A DNA stretch of 60,616 bases, from NCBI GenBank assembly GCA_026415655.1, contig JAOAGR010000001.1, forward strand, positions 1 to 60,616, given 5' to 3'. This document shows positions 1 through 60,616 of the stretch, one piece after another. The position numbers and the translations under genes were made by a program. The notes beneath the pieces were generated by a model. It worked only from the letters and a program-made list of their open reading frames with translations, was not told where the DNA came from and searched no databases. Positions within the stretch are counted from its first letter, which is position 1; each line of letters begins with the position of its first letter. The stretch is from Candidatus Dojkabacteria bacterium (GTDB lineage: Bacteria > Patescibacteriota > Dojkabacteria > JAOAGR01).

Positions 1-71
1 GTTTGAATACGTTGTATATTAATGAACTTATCATGAAAGAATATATTAATTTCTTTTTTAAAGATTTGTTA

Positions 72-77
72 TATACT
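72..77 (+). promoter_or_regulatory. possible -10 box upstream of the FNR-like gene
   Basis: TATACT lies 15 bases upstream of the ATG at 93. No good -35 hexamer is seen 16-18 bases upstream. The rest of the first 92 bases shows no gene. Confidence 0.3.
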
Positions 78-92
78 CTAAGGTAAAATTTT

Positions 93-797
93 ATGCAAAT
101 ATATAGAGACTTAAATCTAAAGGTAATATCAAAAGAATTTATCTCTTCTAATGTTATTTTTTTACGTGTGGAGCCTGATAGATTATTAAGATATGAAGCT
201 GGTCAATATTTTTCTTTTTCTATAGAGCCTAAGGTAAATAGATCTTATTCAGTTGCTTCTGCACCTGGTGATGAATTTATTGAATTTCTGATTGATGTCA
301 CAAATCCTGGTAAGGGAGCTGATTTTGTTCGTGGCCTCAATGAAAACGATAGCATTGTGTGCATCGGACCTTTGGGATTTTTCACTTTATCTAAAACTAA
401 TCATGAGAATGCAAGTCAATTTTTACTTGTTGGTACCGGGACGGGTATAGCACCTCTACGTAGTATGATTAGAGAACTATTGATCTATAAACAAGAAACA
501 AGAAAAATAATTCTATATTTTGGACTTAGGTATGGTGAAGATATGTATTTATATGATGAATTTGTAGAACTACAAAAAAAATTTCCCAATTTTCTCTTTA
601 ATATGGTTATATCACGTCCTTCTGACAATTGGAGAGGGTTAACAGGATACTGTCAACATCATATTGGTTCGGATGGTATAGACTTAAATACTAATGTCTA
701 TATTTGTGGTAGTACAAAAAATGTTAATAGTATAAAAGAACATTTAATCAATATTGGTTGTCCTAAAGCAAAAATATTCGAAGAAAAGTATGGCTAA
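93..797 (+). CDS. FAD/NAD(P)-binding oxidoreductase, ferredoxin-NADP reductase family
   Basis: A soluble flavoprotein that should transfer electrons between NAD(P)H and a carrier through FAD. The N-terminal half is an FAD-binding beta barrel with the RSYSVAS motif (RxYS type, about residues 50-56). The C-terminal half is the nucleotide-binding domain, with GTGTGIAP at about residues 114-121, the FGLRYGEDMYLYDEF segment, and YICGST before the final helix. The end EEKYG matches the usual C-terminus of the family. At 234 residues it is a compact single-chain reductase with no fused ferredoxin domain. Substrate and partner cannot be read from the sequence. The stop overlaps the end of the convergent gene at 794 by four bases. 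Confidence 0.85.
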   Translation: MQIYRDLNLKVISKEFISSNVIFLRVEPDRLLRYEAGQYFSFSIEPKVNRSYSVASAPGDEFIEFLIDVTNPGKGADFVRGLNENDSIVCIGPLGFFTLSKTNHENASQFLLVGTGTGIAPLRSMIRELLIYKQETRKIILYFGLRYGEDMYLYDEFVELQKKFPNFLFNMVISRPSDNWRGLTGYCQHHIGSDGIDLNTNVYICGSTKNVNSIKEHLINIGCPKAKIFEEKYG

Positions 798-1051
798 TCT
801 TCCTTATGAGTAATTTTATATAATACGGCTACAATAAACATTGTTGCGGGTGTCAATAAAGTACTTCCGATAAGTAGTGTGAGCCAGAGGTTTCTGTCAG
901 TATCTTCATAATTTTTGTAAGCTTTCATAAGTGCATCAAACCAAAGATAAAATCCACCAAAAATAAATATCATCCCGATTATTATTACACAACAAGTAAT
1001 CCAAAAACCGTAGCTAAGCATAAAATCGGCTATAGCAGAATAATGATCCAT
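794..1051 (-). CDS. small two-TM membrane protein
   Basis: An 85-residue protein with two predicted membrane helices, at about residues 15-38 and 57-78, and a short polar linker (KAYKNYEDTDRN) between them. The spacing and the Trp after the linker resemble PLDc_N-type two-helix domains, but that is only a resemblance. It is the last gene of the minus-strand run and converges on the FNR-like gene with a four-base overlap. A 21-bp tandem repeat sits directly upstream of the start codon. Function unknown. Confidence 0.55.
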   Translation of the reverse strand: MDHYSAIADFMLSYGFWITCCVIIIGMIFIFGGFYLWFDALMKAYKNYEDTDRNLWLTLLIGSTLLTPATMFIVAVLYKITHKED

Positions 1052-1057
1052 ATCCTA

Positions 1058-1099
1058 TTTTATCACAGATTACACAAATTTTATCACAGATTACACAAA
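1058..1099. repeat. perfect 21-bp tandem repeat, two copies
   Basis: TTTTATCACAGATTACACAAA occurs twice head to tail (1058-1078 and 1079-1099) with no mismatch. It fills most of the 66-base gap between the LURP-one-like gene and the two-TM gene, so it lies just upstream of the latter's start. Confidence 0.9.
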
Positions 1100-1117
1100 A
1101 TCATCTTTGTAGTTATC

Positions 1118-1687
1118 TTAACTTTGTCTTCCTTCAATGAGCGATAGAAGAGTACAACCAGCTAGAGCAATATAAAAATTATAGGGGTTATTAGGATTAT
1201 ATACCACTATATCTGCATGATACACAAATGGATTAAATTTTTGGTTTAATTCGAATATTTTTTGATTCATAACAACTCCATCATAACCCTGGGGTATCAG
1301 ATTAGATAAAAATCTTCTAGCTAATGCTAATATGGGCATATCTTCAGTTATTTCTCCTATAACATTGTCGTTGATGTCCAAAATTAGCCATTTATCTCGA
1401 AAAAGTGAATTTACAAAATCACGCCTCAAAGCACCCACCTTTTGTCCATTTGCTAGCCAAACATCATAGATAGCACCAAAATCTAATATACTTCTTGCCC
1501 TTATAACCATAATCAATTGGCTTTTGGATTCATTTGTGAAAATCTGGATATCCTCTTTGAGTTTAAATGCTTTTTGCTCGATATAGGCTATCAAATTATT
1601 CTGCTGATTATAGATTCTTACGGCACCTCCAAATAGTTTGAAAAACTGTTTCTTTATCTGAAACATTTGTATGTTGTTTTGTGGCAT
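1118..1687 (-). CDS. LURP-one-related (tubby-like fold) protein
   Basis: A 189-residue protein with no signal peptide and no strong membrane helix. The pattern fits the LURP-one-related/scramblase-like beta barrel: an N-terminal FQIKKQFF strand, alternating strands with turns such as IYNQQNNLIAYI and IQIFTNESKSQLIMVIRAR, and the VGALRRDFVNSLFRDKW segment, where family members carry a conserved Arg-Lys and Trp. Family members bind membranes or lipids, but the bacterial role is unknown. The gene is nine bases upstream of nothing but the tandem repeat on one side and follows the glycosidase-like gene by eight bases, so the two are probably cotranscribed. Confidence 0.6.
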   Translation of the reverse strand: MPQNNIQMFQIKKQFFKLFGGAVRIYNQQNNLIAYIEQKAFKLKEDIQIFTNESKSQLIMVIRARSILDFGAIYDVWLANGQKVGALRRDFVNSLFRDKWLILDINDNVIGEITEDMPILALARRFLSNLIPQGYDGVVMNQKIFELNQKFNPFVYHADIVVYNPNNPYNFYIALAGCTLLSLIEGRQS

Positions 1688-1695
1688 AATTAATA

Positions 1696-2673
1696 TTATA
1701 TTTTTTGTAGATTATTTTCTAGCCTTGCCAGTAAATTTAATATGATCGTATCTTTTTTGTTGGTATAAATATATTCTAATCCCCAAAGATATATTTTTTG
1801 TATAGATATAAGTGAGCTTATCTTTTCATAGTATTGAATGATATTGTCAAAGTCTATATATTTTTCTGCGCCTTTAGCAATAAAATCAGTTATATAATAA
1901 AAAATTCTTGGATATTTACGCATTAATTTTTCATACATTGGTAAAAAATTATTGATGGGATTTCCTATGATCCAAGGTTCAAATTGAAATTCGGTGATTA
2001 TTATATCCTTTTGTGGATACTTCTCTTTTATAAAGTTAATTGTTTTTAAGCATTTGTCTATTGTAAAGATATTTTCTATTTTATTCTTACGTCGATCGTA
2101 CATTTCAAAATAGAAATTTAATCCAATAATATCTATATCTTCTAATATCCCCATGTACTGATTCCTTTTCACTAATTCATTGCCCCAAAAATTAATACAT
2201 ATGTTTGATATATTATTTTTCCTAAACAGTCTGATTTCTTCAACTAAGATTTCAATCGGTATTGTCTTCCAATGTGGGGGAGATGGGTCTAGAGGCTCAT
2301 TTTCTATTTGCCATTTTTTGATGCATTTGTATTTTTTCAAAATATCGATACTTTTTTTAAGGTAGTGAAATAAATATTTCTTGTTGTTTTCAAATTCATA
2401 TGGATTTCGTAACCAAAAGGGAGGATAAAATTCGGGGATTCTTGGCGATTTGAGTCCTAGACAAATAGTTACATTTATATTATTTAGTTCAAAAAAATCC
2501 AGTATCGACAAAATTGAATCAAATACAAATATTCCTGGTTTGGATTCGATCTCGTCCCAGTATAAGCCCATTCTAATTTCTGAAAAATTTAAGATTTTTA
2601 TCCAATTTAAAAAATCAGCCACCGGAATATTTAGCATTTTTAGTTGTCTCTGTGAAAGGTTTCCAGCTAACAT
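1696..2673 (-). CDS. putative GH-A clan glycoside hydrolase (TIM barrel)
   Basis: A 325-residue TIM-barrel-like protein. Two acidic residues sit where clan GH-A enzymes place their catalytic pair: the acid/base Glu in IENEP (about E126) and the nucleophile Glu in ITEFQFEPW (about E228). The aromatic-rich stretch YPPFWLRNPYEF and the DIIGLNFYFEMY strand also fit this fold. There is no signal peptide, so it would act in the cytoplasm unless exported another way. Substrate unknown. It overlaps nothing but begins one base from the end of the DHH phosphoesterase gene upstream, so the two are likely one operon. Family assignment below clan level is not possible by eye. Confidence 0.65.
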   Translation of the reverse strand: MLAGNLSQRQLKMLNIPVADFLNWIKILNFSEIRMGLYWDEIESKPGIFVFDSILSILDFFELNNINVTICLGLKSPRIPEFYPPFWLRNPYEFENNKKYLFHYLKKSIDILKKYKCIKKWQIENEPLDPSPPHWKTIPIEILVEEIRLFRKNNISNICINFWGNELVKRNQYMGILEDIDIIGLNFYFEMYDRRKNKIENIFTIDKCLKTINFIKEKYPQKDIIITEFQFEPWIIGNPINNFLPMYEKLMRKYPRIFYYITDFIAKGAEKYIDFDNIIQYYEKISSLISIQKIYLWGLEYIYTNKKDTIILNLLARLENNLQKI

Positions 2674-3696
2674 CTAAATTATGATTATTGGTATATTTTC
2701 TATTTCTGTTCGAAAATTTCTTACGATCTGTTTTATGGTTAAATCATTTGATCTAGGTATCCTAAATCCTGCAGCACGTATGTGTCCTCCACCGCCAAAA
2801 TGCTTGGCGATTTCTAGTACACTGGGACTTTTGGGCTTAGATCTTAATGAACATATTATAAAATCCTGGCTAGGGTAGAAAAATGCACTGACTTCAACAC
2901 CATAAAAATTCTGAGAAAAAACAGTTGAATACAGAGATTTTGCCTCGGATATCTCGTAGTCGTTATAGTTTTCTAATATTACCTCTGATAGATAAGAAAT
3001 TATTATTGAAAACCTATGTAATTTAATAATTTCTACATTATTCAATGCTTCCTGAATCAGAGGGATTAACTTTGTTTCAAATCCCATATATGTTTTTTTA
3101 AGGTGAGATATATCAATGTTAAATTTATTTATTAGATCACCTATTAGATGAAATAATTTACTATTTTGTGGCTTTATAAATTCAAATACATTTGTATCTC
3201 CCATTATGCCCAAAAGTGTAATGATGGCTATCTCTTCGTTATAATCTTCATCTTTCCATAAAATATCAAAAATAAGCTCTGCACAAGAAGATGCGTTAAT
3301 GTCAATATATTGGAGATCAAAATAATCGGGATCTGATGCATGATGATCTATACAAATTAACCGTTTGTCATTTAATATCGAGCAATCATTGATACCTATC
3401 TGTTTATATGAGTTTGAGTCTAGAAATATAATTAAATCGCTATTATTAAGTAGTACATTATCAATATCGGTCGTATAATTGACTAATTTGGATAAGGGAA
3501 ATTTCACTTTAATATTTCCGTTGTTTGATGTCTTATAAATTATTTGGATTTTCTTATTTGGAAATTTTTTAGAAATGAAGAGATAGAGTAGTAAAGTAGA
3601 TGCTAGGGAATCAAAATCAGGATTAATATGGGAAGTTATAATTATGTTCTTATATTTTTGTATATCTAAATTGAATTGGTCCTTAAAGCTGTACAT
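2674..3696 (-). CDS. DHH/DHHA1 phosphoesterase, NrnA-like
   Basis: A complete DHH-family phosphoesterase of 340 residues. Motif I is SHINPDFDS (about residues 22-30), motif II is FLDSNS, motif III is IDHHASD (about residues 115-121), and the DHHA1 substrate-binding motif is GGGGHIRAAGF (about residue 300). All expected Mn-binding His/Asp residues are present. NrnA-like members degrade short oligoribonucleotides or dephosphorylate pAp; related members cleave cyclic dinucleotides. No membrane or sensor domain is attached. It lies downstream of a second, divergent DHH protein on the same strand with a 41-base gap. Confidence 0.85.
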   Translation of the reverse strand: MYSFKDQFNLDIQKYKNIIITSHINPDFDSLASTLLLYLFISKKFPNKKIQIIYKTSNNGNIKVKFPLSKLVNYTTDIDNVLLNNSDLIIFLDSNSYKQIGINDCSILNDKRLICIDHHASDPDYFDLQYIDINASSCAELIFDILWKDEDYNEEIAIITLLGIMGDTNVFEFIKPQNSKLFHLIGDLINKFNIDISHLKKTYMGFETKLIPLIQEALNNVEIIKLHRFSIIISYLSEVILENYNDYEISEAKSLYSTVFSQNFYGVEVSAFFYPSQDFIICSLRSKPKSPSVLEIAKHFGGGGHIRAAGFRIPRSNDLTIKQIVRNFRTEIENIPIIII

Positions 3697-3737
3697 AAGA
3701 AATTATATAAGATATGCCGATTTTATGGAAAGTTTTG

Positions 3738-5042
3738 TTATTCTTTAAATAAAAATCTCTTTAGAGCATTTCTTTGTTCTCTTATCACCTTGTAGAACCA
3801 ATTGAAAGTTTCGGACATCAACAACTGTATATGTGTATGTTGATTGTGTAAATCACGAATATATTTTCGGAAAGCTGACCAATCTTGATTGTTTTGGGGA
3901 TGCTCAATTGTCCATGCAGCATCGTTTTGGTGTCCACCACTTTGATTGTTTGTTTTTGATTTAAGCCATGAAACCCAATCTGTTTTGCCATGATTGAATA
4001 TTTTTACAATACCAAGATTTGCAGAATCTATAAGTAAAAGTATATCATAGTCAGCTCTTCGTGTTTCTCTAATTGTTGAGTTGGTAATGTGCATTTGATT
4101 TGCAATTTTGAGTACAGATTTGATTACATCTCCCATCTTCTTTATTGCTTCTGATTTAATATACGATACAGTACCCCTACCTTGACATATATGATCTGGT
4201 TTATTGTTATTTTCGTCTGTGACCGATATATAAATAAGTCGTACTTTTTGGGCTTCAATATCAATTAGATTGTTTACTTGATCAATTTCTTTCAATCTAT
4301 CTGGAAGATTGGGATTTAAGGATTTAAGCAATGATGATATCTCGTCATCATTTACAGGACACCCGCTGATGTTGTTATCTTGCATTATAAGAGTTTTTAG
4401 TTCTTCTAGACTTTTTGAAGCATTGTCTCCTATTATGCCTAAGATAGCCAGTCGTAACATCAATTCGTCCTGTCGTGGATTGTTTTCGGGGTTCTTTGCA
4501 ATTTCTTGCCATATTTTGTACATGAGTACGCTGTTTGAAGGTGCCGGTCTTATATAGTAAATGTTGTTATTTTGGTCTTCGCGAGAATGCGGATAGTCAT
4601 TTACGTGATGATCGATCACTATGCACTCTGCACATTGATCATCTTTCTGTTTGGGTAGTAATTGTTTGTTTGAAGCAACTCTATTGGGATTTGTATCTAC
4701 TACTATATTTAGTGTATTTGAAGGTACTGGATGGTTAGGTTGATTGTTTTGTGTATTGGTTGAATTATTTCCATTTATTAATTCATCGATTAATAGCAAC
4801 ATATCTTTTCCATATAGAAGTCTGATCAGTATTAGTGTATTTTCATCAATATTTATTGATGCTTGCGGATTCAGTATCTTACAGATAGATACGGACATTA
4901 GAATAGATGCTAACGCATCAAAGTCCGGAGAAACATGGGTATGTATTATGATGTTATTATGATCTTTAATTTTAGTCGCTATTTGTTGACATATCGTTAT
5001 TTCTTTACTTTCGTATGGATTTCTTTGTTGTGGTTCGCTCAT
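3738..5042 (-). CDS. second, divergent DHH-family phosphoesterase-like protein
   Basis: A 434-residue paralogue of the next gene. It keeps HTHVSPDFDALAS (about residues 34-46), VVDTNPN, VIDHHVNDY and a C-terminal GGHQNDAAW that replaces the usual GGGHxxAAG. The changed DHHA1 motif and the Asn/Gln-rich insertions (NGNNSTNTQNNQPNHP and others) suggest altered substrate range or a non-nuclease role. The N-terminal metal-site residues look intact, so catalysis is still plausible. No signal peptide or membrane helix. Tandem placement with the NrnA-like gene suggests an old duplication. Confidence 0.75.
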   Translation of the reverse strand: MSEPQQRNPYESKEITICQQIATKIKDHNNIIIHTHVSPDFDALASILMSVSICKILNPQASINIDENTLILIRLLYGKDMLLLIDELINGNNSTNTQNNQPNHPVPSNTLNIVVDTNPNRVASNKQLLPKQKDDQCAECIVIDHHVNDYPHSREDQNNNIYYIRPAPSNSVLMYKIWQEIAKNPENNPRQDELMLRLAILGIIGDNASKSLEELKTLIMQDNNISGCPVNDDEISSLLKSLNPNLPDRLKEIDQVNNLIDIEAQKVRLIYISVTDENNNKPDHICQGRGTVSYIKSEAIKKMGDVIKSVLKIANQMHITNSTIRETRRADYDILLLIDSANLGIVKIFNHGKTDWVSWLKSKTNNQSGGHQNDAAWTIEHPQNNQDWSAFRKYIRDLHNQHTHIQLLMSETFNWFYKVIREQRNALKRFLFKE

Positions 5043-5089
5043 AGGATATATACTGAGATTACAAACACAAATACATATACATCGTTAGA

Positions 5090-6352
5090 CTAAAAATATT
5101 GATTATATAAAGTTAATAGTGAAGTGTTTGGTACTAATATTATCCATTTTTTACCTCGTTCAAATATATATTCTTGTGATGGATTTTCAGCAAAGAAATA
5201 TCTTGTTTTGCTATTATACGAATCTTTCTGCCAAATTACTTTGGTTATCTTCCCATTTTCCAATATGTATCCATCGCCTTTACCTATCACTTCTTGGACA
5301 ATTCTCCCTTTACTATCCCCATTGTAATAACTCTTAATACCTTGAACAATTAAAGTCTTGGTTTTGACTGGTTGGCCGTTGTAATCTGTATAATTGTTGC
5401 CGGATCTTGGGTCGACACGATAATAAAATCCGTCCTCTTTATTATATCTCCAGACAGATGAGTAATCATCTTTTGTTCCGCTGAAATTTATTTCTATTGA
5501 CTCCTTTTCTATCGAATTATTGTTGACATTATTGTGTCTTTCTTCTGCAAAGATCCATGTTTGTAATTGGTTAATGTCAGAAGTAAATCCATATTGTGAG
5601 GCTATTCTCCAAAGTCTCGCTGTATCACTCCAAGCACAATGCTCCATTGCCTTGATCCTTTGACATTCTATATCTCTGGTAAATGAATATTCTCGGGTTT
5701 CTTTGTCTGTCAAGTCGCTTAGTCTTCTAACCTGATATCTATTCATTGCATCAATAGCATTCACGTCGCTACTTCCGGTAGCATATCCTATATGCATAAG
5801 AACAGGATTGTTATATTCACCTAGTAATTCTATAAAGTATTTTCTTACACTCCTTATACTTTGTATTCTATTAGTGTCATTTTGCCAATAAATAAACATA
5901 AATCGAGTAATTCCTGACTCTACCAAAGTTTCATAGACTAAATCAGCTTCATTTATACCAGCTTGAGGTCGAGATTCTACATGATTTTGTACAATTACTG
6001 CTAGGACCGGGCGATTTTGAATCTGCAAGAAGCGTTCCTCAGGTATTTCTTCACCATTTATTGGATTGTAATATTTCTTTGGAATAGGTGTTGGGGTAGG
6101 GGTAGGAGATAAGAGATGTTGTGTTGATGTAATTTCTTCAGATTTTTTTTCTTCATTATTAAATATTAGATTATTATTTATTTTTTGTGATGTAAGAAAT
6201 AAAAAAATAGGTATAAGTATTATAACTATTACGATTTTTATAAATAATATTTTTTTAAGATTTTGGTTTTTAGTGAGTTTATCAATAAAGCTTGGTTTAT
6301 TATTTGTGTTTTTATCTTTTATTTCTTCTTTTTTTAATTCTGATAAATTCAT
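5090..6352 (-). CDS. DUF3048 (YerB-like) membrane-anchored protein
   Basis: A 420-residue protein with a cytoplasmic Lys-rich head, one membrane helix at about residues 34-54, a Pro/Thr linker (SPTPTPTPIPKK), then a DUF3048 domain. The domain starts with the typical NGEEI..NRPVLAVIVQNHVESRPQ..INEADLVYE block and ends with a SRYFF..NPSQEYIFERGKKWI..VP block. The domain should face outside the membrane. Biochemical function of the family is unknown. It sits ten bases upstream of nothing in conflict and follows the DHH gene on the same strand. Confidence 0.8.
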   Translation of the reverse strand: MNLSELKKEEIKDKNTNNKPSFIDKLTKNQNLKKILFIKIVIVIILIPIFLFLTSQKINNNLIFNNEEKKSEEITSTQHLLSPTPTPTPIPKKYYNPINGEEIPEERFLQIQNRPVLAVIVQNHVESRPQAGINEADLVYETLVESGITRFMFIYWQNDTNRIQSIRSVRKYFIELLGEYNNPVLMHIGYATGSSDVNAIDAMNRYQVRRLSDLTDKETREYSFTRDIECQRIKAMEHCAWSDTARLWRIASQYGFTSDINQLQTWIFAEERHNNVNNNSIEKESIEINFSGTKDDYSSVWRYNKEDGFYYRVDPRSGNNYTDYNGQPVKTKTLIVQGIKSYYNGDSKGRIVQEVIGKGDGYILENGKITKVIWQKDSYNSKTRYFFAENPSQEYIFERGKKWIILVPNTSLLTLYNQYF

Positions 6353-6361
6353 ATGTAGCGA

Positions 6362-7939
6362 TTATAGACTATTTTTTTTATTTATTTGAATGTTATTAAT
6401 CAGTAGATTATCGTGAGATACAAGTATGATTGGACCTTCGAAGTCTTTCAGTGATTTTTGTAAGGCCTCTTGAGATATAAAATCTAGATTGTTGGTTGGC
6501 TCATCAAGTATTAGAAAGTTTGAGCCGCTAAAAAATAGTTTAGCAAGCCTTAGTTTCATCTTTTCACCTTCGGAAAGTGTAAATATTGGTTCGTTTATTT
6601 TTTCATCGTCAAATTCATAAAACCTCAAAAAATCTTTTGCTTCGTCCTCATCAATATCTCTTCTGATACTCAAAAAATCTTCTATAATACTTTTTTTAAT
6701 GTTTAAAAATTTATTTTTTTGAAAGAAATAGCCGACTTTTATATCTTTTCCAAATATTATTTCTCCGCTAATTTTTGGAATTTCACCAACAATCGTTCTA
6801 AGTAATGTTGTTTTTCCTGATCCGTTTTTTCCCTGTATTAGCAATCTGTCATTTTTATTTATAGTAAAGTTAATATTTTCTAATAATATAGTATCAAAGC
6901 CTATAGTTAGATTTTTAACTTCTAGAACAGTATCTGCTGTCACTGGTGTATGTGTAAACTGTATTCTCATACCCCAATATTCCTTTGGGATATGTAATGT
7001 TTTTTTTATTTTACTAATTCGTTTTATAAATTGAATTTTTTGCTGATTTAACTTCTTACTTTGACGTTCTAACTTTGATTTAAATGCTATTTTATTGTTA
7101 TCTTTAATCCTTTTTCTTTTATCCAATATTTTATCTTTTATATTGATAGCCTCATTTAATTGATTTATCTTTTTAATTTTTTGTATTCTTTCCCGTTCTT
7201 CATGAATCTTTTTATTTATTAGCTGTTTTCTAAATACTGTATAATTACAATCGTATTGTAAAATTGATTTTTCTTCAAAATATAGTATTTTGTTAACTAT
7301 AGACAATATATTTCTATCATGAGTTGCAATCAGAATAATTTTGTCTTGTTTAGACTGAATCAACGTTTTAAAAATCTCTAATCCTTCGGTATCGAGATGA
7401 TTTGTTGGTTCATCCAAGAGATAAATATCAGCATTGGTAGAAAACATTGATGCAAGATAAAGTCTTTGTCTCTGTCCAGGAGATAGATATTTAATTAGCT
7501 TATTTTTGTCTAATTTCACAATTTGACATGTTTTTTCGATCTCTTCCTCTATTTTATAACCATCCTTTTCACGGTATTGTGAAATTAATAGCTCTAAGTT
7601 AGGATCATTATATTGATTAATTTGTTTATAAATTAGATAGAGCTCTCTATCTATGTATGAATATATGTATTCAAAAACAGATAAAGAGTTTATTTCAGTA
7701 TCAACTTCGAATGAATCTATTTGACTAATATAAAATGTACTCAAATTATTGTTTGAATACGAAATTTTTCCTGTGTATTCTCGTATTTGACCTGATAGAA
7801 ATTTTAAAAAAGTAGTTTTACCGGTACCGTTGTTACCAATAAGACCATATACATTATTACTAGATAATATAACATTTACGTTCTTCAGAATTAAAAAGTC
7901 ATCCAATTTAATGTTTATGAAATCGCATTTAACATACAT
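6362..7939 (-). CDS. ABC-F family ATPase
   Basis: A 525-residue protein with two ABC domains and no transmembrane helices, the layout of ABC-F translation factors and ribosome-protection proteins. Domain 1 has GNNGTGKT, LSPGQRQR and LLDEPTNHLD. Domain 2 has GKNGSGKT, LSEGEKMK and LILDEPTNNLD. The linker between them is about 75 residues and strongly basic, with many Lys and Arg, as expected for the P-site tRNA interaction motif. No third domain or arm is obvious. By family knowledge it should bind the ribosomal E site; whether it gives antibiotic protection or acts as a housekeeping factor cannot be told. Confidence 0.85.
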   Translation of the reverse strand: MYVKCDFINIKLDDFLILKNVNVILSSNNVYGLIGNNGTGKTTFLKFLSGQIREYTGKISYSNNNLSTFYISQIDSFEVDTEINSLSVFEYIYSYIDRELYLIYKQINQYNDPNLELLISQYREKDGYKIEEEIEKTCQIVKLDKNKLIKYLSPGQRQRLYLASMFSTNADIYLLDEPTNHLDTEGLEIFKTLIQSKQDKIILIATHDRNILSIVNKILYFEEKSILQYDCNYTVFRKQLINKKIHEERERIQKIKKINQLNEAINIKDKILDKRKRIKDNNKIAFKSKLERQSKKLNQQKIQFIKRISKIKKTLHIPKEYWGMRIQFTHTPVTADTVLEVKNLTIGFDTILLENINFTINKNDRLLIQGKNGSGKTTLLRTIVGEIPKISGEIIFGKDIKVGYFFQKNKFLNIKKSIIEDFLSIRRDIDEDEAKDFLRFYEFDDEKINEPIFTLSEGEKMKLRLAKLFFSGSNFLILDEPTNNLDFISQEALQKSLKDFEGPIILVSHDNLLINNIQINKKNSL

Positions 7940-7981
7940 GACATCTATTCAAATAATTACAGAGAACTTAAATCTACGGTT

Positions 7982-8746
7982 TTATTTGTTCCTTAGAGAA
8001 TTATCTGAATTATTATTCGATTTATTATCTGAATTTGAGTTATTTTTTTGTTCACTTCTCTCGACTTTAAATTCTGTAATTAAGCCATCAGAGGCATTAA
8101 TTGTGGTACGAACAATGTAACCACCAAACGGTCCCCATATTATTTGCCCTCCACTCTGACCATCTACAGGGATATTTTCACTGGATATCTTATTTTTATA
8201 TTCTTCACAGAATTTGGATGTGTTTAACGGTTGTATATCCTTTGTAAATTGTTCGTATGAGTATTTAGATTTTAACTGATCGGAAAAAGCAGTATCATAG
8301 AATTCTCGAGGTTTTATATAAAGTATTATGTCTTTTTCTTCAATTCTATATTTTGAAAAAGCTTCTGCAAATTCTTTTTGGCCTTTTTCATCAAATTTGA
8401 TCTCGCATACATCATTAAACAAAGCAAAAGTTTTTATCATAGGTTTCATAGCATTTGGTAACACATTCCATACATACAGAAACATAAATGTAAAAAATCC
8501 TACACAAAGTAAGATTACAGTGATACAACCTACTATGACCCCACCGATAAGACAACCTTTATTGGATTTTTGTTGTGACATTTGAGGTGGATATGGAGCG
8601 TTAGGAAAATTTGCATTGGGCATTGAGTTAAATCCGCCGTTTGGTAACGGTTGTTGTGACATGTTATTGGGCATGGGAGGTAATGGTTGTTGCATTTGTG
8701 GTACTTGAGGATATGCTTGACTAAATGTGTTATTATTAATAGGCAT
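7982..8746 (-). CDS. membrane protein with Pro/Gln-rich cytoplasmic tail
   Basis: A 254-residue orphan protein. Residues 1-60 are low complexity, rich in Pro, Gln, Asn and Met. A glycine-cysteine-rich membrane helix (GCLIGGVIVGCITVILLCVGF) follows at about residues 63-90. The remaining domain of about 130 residues is probably extracytoplasmic and ends in a Ser/Asn/Lys-rich tail. No enzyme motif is seen. It is divergent from the helicase gene, with about 70 bases between starts if that gene begins at 8818. Confidence 0.6.
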   Translation of the reverse strand: MPINNNTFSQAYPQVPQMQQPLPPMPNNMSQQPLPNGGFNSMPNANFPNAPYPPQMSQQKSNKGCLIGGVIVGCITVILLCVGFFTFMFLYVWNVLPNAMKPMIKTFALFNDVCEIKFDEKGQKEFAEAFSKYRIEEKDIILYIKPREFYDTAFSDQLKSKYSYEQFTKDIQPLNTSKFCEEYKNKISSENIPVDGQSGGQIIWGPFGGYIVRTTINASDGLITEFKVERSEQKNNSNSDNKSNNNSDNSLRNK

Positions 8747-8817
8747 AATCTAAATCATATAATCTTTTGATAAATTTTACAAATTATAAGTCCGAATGTG
8801 ATAATATTAATCCGCAG

Positions 8818-11800
8818 ATGAATAACAAACTAATAACTAATTTCTTTGAACTTTATAATCAACTAAATAATGAACAGAAAAAGGCTGTAGATATGATTGA
8901 TGGACCTGTTATGATATTGGCCGGTCCTGGTACTGGTAAGACTCAAGTTTTAGCGCTAAGAATAGTTAATATCCTGAGGCAAACAGATGTAGAACCAAAT
9001 GATATCTTGTGCCTTACATTCCAAGATGCTTCTGTACAAGCAATGCGTAATCGGTTGATACGTTTTTTAGGAAATGATGCATACCGAATCAACATACATA
9101 CTTTTCATTCCTTTTGTAATGATGTAATACGTACATATCCAGATATTTTTAATTTCAATCTAAATGTAAGTACTATCTCTGATGTGGATAAGTTGGATAT
9201 TTTCAGGGATATAATTTTAAATAATAAGCTTGATCAACTACAATTTACTAACGATATTTTAGGTTATTTTTCTTCGTTAGTTCGTACAATATCTAATCTT
9301 AAAAAAGAATATATAACACCAGCAAAATTAAAAGAAATAATTCAGATATGGGCGCAAGGTGATCAGGATGTTGAACTGCGCAAGTTAGAACGGATGAACC
9401 AATTGGTTATTTTCTATGAAGAATATCTAAGAATAATGAAAGAAAGGAGTTTAATAGATTTCGATGATATGATCTATTATGTTACTGAGGAATTTACGAA
9501 AAACGATGAATTAGTACGTATTTATCAAGAAAATTTTTTATACACACTTGTCGATGAGTTTCAGGATACAAATAATGCCCAACTTGAAGTAATAAAACAT
9601 GTTGCAAATTACGAAGGTCTAAATTCTAATATATTTGTTGTTGGTGATGACGATCAGACTATCTTTAGATTTCAAGGCGCGTCTCTGAGTAACTTTTCAT
9701 CATTTTTGGAAATATTCCCTGATACAGAAATTATTGTTTTGAAAACTAATTATCGTTCAGGACAACAGATAATTGATGTCTCTGAAAATGTAATAAAAAA
9801 TAATGAACCATTTCGATTAGTTAATAATGATTTCTTAAAATCACGAAATTTAGATAAAAATTTTGTTTCAGGTAGAGGTTTAGATTCGAGAGTATCGGTT
9901 CATGAATTTAACAATGCTCTACATGAAGACTATTTTATAGCTAGTTCTATCAAGTCGCTTATAGATTCGGGTGTTGATCCAAATGAAATTGCGATAATTA
10001 CACGTAATAATAGACAAATATCTAATATTACAGGGTTTTTAGATGCTTTTAGGATAAAATATAAAATTAAAAAATCTAATAATTTGTTGGATGATAACTT
10101 TATTCTTGATATTATTACTATTTTCAAAGCAATAAATGATCCCAAACTTTTGTTTGATGATAGATTTATGTGGGACTTTTGCAATGTAAAATTCTGGGAT
10201 TTAAATATATATGATCTTCTTGCACAGATGCACAAATCGCGTGAAAGTAATAAATCTTTCTATGAACTCATCAAAAATAGCAATGATATTTTATATATTA
10301 AATTTAAAGGCGTTTTGGATGAAATTGTTAATTTATCAAAGAAGATTTCAGAATTTTCGGTTGAAAATATTTTTATTAAAATGATTAATAAACTAGGTAT
10401 ATTGGAATATCTAGGGAAAATTGATGATTCTCATTTGTATCTACATAAAATTGGTATTTTTTATCAATATATACAATCAAGACAGAAATTTTATCAGACT
10501 TATTTTGGAAACAAATATAGCTATATATTGCAAAAATTAATATCTGATCTGGATAACATGCAAAAGCGTGAAGTTATAATACCTATTGATATATCTGATG
10601 TGGAGCAGATGGATGGGATAAACGTTATTACAGCTCATTCATCAAAAGGTCTCGAATTTGAATATGTTTTTCTCTATCAGTGTATCGAAAATAACTGGGA
10701 GAAGGTCCAAGGTAGGGTAGATCCATTTAAATCACCGTTGTTTAATAATTTAATACCATCAGAACTTAACGAAAAAGAATATGACGAAAGAAGGCTTTTC
10801 TATGTGGCCTGTACTAGAGCTAAGAATGAATTAATTATTACATTTGCGAATAAGTATCCTGCATCAAGTAGTGGTGAGCTTGATTGGAAGGAAAAAAACG
10901 TTAGTAAATATGTGCTTGAAACAAATATTGAAAAATTTATTAGACATGATGAACTGATAGATCAAGATGAAAAAATAAATCAGATATTGTTATCAGACAT
11001 AGATGATGTAGTATTTGATGATAATACTAAACAGTATTTATCGAATATCATTCAATCAAATTTTACTTTATCGTTTACTGGGCTCAAGAAATATTCAGAT
11101 TACTGTAAATATAAGTTTTTATTGGAAAATATATTCAAAGTACCTACGCCTACTAGTGCGGAGTTACTGATAGGTACTTTTGTTCATGAGGGAGTAGAGA
11201 ATATCATTAAATATGGAGTTAACAATGAAAATACGCTAGATAATTTGATAAAAAAAATATTAGAAAAGGCAGAACAAGAGTATCACTCAAGCGATTTTAT
11301 TTTTGAGGTTTCTTTAGACAAGATAAAAGATAAAATTAGTAAAAGTATAAAAGCTTATTTTGAATATTATCAAAATAATTTCTCCCTAAGGGTATATTCT
11401 ATTGAAACTAATATCAAAGCATGGTTTGAAAATATTCCAATTAACGGCAGGGTAGATATGATAGGTTTTGAGCAGGGAGCTTATGTTATTTCTGATTTCA
11501 AAACTATTTCAAAAATTCCTTCGATAGGTGATTTTTTAGGTATAAATAAAACATCACAAAATCAGCATTTACAGCAGTTACTTTTTTATAAATTATTGAT
11601 TGAAAAGTGTAGTTATCAAAATATAAAGTTGTTAAAAAATAAAATAAAATCACTTCGTATTGAGTATATTGATACTACAGATTACAGAGTAATTCCTTTT
11701 GAGATCCCGGCATTTGGTATCTATGAATATCGTAAAAGAGTTAATTCTAAAGAAACTTCCGAGTTTGACCTAGATCAGGTATACGAAGAGTTAAAAAATT

Positions 11801-11904
11801 CTATAAAAGATGTTTACAATTCGATTGTAGCATTAGATTTTAGAAAAACTGATGATTTGTCAAAATGTGAAAAATGCCCATTTAGAAAACATTGTCGTAG
11901 GTGA
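8818..11904 (+). CDS. UvrD/Rep-type helicase fused to a C-terminal RecB-like Fe-S nuclease
   Basis: An SF1A helicase with all main motifs: AGPGTGKT (I), TFQDAS (Ia), HTFHSF, DEFQDT (II), GDDDQTIFRFQGA (III), NYRS (IV), TAHSSKGLEF (V) and YVACTRAK (VI). The last 280 residues form a PD-(D/E)XK nuclease: a LIGTFVHEGVE helix, then GRVDMI and VISDFKT supplying the metal-binding D and D-x-K. One Cys in SDYCKYKF plus the end CEKCPFRKHC give the four-Cys pattern of AddB/Cas4 iron-sulfur nucleases. This is an AddAB-like activity in one chain, likely for double-strand-break processing. The track starts at TTG 8767; ATG 8818 is preferred because it leaves a usable divergent intergenic space. Confidence 0.85.
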   Translation: MNNKLITNFFELYNQLNNEQKKAVDMIDGPVMILAGPGTGKTQVLALRIVNILRQTDVEPNDILCLTFQDASVQAMRNRLIRFLGNDAYRINIHTFHSFCNDVIRTYPDIFNFNLNVSTISDVDKLDIFRDIILNNKLDQLQFTNDILGYFSSLVRTISNLKKEYITPAKLKEIIQIWAQGDQDVELRKLERMNQLVIFYEEYLRIMKERSLIDFDDMIYYVTEEFTKNDELVRIYQENFLYTLVDEFQDTNNAQLEVIKHVANYEGLNSNIFVVGDDDQTIFRFQGASLSNFSSFLEIFPDTEIIVLKTNYRSGQQIIDVSENVIKNNEPFRLVNNDFLKSRNLDKNFVSGRGLDSRVSVHEFNNALHEDYFIASSIKSLIDSGVDPNEIAIITRNNRQISNITGFLDAFRIKYKIKKSNNLLDDNFILDIITIFKAINDPKLLFDDRFMWDFCNVKFWDLNIYDLLAQMHKSRESNKSFYELIKNSNDILYIKFKGVLDEIVNLSKKISEFSVENIFIKMINKLGILEYLGKIDDSHLYLHKIGIFYQYIQSRQKFYQTYFGNKYSYILQKLISDLDNMQKREVIIPIDISDVEQMDGINVITAHSSKGLEFEYVFLYQCIENNWEKVQGRVDPFKSPLFNNLIPSELNEKEYDERRLFYVACTRAKNELIITFANKYPASSSGELDWKEKNVSKYVLETNIEKFIRHDELIDQDEKINQILLSDIDDVVFDDNTKQYLSNIIQSNFTLSFTGLKKYSDYCKYKFLLENIFKVPTPTSAELLIGTFVHEGVENIIKYGVNNENTLDNLIKKILEKAEQEYHSSDFIFEVSLDKIKDKISKSIKAYFEYYQNNFSLRVYSIETNIKAWFENIPINGRVDMIGFEQGAYVISDFKTISKIPSIGDFLGINKTSQNQHLQQLLFYKLLIEKCSYQNIKLLKNKIKSLRIEYIDTTDYRVIPFEIPAFGIYEYRKRVNSKETSEFDLDQVYEELKNSIKDVYNSIVALDFRKTDDLSKCEKCPFRKHCRR

Positions 11905-11949
11905 TTGTATATTTTGGAATAGATAAAATAAATTCAATAAAGTAAAAAC

Positions 11950-11968
11950 AAAAAAATGCATACATGCA
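11950..11968 (-). terminator. weak terminator-like hairpin with T7 tail
   Basis: Read on the minus strand, TGCA-TGTA-TGCA is followed by seven T. It lies downstream of the M23 gene, at the end of the long minus-strand envelope cluster. The stem is only four to five pairs, so the call is weak. The rest of the 158-base gap between the convergent genes shows nothing else. Confidence 0.25.
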
Positions 11969-12062
11969 AATAATTTCTTATATTTATTTAATAAAACAAA
12001 TGTTCTTGAATTATATTGAAGTTAATAGTCTGGTTATATTACCATAATGTATTATTGTAAAT

Positions 12063-13403
12063 TCATGGACAGGGTACATTGCGCAGTAGATGCCAATACT
12101 GGGTTACTATTCCATTTGGTTTTCCGTCACTTCCTACATGTACTAAAACAGCATAATATGCAGGATCATTTTTAAAAGTGCCGTTATAATCATAACAACC
12201 ATATCTAATATACCCATCAGACATAGCGTATATTGGTGCACCATGATAGGACGCGATATCAACCGGACCTCCATGTGCTACTGATGATTGAGTGATCACG
12301 TAGTTAAACATTGGGGGATGAGAGACTAAATTATTATTTGCTCTTCCGGGCAGATATGTATCTGCATTTTTTCTTTGACCATTTACTATGACTTCTAGGT
12401 GCAAATGTGAGCCTAGAGAAGGGTATTGTACAGGATCATAGTAGTACCAATTTGGTCCCAAATGACTACAATAATTATTTGTTCTTGGTACTGGATTTGC
12501 AGGATAATAGCTACATGAAAAACCTGTTCTTCCTTGAAATCCGATCACCTGTCCTGCCTTTACAAATGCTCCTGATGGCGGCATGACAGCAAGTTTTAAT
12601 CTATATTCGCTTAGTTCCCGTTCTAATCTTTTCATTTCTTCAGAGAGTTGAGCATCTTTAGAAAATAAATCTTTTTGATTATTGAGCGATTCCTGGATTT
12701 GTTTGTCTTTGTTTTGTTTTTGCCATTCGAGTGCCTGTTGTTGCATTTTTAATCCTTCGTATTTTGATACTGTTTCTTCTTTGATTTTGTTTATTTCATC
12801 TTTTTTTTGAATTATTGTTTGCTTTTTTTCTTGTAATTCATTTTCAAATGTAATAATTTCTTCTTTTTTGTTTTTAATTATTGTTGTTATTGCTTTTTGT
12901 TTTTCTTGCTCTAATATCGCATTTTCTAGACTTGTGGATTCATAAAGTAAACTTGGTGAGCTAATCTGGCGTTTGTATAAAAAGTTTATCGAAATTTCAT
13001 ATTCGTTTTGTAATCGTTTTAATTCTTCATTTAATTCTTTTATTCTATCTTCAAGTTTTGCTTGTTCATCTATGAGAATACTGAGTTCTAATTCTAATTT
13101 TTCTATCTCCAAACTTAGTGTCTCTATCATTATTTCGTTTTGTCTAATAGTAGAATCTAAAACGACCTTTTGCTGCTTGAGACTAGCTTGTTTTTGAGCT
13201 TCTGACAATATAGTATTTTTTATTTTCTCTCGCTCTTCTTTTAATTTCCTCAATTTTTCTTCGGTTTCTTTTAGTTTTTGTTGCATTTCACTTGTTGCTT
13301 GTGCGTGTACAAATTGGCTAGTTATGACATTTACATGTAGTAAAATCATTACAACAACACCTATTAAAATAAAAATTATTTTTTTTGCGGTTCTGTTTAT
13401 CAT
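12063..13403 (-). CDS. secreted coiled-coil M23 peptidase with permuted domain order (EnvC/PcsB-like role)
   Basis: A 446-residue protein: signal peptide ending near FVHAQA (about residue 36), a long Glu/Lys-rich coiled coil (about 40-275), then M23 elements. The order is unusual. The half that normally comes last (AGQVIGFQGRTG, then GSHLHLEVIVNG at about 330) comes first. The half that normally comes first (HGGPVDIAS at about 377, GAPIYAMSDGYI, then TQYWHLL at about 437) forms the C-terminus. All expected zinc and catalytic residues (H..D, H in WHL, HLH) are present. Four Cys lie in or near the insertions. Immediately downstream of FtsX, it should be the peptidoglycan hydrolase controlled by FtsEX. 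Confidence 0.8.
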   Translation of the reverse strand: MINRTAKKIIFILIGVVVMILLHVNVITSQFVHAQATSEMQQKLKETEEKLRKLKEEREKIKNTILSEAQKQASLKQQKVVLDSTIRQNEIMIETLSLEIEKLELELSILIDEQAKLEDRIKELNEELKRLQNEYEISINFLYKRQISSPSLLYESTSLENAILEQEKQKAITTIIKNKKEEIITFENELQEKKQTIIQKKDEINKIKEETVSKYEGLKMQQQALEWQKQNKDKQIQESLNNQKDLFSKDAQLSEEMKRLERELSEYRLKLAVMPPSGAFVKAGQVIGFQGRTGFSCSYYPANPVPRTNNYCSHLGPNWYYYDPVQYPSLGSHLHLEVIVNGQRKNADTYLPGRANNNLVSHPPMFNYVITQSSVAHGGPVDIASYHGAPIYAMSDGYIRYGCYDYNGTFKNDPAYYAVLVHVGSDGKPNGIVTQYWHLLRNVPCP

Positions 13404-13406
13404 TTG

Positions 13407-14369
13407 CTATTTACTAACATATTTTATTACAGCTATAAAGCTACTCATACAGCCCAATATTGCACCGGCCAATGAAACATATAAATAAAACTGTAATATA
13501 AGATAAGAATCAATTTCAGGCCATGGTACAGTGCCGATTATACCGAGTATTTGATTGATAGAATTTGGATAATAAGTAGTAATCAAATAATACGATGCCC
13601 AAATCATGCTTACAGATATTATTCCACTGATTAGACCATATAATGCACCATTTATAATGAATGGTGTTCTTATAAACCAACCCTGTGCGCCGACTAGATT
13701 CATTATCTCTAGCTCCTTAGAATGATAACCTATACTAAGTTTTGTAGTAATAAATATAAGTATCATGGATACCGTTGCCAATAGCCCTGTTGCCACTATA
13801 CCTGCGATTTGCACAAATTCATTAAGAGATCTTATAAAGTCTGCCTGTCGAATGTCAAAATTATACCAGCCAAATTTGTCTATATTTTGTTTATCAACAA
13901 GAGATAAAAATTCTTCATCATTTTCTAAATAACTAATAAGTTTTCTCAGCGTTTCTTGGCTTTCTCCTCTGATAAACGCAATTCGTGGTAAAACACCTTC
14001 TAACACAGAATCATCAACTTCAATATCTTTAATTTTTTCTTTAAAATCACGTTTTGAAAATTCATAGTCTTGTAAATTAACATCAACATTTAGTCCCGAA
14101 CTCTTTATCTTGTCTAAGAATTTCTGCCCTTCTTCATCGGTCAAGTTGCCTTTTAGATAAATAATCAACGGGGGTTTAGAATCTATATATTCAATTATTT
14201 TGGCAGATCCGTAATAAAGAATCAAACACAAAATAATTATAAAAAAAGAAAGTGTCATAACCGTCATCGAAGCTATACTAAGCCCAATATTTCTCCACAT
14301 GTATTGGAAAGCAGTCTTAAAAAGTCTAGCAATTATAATAAAAATGTTTGTTTTATAGTTCATAGCCAC
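13407..14369 (-). CDS. ftsX: cell division protein FtsX
   Basis: A 320-residue permease-like protein with the FtsX layout: a short cytoplasmic N-terminus, helix 1 at about residues 28-53, a roughly 110-residue extracellular domain, then three C-terminal helices with the conserved ELEIMNLVGAQGWFIRTPF loop before helix 3. It partners FtsE to transmit ATP hydrolysis to a cell wall hydrolase outside. It starts at GTG 14369 or ATG 14363; both overlap the end of ftsE, showing translational coupling. Four bases separate its stop from the M23 hydrolase gene. Confidence 0.9.
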   Translation of the reverse strand: MAMNYKTNIFIIIARLFKTAFQYMWRNIGLSIASMTVMTLSFFIIILCLILYYGSAKIIEYIDSKPPLIIYLKGNLTDEEGQKFLDKIKSSGLNVDVNLQDYEFSKRDFKEKIKDIEVDDSVLEGVLPRIAFIRGESQETLRKLISYLENDEEFLSLVDKQNIDKFGWYNFDIRQADFIRSLNEFVQIAGIVATGLLATVSMILIFITTKLSIGYHSKELEIMNLVGAQGWFIRTPFIINGALYGLISGIISVSMIWASYYLITTYYPNSINQILGIIGTVPWPEIDSYLILQFYLYVSLAGAILGCMSSFIAVIKYVSK

Positions 14370-15045
14370 CTATATAATCTCTTATAACTCTTCCGTTTTC
14401 AAATGCAATAACACGCTTATTAAGTGAATTTACCACTTCGACATCATGAGTTGCAACAATCACCGTTGTACCCCAATTATTGATTTTGTTTAACAATTGT
14501 ATTATATCCCATGTATTGCTCCTATCCAGATTACCTGTTGGTTCATCTGCTATGAGCATTAATGGTTCATTTACTACTGCTCTTGCGATTGCAGCTCTTT
14601 GTTGCTCACCTCCAGACAAAGTTTTAGGAAAAGCATCTTTTTTATCAAGTAAACCAACCAAATCTAGTACATATTCTACAGCTTTTTTTATCTCTCTTGT
14701 GGGTTTACCGCATACCTCGAGAACAAATGCAACGTTTTCCCAGACAGTTTTAGTCTCTATTAGCTTAAAGTCTTGAAAGATAATTCCAATCATTGATCTA
14801 TACTTTGCTAGTTTACTTCCAGAAAGTTTATCGACCCTTATTTTTGAATTAAATATTATTTTTCCTGACGTTGGTTTTTCCTGTTGTATTGCTAATTTCA
14901 CAACCGTGGATTTACCAGCGCCAGAGGGACCTACCAAAAATACAAATTCCCCTTCGTCTATGGCAAAGGTAACATCGTCTAATGCGTATTTGTCTTTATA
15001 TCTTTTTGTTACGTTTTCAAAGATTAACACAGTATTTTTATTCAA
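14353..15045 (-). CDS. ftsE: cell division ATP-binding protein FtsE
   Basis: A single ABC ATPase domain of 230 residues with GPSGAGKST (Walker A, about residues 38-46), LSGGEQQR (signature), LIADEPTGNLD (Walker B) and ATHDVEVV (H-loop). Length and motif set match FtsE, and its overlap with ftsX settles the call. The track start is TTG 15045; GTG 15030 is an alternative. The upstream gene overlaps its start by eight bases, so division and envelope genes here are tightly coupled. Confidence 0.92.
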   Translation of the reverse strand: MNKNTVLIFENVTKRYKDKYALDDVTFAIDEGEFVFLVGPSGAGKSTVVKLAIQQEKPTSGKIIFNSKIRVDKLSGSKLAKYRSMIGIIFQDFKLIETKTVWENVAFVLEVCGKPTREIKKAVEYVLDLVGLLDKKDAFPKTLSGGEQQRAAIARAVVNEPLMLIADEPTGNLDRSNTWDIIQLLNKINNWGTTVIVATHDVEVVNSLNKRVIAFENGRVIRDYIGGYEL

Positions 15046-16315
15046 TTGGTATTATAACAATAATAATGTTTTTTTCATCATTTGATATTCGATGAAACCA
15101 GAAGGGCAGATTTGATACTTCTAAATCAATCTCATATCTTTCTAAATATTCTAGTTTATCTAATACTTCTTTTGCTTCATTAATATTTTTTGATTTTATT
15201 CTGTTTGCAATTTGTTTTTTATCTATTTGTGGTTGGGCTATGCCGTTTATCCTAAACTCTATAGCTACAGAATCTGTTTCTGATCCTACTACATTAACAA
15301 TAAAATTTTCTTTATTTCCATCCCATATATAACTCTTGGGTAATCTTTGTTTGATAAGATCATTCTTTATATCATTGAATTGATTTTTTTCAAATGCTTT
15401 TATTATGCCTTTGGCATTCATTCGAATATTGAAGGTTTCTGATTCATCTTCAGCTTTCTTGTTAATATTAGAATCAATTATTTCCAATCTAAATGTATTC
15501 TCGGCTATTAGATATGTATTTGTATAGTTTTTATTTGTTTTTATTTTAGTTAATATTTGAGTTTTTAATGATTCTTCTATATTTTTAAGGGCATTCTCGA
15601 TATCTTGTTGAGTTATTATTTTCACTTTTTCTGCCTTTGTGCCGCCTGTAATTGATGTTGTGTTCGTCAGAAAAACCTCATTTATATGATCATAACTGCC
15701 TACGGAGAATCGTGCTCCGGCTGGTATATTGTATTTTTCGCTTATTTCCGAAGCTTCTATCTTTATTTCACCTTGAGAACTAAAACCAGAAACTTTTACC
15801 TCACTCAATAAAATATATTCTAAACCTGCGCACAAAGAAGATACACATTTTATTTTTGTGTTTATTGGTAGGCGAATTTCCTTGTCTGTAGAATTAAAAA
15901 TTGCTACTTTTCCTGTTGCTTTGCTTCCCTTAATTTTTTCTCCTGTAGCATTATATTCAAGATCAAATGCATCTTCTAAAGTCAGTTCTGTAGTTTTTAG
16001 CTTATTATCATTAATATTAAATGATAAAACTCTATTTATACTGATTTTTTGTGTTTTATAGTATATACGTATGTATGTTTTTGCATATGCGTCTACATAG
16101 GTATTTAATCCTATAAATCCAATGAATAATAATATAATTATTGATATTAATATAAGCCTAAATAGCTTTGAATTTAAAGGTTTATTCAAGACATTATTTG
16201 ACTTTTTAGGACTTAATTTATTCTTTGTTACATTCTTTTTATTTGAAGGGATCTTATTTTTCTTTGTTTTATTGTTTTGTATTTTATTTGTTATTAATGA
16301 TATAAACTTCAACAT
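15038..16315 (-). CDS. baseplate-J-like membrane protein
   Basis: Lys/Asn-rich cytoplasmic N-terminus, one membrane helix at about residues 52-75, then an extracytoplasmic region with the baseplate J/gp47-like pattern: KGSKATGKVAIFNST, LPINTKIKC, SSQGEIKIEA and IPAGARFSV. CPR genomes commonly carry such chromosomal J-like proteins with no phage genes nearby, and that is the case here. The role is unknown but probably structural at the envelope. ATG 16315 is preferred to the TTG at 16324. The 3' end overlaps ftsE. Confidence 0.7.
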   Translation of the reverse strand: MLKFISLITNKIQNNKTKKNKIPSNKKNVTKNKLSPKKSNNVLNKPLNSKLFRLILISIIILLFIGFIGLNTYVDAYAKTYIRIYYKTQKISINRVLSFNINDNKLKTTELTLEDAFDLEYNATGEKIKGSKATGKVAIFNSTDKEIRLPINTKIKCVSSLCAGLEYILLSEVKVSGFSSQGEIKIEASEISEKYNIPAGARFSVGSYDHINEVFLTNTTSITGGTKAEKVKIITQQDIENALKNIEESLKTQILTKIKTNKNYTNTYLIAENTFRLEIIDSNINKKAEDESETFNIRMNAKGIIKAFEKNQFNDIKNDLIKQRLPKSYIWDGNKENFIVNVVGSETDSVAIEFRINGIAQPQIDKKQIANRIKSKNINEAKEVLDKLEYLERYEIDLEVSNLPFWFHRISNDEKNIIIVIIPIE

Positions 16316-16330
16316 TATTAACAAAATTCA

Positions 16331-17176
16331 TTATTTTTGTTTGGATTCTAAAGAAAACAAATCATGATTAGCGTAGAATATAAGTTTTCGCGTACTTTTG
16401 TTTGTGTATTTTTTGATTTTTATATTTTTTCCATTATTTTCCTCATTTAAACGACTGGTTTTATTCTCTTCAGTGTTATTCTCTTCTGTGTTATTTAAAG
16501 ATCTTTTTGACTGAGAAGGTAGTTCCTCATCATCCAAATTGAATTCATGCGATATTTGTGTGGATTGAGTTTCCTCTACATCATCTGAACTTACTTCTAT
16601 TTCTTGATCAATATTGACTTCAACATAATTTGGTTGATTTAGAAAAACTATATTTGTATCAGTTACTTCTTTATTAACCTCAGTTATATCATTTTCTTCT
16701 TCACTTAAATTTTTTTGTTCTTGATCTCTTTTTTCTAAATCGTTGTTTATTAGGTCTTTAAGAGATAGTTTTGGCTTTTGACCTTCATCTTTCTCTTTTT
16801 CATTAGGTTTAGCAACAACCTCTTCTATAGCAGATGGAATATAGTATGTTCGACTATTGTATTGTTTTATAGCTTCAAACTTTTTCTTTTGTACCTCTTC
16901 CCAGATAGTGTTATTTATTTCTCCTATGCGTGAAACTACTACAAATCCGACTTTCTGTGCTAATCTATAGCCATTTGGATCCAAAGTAACAATCACTACT
17001 AATTTGTCACTTTTATCAATTACGCGTTTTAATAGTTTCAATGTTGGTACCGAATTAAATATAGAAGCGCGATCAGGTATTACTAGACATACTCTTTCAT
17101 CTTTTGCGTAAATAATCTTTTCAAGAATAAAAGTAATTTCGTTATCAGTATCTATAAATATTTTCGTAGAGTCCAT
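16331..17176 (-). CDS. conserved hypothetical with N-terminal nucleotide-binding-like domain
   Basis: A 281-residue protein. Residues 1-110 form a compact alpha/beta domain (RVCLVIPDRASIFNSV, LKLLKR, VVIVTLDPNGYRLAQKVGF), the type found just upstream of J-like membrane proteins in CPR. The rest is acidic, Glu/Asn-rich and probably disordered, ending in a basic stretch. No catalytic motif is seen. Between the FtsA/PilM-like and J-like genes with gaps of two and six bases, it likely works with them at the inner membrane. Confidence 0.55.
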   Translation of the reverse strand: MDSTKIFIDTDNEITFILEKIIYAKDERVCLVIPDRASIFNSVPTLKLLKRVIDKSDKLVVIVTLDPNGYRLAQKVGFVVVSRIGEINNTIWEEVQKKKFEAIKQYNSRTYYIPSAIEEVVAKPNEKEKDEGQKPKLSLKDLINNDLEKRDQEQKNLSEEENDITEVNKEVTDTNIVFLNQPNYVEVNIDQEIEVSSDDVEETQSTQISHEFNLDDEELPSQSKRSLNNTEENNTEENKTSRLNEENNGKNIKIKKYTNKSTRKLIFYANHDLFSLESKQK

Positions 17177-17178
17177 AA

Positions 17179-18384
17179 TTAGTAGTTTAATATTTCTAGC
17201 AAAAATCGTGTAATAGATGCAGGTGTTACATCATCATACCCGGATAATAAATTTGTCTGATCTATTATTCCCTCTAAATCTTTTGGTAATAGATAATTTA
17301 CTTTTGGTGCACGATTGAATGGTAGCTCTTTTGTCCATGGGTATTCGATAAGTGCAGTTTTGATCTCTGGTAGGTACGATCCCCCACCACATAAATAGAA
17401 TTGAGATGGAAACCCATTAGTAAGTGTTAAAAATTCTTCCAATCCAATAGCTACTTGTGCGGCCCAGATAGGTGTATCCTTTAAAATGCTATTTCTTACT
17501 TCTGAAATTCTGATTTCTGTTAATTCGCTATTTGAATATTTAATCTTAAAATCTTCGGCTTCAGGTATGGATATTCTTAGATCATTAGAAATTCTTTTTG
17601 TAAATACACGACCGCCAAAAGCAAGCATTTGTGTACCGAGCACTATTCCGTTTTTGACTAAAGCTAGATCAGTAGTGCCACCACCAATATCAATAATAAT
17701 TCCCGAGAATTCCTCATTTTTTGAACCTTTGATTGATCTAGCTATAGCAAAAGGTTGGGAGACTATACCCAAAAGAGGTAGATTTATGTGATTAGTTATT
17801 GATTTGAGATAATTTACGTGTACAATAGGGGCAAACGTAAAATAAAATTTTATAGTTACGTTAGTACCTGTCATCCCGATAGGATCTTCTACTCTAAAAT
17901 TATCTATTCTGCTGTCAATGATTATTACATTGACAAGTTCTATATGAGAAATTTCACCCGTAGTATCACCTATATGGCCAAAAATGAGATTTTGAGCTTC
18001 TTTGTAAGCTTCTTCTGTAATTAATTCTTGGACTTTTATAATTTCGTCACGGGTAATTTGAGAATTTGGCTTTTTGCGGGTATATTTTGCTTCTACTGTA
18101 ATCCCTTTTACTAATTCACCAGCTATTCCCATTATTACTCCATCAAACTCTTTTGCATCAAATTTTAGATCCATTAATGCCTCTTCAATAGTTTCTATAA
18201 CTCTTCTAATGCTAGTGATAGTTCCATTTTTCATCGCTACAGAATGTTGTTTTTTCTTCAAATATTTTTCTATTACTACATTATTATCTTCTACAGCAAA
18301 AAACACTATTTTCAAAAACTCCGTACCGATATCTAAAGTTATATATTTGTTATTTGTATTCTTTTTTGTCTTTGTAAAAATCAT
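17179..18384 (-). CDS. FtsA/PilM-like actin-fold ATPase
   Basis: A 401-residue actin-like protein: phosphate-1 motif ITLDIGTEFLKIVFF (about residues 17-31), phosphate-2 motif IIIDIGGGTTDLALV (about 223-237), adenosine-site YLCGGGSYLP (about 330), and an SHS2-like region between. FtsA and PilM share these features, so the family is clear and the exact member is not. The setting beside FtsEX and SmpB in a division/envelope cluster favours a division or envelope-scaffold role over pili. No membrane-targeting amphipathic C-terminus is obvious. Confidence 0.75.
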   Translation of the reverse strand: MIFTKTKKNTNNKYITLDIGTEFLKIVFFAVEDNNVVIEKYLKKKQHSVAMKNGTITSIRRVIETIEEALMDLKFDAKEFDGVIMGIAGELVKGITVEAKYTRKKPNSQITRDEIIKVQELITEEAYKEAQNLIFGHIGDTTGEISHIELVNVIIIDSRIDNFRVEDPIGMTGTNVTIKFYFTFAPIVHVNYLKSITNHINLPLLGIVSQPFAIARSIKGSKNEEFSGIIIDIGGGTTDLALVKNGIVLGTQMLAFGGRVFTKRISNDLRISIPEAEDFKIKYSNSELTEIRISEVRNSILKDTPIWAAQVAIGLEEFLTLTNGFPSQFYLCGGGSYLPEIKTALIEYPWTKELPFNRAPKVNYLLPKDLEGIIDQTNLLSGYDDVTPASITRFLLEILNY

Positions 18385-18413
18385 GGATCTGATATTATTC
18401 TATCATAGCAAAT

Positions 18414-18791
18414 TTATTGGTTAGATGATTGTTTCCTTTTATATTCTCTAATAATTTTGTCTATTAAAAACTTTAACCAGGCATCAGTAGAATTTACATC
18501 TGCATTATAATTATTTTGCAGAATTTTCTTTACTTGTGATGGAGATGGAGTAGGACCTGTGGAAATCATTTTTTTAATTACTTCAATTATTTTTGATACT
18601 ACATCCGTTTGTTGAGTAGTTTGCTGAGGTGATTGAATAGGTTGGAATGTGGTTACTTGAGATTGATTTACCTGAAGATTCGATGATATTACATTGGGGA
18701 GTACAGAACCTCTTTCGATGTCTAAGACTCGTTTTTCATTTTGTGATACTAGATTCTCGGGGTTTGTGGGATATATTCTGTTGCCTTCCAT
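18414..18791 (-). CDS. small hypothetical protein, Gln/Thr-rich middle
   Basis: A 125-residue orphan: a Gln/Thr/Ser-rich low-complexity stretch (about residues 40-65) followed by a helical C-terminal segment of about 60 residues (VVSKIIEVIKKM to IIREYKRKQ). No membrane helix or motif. Four bases separate it from smpB upstream, so it is real operon content, but function is unknown. Confidence 0.5.
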   Translation of the reverse strand: MEGNRIYPTNPENLVSQNEKRVLDIERGSVLPNVISSNLQVNQSQVTTFQPIQSPQQTTQQTDVVSKIIEVIKKMISTGPTPSPSQVKKILQNNYNADVNSTDAWLKFLIDKIIREYKRKQSSNQ

Positions 18792-18795
18792 AATT

Positions 18796-19218
18796 TTAGA
18801 TTACCATTTTTTTAATCTCTCTTTCTAGTATTCGTTTTTGAGTGCTACGTTTTTGCTCTTGTTTTTTATCAATTTTTCTTTTAATTACGCCTAATACTAT
18901 AATTGCTTTTATTTTATTTCCTCTATTAATTATGCTTGTAACTAGACCTCTTATTCTCTTATCTTTTTTTATAGATTTGATTTTTTCTATTTCTTTTTTA
19001 TGTAATAAGAGTTTTATTGATGCCTGGTTATCTGCATTGTCGAAAACTATATTATCGATAAATACCTCGTTATTTCTTAAGTTTACTACACTTTCAGATA
19101 TCTCAAATTTATTTGAACGTATGCTTTTTACTTGCGCTCCATTTAATACTAAACCAGCTTCAAATTCTTCATGTATATCATAGTCATGCAAGACTTTTTT
19201 ATTACTCTTAATTACCAC
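18796..19218 (-). CDS. smpB: SsrA-binding protein SmpB (short form)
   Basis: SmpB binds tmRNA and rescues stalled ribosomes. The N-terminal hallmark is KKVLHDYDIHEEFEAGLVLNGAQVKSIR, followed by the E.VVNLRNNEVFIDNI strand and the LLLHKKEIEKI block. The basic tail (STQKRILEREIKKM) matches the C-terminal helix that mimics tRNA. At 140 residues it is somewhat short: the loop that normally precedes LLLHK is reduced to a few residues (FDNADNQASIK). The start is GTG. No ssrA gene was seen in the window. Confidence 0.85.
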   Translation of the reverse strand: MVIKSNKKVLHDYDIHEEFEAGLVLNGAQVKSIRSNKFEISESVVNLRNNEVFIDNIVFDNADNQASIKLLLHKKEIEKIKSIKKDKRIRGLVTSIINRGNKIKAIIVLGVIKRKIDKKQEQKRSTQKRILEREIKKMVI

Positions 19219-19230
19219 AGCCTTATGAAA

Positions 19231-21456
19231 TTATAATATGATCTGATATATTACATCTTTCTGACCTATATAAAGATACTTACCGTCAGCCGTTATTATT
19301 AGATCTGTTGCTTGAGAAATATCCACAGGTGAGTTATTGGTTGTCCTTATCTTTATTGATTCAACAAATTGGTATTTTTTATTTCCATTTGGGTTTAAAG
19401 TTTTTTCATAGACTACAATTCTACTATTATCTTTGTCTAATACGTAAATATAATTTGTTTTTTCATTAGTTACTATTTCTGTGGCATTTTTCCATTCGCC
19501 TAGAGGGGTATCTAGACCATTAAATTCATTTGCTGATACCAATTTCCCAGTATAAAATCTTCTTAGGGTTCCATCACTTGCCAGTTCGTATATTGATCCA
19601 TCTATTGCAAAACCAGAGGTGTTTTGTCCAAATCCAACATCAGTGTTCCACTTACTTGGTGTAGTAAACCCTTCTCCACTTCTTTGTATTCTAATAACTT
19701 CATTTTGACTTCGTCGATACAAATATACGTTTACGGTATTTCCGATTTGATATATTTTCATATCATTAGTATTTTGGCCTAATGATTTTAAGGCGGTATT
19801 TGATGTAAATTTTCGAAATATTCTTGTTGATAAATTAAGTATGGTTATTCCATTTTCTTCATCTAATACATAACATTCTGTTTGTGAGCATTCGATAAGT
19901 TTTAGTTTTTGCAAGGTCGAATCACTTGCAAAAGCTTCAATCTTGCCTGTTGTTGTATTAGTGCGAAGTATTTGGTTACTATTGGAGTCTATAGCATAGA
20001 TTGTACCGTTACTTTCAGCAATATCGATGATATTGACATTTTGATCATCAGGTAAATACACTAGATTTGGCTTTTCCAACCTTTTAATATTAAATAATGT
20101 TTCTTCGTATGAATATACTTCATTTAATTTTTCATTAATAAAGCTAGATTCTAATTTTAATTGCTCAGCTTTTTTTATCTCTTCAAAGAATTTATTTAAA
20201 TTTGAATTAAAACTAGTATAGTCAGATTGTATTTGGTTCTTTTTGAGTTCGGTAACTAGGTTCTGTATTTCTTGCTTTAATATCTCATTCGGATTTATAT
20301 TATTTGTATTACTGGCACTCTGGTTCGTATTCGTATTCGAAACGTTATATGAGGGAGCACTAACTTGTTTCGGGATTAATTGGTAAATGATAAAAATACT
20401 TAATACTGCAAGAATTATACTTAATAATATTTCGAATTTTTGTTTTCTGTTGCTCTGTACTAATCGTTTATAGGCAACGGTATCTTTTTTGTAAAACAAT
20501 GCAATCAGAAATTCCACCAAAAACTGACTGATACTAAGATAAAATTTGGTAATAGATTTGATTGTTTTTTTTACTATTTTAGAGCTTTTTTGTAGTAAGC
20601 CATTGATTTCGATTTTCTGTACGTATTGGTAAATATTATTCAGTGAATTCTGAAGATTTATTTTATTTTCTGGTTTTATATCCGGTGCTTTAGTTGATCT
20701 AGTAGTTTTGGCGTCTTCTTCAAATTCTTTGTGTGACAATATTTTCACGTTACTATCAATATTTTCTTCTTCAAATTGACTTAAATTAACAGACTCGGTT
20801 TTCATTTCTTCTTCATTGTCTGTACTTTCCAAGAATTTTTGTTCTATAGGTTCTGTGGCAAAATATTCGTCATGATGAATGATGATACAAGGAAATTTTG
20901 GGTCAATATTATCTGCAAACGAGAATGGGTCTTCTAACGGTTTTTCCAGGTACTTTGTGTCACTTATATATATAAGGTCGCCAAGTTCCAGTTTTGTGGA
21001 ACCGTAGAATTGTAGCTTTTCTTTGTCATCATTTACTAATATTGTTTGATCTCCTCTATAGATACGTACGTTCACATCACCATCGAGCCAAATTCCGATT
21101 TTCCCAAAACCTAGCGCAATAGCACATACACTATAGTCTACATCATCTAATCTTTCATTATTATTGTGCAATTCGGATGCTAAAAAATCTCCACTATCAA
21201 TGATACATTTATGCAGAGTAGATAATATCTCATCAGATTCAGAGTTAGTATATATCTCTTTGAATTTATCTAATGCTAAATTAACATAATATTCCAAGTC
21301 TGATATATATTCGCCAGATAGTTTTGCAAACACAATTATATCAAGACCATTGTGAAAGAAATTTTTATATGAATATGAAATATGAGGGTTACTATTTTGG
21401 GTGTAAGTAAAAAAATTTGTATCATGAACTATCCTGCTATCTTGTTGTGTTTTCAT
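19231..21456 (-). CDS. PP2C-like domain / TM helix / beta-propeller protein
   Basis: A 741-residue protein with three parts. Residues 1 to about 180 resemble a PP2C-type phosphatase fold (IIVFAKLSGEYISD, DYSVCAIALGFGKIGIWLDGDVNVRIYRGDQ, LGDLIYISDT) but lack a clear set of metal-binding Asp residues. A membrane helix lies at about 342-362. The outer part has an Asn/Ser-rich linker, a coiled segment, and a roughly 290-residue propeller made of repeats such as GTIYAIDSNSNQILR and NYIYVLDKDNSRIVVY. The layout suggests signalling across the membrane, sensing with the propeller. It ends 12 bases before smpB. Confidence 0.6.
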   Translation of the reverse strand: MKTQQDSRIVHDTNFFTYTQNSNPHISYSYKNFFHNGLDIIVFAKLSGEYISDLEYYVNLALDKFKEIYTNSESDEILSTLHKCIIDSGDFLASELHNNNERLDDVDYSVCAIALGFGKIGIWLDGDVNVRIYRGDQTILVNDDKEKLQFYGSTKLELGDLIYISDTKYLEKPLEDPFSFADNIDPKFPCIIIHHDEYFATEPIEQKFLESTDNEEEMKTESVNLSQFEEENIDSNVKILSHKEFEEDAKTTRSTKAPDIKPENKINLQNSLNNIYQYVQKIEINGLLQKSSKIVKKTIKSITKFYLSISQFLVEFLIALFYKKDTVAYKRLVQSNRKQKFEILLSIILAVLSIFIIYQLIPKQVSAPSYNVSNTNTNQSASNTNNINPNEILKQEIQNLVTELKKNQIQSDYTSFNSNLNKFFEEIKKAEQLKLESSFINEKLNEVYSYEETLFNIKRLEKPNLVYLPDDQNVNIIDIAESNGTIYAIDSNSNQILRTNTTTGKIEAFASDSTLQKLKLIECSQTECYVLDEENGITILNLSTRIFRKFTSNTALKSLGQNTNDMKIYQIGNTVNVYLYRRSQNEVIRIQRSGEGFTTPSKWNTDVGFGQNTSGFAIDGSIYELASDGTLRRFYTGKLVSANEFNGLDTPLGEWKNATEIVTNEKTNYIYVLDKDNSRIVVYEKTLNPNGNKKYQFVESIKIRTTNNSPVDISQATDLIITADGKYLYIGQKDVIYQIIL

Positions 21457-21469
21457 ATTTATTAATAGA

Positions 21470-21703
21470 TTACAACAATAGAATTATAATTACAAATAAT
21501 AATATTAGATGTAAAAATACATATATAACACTAGCTATTTTCAAATATTCATCAGCTGATGTTTTCACTTTTTGTCTCAAAATTTGTAATTGTCTTAGTT
21601 GTAGTGCAATATATACAGCCACCCATATATAGAGAACAATAACTAATATAGTTAGAATTTGATCGAGAATAATGCTTGTATCTATTGTTGGATTAATAAA
21701 CAT
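21470..21703 (-). CDS. small two-TM membrane protein
   Basis: A 77-residue protein with helices at about residues 15-37 and 53-76, separated by a charged amphipathic linker (QLRQLQILRQKVKTSADEYLK). No known motif. It lies two bases from the PH-domain gene and 13 from the PP2C-like gene on the same strand, so it is likely an accessory subunit of one of them. Confidence 0.55.
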   Translation of the reverse strand: MFINPTIDTSIILDQILTILVIVLYIWVAVYIALQLRQLQILRQKVKTSADEYLKIASVIYVFLHLILLFVIIILLL

Positions 21704-21705
21704 AC

Positions 21706-22386
21706 TTAATTTTTAGATATTTTTTCTTTTACTGCTAAAATCACGTCTTGGATGAAGTCACGAATTTTATGAGCTTGATAAACATTTGGAAGACTAAATG
21801 TCGTTTTTCCTGATGCTGTCAGAACTTCTACATCACCAAGTCCAAATATAGTCTGGAAAACACCGGTCTGACGGTTTTTGACGTCTTGTATATCTTGCAA
21901 TGCTGTAGTTTCTACGCCAACATTAAATATTGTTTGATAATCAAGATCAACGAATCTCTTGTTAGTGACTATATTAATATTATAAAACCACTTAAAAAAT
22001 ATATTAAAGTAACTTATTAACCCATAAGATAACATAAAAACAATAAAGACTAGCCACCATTTGCTCGCTGTTAATACTTCTGTCTTAATAATTATGTTGA
22101 TATTTTGTCCGACGATATTTAGCCCTTTTATTGCTAATAGTATCAAAAATGGTGCCAATGGTACTATAAGATTAATTAATAGATCTATAATGAGTATAAT
22201 TTTTGCCTGTCTGACAAAAAGTAACATGTATTCATCGGGATCTTGATCAACAAAACGGACACATCCTGGAAATGTTGCTACACTAGTAAATGGGCTTACG
22301 TTTTGTTTTAGCTTTGGCGGTTGTGATAAATCGATTAGATTATATTTGGTAGATTCTACGTTTTGATGATTTTGCTGGTTATTCAT
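21706..22386 (-). CDS. PH-domain membrane protein (bacterial PH, YdbS/DUF304 type)
   Basis: A 226-residue protein: a short N-terminus with FPGCVRFVDQDPDEYMLLFVRQ, two membrane helices at about residues 68-90 and 110-133, then a bacterial PH domain (NINIVTNKRFVDLDYQTIFN, TALQDIQDVKNRQTG, GLGDVEVLTASGKTTFSLPNV). The IVTNKR and GDVEV..SG segments are typical. Family members sit on the membrane and have no established chemistry. Confidence 0.75.
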   Translation of the reverse strand: MNNQQNHQNVESTKYNLIDLSQPPKLKQNVSPFTSVATFPGCVRFVDQDPDEYMLLFVRQAKIILIIDLLINLIVPLAPFLILLAIKGLNIVGQNINIIIKTEVLTASKWWLVFIVFMLSYGLISYFNIFFKWFYNINIVTNKRFVDLDYQTIFNVGVETTALQDIQDVKNRQTGVFQTIFGLGDVEVLTASGKTTFSLPNVYQAHKIRDFIQDVILAVKEKISKN

Positions 22387-22433
22387 TAATGTATAATTAT
22401 AATATTTATTTTTTATATAAAAAAGTGCATAAA

Positions 22434-24137
22434 TTACTCTACTTTACGAATTTCAAATTCGGTACTGTATATATAGTCTCCATCTGGTACTATAATGTTG
22501 TATATTGCACGAAAGTCCCAACCTGTTAATGTTTTCTTAATTCCGTTTTCACCATACAAATGTATGCGACTTACTCTATTGGACACATCTTTTATTATTT
22601 CTATTTTAACTATTTTGCCGACATTTGTGCGGCTGTCTCTTTTTAATATTTCGGATAATTCATCGTAAGAAAACGAATTAGTGCGCCATATCCAATTATA
22701 TGGATAAATAATGTCTGGTTTACACAATGGATCTTCACTGTTTGTACATTTATTTTTATAAGGATTTGTAGTGTAATAGGTTTTGGTTGCCCATTGGTCA
22801 TCGTTAACTGGTTGAATATATGGTTTATCAGTACTTCCCCATGCAGAGTTGATTGTAGTACTATGTCCTCTATGACTTGCAGAATAATATGCTACAATGG
22901 GTTGACCTTGATAGGTCATTACTTTTCCTTTTGTTTCTTCTACAAATTTTCTTTTACCTTGACCTCCTATATATACTTGACAGGCTGCTGATCCGCATAT
23001 CTCACATACTTTTTTGTTGCCACACGTTCCCATAAGATAAGTCCGTGCAGCTACAACCTGGGCTTTTACTGCTTCTGCAGGCCAAGTATTTGGTACTTCA
23101 CCAATTCCAGATAGATAATCATCAACACTAAGTTCGATACGTGTTGATATTCTTCCTGTACTATCAGTTGTGACAATTACTTTTTCTGGCTCATCATAAT
23201 CCGTAATTTCGATACCTGTGTAATAGTGCTTAAGTATCTGTTCATAATTAAACCCTGCAATTGCCATTCCATGAGCTCCCCACTGTGACATGCCAAGTCC
23301 GTGTCCTTCAACAAGATCTCTTCCGCGTCCCGTGAAATAATATTCACCTGGTTCTAATGGATATACCATTGCTCTTTGTCCACTATTCATACGTCTTTTT
23401 TCTTCTTCAAGTAACCTTTTTTGTTCGGCAGTAAGAAAATTTAATTGAGACATTACAGACGCTAGGTTTGATGAAAGAGTATTTATTTGTTGTTGTGAGG
23501 AATTAATTACTGAGTTGTTGTATGCAATTTGCTTATTTATTTTTTGTATTTCATCAGATAATTCTTCTAAATATTTTTTATTCGTTTCACGGTCAGAAAT
23601 TAGGCTTGCTTTTGTTTCATTTGTTTTTTGTATTTCTCTATAATATTTTTCAATCTCTTCTTTTAAAATTTTACTTTTAGCATTTGCGCTTAATAAGTCA
23701 TTGATATATTCTAATATTTCTTTATCTTGAGATATTATTTGATTGTCAGAATAGAACGAGAGCTTAAAAAGATAATTCATTTGAAGATTAATCTCGTCTT
23801 GTCTTTCTTTTAATTTTTGTTCATAGAGATTTAGAAGTTCTTCGGTTTCATTGATTTTTTGGTTTAGATTTTGAATTGCTTCTTTAATTTCACTTTCTTT
23901 TTGTTGTAATTCCGAAAGTTTTAAGTATAAATTCTTATTGGATGAACTGATGATGTTTATTTGATTTTTTAATTGATTAATTCTTTTTTCTAATTCCTGT
24001 TTTTCCTTATTTTTCTGTGCTATTTCTTGTCTAATTTTATTTAAATCTGAAGCAAAAACGGTAAAAGTAGAAACACTTAAAAAGTTATAAAATAGTATAG
24101 AAGTTATCACAAAAACAAAAATGACTTTTTTAATCAT
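22434..24137 (-). CDS. secreted SpoIID/LytB-domain protein with coiled coil
   Basis: A 567-residue exported protein: signal peptide to about residue 29, a coiled coil (about 30-240), then a SpoIID domain. Visible blocks are GRGRDLVEGHGLGMSQWGAHGMA, VDDYLSGIGEVPNTWPAEAVKAQVVAARTYLM and YYSASHRGHSTTINSAWGS. SpoIID-family enzymes are lytic transglycosylases; the Glu in GEVPNTWP is the expected catalytic residue. Four Cys are present in the domain. The coiled coil echoes the M23 hydrolase of the same cluster. Its start overlaps the end of the next gene upstream by four bases. Confidence 0.85.
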   Translation of the reverse strand: MIKKVIFVFVITSILFYNFLSVSTFTVFASDLNKIRQEIAQKNKEKQELEKRINQLKNQINIISSSNKNLYLKLSELQQKESEIKEAIQNLNQKINETEELLNLYEQKLKERQDEINLQMNYLFKLSFYSDNQIISQDKEILEYINDLLSANAKSKILKEEIEKYYREIQKTNETKASLISDRETNKKYLEELSDEIQKINKQIAYNNSVINSSQQQINTLSSNLASVMSQLNFLTAEQKRLLEEEKRRMNSGQRAMVYPLEPGEYYFTGRGRDLVEGHGLGMSQWGAHGMAIAGFNYEQILKHYYTGIEITDYDEPEKVIVTTDSTGRISTRIELSVDDYLSGIGEVPNTWPAEAVKAQVVAARTYLMGTCGNKKVCEICGSAACQVYIGGQGKRKFVEETKGKVMTYQGQPIVAYYSASHRGHSTTINSAWGSTDKPYIQPVNDDQWATKTYYTTNPYKNKCTNSEDPLCKPDIIYPYNWIWRTNSFSYDELSEILKRDSRTNVGKIVKIEIIKDVSNRVSRIHLYGENGIKKTLTGWDFRAIYNIIVPDGDYIYSTEFEIRKVE

Positions 24138-25573
24138 AATATAACTATAAAATGCAAGTTTTTGTTATTTTCGATTGATTTATACAATTCAACAAGAAAA
24201 TTTTCAACATTTTCATCATGGTCTTGTAAAAATATAAAATGTTCTTTATCTTTTTGATAGTATCTTTCTAAGAAAATCTGTACGAATGCAATGATTCTTT
24301 CCTTGTAACTTAGTGATACAAATTCGTTCGATATGTTATTATATGCTGCTTGTTTTTTTAATAGTGATTGAATTGTGGAATTAATTTTATTTAGCGTATT
24401 TATATTTTTTAATGACTCCTTGTTTGTGTTGATCATTTTGTTTAAAATATCTCGTATCTCGGACAATATTCTATCTATCTCATTCTTTAATTCATAATCG
24501 TTATTAAATGTGCGATTAATGTAGTTAACTGCAGATTCTAAAAATGTTTTCTTTTGTTTGAATCTCAGTAGTTTCTCTGGCAATGCTGGATCTAATTGTT
24601 TTATTTTATATTCAAGATTAATTAATTCTTTCTGTAGTTCTTGAAGTTTTTTCTCTTTGTCTGATAAATTCAAAGTGCTTATCAAATTGGTTCTTTCATT
24701 TATTAGTTCTCTGATATTCTTTTCGACACTGGCAATAAAGGCTTTATCAATGAAAAATTTTTCTAGGTCTGTATACCCTGCTATCCTAAGTAGAGATATT
24801 TTATATAGTTTTAAACGTTCTATTTCTTGGTTATTGCGTTTTTGTATGGTGTTAGAGATTTCTTTTTCGACTGTTTTGAATGAGTTGATGAAAACTATCA
24901 ACGCTATTGTTATACCCGTTCCAAGTACAATTGCTTGTATCAAAAATTCTATATTTAATATAAACAATATTACATTAACGAAAAGTGTTAGAAATAGAGT
25001 AAAAATACCTATGGTGAAAATGCCAAAATCTATTTTTCTTGTTTTTTGTTTAGCAACTTTGATTAAGGATTGTGTCAATTCGATTTCTTCCTGTTCTAAA
25101 GATTTTATCTTTTTTTCAACCTCTATGATATCGTTTGCCAGTTTATTTAGATCTAAATTGATTATATTACCAAATTTACTTAGTTCTAATTTTTTTGTCT
25201 GGATTTGGGCGTCGATTTTATGAATTTCCGTAAATTCTTTTTGTATTGTATTAACCTCATTTTTCGTGTCATCATATTTTTGAATTAAACTATAAGATTC
25301 ATTTAGTTCGTTTATTTTCGTCTCAAGAAAGCTTTTTTCTATTTCTATTTGTGCTTGATTCGGCAATATTTTAAGATATTTTTGTATTAAAACGTGATAT
25401 TCTACATCTGTTAAATACGCTGTCAGCTGTGTTTCTTCATCAGTAAAATGTTGCTCTTGTGTGAATATATTGAGAGTATATGGTATAAAAAGATAAGTAT
25501 CTAACGTTGCAAAGTCTATACCATCCAAAATATAATATCCATTATTCAGAATTTTGCGACATTTTAATATCAT
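24134..25573 (-). CDS. coiled-coil protein with central TM hairpin, YhaN-like without Walker A
   Basis: A 479-residue protein dominated by coiled coil, broken by a membrane hairpin at about residues 185-230 (FGIFTIGIFTLFLTLFVNVILF, then IQAIVLGTGITIALIVFI). The architecture resembles YhaN/AAA_27 or SMC-like ATPases that carry a membrane hairpin in the coiled coil, but no Walker A is present and the ATPase head halves are missing or unrecognisable. The C-terminus (NLHFIVIL) resembles the strand after Walker B in such heads. First gene of the minus-strand envelope cluster, overlapping the SpoIID gene by four bases. Confidence 0.5.
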   Translation of the reverse strand: MILKCRKILNNGYYILDGIDFATLDTYLFIPYTLNIFTQEQHFTDEETQLTAYLTDVEYHVLIQKYLKILPNQAQIEIEKSFLETKINELNESYSLIQKYDDTKNEVNTIQKEFTEIHKIDAQIQTKKLELSKFGNIINLDLNKLANDIIEVEKKIKSLEQEEIELTQSLIKVAKQKTRKIDFGIFTIGIFTLFLTLFVNVILFILNIEFLIQAIVLGTGITIALIVFINSFKTVEKEISNTIQKRNNQEIERLKLYKISLLRIAGYTDLEKFFIDKAFIASVEKNIRELINERTNLISTLNLSDKEKKLQELQKELINLEYKIKQLDPALPEKLLRFKQKKTFLESAVNYINRTFNNDYELKNEIDRILSEIRDILNKMINTNKESLKNINTLNKINSTIQSLLKKQAAYNNISNEFVSLSYKERIIAFVQIFLERYYQKDKEHFIFLQDHDENVENFLVELYKSIENNKNLHFIVIL

Positions 25574-25596
25574 TGATAGCTATTTTTAATATCATT
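25562..25596. repeat. 13-bp direct repeat spanning the start codon of the coiled-coil gene
   Basis: TTTTAATATCATT occurs at 25562-25574 and 25584-25596, nine bases apart. The first copy contains the start codon of the minus-strand gene, and the second copy carries an out-of-frame ATG upstream. Confidence 0.6.
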
Positions 25597-25970
25597 ATTA
25601 CAAAATTCAATCAAGACTAACAGGTATTGATATACAATTATTGTATTTGGTAATTTTGTATTAAACTCTATATTAATGAAAAGTGAATTTAAAGAGAATC
25701 ATTTTTTATACTTTTTGTAGATTAGAATATATAAATGAAATTTAAAAAAGGTATCCTTTAAAATTTTTATTAGATGTTTGGAAATTGAAGAGTAATTTTA
25801 TTATTAATTTGCTTCGGGAGTGATGGAATTACGTTAATTTTTTTATGATTTAGTTAGATTATTATCATGACTGGCTCTGTTTATATATAAAAATTCGATT
25901 ATTTATTAAACATTCTGGTTATCATATTTTGACAATCTAACCTTTATTGTTTGTGTCGGATCATAGTTAA
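25597..25970. other. AT-rich intergenic region between divergent genes
   Basis: About 370 bases without a supported gene, RNA gene or strong hairpin. Promoters for the minus-strand cluster and the plus-strand PilM-like gene must lie here or just beyond; only the plus-strand one is clear. Confidence 0.6.
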
Positions 25971-25999
25971 TTGACAAAAATATTCTGAGTTTTTATATT
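25971..25999 (+). promoter_or_regulatory. sigma70-like promoter of the PilM-LytR_C gene
   Basis: TTGACA (25971-25976), a 17-base spacer, then TATATT (25994-25999). This is the best consensus promoter seen in the window. It predicts a transcript start near 26006, so the TTG start at 25998 used by the ORF track cannot be right and ATG 26022 is chosen. Confidence 0.7.
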
Positions 26000-26021
26000 G
26001 ATATTATTAATAGATATATAC

Positions 26022-27728
26022 ATGTTTGGGAGCAATAGAACAGTAATAATTTTTGACTTTTCTTCAGATAACATCTATGCCGTATTAGTAAGTCTTGTCA
26101 AGTCAGGGGCTCGATATAAAGCAGATATTCTGCGTATAGATAATGTTGATATTTCTCGTAGTGAAATTATTGAGGGCGGAATAATTTATGATTATGAAAC
26201 GGTCAAGAGTTACGTTAGAACGCTGATTACTAACATAGCACGCGATCAGAAAAAAATAGATACAGCATGGATAGTTGTTCCATCAAATAAAGCAGAAATA
26301 GTGAAATTCGATGTACTTAAGGAAAGTTTTGAATTACAAGACTCACAGTTTGCGGCAGTAGTTGAGGATGCATTTAGAACTCCAATGCAAAATTTACATG
26401 TGGAATATAAACCTATACATGAATTGAATAATAGAGTTTATTCACTTGCATATGGAATAAAACATGAGCATCTGTCGCCGTATTTGCAAATATTTTCGGA
26501 GCTTAATTTAAACGTAGAAGTTGCATATCCCAGATTCGATGCTTTGTATGAAGAGAAACGTGATTATTTTGATATACCAACACTATTTTTATATCCATAT
26601 AAACGAGGTTTTAAATTTTTAGTTGCGGATGTTGATGGAGTGCACATGCATGCTATAGGGGAACATAACATAGTTGATTTTAATGAGCATTTTGATAAGG
26701 CTTTAATAGAAGTTATTTCATATGCGAAGCGTGACAAAAATGTAGCTGTTCCTATCAAAAAGATTCTGGTTTTAGAGTCGCATGATTATGATGCTGAAAT
26801 GGTAGAGTTATATCTTCGAAAAATTGGTATTAGTTATGGTTGGATAAAGCTTGAGGATTCTTATGGATATGATCAACTCACTATTTTATCAATAAAAGGG
26901 GCAATAAAAAAAGCCCTGAAAAATGAAACTGGTCTAATTAGCAGTGAAAATAATCAGAGGTCAAGAGACACCACAAAGTTGCAGTCTAGCTTTAGTTATT
27001 TGTCTTCAAGAAAGCCTTCTGAAGAAACCAATTTTAGAAATTCTTATTCAGATTATGAGCTAACGCAAAGCAGGCCAGTGGTAAAACAATCCTTGGGTCA
27101 TGAAAGTCTTTATAAACCTAGACAAAAATACATGACACAAGAAAATGCTCTTACGAGGTATATTGATATAGAAGATGAAAAAGGTAGTCTTTTGAATTGG
27201 AAAACTGTTTTTGTAACGACTATAGTTGTTTTTATCATTTTAGCCTTGGTTTATCTGGTAGGAATAAATTTCCTTAGGAATAGCTCAAATAATCAGATAA
27301 ATACATCCCAAAATCAGAATATGACTGACATAGACATTACATCTAGTCCAACAAATGTACCAACTCCTACATTGGACGATGATTTCTTCTTTGTACCAAC
27401 AGAAACTATTCAAACTCCATCACCAACACCAACTTCAATACCATTTGGCAAATCTGATGTAAAAGTAAAAGTTCATAATGGTACAACAAAGGCATTTGAG
27501 GCGGCTAGGATTAGTACAATTTTGAAGAATAATGGATTCAATACGCTTGAGCCAGCAAATCACACGTCAAATAATGTTGCTAATACTATAATCTATTATC
27601 GTGATCAACGTAGTGAGGCCTTAGCAAAAGAAATAGTTACACTTATTGAATCATCTTATCCTACAGCTTCTATAAAATATGATGAAACCATATCTTTTGA
27701 TATACTAGTTGTATTAGGGGCTAATTAA
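26022..27728 (+). CDS. PilM-like actin-fold protein fused through a TM helix to a LytR_C domain
   Basis: A 568-residue chimera. Residues 1 to about 300 resemble PilM (VIIFDFSSDNIYAVLV, a YETVKSYVRTLI helix, AWIVVPSNKAEIVKF, KKILVLES). A disordered linker, a membrane helix at about 395-418 and a Pro/Thr linker follow. The final 90 residues match LytR_C (VKVKVHNGTTKAFEAARISTIL, then ANTIIYYRD and SFDILVVLG). In the usual topology this puts an actin-like ATPase in the cytoplasm and a wall-associated LytR_C domain outside. The nucleotide motifs are weaker than in the FtsA/PilM-like gene at 17179, so ATP binding is uncertain. Start chosen from the promoter position. Confidence 0.7.
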   Translation: MFGSNRTVIIFDFSSDNIYAVLVSLVKSGARYKADILRIDNVDISRSEIIEGGIIYDYETVKSYVRTLITNIARDQKKIDTAWIVVPSNKAEIVKFDVLKESFELQDSQFAAVVEDAFRTPMQNLHVEYKPIHELNNRVYSLAYGIKHEHLSPYLQIFSELNLNVEVAYPRFDALYEEKRDYFDIPTLFLYPYKRGFKFLVADVDGVHMHAIGEHNIVDFNEHFDKALIEVISYAKRDKNVAVPIKKILVLESHDYDAEMVELYLRKIGISYGWIKLEDSYGYDQLTILSIKGAIKKALKNETGLISSENNQRSRDTTKLQSSFSYLSSRKPSEETNFRNSYSDYELTQSRPVVKQSLGHESLYKPRQKYMTQENALTRYIDIEDEKGSLLNWKTVFVTTIVVFIILALVYLVGINFLRNSSNNQINTSQNQNMTDIDITSSPTNVPTPTLDDDFFFVPTETIQTPSPTPTSIPFGKSDVKVKVHNGTTKAFEAARISTILKNNGFNTLEPANHTSNNVANTIIYYRDQRSEALAKEIVTLIESSYPTASIKYDETISFDILVVLGAN

Positions 27729-27735
27729 GTTTAAT

Positions 27736-28659
27736 ATGCCTGTAAATAGTCAAAATAGTAATACTAGAGTTGTGTATCCAGGACAAAATAATGCACCTAA
27801 TCCTATGGTTAATAATCGTAGCTTACCAAATGTTTTATCTAATCAGTCCTCTAGGCAAAATAATGTAATACAGAATATACCTCCTAATCAACAAAATTCT
27901 GCACAAAATCCGCCTTTACAAAATCCACAAAGACAGAATCTTAACGTAAATCAGAATCGTTTTCAGGCAAACAATAACCAAGTATTGCCTCAGAATAAAA
28001 ATATCTCATTTGATCAGAAATTTGTAAACCAATCTGGTCCACAAAACACTAATGTTAATATTCAACAAACAAATCAAAATAGACAGAATATTCAGTCGCA
28101 GCAATCTATACCAAGATCAAATATCATTCAACAAGGGAATTTAGATCCTATTAATCCTAAATCTAATAACTCACAGATTCAAACTTCCAGATCAGAGTTT
28201 GAAAATATAAATCAGGCTTTGAATGTAGATTTAAATTTAGATGAAATAGCAAAAATCAACGAGGCAAGACAAATTATAGAAGAGGAAGAAAGTAAAACTG
28301 GCAGTTCAGAATTACAATTAAAATCATCGTCTAGGGATACCTATAAAGTTTTAAATCTGTGCTTGTATGTGGTTCCATTAGTAGCGTATGTTGTCCTAAT
28401 CTCTCGCTCTATTAAAGACGAGGATGTGATGTGGCACGCAAAGCAAAGTGGAATTGCTCAACTATTTTGGTATGGTATTTTGATAGGCCTTTCTGTATTA
28501 AATTTACCACGACTTGGATTTATTGAATTCGTACCGTTTTGGAATTTGATCGCATATTCAGCCTTAGTGGTTGCCGGATGGAATGCATATAATGGCATCA
28601 GATGGCCAATACCTTTGGTGTTTGAAATTTTTGGCTGGATTTATAATAGGGAAGAATAA
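27736..28659 (+). CDS. N/Q-rich protein with C-terminal Tic20/DUF4870-like membrane domain
   Basis: A 307-residue protein. About 190 N-terminal residues are extremely rich in Asn and Gln, like a prion-type low-complexity region. The C-terminal 100 residues have three to four helices with the DVMWHAKQSGIAQLFWYGI segment typical of DUF4870/Tic20-like proteins and a final GWIYNREE. Seven bases downstream of the PilM-LytR_C gene, so probably cotranscribed. Function unknown. Confidence 0.6.
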   Translation: MPVNSQNSNTRVVYPGQNNAPNPMVNNRSLPNVLSNQSSRQNNVIQNIPPNQQNSAQNPPLQNPQRQNLNVNQNRFQANNNQVLPQNKNISFDQKFVNQSGPQNTNVNIQQTNQNRQNIQSQQSIPRSNIIQQGNLDPINPKSNNSQIQTSRSEFENINQALNVDLNLDEIAKINEARQIIEEEESKTGSSELQLKSSSRDTYKVLNLCLYVVPLVAYVVLISRSIKDEDVMWHAKQSGIAQLFWYGILIGLSVLNLPRLGFIEFVPFWNLIAYSALVVAGWNAYNGIRWPIPLVFEIFGWIYNREE

Positions 28660-28662
28660 TAT

Positions 28663-30540
28663 TTAGCGACAGAATTTTTTCTCTAAATCATCAAATGGTA
28701 TTTCATAAATTATTGGTCTACCATGAGGGCAAGAATAAGGATTTTCACAAGATAATAATTTGTTTATTAAATCAATGATTTCTTCTTTTTTAAGCGGATC
28801 GCCAAATCTGATTGCAGTATGACAAGCCATTGTGGCAGCTATTTTTTTGATTGATTTTTCTAAGTCGAAGTTTTCATTAAATTGGCCTATGAGTTCTTTT
28901 ATAACTTTTTTATAGTTAAAAAACTTAGTACCTGCTGGTATGGCATTTATAATAATTTTATCTTTTCCTATTATTTCTATATCAAATCCTATCTGTTTAA
29001 AAATTGGCAAATTAGTTTCTATTATTTCAATTTCCTCTATTGTAAATTCAATTACTTCTGATACAAGTAGGTTTTGCTTGTCTAGATTTTTACTTTTCAA
29101 ATATCTGATAAAGTATTCAAAAAAGTATCTCTCTGATGCTGCATGTTGGTCAATGATAACAATACTCTTTTTTGTTGATAAAACTATATAACTATTATTT
29201 ATTTGGAATACATTTGACAAGTCGTAGTCATCAAATGTTTTTTCTAATCTTTTGTATTCTAAGTTTTGGATATCTAAATTTGTATCATCTGTTTTCGTAT
29301 CATTTTGGTATGTGTTTTCTTTGATTGTATCATAAATATTTTGGTTAAATTTAATCGCTTTATCAATTAAGAAACTACTTTTTATATTTGGTTTTGCTTT
29401 AGATTGATATTCTGAAACTGATGAAGTATTTTCAGGATTGTAATAATGTTTTTCCTCGTTTTTTAAGAATTCTTCAAATTCTTGAATAGTAAAGTCAGGG
29501 TTTTTAACTTGGATATAAGTATTTGTGTTTTCAGGTTTTATTTCTGCAATAGTGTCTTTTACAAAAGACTTTAGATGATTTTTCAAAATTGTAGATATTA
29601 TATCTTTAATTATATTAAATATCTTATTTTGATCAGAAAATCTTATCTCACTTTTGCGGGGATGGACGTTAAAGTCCACTTCAGCTGGATTGATCTCTAT
29701 GAAAAGTACAAATCCAGGATAAGTATTATTCATGAGAAATGTACCATATCCTACCTGTACAGCTTTGGGTATATTTTGGTCAAATATGGGTCGATGATTG
29801 ACAAAGAGATATTGTTTTTTTTTATCAAATATTTGTTTTTTAGGAAGTGTAGTATATCCAAAAATTTTTAGTTCATTATCATAATTTAATTCAAGCCAAT
29901 GTTGTTTTTCAATTTTTGTAACATCACAAATTCTATCAATCAATTCAGATTTGGGGTATATTTTAAGATGACGATCTATTTCTATTTCAAATCTGATGTT
30001 TGGATATGAAAGGACATAACTCAAAATAACTTGCCATATAGCGATATTTTCGGTCCTCGGAGATTTTAAAAATTTTTTTCTTGCAGGTATGTTTTCAAAG
30101 AGGTTTTTTACTTTTACTATGGTTCCTTTTGTGATGGATGTTGGTGATATAGTTATCTTTCCATCATAGTGTTTTATTAAACTACCGTTTGATTCTGATT
30201 GATGTCTTGTTAATATTTCGATGTCGGATACTGCAGCAATAGAAGCTAGCGCCTCACCTCGAAATCCCATTGTGTCGATTTTTTCTAAATCATCAATTGA
30301 AGAGATCTTGGATGTAGCATGTCTTAAAAATAGTTTGTCAAAGTCTTTAGAATGGATCCCATCACCGTTATCCTCAATTTGAATTAATTCAGTACCATAT
30401 TTTAATGCTTTTATTTTTATAATATCAGCTCCTGCATCTATTGCATTTTCTATCAATTCTTTGACTACAGAGGCTGGTCTTTCTACCACTTCACCAGCAG
30501 CTATCTTATTTATTACATCTTTTGAAAGTATATTAATCAT
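28663..30540 (-). CDS. mutL: DNA mismatch repair protein MutL
   Basis: A 625-residue MutL with the GHKL ATPase motifs: IAAGEVVERPASVVKELIENAIDAGA (about residues 12-37), DNGDGI and MGFRGEALASI. The C-terminal domain keeps the endonuclease metal motif DQHAASER..FE (about residue 463) and CPHGRPI near the end, so it should nick DNA like MutL of bacteria without MutH. The linker between the halves is Asn/Asp/Lys-rich. MutS is not in this window. Its start overlaps the end of folD by eight bases. Confidence 0.93.
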   Translation of the reverse strand: MINILSKDVINKIAAGEVVERPASVVKELIENAIDAGADIIKIKALKYGTELIQIEDNGDGIHSKDFDKLFLRHATSKISSIDDLEKIDTMGFRGEALASIAAVSDIEILTRHQSESNGSLIKHYDGKITISPTSITKGTIVKVKNLFENIPARKKFLKSPRTENIAIWQVILSYVLSYPNIRFEIEIDRHLKIYPKSELIDRICDVTKIEKQHWLELNYDNELKIFGYTTLPKKQIFDKKKQYLFVNHRPIFDQNIPKAVQVGYGTFLMNNTYPGFVLFIEINPAEVDFNVHPRKSEIRFSDQNKIFNIIKDIISTILKNHLKSFVKDTIAEIKPENTNTYIQVKNPDFTIQEFEEFLKNEEKHYYNPENTSSVSEYQSKAKPNIKSSFLIDKAIKFNQNIYDTIKENTYQNDTKTDDTNLDIQNLEYKRLEKTFDDYDLSNVFQINNSYIVLSTKKSIVIIDQHAASERYFFEYFIRYLKSKNLDKQNLLVSEVIEFTIEEIEIIETNLPIFKQIGFDIEIIGKDKIIINAIPAGTKFFNYKKVIKELIGQFNENFDLEKSIKKIAATMACHTAIRFGDPLKKEEIIDLINKLLSCENPYSCPHGRPIIYEIPFDDLEKKFCR

Positions 30541-31357
30541 TTTGTAGTTTCGTTAATTCGATAAGATTATCAACTAATCCCCAAATTGTCATTGGGCCCA
30601 CCCCTCCTGGTACAGGAGTTATATTTTCTACTATATCTTTAACATTATCAAAATCAACATCACCACAAATCTTGCCATTTTCATCAAAGTTAATTCCAAC
30701 ATCTATCACTGTTTGACCTTTTCTAAAATATTTAGAAGTTAAAAATTTAGCTTTTCCAATGGCTGATATTACTATATCTGCATCTTTTGTAATTTCTTCC
30801 AAGTTATTTGTGTGTGAATGACATATAGTTACTGTGGCATTTTCTTTTAATAAAGCTATAGATAACGGTTTACCGACTAAATTACTTCTTCCGATGACAC
30901 AAACATGTTTACTAGTTAATTCAATTTTATAATATTTCAATAAATGAATAATTCCTTTTGGAGTGGCGGGATAAATTTTTGAATTATCCGTAAGAAATCT
31001 ACCAATACTGTAACTGTCTAAACAGTCAACATCCTTTTCAGGTATTATACGATCTAAAATTCTTTGTTTGTTGAGATGATCTGGTATAGGTAACTGAACT
31101 ATTATTCCATTTGTACTTTCATCAAAATTAAGTTTATTAATGATTTCAATTAATTCATGTTCTTTTATTTTAGTTGACAGGTTTATTAAATTGAAGCTGA
31201 ATCCTAATTTGGTCAGAAAAATTCTCTTAAATTTTAGATATTTTTTTGAAGATAGATTGTGCCCGATTTGTATGGCGGCTAGTGTTGGTTGAAGATTGAT
31301 ACCTTGGATAGATTTTTGTGTCAAAAATTTTTGGGCTTTTTTACCATCAAGAAGCAT
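30533..31357 (-). CDS. folD: bifunctional methylene-THF dehydrogenase/cyclohydrolase FolD
   Basis: Interconverts 5,10-methylene-, methenyl- and 10-formyl-tetrahydrofolate with NADP. Visible motifs are SSKKYLKFK (catalytic Tyr40/Lys44), GIIVQLPIP, PEKDVDCLD, ATPKGIIHLL, the nucleotide loop VIGRSNLVGKPLS, and ITPVPGGVGPMT at the end. At 274 residues it is slightly shorter than most FolD because the N-terminus is trimmed by roughly ten residues. It overlaps mutL and is likely cotranscribed with it. Confidence 0.93.
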   Translation of the reverse strand: MLLDGKKAQKFLTQKSIQGINLQPTLAAIQIGHNLSSKKYLKFKRIFLTKLGFSFNLINLSTKIKEHELIEIINKLNFDESTNGIIVQLPIPDHLNKQRILDRIIPEKDVDCLDSYSIGRFLTDNSKIYPATPKGIIHLLKYYKIELTSKHVCVIGRSNLVGKPLSIALLKENATVTICHSHTNNLEEITKDADIVISAIGKAKFLTSKYFRKGQTVIDVGINFDENGKICGDVDFDNVKDIVENITPVPGGVGPMTIWGLVDNLIELTKLQND

Positions 31358-31388
31358 AAAATTTATTTGGATTATATCATTGATGATT

Positions 31389-31586
31389 TTATTGACTGAT
31401 AATTGTTACAAAAGCTGCGGATATTATTGAAAGTGCTACTGCTGAAAGGATTATTATTGCTACTGTACGTATTAATAACTCTTTTAAATTTTTATTTAGT
31501 GATTTTTTATCAAAACTAAATATTTTTTTATTCTTAAAATAAACAGTTCTTTTATATATCTTTATTCCTAATTTCCTTTCCAACAT
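31389..31586 (-). CDS. small tail-anchored membrane protein
   Basis: A 65-residue protein with a Lys-rich N-terminus and one C-terminal helix at about residues 40-62. Fifteen bases downstream of the VirB2-like gene. No known motif; it may be an accessory part of the same membrane module. Confidence 0.45.
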   Translation of the reverse strand: MLERKLGIKIYKRTVYFKNKKIFSFDKKSLNKNLKELLIRTVAIIILSAVALSIISAAFVTIISQ

Positions 31587-31601
31587 AAGTATTTGGTTAT
31601 T

Positions 31602-32216
31602 TTATTGGCATGATCCTATACCATCACCAAAAGTTACGTCAAAAACGATCTGTTGTTGACATAGTATATTTTGTTCAGGTCTACCGTTATTGCCTAAACC
31701 TAAGACACCCACAATAATAAAAGTAATAATAAAATAGCTAAATATGCCAACAAGTATATAAATTATTGAGTTAGTAATGCCCTGCCAACCTTTTTGTTTT
31801 TGCTCGGCGTTGTCGCTTGAGGTTGATATTAATATCGTAGATTTACCCAATCCAAAGGCTGAGACAGCACCTAAAACCATATAAATAAATGTAGTAATAC
31901 GAATAATAATTGTTTCTATAATGTTGGGGCCAAGGCATGAAAGATCATACTGTTTTTGAGATGGATTAGATACGTCTACTAGTACATTACCAGATAAGGT
32001 TAAAGAAGCTTTTTTATTTTCCAACGATGAAATATAACTTTTTACAATATCTGGACAATCAGAGTCCTGAACTAATTTAACAAATTGTGGGGTAATTTCA
32101 AAGAGCTTTTCTGAATCAGCATGTAATAAGTTAGTATATGTATTTATTAAGTAGAATATTATGAATATAAAGAATATAAATTTAACCATGATTTTCATAT
32201 CTATGAATTCTAACAT
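31602..32216 (-). CDS. VirB2/TrbC-like pilin-domain membrane protein
   Basis: A 204-residue protein: signal peptide (to about residue 33, ...NLLHADS), a 70-residue extracytoplasmic part, then two helices at about residues 112-132 and 147-170. The loop between them (SDNAEQKQKGWQGITNS) and the second-helix start resemble VirB2/TrbC pilins of CPR. Cys residues in DCP, SCLG, ILCQ and SCQ suggest disulfides. It is divergent from a gene with the same C-terminal hairpin. A small tail-anchored protein follows it. Confidence 0.55.
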   Translation of the reverse strand: MLEFIDMKIMVKFIFFIFIIFYLINTYTNLLHADSEKLFEITPQFVKLVQDSDCPDIVKSYISSLENKKASLTLSGNVLVDVSNPSQKQYDLSCLGPNIIETIIIRITTFIYMVLGAVSAFGLGKSTILISTSSDNAEQKQKGWQGITNSIIYILVGIFSYFIITFIIVGVLGLGNNGRPEQNILCQQQIVFDVTFGDGIGSCQ

Positions 32217-32280
32217 TTACAGACCCAGATGTTAATACAATAGTGCTTGATTAAATATTTGATTTAAAATAAAATAAAAT

Positions 32281-33459
32281 ATGTTTCTGTTCATCAAAAA
32301 ATTTTTATTTTTCTTGGTAATAATTCTATCTTTAAGTGCAAATTTGGCATTTTCCTATTATATAAATCCTAGAACATATGCACAAACGGGTGAACCTCCA
32401 CCACCGCCTTCAGATATAGATCAAGTAGATCAATACGACGTGGTGTGTACTTATCAGAATTGTCCTTCTAATAAAATTTTTCCTTGTAGCGAGAACGTTC
32501 CAAATAGAGCTAATTATTTGTGCAGATGTCCAAAAAACAAGTGTCGTTTATCTATTTTACCATATCAAAATGACAGTGAGGCGAGGGGAAGGACTTTTGT
32601 GGCTGCTACCGTAGGCGGAATTCTTGCAGCAGTTGCAGTGGGTGTTGGTATAGTTGCGACTGGTGGGGTTGGTCTTATTCTGGGTACTTTAGGAATATTG
32701 GGTTCGGCTATAGTTGGAAGTGCTGCTGGTGCTACTGTAGGTGCTTGGACTTGGGGATTTTTCGATGATAGAATATCGGGAGTACCAACGGAATCGCTTT
32801 ACATATGCTTTGATGAGGGAACTAAGATAACACTTAAACTATTGGAATCTATAGATCAAAACAAATACGGCTTTTTTGCGGTGAAGAAGGGTGGTGTCCT
32901 TTACAATAATGAAAAAAAGACAGACGACGATCCTAATTTAGAATATGTTTTATCAACTAATTTCCGGAATGATTTTTCATCTCCTGTTGGTAATCTTGTA
33001 CCAGATGGATCCGAATGTAAACTGACATCAGATGGAAATCAAGCTTATTGGTCATTTAATGTATATAAGTTTTTGAGTGATACACAGGGAAGTGAGCAGA
33101 ATATACTGTTTAAGAATTCGACATTCTGTGAAAATCCTATACTTAGTTCTTATGATCTAAGAGGATTACCTGTGGATGGTACATTTACATTTTTTGGATG
33201 TTTACCAAATTCGATAAATGGTTTAACATCTTTTATAGTACGATTACTGGTTGGATTAAGTGTATTTATCAATTTATTGATTATTTTGATTAATGTTTCT
33301 TTTGTTCTTTCTGATCCGACGAATCCTGATTCTATTGGAGAATCACAGAAACGAATAATAAATTCAATTTTAATTTTGGGATCCATATTGTTTGGAATAT
33401 TCTTTTTGAGGATTTTTGGTATAATTCTTTTTGATCAAACGATTATATTGGGAGGATAA
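32281..33459 (+). CDS. secreted Cys-containing protein with Gly/Ala hydrophobic stretch and VirB2-like hairpin
   Basis: A 392-residue protein: signal peptide to about residue 37 (TYAQTG), a Cys-rich short domain (VCTYQNCPSNKIFPC), a Gly/Ala/Val-rich hydrophobic segment (about 107-160), an extracytoplasmic domain, then two helices (about 318-342 and 358-388) separated by LSDPTNPDSIGESQKRIINS. The hairpin matches the divergent gene at 31602. First gene of the plus-strand T4SS-like run. Function unknown. Confidence 0.55.
   Translation: MFLFIKKFLFFLVIILSLSANLAFSYYINPRTYAQTGEPPPPPSDIDQVDQYDVVCTYQNCPSNKIFPCSENVPNRANYLCRCPKNKCRLSILPYQNDSEARGRTFVAATVGGILAAVAVGVGIVATGGVGLILGTLGILGSAIVGSAAGATVGAWTWGFFDDRISGVPTESLYICFDEGTKITLKLLESIDQNKYGFFAVKKGGVLYNNEKKTDDDPNLEYVLSTNFRNDFSSPVGNLVPDGSECKLTSDGNQAYWSFNVYKFLSDTQGSEQNILFKNSTFCENPILSSYDLRGLPVDGTFTFFGCLPNSINGLTSFIVRLLVGLSVFINLLIILINVSFVLSDPTNPDSIGESQKRIINSILILGSILFGIFFLRIFGIILFDQTIILGG
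33450..33456 (+). promoter_or_regulatory. strong ribosome binding site for the VirB6-like gene
   Basis: GGGAGGA lies ten bases before ATG 33466 and overlaps the end of the previous gene. Purine-rich Shine-Dalgarno sites this clear are uncommon here; it supports the ATG and suggests high or coupled translation. Confidence 0.65.
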
Positions 33460-33465
33460 TCATAT

Positions 33466-36102
33466 ATGACAAAAATATTTTTTAAAAAAAAACTAAAGTA
33501 TATAAAAAATTCTAAATTTTTCAAACTCTTGTTTGTTCTCTTACCAGATAAAAAATTTTTTGTAAATACATTTAATTTGTTCTTAGCTTTTTTGATTTTT
33601 TTGATATTCTTTCTTATTTTTTATAGTACAGGTAGTACTCAACTAGCTAATGCCGAATCACCATTTGGCGATAAAATTGATAGTACGATGGATGGTGCCT
33701 TTTCTTATCTTACGGGATCATTCGGGGGACAAATGTTTAATTGTTATTACGCAAACACCCCGATAGGCAAAACAAGTGGAAATGATATTGATTGTGAGAC
33801 TGGAAATATAAATCCTAGTAATATACAAGCTATAATACAGGGAACATATGCAGGACCTCTATTATGGAAAGCAGATGCTGGTGCGATAGGACGTTTGGTA
33901 AATGCTACAAGAGCAGTTTCTACTGTGAGAGTTTTGAATCCTGGTGAAACAGCATTATATTATGCTAAACAAGCAAGAAACGAAGTTTATGCTCAATCTA
34001 TAGAGATACAATCTGGCCGAAACGTACTGGCACCTGTGTTTTTTCTTTATGAAACAACAAAAAATTTAGCATTGAGTATTATTGTGATTATTCTTACGGC
34101 AGGAGCTTTTAGCATATTAATATCAAATCTCACATTTTCAGAAAGTAAATTAAATATAGTACAGCTCTTTTTAAATACAGGTATCACTACCGTATTTATA
34201 CTTTTATACTACGAGATAGCAGCTATAATATATGACTTGACCGTTAATTATGGAAATGCGCTAGTTGCTGGAGTTTTAACTCCATATATAAATGCAAGGG
34301 CTGTCCTTGAAAGACTTCAACCGGGTGGTGACCTTAGTATTATGGCACTTTTTAGTACTATGTATTTTGTAGGCGTGAACGACGCCTTAATAGTTGTATT
34401 AAAATCAATTTCGTCATATTTTGAACCAGTTCTATACCAAACAGCACAAGCTACTCAATCTATACTTCCTGGTGCAACAGGATATGCACTAGGAGGAAGT
34501 GGGGTTGCCAATCTTATTTCAGCTACAGTTTCAAGTATGACAGGATTTGTTGTTGGCCTATTCATACCAGGTATAAAATATATTCTTTCAGCAAAACCTT
34601 TATTTGATACGATACTGGCTTTTATCATATTTTTTATGCAATTAAGAATATTTTTTACTCTTTTGTCCTCATTTGTTGGTTTTATATTAATGACGGGATT
34701 TGGACCCATAATGATAGTAAGTTCTGGTATAAATGAGGGTTGGGAAAATGGAATACTGCCTAAAATTAAAATGCTCATGGCTAATGGTTTAGTTTTTCCT
34801 GTAACCTTTTTCTTTATTTTGCTTGCCGCTATTACATTTAATATTCGTATGCCAGAGTCTATTATCGCTGATATGGGTGAAAACGTAAGAAAAGAACAGA
34901 TTTGTAGTTTTGATACAGCTATAAGTAATATAAATGGCGGAGCAGTCAATGAACAGGCTGATCGACTTTATTCAGACGCATATTATAGTCATAAGGTAGC
35001 TAATACTTTGAATCAAAATATATTTGATACTGTTCCTTCTTATCCTGGCTCTTGTAATACTTCTTTTGTAAGTCTCCCTTGGATGTATTTTCCCGCGCCT
35101 TTGGGTATTATTGGTCCACCATCAGAACAGCCATTGGTGGTAACTGGTTTAGTTATGACTTTTTTGGGCGTAGGATTCATAGTATTGGCTTCTCTTAGAT
35201 CATCACAGTTTGTATCAGAACTTTTGGATGTCAAGCCAGAGTTTCAATCTTTATCAGGTATAGTAGGTGATACGTTGAGAGTTGTTAAAGCAGTGCCTAC
35301 CGTAGCTACTATAACAGTACCGGTAACAGCTGGTCTAACTTCACTTGGCATTAGAGCTTTTATAGCCGGTGGCACATTTGTTGGAAAGCGTGGAATGGGA
35401 TGGTTATTTCGACTCTTGGATAACACTATTGGAAGACGTTTTACTTCTACATCTGGTGGATCTACAACACCACCATCCGGTACTGGACAGAATATCCGAC
35501 CGAGAGCAGGCTGGAGAGGTCCTGGTGATAGGCCACGGGTAGCTCCTCCTAGACGTGGTCAAGGAAGGCAAGCACAAAATTTACAACAAACACCTAATAA
35601 TCAAGCTAATAATAATAATAATCAAGCTGCAGCTAATAATCAGGCTCTCACAAGAGCAGAGAGAATATATATGGGATTACGACAATTACTTACAGGAAGT
35701 AGGAATATAGGAAGAGAGACATTAGCGGATTACTATGACGATTGGGTGAGACCGCGATCTACTGATTTAACTGGGGCCGAAGATTCAGCGACAGGTAGAC
35801 AATTGACCTATGAGGAATATGTTAATAGTTTGAGTAATAGAGTCGCTACAAGAGTAGGACGACAGGCGGGAGTCATAGGACCTAATCAGAAAACAACAAT
35901 TGCGGGTTTACCTCCTCATTTACAGAGTACTGCCTATCAACAGTTTGCAGAATCATTGCAGAGAGGAACACAAGGTATACAAAATCTTTCAAATGCTGCT
36001 ACGCAAGCAGCAAATGGTTTGAATACATTACTTAACCTCATAAATCAATTGGTTGGACGAACAGGTGAATTTTTAAAAATTATTGATACATTGGTAGGTT
36101 AA
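33466..36102 (+). CDS. VirB6/TrbL-like polytopic membrane protein of a T4SS-like system
   Basis: An 878-residue protein. After a basic N-terminus and one helix (about residues 42-63) comes an extracytoplasmic segment. Several helices follow (for example SIIVIILTAGAFSILIS at about 206 and LNTGITTVFILLYYEIAAII at about 236), in the pattern of VirB6/TrbL channel components. Gly/Arg/Pro- and Asn/Gln-rich low complexity (about 675-730) and a helical cytoplasmic tail form the end. No ATPase motif. In known T4SS, VirB6 forms the inner-membrane channel base; that role is inferred here. Confidence 0.6.
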   Translation: MTKIFFKKKLKYIKNSKFFKLLFVLLPDKKFFVNTFNLFLAFLIFLIFFLIFYSTGSTQLANAESPFGDKIDSTMDGAFSYLTGSFGGQMFNCYYANTPIGKTSGNDIDCETGNINPSNIQAIIQGTYAGPLLWKADAGAIGRLVNATRAVSTVRVLNPGETALYYAKQARNEVYAQSIEIQSGRNVLAPVFFLYETTKNLALSIIVIILTAGAFSILISNLTFSESKLNIVQLFLNTGITTVFILLYYEIAAIIYDLTVNYGNALVAGVLTPYINARAVLERLQPGGDLSIMALFSTMYFVGVNDALIVVLKSISSYFEPVLYQTAQATQSILPGATGYALGGSGVANLISATVSSMTGFVVGLFIPGIKYILSAKPLFDTILAFIIFFMQLRIFFTLLSSFVGFILMTGFGPIMIVSSGINEGWENGILPKIKMLMANGLVFPVTFFFILLAAITFNIRMPESIIADMGENVRKEQICSFDTAISNINGGAVNEQADRLYSDAYYSHKVANTLNQNIFDTVPSYPGSCNTSFVSLPWMYFPAPLGIIGPPSEQPLVVTGLVMTFLGVGFIVLASLRSSQFVSELLDVKPEFQSLSGIVGDTLRVVKAVPTVATITVPVTAGLTSLGIRAFIAGGTFVGKRGMGWLFRLLDNTIGRRFTSTSGGSTTPPSGTGQNIRPRAGWRGPGDRPRVAPPRRGQGRQAQNLQQTPNNQANNNNNQAAANNQALTRAERIYMGLRQLLTGSRNIGRETLADYYDDWVRPRSTDLTGAEDSATGRQLTYEEYVNSLSNRVATRVGRQAGVIGPNQKTTIAGLPPHLQSTAYQQFAESLQRGTQGIQNLSNAATQAANGLNTLLNLINQLVGRTGEFLKIIDTLVG

Positions 36103-36113
36103 GCTTACTATTT

Positions 36114-38930
36114 ATGTTAATTTTAACAGCATTAGCAGGAATTTTACCAATTAGACATATATCTAGACATATACCTAGTTTTATTAATAGTTCTGATTCA
36201 GACAGAGGGAAAAATTCGTATCGAGGCACCGTTGTTGTTTCTTCAGATTATGATCGTCCAGCTATAAGTTTATCTAGAGTTGTTCAAGAGCTCGGTAAGG
36301 ATAGGACCCTGCAACGACCGAATAATGAATATAATAATGGTGAATATCAGTCTGATATTCTTACTAGATTAAATACTTTTTACAATGCTTCCAAGACGTA
36401 CAATACGTACAATAAGTATGAAAATTATTTAAAAGATCTTGGTAAATTTAATTATAGTGAGAAGGAAGGACAGAATAAGTTAAGAAAAAGTATAGTTGGA
36501 ATAAAATCAGACTCAACTAATAATAATGAAACAAAATATGAAAAAGAAGGCCATGATATAAATAGTATCCAATCGAGTATCCCTAATGAGAGATTAACAG
36601 TAGAAAAGAGAGAAAAAATAAAGAGAATTTTTTATTCATTACGAGGTATAAGTAGAGAGAAATCTAGCTCTGACTCGGGTACTAATAGTCGTATATCTAA
36701 TGAATCTTCTAGAGTTTCTGATTCTTCGTATAATGATGGAAAAATCAATATAGATCCTAATCCAAATGCGCGGAGATTCACACAAAGTAAATTTTCTGGT
36801 TCTGTCGATGGTCAGCAATTATATTCAAAGCCTAATTCAAGCTTTGATAATAAACAATTATTCCAACAAGGGGGTACGAATCTACGACCTTATGATAGTT
36901 TGGCATCAACACTTAATCAACCTGATATTTACAATAGAAAAAGTAGCGTATATGGTCAATTAGGTGTTGGATCATCGAAAAACAACAATGATAGACAAGG
37001 AGAACAAACAAGCCCTAATTATTCTAGTAAACATGATATTAATACTCTTTTAGACGATGAATATCTTGATTTAGGTAGAGAGAGACAAGCTAATGGAATA
37101 CTAGATTGGCCTGACATTATTAAACAGGAACAGCAAAAACAACAGACAGAAAATCAAGTAGAAGATGATGATAAAAAAGGTAAAGATAAAGATAAAGATA
37201 ATGATAATGATAATGACAATGATAATAAAGAATCAAATATTCAGAAAGAATTTAGTGATATTAAATCTCCAGAGAAAGTTCAGTCATATTCTCCCAATTT
37301 ATCAATAGAAAAAGATGAAAATAATTTTGTAAAAGAACAAAATAATGAAGCAGAAAAAGCAAAAGATATAAAAGAAAGTCTTAACAAAGCTACAGATCAA
37401 TTAACGAGTCTTAAAAATAAAACAAAATCAGTTCAAGATGCCGCAAAAGTGGCCACAAAGGCAGCCAAGACTGCGGGAGTAATCTCTCGAGCTGGTGCAG
37501 CTATTGCTGCTGCCTTTAGTAATCCTGTTACAGTGACAATAATAATTATTTTAATAATTTTATTGTTATTATTCTTGATATTAATTTCTATCAACACCCG
37601 TCCCGCCACAGAGACAGCAGCAAATGATGTAATAAGAAATTCTATGTCCAAACTCACGACGGGTAATCTCATTATTGTTACTTACCCCAAGGACGCATCG
37701 ACATCGTCTACATCGTATAACGCAGCGGGTGAAATACAGATTCAACCTAAGAGCACAGACGGTGGCAGAAATATTTATGAATTCAAGTTTGTTGCGAATT
37801 ATCAGATAGATTTAGAGAATTTTATAAACAAAATTTTTTATGGTGCTTCTGGGTTGATAGAACAATATCGAGTCTTAATAACGAAAATTCAGGAGAAGAT
37901 AACATTTAATAGCTCAAATGTTGAGATAAGAAGTATATCGTTTTTAGATGCGACAGGTACAAGACTATCTGCAAGTCCAAATTATACTATCGAAACTGAT
38001 GACGAAACTGGTCTTGCTTCGATTACTTGGAATGTTGAAAAATCCGGGTGGGATAGTTCCATTTCTTATCCGTGTAAAATGAACCAGAACTCTGAGAAAA
38101 AATGTACGGGTGACGTAAAATTTTCCATAGAGTATGTATTAAAAAATAACCCTAGTGAGCTGAAAAATCATATGTTCTCTGTTGTTCATGAGGTAACAGC
38201 AGATGTACGAATCATTAAAAATGCACAGGGAGCGCAAATATATAATTATTCTTTGCCATCAGTGTCATATACTCTTTGTCGTAATAGAGCTGGAGGCGTA
38301 TTTTTGTGTAGCATAGGTTCACCGGGATTAGAGGATGGGGAGGATCCCTGGGCGGGTGTTACCATAGAAGGAGTTAGAAATGAAGTAGTGTCGATCGGCG
38401 ATCTGACTTTGGCATGTCCACTGAATAATACGAATGATATAAGATGTACAGCAGGACGTAATTATCCAAAGAATCTAGATAACGCATATGCCGGTAAACC
38501 CCATAATGCTTTGGATTTAGTTCCTAACCCAGCAAATAAAACAGTATACATAGCATCAGAAGCACAACGCATCAAAATTAACAACACAAATCCAAAGTGT
38601 GGGGCTACAGTTATTTTATATAATGACAATCTTGCAATTTTATATGCACATGTGGACGGCGATGCCGTAGCAAGTACTTCTGCCTCTTTTAAAAATGCGA
38701 TGGATCAACAAAACAAAGTTGTCGAGATAAATGAGTTACAGGTTGGAGGTCCGATGGGTTGGTTAAAGGAAATAAATGGAAATACATATTTTTCTAATGG
38801 TACCTTGTGTGCAACTGGAACACACCTACACTTTACTATACTAAAAACTGATGGAACGCCTACAGAGGGTTTATATGATAAAGTGAACGAAGCGTGCGGT
38901 GGTAAAATATCCAGATGTCCTGATGAATAA
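36114..38930 (+). CDS. membrane-anchored M23-type peptidoglycan hydrolase of the T4SS-like module
   Basis: A 938-residue protein. The first 440 residues are hydrophilic and disordered, rich in Ser, Asn, Asp and Lys. One helix lies at about 472-495. Then comes an extracytoplasmic part ending in an M23 domain: HNALDL (about 799-804), ILYAHV (about 843-848) and GTHLHFTI (about 901-908) give the zinc and catalytic residues. The order is canonical, unlike the M23 protein at 12063. It likely opens the wall for the secretion apparatus, as VirB1-like hydrolases do. Twelve bases after the VirB6-like gene. Confidence 0.7.
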   Translation: MLILTALAGILPIRHISRHIPSFINSSDSDRGKNSYRGTVVVSSDYDRPAISLSRVVQELGKDRTLQRPNNEYNNGEYQSDILTRLNTFYNASKTYNTYNKYENYLKDLGKFNYSEKEGQNKLRKSIVGIKSDSTNNNETKYEKEGHDINSIQSSIPNERLTVEKREKIKRIFYSLRGISREKSSSDSGTNSRISNESSRVSDSSYNDGKINIDPNPNARRFTQSKFSGSVDGQQLYSKPNSSFDNKQLFQQGGTNLRPYDSLASTLNQPDIYNRKSSVYGQLGVGSSKNNNDRQGEQTSPNYSSKHDINTLLDDEYLDLGRERQANGILDWPDIIKQEQQKQQTENQVEDDDKKGKDKDKDNDNDNDNDNKESNIQKEFSDIKSPEKVQSYSPNLSIEKDENNFVKEQNNEAEKAKDIKESLNKATDQLTSLKNKTKSVQDAAKVATKAAKTAGVISRAGAAIAAAFSNPVTVTIIIILIILLLLFLILISINTRPATETAANDVIRNSMSKLTTGNLIIVTYPKDASTSSTSYNAAGEIQIQPKSTDGGRNIYEFKFVANYQIDLENFINKIFYGASGLIEQYRVLITKIQEKITFNSSNVEIRSISFLDATGTRLSASPNYTIETDDETGLASITWNVEKSGWDSSISYPCKMNQNSEKKCTGDVKFSIEYVLKNNPSELKNHMFSVVHEVTADVRIIKNAQGAQIYNYSLPSVSYTLCRNRAGGVFLCSIGSPGLEDGEDPWAGVTIEGVRNEVVSIGDLTLACPLNNTNDIRCTAGRNYPKNLDNAYAGKPHNALDLVPNPANKTVYIASEAQRIKINNTNPKCGATVILYNDNLAILYAHVDGDAVASTSASFKNAMDQQNKVVEINELQVGGPMGWLKEINGNTYFSNGTLCATGTHLHFTILKTDGTPTEGLYDKVNEACGGKISRCPDE
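37185..37226 (+). repeat. hexanucleotide microsatellite inside the M23 membrane gene
   Basis: Seven six-base units of the form GATAAA/GATAAT (one GACAAT) encode a run of Asp-Lys/Asp-Asn pairs in the disordered cytoplasmic region. Changes by whole units keep the frame. Confidence 0.8.
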
Positions 38931-38948
38931 TTTTGTTATCATTTATAT

Positions 38949-39974
38949 ATGAAGATTGCAAATGAAAAAAAGGCAAAAGTGAGTAAAATACGTTATTTTA
39001 TTGTTATTGTAGTATTAATCATTGTCCTTGGACTTGTGATATGGTATGTTTGGAATCGTAATAATTCTGAACCAGAAGTTAAAAGACCATATCCATATGT
39101 TGAGATAGATTTCCGTTCTGTTGATAAGTATGGCACAGAATATCGAATCGTCAACGCTGAGCCATTTAAACCTGATACATCAAAATCTCCTATTAAGTAT
39201 TATGAGGTCGACTACACAAATATCGATGCCACCGTAGTTCAACGACTTACCTCCCTAGCGGCTTCAAAATTTGGATTCAACAACAAATTAGAAAGCAAGC
39301 AGCAAAGCTTAGTTGTATGGTCTGTTGATGGTTCCCAAGATTCTGTTGCAAAGTATGGATACATATCATATGGATATAAAACTAAGATTATTACTCTTTT
39401 TATAAATTCTGATGATATAAAATATCCATTAGAAAAAGATGATGAAGAAAGTATAAAAAAAGTAATATCAGAAGACTTCGGGTTTTTGCCAAATAATATT
39501 GTATTAAAAGAAAAATTAGATAAAGGTAATGGAGTTTATGAATATCATTTCATAAGTAAGATTGATGAATATATGATATTTCGTCCATCATATCAATCAA
39601 GTCATTTGGTTGTAAGGGTAAAAGATAATAATATAAAACATATAGATTATGTAGTTATTCCCAATGTGCTTGTTGAAAAAGGTAGTCTCACACCGTTAAA
39701 AGAGATAACTATTGCAAACGCCGCACGACTAGATATTGATGCCAGATTTGAATTAACAACTTTCAAACCTTATTCTGCAAATCAGGTAATAAAATATCCT
39801 ATCAAAGTAAGATTAGATAAATTAGAAGAATATATGTATTACATGTATGTTGACTCTATAAATGATAAAAAAGTTTTATTTTTGCCTGTTGGTTATATCA
39901 CTGCTCAGTTTGAAGATACTGATGGTATGAGAGGTATTGGGAGGTTATATGTCGTAAATCAGCAACCTGAATAA
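38949..39974 (+). CDS. one-TM extracytoplasmic protein, unknown
   Basis: A 341-residue protein: Lys-rich start, one helix (about residues 15-34), then an extracytoplasmic domain of about 305 residues with mixed strands and no Cys. No enzyme motif recognised. Eighteen bases after the M23 gene and 39 before signal peptidase, so it belongs to the same run and may be an envelope-spanning part of the module. Confidence 0.55.
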   Translation: MKIANEKKAKVSKIRYFIVIVVLIIVLGLVIWYVWNRNNSEPEVKRPYPYVEIDFRSVDKYGTEYRIVNAEPFKPDTSKSPIKYYEVDYTNIDATVVQRLTSLAASKFGFNNKLESKQQSLVVWSVDGSQDSVAKYGYISYGYKTKIITLFINSDDIKYPLEKDDEESIKKVISEDFGFLPNNIVLKEKLDKGNGVYEYHFISKIDEYMIFRPSYQSSHLVVRVKDNNIKHIDYVVIPNVLVEKGSLTPLKEITIANAARLDIDARFELTTFKPYSANQVIKYPIKVRLDKLEEYMYYMYVDSINDKKVLFLPVGYITAQFEDTDGMRGIGRLYVVNQQPE

Positions 39975-40012
39975 TTGTCTAATTTTTGTACTTTTGTAAT
40001 AATGATTTGTCT

Positions 40013-40666
40013 ATGCCAAATACCACTACTAATGTCAAAACTGATTACTATGTGCCCCCAGATCCAAAAGTCGAGATAAAAGAAAAAATTAGAGCGTTCT
40101 TCAATGCTTTCGGAAATCTAATTACAGTAATAGCACTTATTGCTATACTTGGTGTAATATCTTATTTTTTTATATTTCCTTTCAATGTAGTCGATGGTAT
40201 ATCTATGCAACCAAATTTTTGTAATGGTGATATCTATATTACGAATAAGATTACTGATTATTTTAACAATTATTCAAAAGGTGATGTAATTGCCTTTAAG
40301 TATAATGAGAAAAGTAATTATATAAAGCGTATCGTTGCTATGGAGGGCGATACTGTAAAAATAGAGGGGGGGAAAGTATATGTAAATGGCTTAGAAATAG
40401 AAGAGCCTTATTTACCTGAAGGTCGAACTACTGAGGTAGGCGGGTGGAGCCAACTTGCCGAAGGAATGGAATATATTGTACCAAAAGGTCATTATTTTGT
40501 ACTCGGAGACAATAGACATTTTAGCTCTGATTCAAGAGATTTTTTGGCCATTTCACCATCGAAAAATCCAATGAACGGCAATGTGATAGTTATAGTCTGG
40601 CCACCAGAAAGAATGAGGATTTTTGATAAAAATCAAGGTTTGCCAGAAAATGAATGTAATAAATAG
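40013..40666 (+). CDS. lepB: signal peptidase I
   Basis: A membrane-anchored serine protease that removes signal peptides. One helix at about residues 36-57 is followed by the catalytic Ser in VDGISMQPN (Ser64) and the catalytic Lys in NYIKRIVAMEGD (Lys105). The LGDNRHFSSDSRDF box is also present. ATG 40013 is preferred to TTG 39986 and gives 217 residues, close to family size. Last gene of the T4SS-like run; it may process the exported proteins encoded upstream as well as the general secretome. Confidence 0.9.
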   Translation: MPNTTTNVKTDYYVPPDPKVEIKEKIRAFFNAFGNLITVIALIAILGVISYFFIFPFNVVDGISMQPNFCNGDIYITNKITDYFNNYSKGDVIAFKYNEKSNYIKRIVAMEGDTVKIEGGKVYVNGLEIEEPYLPEGRTTEVGGWSQLAEGMEYIVPKGHYFVLGDNRHFSSDSRDFLAISPSKNPMNGNVIVIVWPPERMRIFDKNQGLPENECNK

Positions 40667-40948
40667 CTTTGATTCTAACAACCTGAAAAACCAAATAGTT
40701 ATCATATTAAAGAATTATTTTGTTTTGTAGTTTTCATCTTGTAGGCGAATAAGATCTAATTAGAAAGTTCATTAATAAGTTTTGATTCTGATAAAAGAAA
40801 TTTATACAAAGTAAATTTAAATTTCATCAGTAAAAAATAATAAAAGTTAAGAAAATAGATAGAGAAAAGATAAAGAAAAGGACTAATAGAATCAGAAAAT
40901 CCTAACAAATCGCAATAACACGTAATACATCATGATATTCAATTTCAA
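40667..40948. other. AT-rich convergent intergenic region
   Basis: 282 bases between convergent lepB and the R15P isomerase gene. No gene, RNA or convincing terminator hairpin seen. Confidence 0.6.
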
Positions 40949-41851
40949 CTAAATCAAATCCTTTATGTCTTCGGGTTTTATTAACCCTTTCTCAGTAATG
41001 TATCCACCTGTAATATATTTTGCTGGTACGAGATCAAATGCGGGATTGATAATGTGAATATTATCATGTGTGTAATCCCAAACTTCGTCTGGACTACGTA
41101 ATTCTATCAAAAATTTTTCAAGATCCTTTGATCTGGGATCTAATTTCATAGTTTGTGTTACGACAAAAAATGGGATATTAGCTTCATAACACGCTAGTGC
41201 AAGAGAATAAGTTCCAATTTTATTTACTAAATCTCCATTTAGTGTGATTCCGTCGCTTCCCACAATTGCTACCTCAGGATTTTCATAACGATTATCCAAT
41301 ACAATTGAAGATATAAATGAATCTACGTAATGTATTACATGTACACTATTTTGTGTTAATTTTTCTGCGGTGATACGACCTTGAAATTTTGGTCTTGTTT
41401 CTGATTGAAATACTCTTATTTTCTTAACCTTATTTATTCCTATCAATGTATCTCTGACCAAAGAAGAATGACAGTGAGTAATAAATCTAGAGTAATTTTT
41501 CAGGATCATCATCGCATTAGTCCGGATCACTTCATATGATTCATCAATATATTTGAAAAATTGCTCTATTTTATCAATCATCTTTACCCTAAGCTCTTGT
41601 TGATTTTCACACTCATCAATATGAGCCAGTATATATGTCATTGCATTATATGCTATTGGTTCATTTGGTCTTGCCTCTGCCAATGCAAATGCATAATATT
41701 TTATTTTTTGCTTAAAAACTTCAAAATTATGAACTTTTGTGTGAGTTATATAATTCAATAATGCCTTTACAGCAGCTTTGGCTATATTGGTGTTTCCTTG
41801 TATTTTTAGGTCCTTTATATCTTGGATTGTTTTTTCTAGCTCTTTTTCCAT
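40949..41851 (-). CDS. ribose-1,5-bisphosphate isomerase (eIF2B-alpha-like)
   Basis: Converts ribose 1,5-bisphosphate to ribulose 1,5-bisphosphate in the AMP pathway. The 300-residue protein has an N-terminal helical domain and a C-terminal Rossmann-like eIF2B domain, with VGSDGITLNGDLVNKIGTYSLALAC, IPFFVVTQTMKLDP and NPAFDLVPAKYITGGYITEKG. These blocks match archaeal R15P isomerases better than MtnA. Six bases downstream of the AMP phosphorylase gene, which supplies its substrate, so pathway context supports the call. RuBisCO, the next enzyme, is outside the window. Confidence 0.85.
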   Translation of the reverse strand: MEKELEKTIQDIKDLKIQGNTNIAKAAVKALLNYITHTKVHNFEVFKQKIKYYAFALAEARPNEPIAYNAMTYILAHIDECENQQELRVKMIDKIEQFFKYIDESYEVIRTNAMMILKNYSRFITHCHSSLVRDTLIGINKVKKIRVFQSETRPKFQGRITAEKLTQNSVHVIHYVDSFISSIVLDNRYENPEVAIVGSDGITLNGDLVNKIGTYSLALACYEANIPFFVVTQTMKLDPRSKDLEKFLIELRSPDEVWDYTHDNIHIINPAFDLVPAKYITGGYITEKGLIKPEDIKDLI

Positions 41852-41857
41852 ATTGTG

Positions 41858-43354
41858 TTAATAAATTACAATGTTTTTATATTTCAAAATTTCGCATGCT
41901 AGATGAACCCTCTTATCGCTTGTAGAGTAAATAGTAAATAGCTTTTCCCCCTTAGAAACAGTTTCTCCGACTTGTTTATGTAGATAAATGCCGGCAGATT
42001 TTATATTTGGCGCTCCAAGTGAATGAGCCAAATCTTTGATCAAATGATTTTCTATGTCTGTTACAACACCATCATGATCAGCTGTGATGTCGCATTGATA
42101 CTGTCCTGGTCTTAGATCTTCAGGCTGTACATTTGGATTTCCACCCTGTGCTGCGATGATTTTTTGGAATGCTTTATAAGCTCTACCTGACTGGAGCTCC
42201 TTCTTTGCTTTTTCATAACCTTTACCAGGTTTTGCTTCCCCACAAAGTTCCAATAGTTCGCCTGCTAGCATAAGTGATACATCTTCAAGAGGTAGGTATC
42301 TGTCGTCACGTTGTAAAAGTACTTTTAATAGATCAATGGCTTCTAATACAGGTCCTATACCACGACCATCAGGACCTATTGCATGTCTAGTGACAACTTT
42401 AATCTTTATACCAAATTTTTCTGCTATAGATTCGAATTTCTTTTGTATCATGTGAACATCCTCGCTGTGGTGTACTTTTGTGTCGGGACCATAAGGTATA
42501 TCCAAGACCAGATGCGTCAATCCTATAGCCACTTTTTTTGCCATTATGCTAACTATAAATTTGTCATAAAGTTCGATCCCAAGGGGCTTTTCTATGTCGA
42601 TAAGTGCTTCATCAGCCGGTGCAAGATCTAAACCTCCTCCCCAGACAATACAAGCATTATTTCTCCGGATCAAATCTTCAATTTCTTCTTTAGAATAAAC
42701 CATATTACATAAAACCTCCATCACATCAGTTGTGCCTGCTGGTGATGTAATAGAACGTGTCGATGTATTTGGTATTACAAGTCCCAAAGACGATATTATA
42801 CTAACTAATATCGGTGTAATACCTTTACCAGCCAGTCCACCTATACTGTGTTTATCTACCACTTTTTCATATGGCCATTTAAATACATCACCAGTGTAGG
42901 CCATTGCTTTCGTAAGATAATATAGTTCTTTATCATTAAATCCAGGATTGAATCCGCAAGCAGCAAAATATGTGGCTTCTATTGTGCCTAAACGACCAGA
43001 AACAATATCCTCAAGGATAGATTTTATCTCGTTATAATTTAATTCTTTACCTAATAATTTTTTTCTTATGCTTAATATTGATTTCGGTTGAGATAAAAAA
43101 TTAACTTCGATAATCTCACCTTCATGTACATTTATTTTTTCCCAAAGAGAATTGGAAATGCCAATCTCGTGGTGAGATACTAATTTTTCAGTGATATCTA
43201 CATTAACGATAAACTTTTTTTTAGAATTTGGTTTGCTAATCTCGAGTTTCGTGTCTGTAGTAATAGCTTCTTCTAAAGCTTTTCTATGATTAATGATTAT
43301 CGTCTTTTTATGATTAGATGATAAATCTATTTTTCTTGCTCTAAGATAAAACAT
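41858..43354 (-). CDS. AMP phosphorylase (archaeal-type, thymidine-phosphorylase fold)
   Basis: Phosphorolysis of AMP to adenine and ribose 1,5-bisphosphate. At 498 residues it has the extra N-terminal domain of about 90 residues that separates archaeal and CPR AMP phosphorylases from ordinary thymidine phosphorylase. Core motifs are DKHSIGGLAGKGITPILV (phosphate loop), TRSITSPAGTTDVMEV and WGGGLDLAPADE. The C-terminal barrel-like domain holds AQGGNPNVQ and GIYLHKQVGETVSKGEKL. Paired with R15P isomerase, it feeds nucleotide ribose toward RuBisCO III and glycolysis. Confidence 0.88.
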   Translation of the reverse strand: MFYLRARKIDLSSNHKKTIIINHRKALEEAITTDTKLEISKPNSKKKFIVNVDITEKLVSHHEIGISNSLWEKINVHEGEIIEVNFLSQPKSILSIRKKLLGKELNYNEIKSILEDIVSGRLGTIEATYFAACGFNPGFNDKELYYLTKAMAYTGDVFKWPYEKVVDKHSIGGLAGKGITPILVSIISSLGLVIPNTSTRSITSPAGTTDVMEVLCNMVYSKEEIEDLIRRNNACIVWGGGLDLAPADEALIDIEKPLGIELYDKFIVSIMAKKVAIGLTHLVLDIPYGPDTKVHHSEDVHMIQKKFESIAEKFGIKIKVVTRHAIGPDGRGIGPVLEAIDLLKVLLQRDDRYLPLEDVSLMLAGELLELCGEAKPGKGYEKAKKELQSGRAYKAFQKIIAAQGGNPNVQPEDLRPGQYQCDITADHDGVVTDIENHLIKDLAHSLGAPNIKSAGIYLHKQVGETVSKGEKLFTIYSTSDKRVHLACEILKYKNIVIY

Positions 43355-43441
43355 AGCTTTTTATATTCAAGATAGAAAATCTGAATAAATATTTCAACAG
43401 TGATTGCAATTATCTTTAAAATGATTTATTTTACATTAATT

Positions 43442-44197
43442 ATGAAAACAGTAGTAATCACAGGATGTACAAAAGGAATAGGCGAAGCTTTGGCTTATAG
43501 ATTCGCCAGAGAAAATTATAAAGTCATTGGTATTGCAAGAGATGAAGAAAAATTGAAATTGCTAAAAGAAAAATTAGAAGCAGAATTTAACATTAAATTT
43601 AATTATTTGGTAGCTGATTTATCTAAATATGAACAAGTTAGTAAAACTATTGATTTTTTAAGTGTTAATGATTTTGATGTATTGATAAATAATGCAGGGT
43701 TTGGCTTACATGGAGAATTTGTAGAGCTGGATATAGATGCTCAAATAGCCATGATAAATCTTAATGTTACTGCATTAGTTAGACTAACACATTTTGCAAT
43801 TAATAAATTTAAGAAATTGGGGAAACATGATGCGACCGTGATCAATATAGGTTCTACTGCTGGTTTTATGCCTGGTCCTTATAATGCAATTTATTTTGCT
43901 ACAAAGGCGTTTGTAAATAGTTTTTCACAAGCAATTCATGAAGAGCTAGAAGGTACAGGTATAAATGTACTTTGTATTTGTCCCGGTCTGACAAAAACTA
44001 ACTTTTTTGAAAATGCAAAATGGGATATTAATGGGCAAATGATGACTTCTGAAGAAGTCGCTGATATTACATATCAAAGTTATGTTGAAAAAAAAGTTAT
44101 AGTAGTAACAGGCTTTTATAATGCTTTTATGATCTCAATCATAAAACGATTACCAGAGTCTTGGAAAAGATACCTTACTAAGAGACTTCTTAAGTAG
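43442..44197 (+). CDS. short-chain dehydrogenase/reductase (SDR) 1
   Basis: A 251-residue classical SDR: TGCTKGIG (cofactor loop, residues 7-14), NNAG (83-86), catalytic Ser138, Tyr151 and Lys155 in the YxxxK motif, and ICPGLTKTNFF. A short basic tail follows. ATG 43442 is preferred to the GTG at 43400 because the fold begins at MKTVVITG. It is a clear paralogue of the SDR at 46580 (shared NNAGxGL and TNFFENA). Substrate unknown; a membrane-lipid or carbonyl reductase role is possible. Confidence 0.85.
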   Translation: MKTVVITGCTKGIGEALAYRFARENYKVIGIARDEEKLKLLKEKLEAEFNIKFNYLVADLSKYEQVSKTIDFLSVNDFDVLINNAGFGLHGEFVELDIDAQIAMINLNVTALVRLTHFAINKFKKLGKHDATVINIGSTAGFMPGPYNAIYFATKAFVNSFSQAIHEELEGTGINVLCICPGLTKTNFFENAKWDINGQMMTSEEVADITYQSYVEKKVIVVTGFYNAFMISIIKRLPESWKRYLTKRLLK

Positions 44198-44476
44198 ATT
44201 TACGTCTATTTGGGGATTTCGTAAACATTTTTGATTAAAAATTAATTGTAAAACTAAAAATTTCAAGATTTGTATGACTGCATTTTTAGGTTTGTAATTT
44301 AAAAATCTATTTAATTGTTTATAACTGACATAAGAAATGATCTTTGTATTATTTTCTGACTGTTAAACATTGGGATCTTATTGGAGTAATTGACTTTGAA
44401 TAGGGGAAGTTTGATTATTTACCTTATTGATAACTCATTTAAAATCTTATTTCAAACCTTTGTGTTAAAAATATTT
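44198..44476. other. AT-rich convergent intergenic region
   Basis: 279 bases between convergent genes; no gene, RNA or clear hairpin seen. Confidence 0.6.
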
Positions 44477-45190
44477 TTAATTTAATTTCAAAATATATTT
44501 TATGAATTGATATGTATTTTGTATAGAATAGCCTAAAGTATCATTATTAGGTACTTTTACTGATTCTGAGAAATGGATCACAAAATGAGCTATATTTCTA
44601 GCATCTAAAATTTCCCTTTTTGCTGTCAATAGTCGTGAAGTTATATTATTCTTACCTGCCATTTTCATTCTTCTTTTGATTTGATTGAGCGAGTCCGGTA
44701 TGATAAATATAACAAGTAAGTTACACTCGTTTCGTAGAGCATTATAAATACTTCTAGCACCATTATTTTCGCATACCAAAATAGAATTCTGGTGATTTTT
44801 TATCGCATTCATAAGCTCGTTTTTCGGAGTACCATATAGACTACCAGCATGGATGTTGTATTCTAATAGTCCGTATTCTCTGATTAATTGATTAATGACA
44901 TTTGAATCATTTATATCTATTTTATCTGTATCGGGCCTAATGTAATCATCATTTATATTGTCTTTTCTTGTATTGGGGCGTGTAGTAAAGGTACGAACTT
45001 TATAAAATCCTTGTTTAATAAGATATTCTGCAAGTGTAGATTTTCCCGCTGAGCTTGGGCCTATAATTATAATTAAATTATTTTTTTGCGAATCAAAAAC
45101 AAATTTTCTGGTGGCATTTTCATATACAATGTTGAAATCTTCCAATTTTTTAAATTGTGAAAGTATTTTTTTGATAAAGCTAGAAACCAT
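44477..45190 (-). CDS. guanylate-kinase-like P-loop protein
   Basis: A 237-residue P-loop protein of the guanylate kinase family. Walker A is GPSSAGKST (about residues 39-47). RTFTTRPNTR is the phosphate/GMP-binding segment, followed by YNIHAGSLYGTP, where guanylate kinases have Y..H.G.LYGTS. LVCENNGARSI takes the place of the usual DIDVQGA. The altered last motif and about 30 extra N-terminal residues raise doubt over true GMP kinase activity. Divergent from aldehyde dehydrogenase with a 38-base gap. Confidence 0.75.
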   Translation of the reverse strand: MVSSFIKKILSQFKKLEDFNIVYENATRKFVFDSQKNNLIIIIGPSSAGKSTLAEYLIKQGFYKVRTFTTRPNTRKDNINDDYIRPDTDKIDINDSNVINQLIREYGLLEYNIHAGSLYGTPKNELMNAIKNHQNSILVCENNGARSIYNALRNECNLLVIFIIPDSLNQIKRRMKMAGKNNITSRLLTAKREILDARNIAHFVIHFSESVKVPNNDTLGYSIQNTYQFIKYILKLN

Positions 45191-45228
45191 AGATTGAATT
45201 TTATATTAATTTGTGTCATAGATAAATT

Positions 45229-46587
45229 ATGTTTAGATCAATAAACCCTTACACTGAAAAAGTAATATACGAAAATCCAGAAATTGCAGACGAAGAGTTA
45301 GAAAAAAGATTAGATTTAGCCTTTAGTGCATTTTTAAAATGGAGAAAGATTACATTAAATGAACGGAAAAATTTTATTGCAAAACTAATAGAAATACTTA
45401 CGACTTATAGATCGAATCTTGCTCACCTAATTACTTCAGAAATGGGAAAAACTATTAAGGAATCTGAATCAGAAGTTGATAAATGTGCAAAGTTAATACG
45501 ATACTATACTGACAACATAGATAGATATATTGCTGATGAGTTTATAGATGAGGGTAAGAAAATAATTTACGAACCTTTAGGTCCAATTTTTGCTATCATG
45601 CCGTGGAATTTTCCTTTTTGGCAAGTTTTTAGATTCGTTGTACCGAATTTATTGGCTGGAAATACTGTTGTTTTAAAGCATGCTTCTAATGTCCAAGAAT
45701 CAGCAAAAGTAATTGAATTTATATTTGATAATATTGGATTTGGATCTGGATTACTAATTAATTTACCTATTTCTTCAGCAAGGGTAGAAAGGGTTATTTC
45801 TGATCAAAGAATTTTTGGCGTTACTCTGACTGGTAGTGAGAACGCTGGTAGATCCGTTGCTAGACTTGCAGGTGAATATATCAAAAAAGTAGTTTTAGAA
45901 TTAGGAGGTAATGATCCTTTTATTGTATTTGAAGATGTTGATTTAGATTTTGTCTTAGATAATGCAGCGAAAGCAAGACTCAGAAATGCTGGACAGGCTT
46001 GTAATTCGGCTAAGAGATTTTTAATACATCAGAAAATTTTTAATCAGTTCGTTGATGGGTTGCGAGCAAGGTTTGCATCCGTCAAAGTGGGAGATCCTCT
46101 AGATCGAAATACTGATATGGGACCAGTGGTTTCTGAAAGTGCTAGAGAACAAATTCTTGAACAGATAGAAATTGCCAAAAATAATGGAGCCGAGGTAACT
46201 TGGGGGGGGAGAAAATTGCACAATCAAGGTTATTTTGTTGAACCTACAATTGTGAGTAATGTGTCACAAAACAATCCAGTATTGGATCAAGAGATTTTTG
46301 GTCCTGTTGCATTGGTAATGTCGTTTGGGGATCATGCAGGGGCTATTGAATTGGCAAATAAGACAGCTTTTGGATTGAATTCTTCAGTGTGGACAAATAA
46401 TAAAGAGTATCAAGAGTATGCAATCAAAAATATACAAGCGGGTAGTGTTTTCATAAATCAAATAGCAACTTCTGATGTGATGATGCCTTTTGGCGGAATC
46501 AAAAAATCTGGCTTTGGTAGAGAAATGGGCGAGTCAGGAGTTAGAGAATTCTTAAACATAAAATCTGTTGTTTATAACAATGGCTAG
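45229..46587 (+). CDS. NAD(P)-dependent aldehyde dehydrogenase
   Basis: Oxidises an aldehyde to the acid; the closest resemblance is to succinate-semialdehyde dehydrogenases. All catalytic residues are present: Asn127 in MPWNFPFW, Glu224 in LELGG, Cys258 in NAGQACNSAKR, plus EIFGPVA and PFGGIKKSGFGRE. At 452 residues it is standard length. The stop overlaps the start of the second SDR by eight bases (ATGGCTAG), so the two are translationally coupled and may act on the same substrate class. Confidence 0.92.
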   Translation: MFRSINPYTEKVIYENPEIADEELEKRLDLAFSAFLKWRKITLNERKNFIAKLIEILTTYRSNLAHLITSEMGKTIKESESEVDKCAKLIRYYTDNIDRYIADEFIDEGKKIIYEPLGPIFAIMPWNFPFWQVFRFVVPNLLAGNTVVLKHASNVQESAKVIEFIFDNIGFGSGLLINLPISSARVERVISDQRIFGVTLTGSENAGRSVARLAGEYIKKVVLELGGNDPFIVFEDVDLDFVLDNAAKARLRNAGQACNSAKRFLIHQKIFNQFVDGLRARFASVKVGDPLDRNTDMGPVVSESAREQILEQIEIAKNNGAEVTWGGRKLHNQGYFVEPTIVSNVSQNNPVLDQEIFGPVALVMSFGDHAGAIELANKTAFGLNSSVWTNNKEYQEYAIKNIQAGSVFINQIATSDVMMPFGGIKKSGFGREMGESGVREFLNIKSVVYNNG

Positions 46588-47341
46588 AAAAGTATTGATA
46601 ACTGGTGCATCTAGTGGGATTGGTTACGAGCTATGTCATGTTTTTGCAGAAAATGGATTTGATGTAGTTGGTGTTGCGCGTAATAGAGGAATACTTGAAA
46701 TGATGAATAATGCTTGGTGTTCCTTGTATAAAACTAAATTTGAATTTTTAGTATGTGATCTTTCAGATAGTGGTGATCTATTAAATTTATTTGACTATCT
46801 AAAAAAAGAAACCGTAGATGTGCTCATAAACAATGCAGGTATTGGACTTTATGGTAAGTTTAACTCGACTGATATTCAAAGGAATCTGGACATTATTGAT
46901 GTAAATATGATTGCGTTAACAAAGCTTACTTATCATTTCCTTAAAAATTCCGAAGTAAAACACAAAACTGTGATAAATATATCCTCAATAGCAGGTTTTT
47001 ATCCTGGAGTGGGTAGCTCAGTATATTTTGCATCTAAATCTTATGTAAATAGTTTTTCTCAAGCTGTTGCTATAGAAAATGAAGGGGTCCATCGTGTAAT
47101 ATGCATATGTCCTGGTGATACTGCAACTAATTTTTTTGAGAATGCGGGTGGAAATGTTCATCAAAATGCTGCTGATCCTAGGGGAGTGGCAAAATTGGTG
47201 TACGATTCTTATGCCAAAAATGCATCACTGAAAATTGTTGGCATCAAGAATAAAATATTGTTTAGTTTATTGAAGATTTTACCAGCATTCTTGGTAAGAA
47301 AATATTCAAAGTATAGGCATATTTTTAAGAAAATTTGGTAG
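46580..47341 (+). CDS. short-chain dehydrogenase/reductase (SDR) 2
   Basis: A 253-residue classical SDR: TGASSGIG (8-15), NNAG (84-87), Ser136, Tyr149, Lys153, and ICPGDTATNFFENAGG. Paralogue of the SDR at 43442. ATG 46580 is preferred to TTG 46568 and overlaps the aldehyde dehydrogenase stop by eight bases. The basic C-terminal tail (LVRKYSKYRHIFKK) could touch the membrane. The accessory island begins 25 bases downstream. Confidence 0.85.
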   Translation: MARKVLITGASSGIGYELCHVFAENGFDVVGVARNRGILEMMNNAWCSLYKTKFEFLVCDLSDSGDLLNLFDYLKKETVDVLINNAGIGLYGKFNSTDIQRNLDIIDVNMIALTKLTYHFLKNSEVKHKTVINISSIAGFYPGVGSSVYFASKSYVNSFSQAVAIENEGVHRVICICPGDTATNFFENAGGNVHQNAADPRGVAKLVYDSYAKNASLKIVGIKNKILFSLLKILPAFLVRKYSKYRHIFKKIW

Positions 47342-47365
47342 AGTATTATTCTTTCTTTGCATGAA

Positions 47366-47836
47366 ATGTTTACAGATGTACAGATGTGGTGTTATAATTA
47401 TTGGATTGATACACTTTTAGATCATATGGAGGTTTCAGATACACGACCGACAAGAAATAATTATATCACAACGTTTGCCAGGTTAGCATATGGATTTGGG
47501 AAGTCTATTGTATACCCTGTAGGACGGAGACTAGAATTGTTTGTAGATCAATGTATATATGGATTATCACCATTGCTGATCCTGGCTAATGCTAACAATC
47601 CATCAATATCATTAATTTTCTTATCTATATTAACCTATGCCTTAGACTATTTCGATAGTAGAACCGGAAATAACAGAAATAGGATCTCTGATATATTTAT
47701 TTCCAGTGTTGGGTTATTTACGAAAATTCTTGCTTCACATGAAGTTATTACACAATTCGTTCTTAGGTATAACTGGAATATCACTGATGTATTATTGAGG
47801 GCTGGATCCAATATTTTATCTACTTTTATTCCCTAA
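47366..47836 (+). CDS. orphan small membrane protein, island member 1
   Basis: A 156-residue protein from ATG 47366 (the track uses TTG 47357). It has two likely membrane segments (about residues 70-105 and 120-145) separated by a polar stretch, FDSRTGNNRNR. No known family. Its general shape, two hydrophobic stretches around a charged linker, recurs in the other island proteins, but sequence similarity is too weak to claim homology. Close to the SDR gene, it could be cotranscribed. Confidence 0.5.
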   Translation: MFTDVQMWCYNYWIDTLLDHMEVSDTRPTRNNYITTFARLAYGFGKSIVYPVGRRLELFVDQCIYGLSPLLILANANNPSISLIFLSILTYALDYFDSRTGNNRNRISDIFISSVGLFTKILASHEVITQFVLRYNWNITDVLLRAGSNILSTFIP

Positions 47837-48277
47837 TCCACAGACTACATGGAACTTTGTAGAACAATATATAATGTTGCCTAATAAAAATAGATCAGTC
47901 TATACATATTCCATCAATACATAATGGACAGCAGTGTACTTGGTATTTTCTTCATTTGTCATGTACCAATTCTATTTTAACCTTCCATCTCTAAAACAGA
48001 TCCTTTATGAGGACCTTAAATTTAGCATGAAAATAGATAAAAACAGTATATGCATGGGATGCTTTTTATTCCATATTTTGCGGCTAATATTCGAAATATT
48101 ATTATCAAAACAATAATTTGTATAAGGGACATTGTATTGATTAATTGTGGCTCTCTTGTTATAGCTAGTTGTGTAATCATGCTGTGAACTATAGACGGTA
48201 ACGGTAGGCTATCAACAGAACAACACTGTAAACTATATTCATTTTAGACTCAATACACACAATGGACAAGACAAGAC
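47837..48277. other. island intergenic region
   Basis: About 440 bases. A 60-codon open frame at 47934-48116 is not convincing. No terminator or RNA gene seen. Confidence 0.5.
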
Positions 48278-48770
48278 TTGAATAAAGTTTCGGCAAACAT
48301 TTATCGCTCATTATTGGTATTTCGTCCCTTTCCGGCCATTCTAAGAGGTGTGGTGTTGAATCAGTTTATTTCATCATTTATTGGTTTGGTAGGGAGTGGT
48401 GGTATATATGATCGTTTATTGGTTAATTTTTGTTATATCATTGAAGGGATGGTCACATTCATTGGTGTATGGGGTTTTCCAAAGACTGAAGGTACTCAAA
48501 AATTATGATATACTGCTATGGATAAAAAACTCTCAACTTATGTTGATCGTACTGAACAAACAGACATCGGTTCGCAAGTTTAAGACATTCGTCGGGGTTA
48601 ATGAATATCGTGATCCCATATCAGGAAAAGCTCATGGTTTTGTTGGCATTTCTAATCTGAATTAATTCCCTTACCGAATTCGCATTAGTATGCCGTTATC
48701 GATGAAGAAACAACTAGGGTTAGGCATTTTGATTACAGTAAGTTCAAAAGTTAGTCGTCATTTGAGATGA
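48278..48770 (+). pseudogene. decayed copy of the membrane protein gene at 49521
   Basis: Two overlapping frames (48278-48508 and 48396-48665) together match the intact gene downstream. Shared stretches are GFPKTEGTQKL against DFWKTEGCQKI, the DNA ATCGGTTCGCAAGTTTA against ATTGGTTCGCAAGTTTA, and TTAGTATGCCGTTATC against TCAGTATGCCACTATC. Similarity continues past the stop into the 3' flank. The copy has lost its N-terminus and carries at least one frameshift and stop. The offset to the intact copy is about 1.35 kb. Confidence 0.75.
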
Positions 48771-49126
48771 AAGTATCCTATTTGTTCTATATCTTAAGGG
48801 ATTTTCTTAACTTGTATTCAAGGTTTCTGTATTGATTTGTGTGGTAAAGAAATATGATGTACATGTTTGTATAACCAAAGGGAAATGAGATGTTATCGTC
48901 AATATGTGGTCAACCTTATACGGTATTACCTATAGTTCTCGCTTGTTAATCGAAGATGATTTTGTTTTATAACATAGGCTATTTTCCGTTATTTTAAAAT
49001 ATATGGACCGTTATCAATATCATTAATCGGTTGAAGTTGAAAATTTATTTGTAGCATTTTCAAGCTCTATAATTGGTTTCAGATGAATGACATTACTGGT
49101 AGGCAGTGAATATCCAATATTTAGTT
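48771..49126. other. island noncoding flank of the decayed copy
   Basis: About 355 bases with no supported gene. The first 200 bases resemble the 3' flank of the intact copy (after 50126), for example CAATATGTGGTCAAC against CGATATGTAGTCAAC. Confidence 0.5.
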
Positions 49127-49332
49127 GGGATGATTTAATGTAGCAATAAATGATAAAATGAACTTTATCTCTTGATAGTTTAATTCCACGTTTGTTTTTA
49201 TACCTACGAAAAACATTCAATGAAATATGTACCTTATACAGAGAATTAGAAAAATCTGCTTTGGTCTGCTTATGCTGTATTCTACTGATATGTCAACTCC
49301 CCATCTCAATCGCAAACTCCTCATCAGTACCA
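49127..49332. repeat. upstream copy of a ~210-bp repeat carrying the regulator 3' end
   Basis: Matches 51023-51244. The last 72 bases (49261-49332 against 51173-51244) differ at four positions, and the final 40 are identical. In the downstream copy those bases are the last codons and stop of the winged-helix regulator gene; here they are not attached to any gene. A 65-codon minus-strand frame (49023-49220, TTG start) covers the left half and is not supported as a gene. Confidence 0.85.
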
Positions 49333-49520
49333 CTGAATGCTTATTAGGGCAATACACCCGGATAATAAGGTCAGGAATGCTCATTTATTGTATAGAGACA
49401 TTTATGAAAGAGGTCTCGCTCCAACCACAAGATATGTAATCTAATTAGAAAGTTTTATCTTAAACCTACATTATATTGCTTTTTATAACAGTTTACTTTA
49501 TAATTATATGCACGAACAAT

Positions 49521-50126
49521 ATGAATAGGTTTATATTTATAGAAGGTGCTGTGCAACTTTCAAAATATGCTTGGGAAAAGTTTGCGAAAAATCCTGAAGC
49601 GAGAAAGTATGCCATTAAAAATGCATCCAATGGGATTGCCACTATGGCTCTCCACATTTTCAGTGTGGTAGGCAATCCACTGATTGCTAATCATCTGAAG
49701 GGACCGATAGATACTTTGTTCCCTACGATGCTCGGCTGGATACCTAGTGGTGATATCTATAGTTGTGTGGCTTATATACCATATTCTGCCTCAGCGTTAT
49801 TGACTGCTGTTGGTTTGTATGACTTTTGGAAGACTGAAGGCTGTCAGAAGATAGTGAGATCGTTAAATGGGACATTTTCATCATTGATCAATCACGCTAG
49901 GCAGACGAATATTGGTTCGCAAGTTTACGATGCTTGGTTAGGAGTTAGTGGACGTTGTTATACTGTGTTGGAGCCTGTTTGCAATTTTGTAGGAAATTTA
50001 ACAAATTCTGTTATAGGTAAAATTCCGGATCGGTGTAGAATCAGTATGCCACTATCACCGAATCGGAGACTCGGAATCGGAGCAGCTAACGCACTCTGTT
50101 CTTTAATGGGCCATTTTTTAAGATGA
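49521..50126 (+). CDS. orphan membrane protein, island member 2 (intact copy)
   Basis: A 201-residue protein from ATG 49521; the track start at 49476 adds a hydrophobic 15-residue extension and cannot be excluded. Hydrophobic segments lie at about residues 40-60 and 80-105 (PYSASALLTAVGLY), then a charged linker (DFWKTEGCQKIVRS) and an amphipathic C-terminal half with several Cys. No known family. A decayed paralogue lies about 1.35 kb upstream, so this gene was duplicated locally and only one copy is kept. Confidence 0.55.
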   Translation: MNRFIFIEGAVQLSKYAWEKFAKNPEARKYAIKNASNGIATMALHIFSVVGNPLIANHLKGPIDTLFPTMLGWIPSGDIYSCVAYIPYSASALLTAVGLYDFWKTEGCQKIVRSLNGTFSSLINHARQTNIGSQVYDAWLGVSGRCYTVLEPVCNFVGNLTNSVIGKIPDRCRISMPLSPNRRLGIGAANALCSLMGHFLR

Positions 50127-50324
50127 AGATATTCAATTTGTTATATATGTCTGGAGATTTTTTATGATTCAGTGTTTTTGTATTGCTTCGTGTAAACGAG
50201 TACAATATCAGGTGACTGTCGATATGTAGTCAACTTGTAGATATATAGAGTCTGGTTTGTTTAGTTAGTTGACTATTACCGGTCTTGTGCTATAATATGA
50301 ATAGCTCTAATTAATTAAAACTAT

Positions 50325-50673
50325 ATGGAAAATCCAGAAAAAAAATTATGATTCAATTCAGCGGCTTGGACGCGATATTGCTCCATCGATTTTTACGACG
50401 CTGTTATTTGGTGTTTCCTCATATTTATCCGGAAATGAACCTACTATTTTGCCATTTTTTGAAAAGGCTGTTGTAAGTTTGGGGGTAATATTATTTTTAA
50501 GGGCGTGTGCGTTTATCGCAAGTAGAGAAAAACCAGAATCTTTTTTTAGGGGTGCGTCGTCCTTAGGATTATCATTACATAGTTTTGTTATGCTTGCAGG
50601 AGCTTTTGTAACAGGTGTGTCTGGTGTTAAGGACAAGTTATTACCTCAGCTCTTACCTCCAAATTTACCATAG
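50325..50673 (+). pseudogene. orphan small membrane protein, island member 3, frame broken at an A8 run
   Basis: ATG 50325 opens MENPEKKL then TGA. Removing one A from the A8 run (50338-50345) joins it to the frame that runs to 50673, giving about 115 residues: MENPEKNYDSIQRLGRDIAPSIF... The joined protein has three hydrophobic segments and a charged linker (IASREKPESFF). Homopolymer indel in the assembly, true decay, or slippage during transcription are all possible. The track ORF at 50449 is only its C-terminal part. Confidence 0.6.
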
Positions 50674-51022
50674 CATATCTTGGTAGTGTTTTTTGTTCGA
50701 ATATATTTTTTGAGTTCTATGCGATTTACTGGAGTTTCATCTACATGGTGGGATGATTTATGCCTATTTATTCCTGATTTTGTTTATATTGATGTATCCT
50801 GATTACTTCAAGAAAGGGAAGCTGAGCTGATTTAGGAGTTTATGCTACTTACCGTCAAATTTAGATGCGTTTGTACATAGTATCCCTGGCTATAGTTTAA
50901 CTGTGTTGATCATGCATAAGTTATGTTGAGTTAGAATCATTTATTTGTATATTTCGATCTCCCTTTTTTCAAAATTGATTTTCCAACTTAGGGAGGTAGA
51001 TGATTTGTTTCGGGAAATAGGT
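50674..51022. other. island intergenic region
   Basis: About 350 bases with no supported gene. It holds a third short copy of the GGGATGATTT motif (50750-50759) that also marks the left edge of both 210-bp repeats. Confidence 0.5.
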
Positions 51023-51244
51023 GGGATGATTTCATGTAACAATAAAAGAAATAAAATAAACTTCTTCTCTTGATATTCTAATTCTCAATTTGTTTTTTTA
51101 CATCTACGCAAGGCACCTATTAGTATATGTATCCTATCCATAAAATTATAAAATAAAAAGTAATTAATTGTTTTGGTCTGTTTATGCTGTAGTCTATTGA
51201 TATCTCAACTCCCCATCTCAATCGCAAACTCCTCATCAGTACCA
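51023..51244. repeat. downstream copy of the ~210-bp repeat, including the regulator 3' end
   Basis: Counterpart of 49127-49332. Its right end is the C-terminal coding region of the regulator gene on the minus strand; the remainder is that gene's 3' flank. Confidence 0.85.
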
Positions 51245-51834
51245 ACAAGTGTGCATTTTGGTAGGACAAGTAAGGAATAAAGTATTGGGTGATTATTACC
51301 TTTTTCTAGTTCAAACTCAGGTTTTGACCAAATTTTGACATATATATCACGACCTTCTCTTGTACGGATGAGAGCTTGGATTTCTTTCAATTTTATCACA
51401 TTTACGCCGTCACCGATGATTACAACATCAGGATTATCTGGATAAGAAGTTTCTCGATTTATAAATGTATGTGTGAGAAATATATATTTGATTTGACCTA
51501 GTTCCTTGTTTTGATAAGTATTCCAAAGTTCAATTGCTAATGGTGAAGTTTTCATTACTAAAGAACGTAATTCATTATAAAAAATAAAAGATGGATTAAG
51601 TATAAATTGTCTTTTTATACCGTCTTTTTTAATAATTAAGAGGTCTATTTTTACAAGTGACATCAGTTCCCTTCGGACAGCATTTATTTGTTCATCAATC
51701 TCGCGACCTACCTGTCGCATATGTCTATACGTATTCGGTTCAGAGAAAAACAGGTATAGTATCTTTCTTCTTACTCTTGAAGTAATAATCAGTTCTAAAA
51801 TGCTATTTGGATTTAACTTTTGACTTAATTTCAT
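51205..51834 (-). CDS. winged-helix regulator with C-terminal nucleotidyltransferase-like domain
   Basis: A 209-residue protein from ATG 51834. Residues 10-85 form a winged helix: LELIITSRVRRKILYLFF, YRHMRQVGREIDEQINAVRRELMSL (recognition helix region), then a wing with IKKDGIKRQFILNP. The C-terminal part (IKYIFLTHTF, PDVVIIGDGVN, RDIYVKIWSKPEFE) resembles minimal nucleotidyltransferase domains in paired CPR/archaeal regulators, but the GS..D catalytic signature is not clear. The track start (TTG 51849) overlaps a -10 box, so ATG 51834 is preferred. Its 3' end is duplicated about 1.9 kb away. Confidence 0.65.
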   Translation of the reverse strand: MKLSQKLNPNSILELIITSRVRRKILYLFFSEPNTYRHMRQVGREIDEQINAVRRELMSLVKIDLLIIKKDGIKRQFILNPSFIFYNELRSLVMKTSPLAIELWNTYQNKELGQIKYIFLTHTFINRETSYPDNPDVVIIGDGVNVIKLKEIQALIRTREGRDIYVKIWSKPEFELEKGNNHPILYSLLVLPKCTLVGTDEEFAIEMGS

Positions 51835-51840
51835 GGAAAT

Positions 51841-51846
51841 AGTATA
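51841..51846 (-). promoter_or_regulatory. -10 box of the regulator gene, predicting a near-leaderless mRNA
   Basis: TATACT on the minus strand ends seven bases before ATG 51834; TTTTCA lies 17 bases upstream as a plausible -35. The transcript would start at or next to the start codon. Confidence 0.4.
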
Positions 51847-51901
51847 CAAAATTTAATCGGTTTTGAAAAGTAAAGATATAAAATTTTGATATCATATCAT
51901 T

Positions 51902-52816
51902 ATGTTTAGTCTTATAAACAAAGATTTTCAAACACTACGAAAGTTTTTCACCCGTTGTCCCAGATGTAATACAATATCATCCGAGTGGGAGATACGTAGA
52001 GTAAAATACAATCTTAATCTTTATTTTACGAAATTGACCATCTTTACACTTATCGAAATTGCTTGTGCATCGTGTAAGTATTCTATAAAGATGCATGAGA
52101 AACTTGTGCGACGTATCTTCGCAGGTGGATTTGATGGGAGTAAGTTAATCAGTCAGGCTGGCACATATTATAAATTTGGATTTTGGCATATTTTTTTGGC
52201 TGAGTCTTGGAAAATCTGGTTGTTTGCTTTTCTGATTATTAGTGTTTTTTTGTTTTTTGATTTTTTGAAATATGATGTGGTGTATGGTGAGCCAATTTTT
52301 ATAAATTCACAAGGAGATATTAATAGTGAAATAGTTGGAAAGTATGTTTCAATTGACGGAAAAATAGAATTAGGACAGGTCTATACAGTTGATAAATATG
52401 AGGTAACATCAGATAATAAAACGAGCAATTTAGAAGAATCATTTATTTTTGTACCGCTATATGATAAGGCCGATCAAACACTTTATGTCCTTTTTGCTGG
52501 CGGAAAAGATGTAAAAGACAAGATTATCGATGATGGTATTGTTAATAACTATAATTTAGAAATAAAGCTAAGTGGAATTGTAAAAAATATTGATAAAACA
52601 GATATACCACAAGAGATTAGTGAATATATAAATAAAGATCTGGTACAAAAATATAAATTAAACCCGACAAAGATTATTTTAGATCAAAGATACATTATTG
52701 ATGTGTTTGATCTTTTGCTGAAATATGTACCATTTTATCTTGTAAATTTGTTCTTGTTTATTATGTCATCTTATATAGATTCCCGTATAAATAAACTAAA
52801 ATACACAATAAAATAG
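51902..52816 (+). CDS. zinc-ribbon two-TM membrane protein
   Basis: A 304-residue protein. A cytoplasmic N-terminal zinc ribbon has CPRC (about residues 20-23) and CASC (about 56-59). Helices lie at about 100-122 and 272-293, with an extracytoplasmic domain of about 150 residues between. No enzyme motif. Divergent from the regulator with about 67 bases between starts, which makes it a natural target of that regulator, but this is inference. Confidence 0.6.
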   Translation: MFSLINKDFQTLRKFFTRCPRCNTISSEWEIRRVKYNLNLYFTKLTIFTLIEIACASCKYSIKMHEKLVRRIFAGGFDGSKLISQAGTYYKFGFWHIFLAESWKIWLFAFLIISVFLFFDFLKYDVVYGEPIFINSQGDINSEIVGKYVSIDGKIELGQVYTVDKYEVTSDNKTSNLEESFIFVPLYDKADQTLYVLFAGGKDVKDKIIDDGIVNNYNLEIKLSGIVKNIDKTDIPQEISEYINKDLVQKYKLNPTKIILDQRYIIDVFDLLLKYVPFYLVNLFLFIMSSYIDSRINKLKYTIK

Positions 52817-52841
52817 ATATTTTTATTAACTGCAGAAAAAT

Positions 52842-52886
52842 CTAGCCAATAATACTTTATGCTTGGAATTAATTGGCTAGTTTTTT
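52842..52886 (+). terminator. intrinsic terminator after the zinc-ribbon gene
   Basis: CTAGCCAAT and ATTGGCTAG form a perfect nine-pair stem (52842-52850 with 52872-52880), followed directly by TTTTTT. The loop is 21 bases, longer than usual. It lies 25 bases after the stop codon. Confidence 0.75.
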
Positions 52887-53230
52887 ATTTCGGATTAGAT
52901 GGTTTTGGTATATCACTCATTTAAACTGGTATTTTATAAAAGTGATAAATTTTGGGTGTAGGGCTGGGCAGAAAAATATATTGTTTCTAATAAAATACCT
53001 TATTTGGACGATATATTCCATGTTTATTGTTCTATATAAATCGTAATTGTTCACATTTTGATATAAATAAAAAGTAAGTTTTGAAATAGATTAATCTAAA
53101 TTTTTATCTATATTTTTGTTCAATACTATTGAGATATTATGTCGATTTAAATTGTTACAACAAGAAAATGTACCTCTCATGGGTATACTCTTTTGACTTT
53201 TAACTTGGTTTATTTAATAATATTAATACT
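52887..53230. other. intergenic region upstream of lemA
   Basis: About 345 bases with no gene. Candidate promoter elements near the right end are TATACT (53184-53189) and TTGACT (53193-53198) with TAATAT (53218-53223, 19-base spacer); neither is decisive. Confidence 0.45.
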
Positions 53231-53845
53231 ATGATAGTAGAAACAATTTTAATTTTCATTTTGTGTTGTGGTATTTTATTTATACTAGGATTAGTTGGTT
53301 ATTTAATATACCTATACAATTCTTTGGCATCATATAAAGTTAGAGTAGAAGAGACATTAAAACAAATCGATGTAAGGCTTCAAAATAGATATGATTTACT
53401 ACCCGATCTGATTAATGCTGTAGAGAAAGCTACCAGTACTGATGAAAATATTCAAACAAAGATTGCTGAACTTCGAAGTGGACTTTCTCAGCTTAAATCA
53501 GTCAAATTAACTCCGGAAAATGCTAATGCTGTATCACAAATGGAGTCTAAGTTACTTTCGAACCTTGGTGCGATAAATGTCGCCGTTGAGGCTTATCCTG
53601 AGATTCAATCACAGGTTGCCATACAAAATTTCATGCAGCAAAATCAACAGATTGAAGAGATGATTGCTGCAGCCAGACAGATTTATAATGCTACGGTACG
53701 AGATTACAATGAAAAGATTGTCACATTTCCAAGTAATATAATTGCTAATATGTTTGGATTCAAAAAAGCAGAGTTTTTTGAATCTACTGCTGAAGCAAAG
53801 AAAGATATAATGCCCGACTGGGGCGGTAACGTCGTAGTACGTTAA
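53231..53845 (+). CDS. lemA: LemA family protein
   Basis: A 204-residue LemA: one N-terminal membrane helix (about residues 5-28), then a helical bundle with VEETLKQIDVRLQNRYDLLPDLINAVE, the family signature, and RQIYNATVRDYNEKIVTFPSNIIANMFGF near the end. Function is unknown in general, but lemA and htpX are often adjacent, as here with a gap of nine bases, and probably act together in membrane protein quality control. Confidence 0.93.
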   Translation: MIVETILIFILCCGILFILGLVGYLIYLYNSLASYKVRVEETLKQIDVRLQNRYDLLPDLINAVEKATSTDENIQTKIAELRSGLSQLKSVKLTPENANAVSQMESKLLSNLGAINVAVEAYPEIQSQVAIQNFMQQNQQIEEMIAAARQIYNATVRDYNEKIVTFPSNIIANMFGFKKAEFFESTAEAKKDIMPDWGGNVVVR

Positions 53846-53854
53846 TATTTGAGT

Positions 53855-54733
53855 ATGTACTCGCAGATTGATAAAAATCGTCTCTTGTCCGTATTTTTAC
53901 TTTTAGGATTTCTAATTTTTGCTATACTTGTAAGTTGGTTTCTTTCATATTTGGTTTCTCAGGATATCATTTCTTCGGTTTTTGTAAGTTTTATATCATT
54001 TGGCATATCAGTATTAGTTTCTTTGGTTACTTACTTTTATGGTGATAAATTTGTGTTGTTTTCAACAGGTTCTATAGATGTTACAGATAATCCCGCATTT
54101 AATCATCTAAATAAAACCGTTGAAATATTATCGATAAAAGCTGGCATACCTAGACCTCGAATATATATAATTCCTGATCCAGCGTTAAACGCCTTTGCTA
54201 CAGGTAGAAATCCTCAGAATTCGCATGTTGCTATTACACAAGGCCTGTATGAAAGAATGAATCAGCAAGAATTAGAAGGGGTAATTGCTCATGAATTGGC
54301 TCATATCAAAAATTTTGATATTAGGTTAATGCTAATAGTTTCGGTATTTGCTAGTGCCATAACCTATATAGCCGACTTTTTCATTCGTGTGATCAGTGGC
54401 AGTGACGAAGACACGCCACCATGGTTGATATTTATCGGTATACTTGTAGCAATATTAAGTCCCATTATAGCTACATTGATACAACTAGCTATTTCTCGCC
54501 GTAGAGAATATCTGGCTGACTTTACTGCAGTAGAGATAACACGTTATCCTCAAGGATTGATCAGTGCGCTTAGAAAACTTCAGGCTGATGATTTACCGGT
54601 TTCTAAAGCCACCGAAGGTAATGCACATATGTTTATAGATTTTCCTTTGAAGAGAACTCATTCTTTTTTTGCAAATCTTTTTTCAACTCATCCACCCATA
54701 GAGGATAGAATAGCCGCTTTAGAAAGATTATGA
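53855..54733 (+). CDS. htpX: membrane zinc metalloprotease HtpX
   Basis: An M48 peptidase that degrades misfolded membrane proteins. Two helices (about residues 10-32 and 38-60) precede the catalytic domain with zinc motif HELAH (146-150). A further hydrophobic pair follows, then REYLADFTAVE supplies the third zinc ligand (Glu). STHPPIEDRIAALERL is the usual C-terminal signature. ATG 53855 is preferred to TTG 53849. Coupled to lemA. Confidence 0.93.
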   Translation: MYSQIDKNRLLSVFLLLGFLIFAILVSWFLSYLVSQDIISSVFVSFISFGISVLVSLVTYFYGDKFVLFSTGSIDVTDNPAFNHLNKTVEILSIKAGIPRPRIYIIPDPALNAFATGRNPQNSHVAITQGLYERMNQQELEGVIAHELAHIKNFDIRLMLIVSVFASAITYIADFFIRVISGSDEDTPPWLIFIGILVAILSPIIATLIQLAISRRREYLADFTAVEITRYPQGLISALRKLQADDLPVSKATEGNAHMFIDFPLKRTHSFFANLFSTHPPIEDRIAALERL

Positions 54734-54787
54734 AATGCATTTTACAAACTTTTACAAATATTCTAATATAAATTAATAAAATCTATC

Positions 54788-55540
54788 ATGTCTAATAACC
54801 TACTTGAAGGTTTAATTGATTTAAACAAAGTAAAGATCAAAATTAAACGAGTTTATTTTCTAGATAAATTCAGAAAGATAAGTTTTAATTTCGTTATTGT
54901 TATTCTATTGATATTAGTAATTTCAGTTTTTACATCCACTTATCTTGTAAATGTAAGCAATAGTAAGTTAGAGGCCGAGTCACTAATTGTTGGTTTAGGT
55001 CATAACTATGACGATATAATTGCTTATAACACTGAAATAGCAAAGAATACTCCTGTTTCTATTGATACGATAAAGATTAATACAGAGAGTGGAGACCCGA
55101 GAGTACTTGCAATATTTCTATTTCTTAAGAAATACAATTCACCAATGGCGACCATGTCGGTCGCTGAGGCATTTGTAATACATGCCGATGAAAATAAATT
55201 CGGCCAACAATGGCCGATTCTAGTCGCAATCTCAGGGGTAGAGTCTGGATTTGGACGGTTAATACCAAGATATGGGAATATAAGTTCTTATAACGCTTGG
55301 GGCTGGGCTGGTGGAAGTAAGTATGGGCGTTGGTCTTATTTTGACTCTTGGGAGCATGCTATAGAGGTTGTAAGTAATGGCTTGGCAAAAGGGTATTCTG
55401 GTACAGGCTATAAGCCCGAGGTTATGGTCCGTTTTTATTGTCCGGATTGCTATGAAGATAATAAAGGCACTAAATGGGTAGGTGGAGTAAATGGATATAT
55501 TAATGAAATAAGACAAATCCATAAACAATTGACATCGTAA
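54788..55540 (+). CDS. membrane-anchored lysozyme/transglycosylase-like protein
   Basis: A 250-residue protein with a basic N-terminus, one helix (about residues 33-55), a linker, and a C-terminal lysozyme-like domain: QQWPILVAISGVESGFGR with candidate catalytic Glu152, then NAWGWAGG..YGRWSYFDSWEHAIEVVSNGLA. The pattern matches SLT/glucosaminidase-type peptidoglycan hydrolases. Two Cys lie in FYCPDC. Downstream of htpX by 54 bases; it may be in the same unit. Confidence 0.75.
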   Translation: MSNNLLEGLIDLNKVKIKIKRVYFLDKFRKISFNFVIVILLILVISVFTSTYLVNVSNSKLEAESLIVGLGHNYDDIIAYNTEIAKNTPVSIDTIKINTESGDPRVLAIFLFLKKYNSPMATMSVAEAFVIHADENKFGQQWPILVAISGVESGFGRLIPRYGNISSYNAWGWAGGSKYGRWSYFDSWEHAIEVVSNGLAKGYSGTGYKPEVMVRFYCPDCYEDNKGTKWVGGVNGYINEIRQIHKQLTS

Positions 55541-55968
55541 TGAAATAATTTATTTAGGTATATTTTAAGTATTTTAAGTGTTTGTATTTCATTTTGAATT
55601 AATTCAATTTCTTAAATTTTTTAAATTATATTGGATTGAAAATCGTGGCTCTTAGTCTGACGGTGTTTTGTAAAGTATGTTGGGTTAATTTAGAATTTGT
55701 ACTGGTGGTTGTGGTTTTATAGAATTTATATTTAAATAATCTTCTCGTAAATTAATATTCGATTAATGAAATTAAAATTTTAAATTATTACTTCCATTAT
55801 AAATTTATATTTAAAAATCTCCATTTCGATATTAAAGACAATATATTACAAATAATAATCTATATTAGAAAATTAGTAATGATTTGTGATTATATGAATA
55901 TTTCTAGAATAGTTTTTATTTATTTAATTAAAATTAACCTAATTTTACTACAACTAACGCAAATTAAA
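55541..55968. other. AT-rich convergent intergenic region
   Basis: About 430 bases, very AT-rich, between convergent genes. No gene, RNA or clear terminator seen. Confidence 0.6.
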
Positions 55969-56961
55969 TTAATTGATTCCTAATTCTTTCATCATTTCTG
56001 TAAGCATAATTATTTTTTCTCGTGAGTTCAAATTGGTATTTACATACATTGCATATTGGCCATAATTTAGGACAACAATTGCATCAGAAAAATTATTCAT
56101 ATTAATGTATTCTTTCATTGCTAAAATATCACCCATTGTTTCTCCACCGCCATAATTTTTGTAAAAATCCGTAGTGTCAATTCCACGTTCTTCTAAACTT
56201 TTTCTGTAAGCTTCGAGTATGTGTATATAATCTTCTTCTGACTTTGCTTTAAAGATACCGAAATAAATGTACTTTCCGTCTGTTGTCTGGTATACACAAA
56301 CATCTGATTCGGCACGGCCGACGAGATCATCGGTCAATTCTCCTATAGTATATTCACCTTCACCTAAAATTCTTGATGGTTGATTTAATACCTTATTTGC
56401 CATCTCGGTTGTAAAAATTTCACATGCAGTTTTGCCATCCAATTTTCTGAAGGTCCTCTTCTTGATGGGCATATTCCTGATATCGGATGGTGGAGTAACC
56501 GGATAGTTCTCAATAACATTTGGGTTTTTTGTTGGATTTACTGGAGGATTTGTAGGAATTGGTGTATTTTGATATTGTGATGGATTAGTCTGAGTTGGAT
56601 TTGGTTTTGGACTAGAATTCGGAACTAGTGATGGGGAGATTGTTTGTGATTGTGGGGGCTCTTCGGTGGGATTTGGATTATTACCTGCCGCTTGAGTTGG
56701 TTGCGGTGATGGAGTGACATTACCCATATTATTATTCTGATTATTCCTCGCTTGTTCTGTAACTCTTGCCGCGATTTTAGGTTCCTGTAAGGTTTCTACG
56801 GAGTCCCGATTTAATGCTTTTTGTATTTGTGTGAATACATTGTTTGCACTGATAGTCCCCTCGGGAGAATATGAAAATATTACTACACTAGTTAATACCA
56901 TGGATAACACAAATATGGTCACTATTACCAGATTTTTAGTATTTTGATTTGTCTTGAACAC
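55969..56961 (-). CDS. secreted/anchored protein with Pro/Asn/Thr-rich linker
   Basis: A 330-residue protein: one N-terminal helix (about residues 11-31), a 100-residue linker rich in Pro, Asn, Thr and Gln (about 70-165), and a C-terminal extracytoplasmic domain of about 160 residues with two Cys (TACEIF, SDVCVYQT). No known motif. The start is GTG. Thirty-nine bases downstream of recG. Confidence 0.6.
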   Translation of the reverse strand: MFKTNQNTKNLVIVTIFVLSMVLTSVVIFSYSPEGTISANNVFTQIQKALNRDSVETLQEPKIAARVTEQARNNQNNNMGNVTPSPQPTQAAGNNPNPTEEPPQSQTISPSLVPNSSPKPNPTQTNPSQYQNTPIPTNPPVNPTKNPNVIENYPVTPPSDIRNMPIKKRTFRKLDGKTACEIFTTEMANKVLNQPSRILGEGEYTIGELTDDLVGRAESDVCVYQTTDGKYIYFGIFKAKSEEDYIHILEAYRKSLEERGIDTTDFYKNYGGGETMGDILAMKEYINMNNFSDAIVVLNYGQYAMYVNTNLNSREKIIMLTEMMKELGIN

Positions 56962-57000
56962 AGTCCATTATAACATACATATCTCACATATCTCATGGAG

Positions 57001-58911
57001 CTAAGATATATATTTCTTCACCTGACTTATTAGACCTTTGTCTAGGATATTTGCAAATCTAAGATTGGGAATACCAGATTGTAAAGTGCCATAAACCTCG
57101 CCTGGACCACGAAGCAATAGATCATATTCGGCTAGTTCATAGCCGTTTTCTGTCTTTTCAAAAAATTTTAATCTCTCGTTTGTTTCATAATTCGTTGGTA
57201 TTAAAAAACAATAAGATTGGTCACTACCACGTCCTACACGACCACGGATTTGATGTAGTTGTGCAAGCCCAAATCTTTCTGCACTTTGTATTATCATTAT
57301 TGTTGCATTGGGGTTATTTATTCCTACTTCTATTACAGTTGTACTAACTAAAATGTGGAATTTCCCTTCTATAAAATTTTTTATGATTTCATCCTTTTCC
57401 TTTGCCTTCATCTTTCCATGTAATAAACCGACTTTATCTTCTCCAAATATCAATCTGTAATGTTCATAAATTTTTTGAACTGACTTGAGATCGGATTTCG
57501 AGGTTTCCTCTATCAAAGGGCATACTACATAGGCCTGAACATTTTCCCGAATAATCTTATTTTTTATCCATTCAATCATCTTATTTTCTATCTCCAGACT
57601 ATTTATTATTCTAGTGATGATTTTTTTTCTTTCTGTAGGCTTTTCTATAAAACTTACATCAATATCGCCAAAAAATGTCAAAGCAACGGTACGTGGTATT
57701 GGGGTTGCTGACATTGATAAAGAATGCGGTATTTTGTTTTCATTTTTTAAAGTTGTCAGTATTTCTCTTTGTTTGACTCCAAATTTGTGTTGTTCGTCTA
57801 TGATTACAAGGCCTACGTTGTTCCAATTTTGCGTATGATGTATTAATGCATGAGTCCCTATAACTATTGAATTTGATTGGATATTTTTGTGCTTTATTGA
57901 ACTTGTCCAAAGTATTATGGGAATATTAAATTTCGACAAAATCTTATTAAAAGACTCAAAATGTTGGTTGGCTAGTATTTCTGTCGGCGCCAGAACTAGT
58001 GTCATTAAGTTGTTTTGCGAAACTTGAGATGCTGCAATTATTGCAAGTATGGTTTTTCCAGAGCCTACATCTCCATTTATTAACCTATGCATTGGTTTGT
58101 CTCTAGAGATATCGGCAAAAATCTCATGTATTGCTTCTTTTTGTGAAGCTGTAAGTTCATAATTTAGACTATTTACTATGTTTTTGTACAAATCTTTATC
58201 TATTTTAAGAGCAAATGATTCATGGGCGGTTATGTTAATTTTATTCTCTTTAATTTTTTGAATAAGCGAATAAATTTCTTCAAAAGCTAGTCTTTCTTTT
58301 GATTTTTTGATCTCTATTTCGTTTTCTGGAAAGTGAAGGTATTGTATTGCTAATCTTTTTGATACCAAATTTTCTTTTTCTAATATTTCATTTGGTAAAG
58401 TTTCTTTGATTTCATATACATCTATCGCATTTTTTATGATTTTAGAAATGGTAGCAGAATTTATACCCGCTGTTTCTGGATATTTTACTTCTATTTTAGC
58501 TAGTTTTTCTGGTACCTCCTCGAGACTGTTTAATATCACAAATTTAGGATTGTATATTGATTTGTCGTACACTATTCCAGAAAAAGCAATAAATTTACTA
58601 CTAAGAAGTATCGGTAGTAAATATTCGCTATTAAACCAAGCAATTTTGATATATGATGTATTGTCTTCGACAATAGCTGTGATTAAATTTTTGCCTCTTT
58701 TGGTTTTTATTTTGTTAACATCTTTTATTTTACCTTTCGAATACCAATTTTCATCTTTTGTTAGAAAAATGTCTGAGATTGGTAAATATTTTCTTCTGTC
58801 AATATACCTTATTGGCGGGTGCAACAATAGATCTTCGATATTATGAATTTCTAATTTTTTTAATAACTTTTCTATCCTCGGACTTATGCCTTTGATATCT
58901 GTTAAATTCAC
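57001..58911 (-). CDS. recG: ATP-dependent DNA helicase RecG
   Basis: Branch-migration helicase for Holliday junctions and stalled forks. The 636-residue protein has the N-terminal wedge/OB region (HPPIRYIDRRKYLPI, then IKIAWFNSEYLL), Walker A GDVGSGKT (about residue 280), DEQHKFGVKQR, SATPIPRT, and the C-terminal SAERFGLAQLHQIRGRVGRG with the TRG motif region after it. Shorter than the usual 680-700 residues because the N-terminus and the end are trimmed. Start is GTG; 11 bases downstream of the epimerase-like gene. Confidence 0.93.
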   Translation of the reverse strand: MNLTDIKGISPRIEKLLKKLEIHNIEDLLLHPPIRYIDRRKYLPISDIFLTKDENWYSKGKIKDVNKIKTKRGKNLITAIVEDNTSYIKIAWFNSEYLLPILLSSKFIAFSGIVYDKSIYNPKFVILNSLEEVPEKLAKIEVKYPETAGINSATISKIIKNAIDVYEIKETLPNEILEKENLVSKRLAIQYLHFPENEIEIKKSKERLAFEEIYSLIQKIKENKINITAHESFALKIDKDLYKNIVNSLNYELTASQKEAIHEIFADISRDKPMHRLINGDVGSGKTILAIIAASQVSQNNLMTLVLAPTEILANQHFESFNKILSKFNIPIILWTSSIKHKNIQSNSIVIGTHALIHHTQNWNNVGLVIIDEQHKFGVKQREILTTLKNENKIPHSLSMSATPIPRTVALTFFGDIDVSFIEKPTERKKIITRIINSLEIENKMIEWIKNKIIRENVQAYVVCPLIEETSKSDLKSVQKIYEHYRLIFGEDKVGLLHGKMKAKEKDEIIKNFIEGKFHILVSTTVIEVGINNPNATIMIIQSAERFGLAQLHQIRGRVGRGSDQSYCFLIPTNYETNERLKFFEKTENGYELAEYDLLLRGPGEVYGTLQSGIPNLRFANILDKGLISQVKKYIS

Positions 58912-58922
58912 GTTAGATTATT

Positions 58923-59519
58923 TCATGTTTTGTTTATAAAATCACTGATATGGCTGCCTACTATTATACCCTTTACATTTTTATAACTTTCTAATTTTTT
59001 CGATATATCCTTATCAATACCGCCGTCTATGTATATTTGAATCTCTGGGTTGATAGATGTGATTTTTCTTATTTTTTCGTAAGTTATGATGTTAAATTTT
59101 TGTCCTTGTTTACCTGATGGTACTGACATAATTAGTATTTCATCAACCGATTTTATAATTGGCGCATAGTCAAATATATTTGTGTATAAATCGAATGCAT
59201 ATATTATGTTTGGATAGCTTCTGACGTCGACTTCAATCTTACTTTCGATATGTATGAAGATCTTGTTAAAGTATGTTACTGTGTCATCATTTATTAATTT
59301 CCCATCATACTGAGGTGCCATAATATGGATATCAAATTTGACATTTGGGAATCTTTTTACTGAATCGATAATATCATCTATTGTGAGTGTGCCTTGTAAG
59401 TCCTTATAATGATTTGTAACAAGATCCATGTGAATATGAGTAAAATATTTTGTTAATTCGTGTATTTTCAGTAATAAATTATTTTTATCTTCTTCTAATA
59501 TAGCTGGTAAGATGAACAT
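58923..59519 (-). CDS. ribulose-phosphate 3-epimerase-like protein
   Basis: A 198-residue TIM-barrel protein, shorter than the usual 215-230. The metal-binding set of the epimerase family seems present: HMD in THIHMDLVT, the His in FDIHIMAP, and the Asp in IYIDGGID; VGSHIS forms the phosphate-binding end. But the canonical MDGxFVPN is replaced by LVTNHYKD, so activity or substrate may differ. It would interconvert ribulose-5-phosphate and xylulose-5-phosphate. Confidence 0.65.
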   Translation of the reverse strand: MFILPAILEEDKNNLLLKIHELTKYFTHIHMDLVTNHYKDLQGTLTIDDIIDSVKRFPNVKFDIHIMAPQYDGKLINDDTVTYFNKIFIHIESKIEVDVRSYPNIIYAFDLYTNIFDYAPIIKSVDEILIMSVPSGKQGQKFNIITYEKIRKITSINPEIQIYIDGGIDKDISKKLESYKNVKGIIVGSHISDFINKT

Positions 59520-59552
59520 ATCACAGTTTTACTTTATTGTTTAATGTATCAT

Positions 59553-59581
59553 TTGTTAATAATAGTATATTTTGCTAGTAT
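59553..59581 (+). promoter_or_regulatory. candidate promoter of the Cys-rich surface protein
   Basis: TTGTTA (59553-59558), 17-base spacer, TAGTAT (59576-59581), 15 bases before ATG 59597. Confidence 0.4.
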
Positions 59582-59596
59582 AAGCATGATCTAGGT

Positions 59597-60597
59597 ATGT
59601 TCAATAAACAGAAATTAGATTTATTTGATCCTAGAAAGGATAGGAGAAGGATGATATTGATCATTATCTTTGTATTTATTTTTTGCTCTTGGGTGTGTCT
59701 GGGTATCTGGCGTATACGATAATAAATAGAAATGTGAATCCGGATGATACGGCGGCAAGTTATTGTCGACTATGTTCTCAGCAATATGTTAACTTGGAAA
59801 TTATTAATAGAGGATTAACAAATAAAAAGGCAGAATACGATTCATGTATGAACGAGTGTCTGACGACTACATGTACCCAACAAGATGAAAGCCAGCGGAG
59901 TACATGCCAAAATGAATCTGGATGGAATGTCTGTAATAATATTAAATGTCAATACATTAAACAATCTGTTGATGGGTTACAAGCTTCATATGACATAGCT
60001 AATAAGAATCTACAAGACTGTATTGCCCAAAATTGTCCACTCCCCAATGATCCAAGTAGAATACCAACACGTTTACCCGGTCCAACAACTATGCAGCCAA
60101 CCGCCGACGCGAATGGTAACAGTAACGGATTACCAACAATTACGTCACCTTCAACGGGAGGTAACAGTGGAGGTAGTAACAGTAGTAACAGACCGCCATC
60201 ACAAAACAATCCTCCCACTCAAAACCCGCCATCTCAAAATAATCCAAATCCCCTTGATACACTCCCCTGCGATCAGATAAGTTATGCACAGTGTCCATCA
60301 AATCGCTGCTTACCCATTCGGTGCGATGATGGCAATAACAAATGTGCACCGCCAGGTACACGAGCAGAGAACGTATGTAACCAAGGATGTCATGATAGAT
60401 TCTGTAGTGTAGGTGAATATTGTGCAGGTCAAAGTGCACAAGGACAGGGTGTGTGCTGCCGAGTAAATCAAGACTGTTCTAGTCAGTTGGCGGGTGGCAA
60501 CACTGGTGGCGGTGGTAGCAGCAACACAGGTGGAACGTCAGGTAGTAGTTCTGCACCAAGACCCGGTGGTGGTACATCAGGATCAGGAGGTAGTAGT
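59597..60597 (+). CDS. cysteine-rich surface protein, partial at 3' end, frame broken at a T6 run
   Basis: Absent from the ORF track. ATG 59597 gives MFNKQKLDLFDPRKDRRRMILIIIFVFIF, a basic head running into a membrane helix, then a stop at 59720. Adding one T to the T6 run (59679-59684) continues the helix as LLLGVSGYLAYTIINRN and opens a frame to the end of the real sequence. That frame encodes an extracytoplasmic protein with repeated Cys (YCRLCSQ, CMNEC, CQNESGWNVCNN), an Asn/Pro/Ser linker, another Cys cluster (CHDRFCSVGEYC, GVCCRVNQDC), then Gly/Ser repeats. Base composition is clearly GC-richer than the neighbours. Track ORFs at 59949, 60023 and 60140 are shadows. Confidence 0.75.
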
Positions 60598-60616
60598 CTG
60601 TCTCTTATACACATCT
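60598..60616. other. Nextera/Tn5 mosaic-end adapter (artefact)
   Basis: CTGTCTCTTATACACATCT is the exact 19-base Tn5 mosaic end as read through in Nextera libraries. It is not genomic; the true contig ends at 60597. Confidence 0.97.

Follow-up and report, generated by a model that had tools for sequence, protein, structure and literature searches.

Our study supports a genuine circular permutation of the M23 peptidase domain encoded beside ftsEX in Candidatus Dojkabacteria, based upon sequence comparison and structural modelling of a gene in a 60,616-nucleotide stretch of one genome (hereafter the window) and of its relatives. What is new is the topology of the domain and its fixation across the phylum; the enzyme family and its role in division are already known. 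To our knowledge, no permuted M23 domain has been described, and our search of 5.4 million openly accessible papers found no description of such a domain or of an FtsEX partner in the CPR. It is highly probable that the permuted protein has kept its catalytic competence and acts under FtsEX control as an extracytoplasmic peptidoglycan hydrolase in the patescibacterial division complex, and we infer zinc binding, endopeptidase activity and binding of the coil to FtsX each in its own right. The protein is likely to be the main hydrolase of the division machine and is conserved across dozens of families. It offers a natural experiment on how FtsEX switches on a hydrolase, in which the attachment point of the coil has moved and the rest has been kept. 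Because their halves are permuted, such genes score poorly or piecemeal against standard M23 models, and many Patescibacteria probably have an under-annotated or misannotated division hydrolase.

Half order and rotation of the domain

The permuted gene starts 3 nt past the ftsX stop codon, and ftsX in turn overlaps ftsE in an ftsE-ftsX operon (Table 1). Beyond ftsE, on the upstream side, two unassigned genes and an FtsA/PilM-like gene run in the same direction, and the downstream neighbour of the permuted gene is a convergent UvrD/PD-(D/E)XK gene. The 446-aa product runs from a putative signal peptide through a coiled coil of ~235 residues to a C-terminal M23 domain. Predicted secretion, an N-terminal coil, a C-terminal catalytic head and a gene encoded with ftsE-ftsX are the traits of an FtsEX partner, although the linkage counts only as supportive, since some known partners are encoded elsewhere.

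Table 1. Features of the permuted M23 gene and the adjoining ftsEX genes in the window
Feature	Position	Strand	Basis
Permuted M23 gene, FtsEX-linked coiled-coil protein, 446 aa	12063..13403	-	ORF and translation
Putative N-terminal signal peptide or membrane helix, residues 1-36 (..VHAQA-TS)	13296..13403	-	Sequence reading
Coiled coil, residues ~37-272, presumed FtsX-binding hairpin	12588..13295	-	Heptad-rich; weak SMC matches
Half A, canonical C-terminal half (VxxGxxIGxxGxTG..HxH), residues ~275-353	12345..12581	-	Profile 56.8 bits; AF2 strands
Half B, canonical N-terminal half (H..D...DG...YxH), residues ~360-440	12084..12326	-	Profile 70.2 bits; Pfam M23 6-52/96
ftsX	13407..14369	-	NF038347/TIGR00439 E ~1e-37; Pfam FtsX
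ftsE	14353..15045	-	TIGR02673 FtsE E 5e-79

An initial annotation, made from the letters of the window, had read the two halves of the domain in swapped order, and this is plain in the translation. The HxH half (AGQVIG..GRTG..GSHLHLEV; H333/H335) lies N-terminal to the AHGGPVDI..GAPIYAMSDG..YWHLL half (H377, D382, H438), giving HxH - H..D - YxH in place of the M23 family order of H..D - YxH - HxH. The annotation had also held that the protein ends just past WHLL; the stop codon indeed falls 8 residues beyond H438, and none of the three downstream frames holds a second HxH half, which rules out a frameshift or a lost C-terminal half downstream. Members of M23 are recognized by the zinc motifs H(x)nD and HxH (PMC9662197), which are H377/D382 and H333/H335 in the window protein. 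The catalytic histidine of the YxH strand, which canonically precedes HxH by ~30 residues, is present as YWH438 in the permuted position. As a correction to the annotation, the first zinc motif of the window protein is spaced H-x4-D rather than the usual H-x3-D.

In native order, the Pfam M23 profile (PF01551) matched the domains in two inverted fragments, whereas exchanging the halves, a check put forward with the annotation, gave one contiguous and higher-scoring match. The native fragments comprised profile positions 58-96 on the N-terminal side and a second stretch in the orthologue L019, and positions 6-52 on the C-terminal side in the window protein. The full window protein in native order scored 25.1 bits against a Pfam M23 cut-off of 28.7, compared with 29.7 bits for the isolated domain and 37.1 bits after rotation (profile 6-78). 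Rotation likewise raised the scores of the orthologues L019 (64.3 to 75.4 bits, profile 2-96 of 96, E 4e-21), L009 (41.5 to 47.8 bits, 1-96 of 96) and L023 (37.7 to 44.1 bits, 13-89). As the domain is contiguous only after rotation, it was filed as a permuted M23 variant and not as an ordinary member.

M23B/LytM proteins such as LytM, lysostaphin and ShyA share the H..D, YxH and HxH motifs, and rotated sequences align to them nearly end to end, the alignment of rotated L019 to these three and to others being unbroken. However, they have the canonical order, whereas the window protein has its halves swapped and ends right after YxH. A profile built from 80 permuted domains matched solved M23 structures in two abutting stretches of opposite order. 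In 9gy1, residues 24-95 corresponded to profile positions 82-161 and residues 96-142 to positions 24-69, with the boundary at 95/96. These abutting stretches place the cut in the loop that separates the YxH and VxxG strands, at Pfam positions ~53-58.

Distribution and origin of the permuted order

The same order, which the annotation had proposed be sought in other CPR FtsEX loci, was found in 79 further verified loci, making a permuted set of 80 that spans at least 36 families and 70 genera of Patescibacteria/CPR. An arrangement common to so many families is real and old rather than a glitch. A homologue was present in 28 of 39 relatives, with identical order in all that were readable. A profile search of 240 genomes sampled evenly across the phylum gave a match covering both halves in ~64, and the regions taken from most of these (L143-L200) carried the permuted gene in every case, whereas a contrast locus (L201, from genome G001) had the canonical order. 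Among the genomes with a permuted copy were another MAG of Candidatus Dojkabacteria (L063) and a Gottesmanbacteria genome (L073); the L063 protein has the same sequence as one from a genome in the window's class. Among 59 permuted genes checked, ftsX lay upstream on the same strand in 52, within 100 nt in 44, with a median gap of 4 nt.

In family f29 (L184, L193 and L195), the permuted gene lies away from ftsX. G001, a single-contig genome of the window's own family, had no FtsX match even at an E value of 10 and no permuted M23, and FtsEX may have been lost in its genus.

No permuted M23 was found outside the phylum, where all M23s examined were in the usual order, at search thresholds that very divergent copies could escape. 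Full-length matches to the permuted profile numbered 0 of 201 in Chloroflexota (with one half match) and 0 of 198 in Bacteroidota; 4 of 300 matched in Bacillota, none of them permuted. A permuted domain was likewise absent from ~75 loci of Cyanobacteria, Spirochaetes, Clostridia and other groups and from 80 viral loci. Dojkabacteria and Gottesmanbacteria genomes served as the positive control, and there this profile was matched over its full length. Two candidates were rejected: a Ruminiclostridium locus (L064) proved to have two canonical M23 domains in tandem, and a match on a Thermomicrobium roseum plasmid was in canonical order.

A tree of the concatenated halves (133 sequences, 112 columns) needed three changes between permuted and canonical labels, of which well-supported branches force only one. 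A tree holding all permuted rows together was not rejected (p-AU 0.82) and exceeded the free search by 25 lnL, and the phylogeny is compatible with one origin of the permutation. Tandem duplication followed by truncation is a plausible route. In L154, L165 and L181 (family f57), a permuted and a canonical M23 gene stand side by side after ftsX, possibly a trace of the permutation's birth.

Catalytic residues, predicted fold and alternative readings

Among the 80 aligned domains, the first histidine of HxH was present in 80, the second in 79 and the zinc aspartate in 80, and both the tyrosine and the histidine of YxH were found in 79 of 79. The first zinc histidine occupied its usual position, D-4, in 61 domains; in the other 19 it was missing or shifted (to D-5 in the window, and to D-6, D-10 and further positions elsewhere), so that some of these may have lost activity or recruited another ligand. 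The protein ended 0-4 residues past the YxH histidine in 66 of 80, and this sharp C-terminus, together with the complete set of residues, argues for a single domain that is predicted to be active.

The strongest alternative, although an unlikely one, is that the domain is permuted but catalytically dead, serving as an EnvC-like amidase activator held by FtsEX and not as a hydrolase. The best-known M23 protein bound to FtsX, EnvC, is without catalytic residues and works by activating amidases (PMC7668044), and the window protein is itself among the 19 members without the first zinc histidine at its usual place. However, across 80 diverse sequences the HxH, aspartate and YxH histidine residues vary little or not at all, which would not be expected of a dead protein, and the loss of catalytic residues that typifies EnvC is not seen here. 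Furthermore, the same slot in other CPR genomes carries CHAP or C39-like heads, which are hydrolases.

Given window residues 262-446 and the 80-sequence alignment, AlphaFold2 (AF2) returned a model with a mean pLDDT of 80.9 and a pTM of 0.79, with blocks above 90 in both halves and low confidence mainly in an insert peculiar to the window protein. A pTM of this size needs confident relative placement of both halves, and the model thus supports a single fold formed by the two. Structure prediction of this region had been suggested alongside the annotation, whose claim of a permuted fold now gains support from the rotated profile match, the inverted matches to solved M23s, the phylum-wide intact catalytic residues and this one confident fold. 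Order-dependent Foldseek searches of the PDB, with the full-domain model and with a model lacking the first strand, returned no M23, a result that neither supports nor refutes the permutation because the program depends on strand order. Against a viral library, Foldseek gave one match, to a 1191-aa protein (E 6.5e-4).

It is very improbable that the site is instead completed between molecules, half A of one chain pairing with half B of a second in the FtsEX complex. FtsX acts as a dimer and the linker between the halves is long in some members, both of which would suit such an arrangement, but in compact members, L154 and L165 among them, the linker spans only ~6 residues, and the AF2 model of the monomer is confident. 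Slightly less credible again is the reading of the halves as separate remnants of two decayed tandem M23 domains with no common site. Tandem M23 domains or genes do exist, in L064 and beside the permuted gene in L154, L165 and L181, and a tandem state is also a likely route to a permutation; the same complementary halves, catalytic residues and cut point are nevertheless kept in 36 families, and AF2 yields one fold. An assembly or binning error in the window gene, named with the annotation as what could overturn it and conceivable in a draft genome of 14 contigs, has a negligible probability, since the same order occurs in 79 other loci, single-contig genomes included.

The insert in the window protein (12414-12515) comprises ~33 residues between GRTGF and GSHLHL, is rich in Y, P and N with two cysteines, and is missing in most relatives; AF2 confidence is low there. 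In a subgroup comprising L153, L173, L185 and L061, SHRGxGWPGG[IL]D replaces H-x3-D and the sole nearby histidine lies ten residues before the aspartate, so the zinc ligand may have moved.

Proposed coupling to FtsEX

Under the preferred reading of an active, permuted hydrolase, the chain would come into the domain at the loop by which the YxH strand of a canonical M23 leads on to the VxxG strand, building the HxH half first, then a new linker that bridges the former C- and N-termini, and the H..D/YxH half second, and would stop where a canonical domain goes on. Both halves would close into a single M23 barrel containing one zinc site (H377, D382 and H335) as well as the catalytic H333 and H438. 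By analogy with EnvC and PcsB-type partners, the coil would bind FtsX and the head would cut peptidoglycan, with ATP hydrolysis by FtsE transmitted through FtsX and the coiled coil so that the site is exposed or oriented to cut septal peptide cross-links.

The EnvC protein of Escherichia coli resembles the window protein in its signal peptide, coiled-coil hairpin, C-terminal M23 domain and association with FtsEX. However, its domain is in canonical order and has no catalytic residues, and its groove is occupied by a restraining-arm helix, which is displaced when FtsEX motion passes through the coil (PMC7668044). The window protein retains its catalytic residues, and its coil is attached elsewhere on the domain. 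PcsB, CwlO and RipC of Gram-positives and mycobacteria likewise combine an FtsX-bound coil with an active hydrolase head, and the Pfam family CC_PcsB matched the coils of several orthologues, although not that of the window protein itself. The heads of these proteins are CHAP or NlpC/P60, where the window protein has a permuted M23. Circularly permuted NlpC/P60 domains, YaeF-like and LRAT-like, are described by Anantharaman and Aravind (2003), as cited in PMC6403190; they provide a precedent for a permuted peptidoglycan hydrolase fold, with a fold and chemistry unrelated to M23.

The annotation had further suggested that a permutation alters the coil's hold on the active site, and this is plausible from sequence composition. 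Over the 30 residues before the domain, the fraction of G, S, P, N and T was 0.20 (sd 0.08, n=86) in permuted proteins, compared with 0.35 (sd 0.15, n=40) in canonical M23 proteins beside FtsX. With fewer linker-type residues, the coil helix seems to continue straight into the domain. As its entry point has moved to the loop ahead of the HxH half, it would enter at the active-site edge and not via a flexible linker, so that the permutation would couple helix to site edge. We tentatively propose, as a possibility that falls somewhat short of an even chance, that a single ancient M23 permutation in Patescibacteria fused the coil to the strand beside HxH, and that, because of this direct fusion, FtsEX motion would act on the active site itself and not by lifting a restraining arm.

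In other Patescibacteria, the gene just after ftsX encodes a similar coil with another head, which was CHAP in L208, L217, L222 and L232, C39-like in L215 and L223, and canonical M23 in L210-L214, L218, L225 and L228. Such varied heads in the same slot support a coil plus an interchangeable hydrolase head. Two further ftsX-adjacent coiled-coil proteins, from the window's class (L202:2699-3952 and L203:2635-3930, family f5), have heads that match no Pfam hydrolase family and that resemble, by eye, a C39-like cysteine peptidase.
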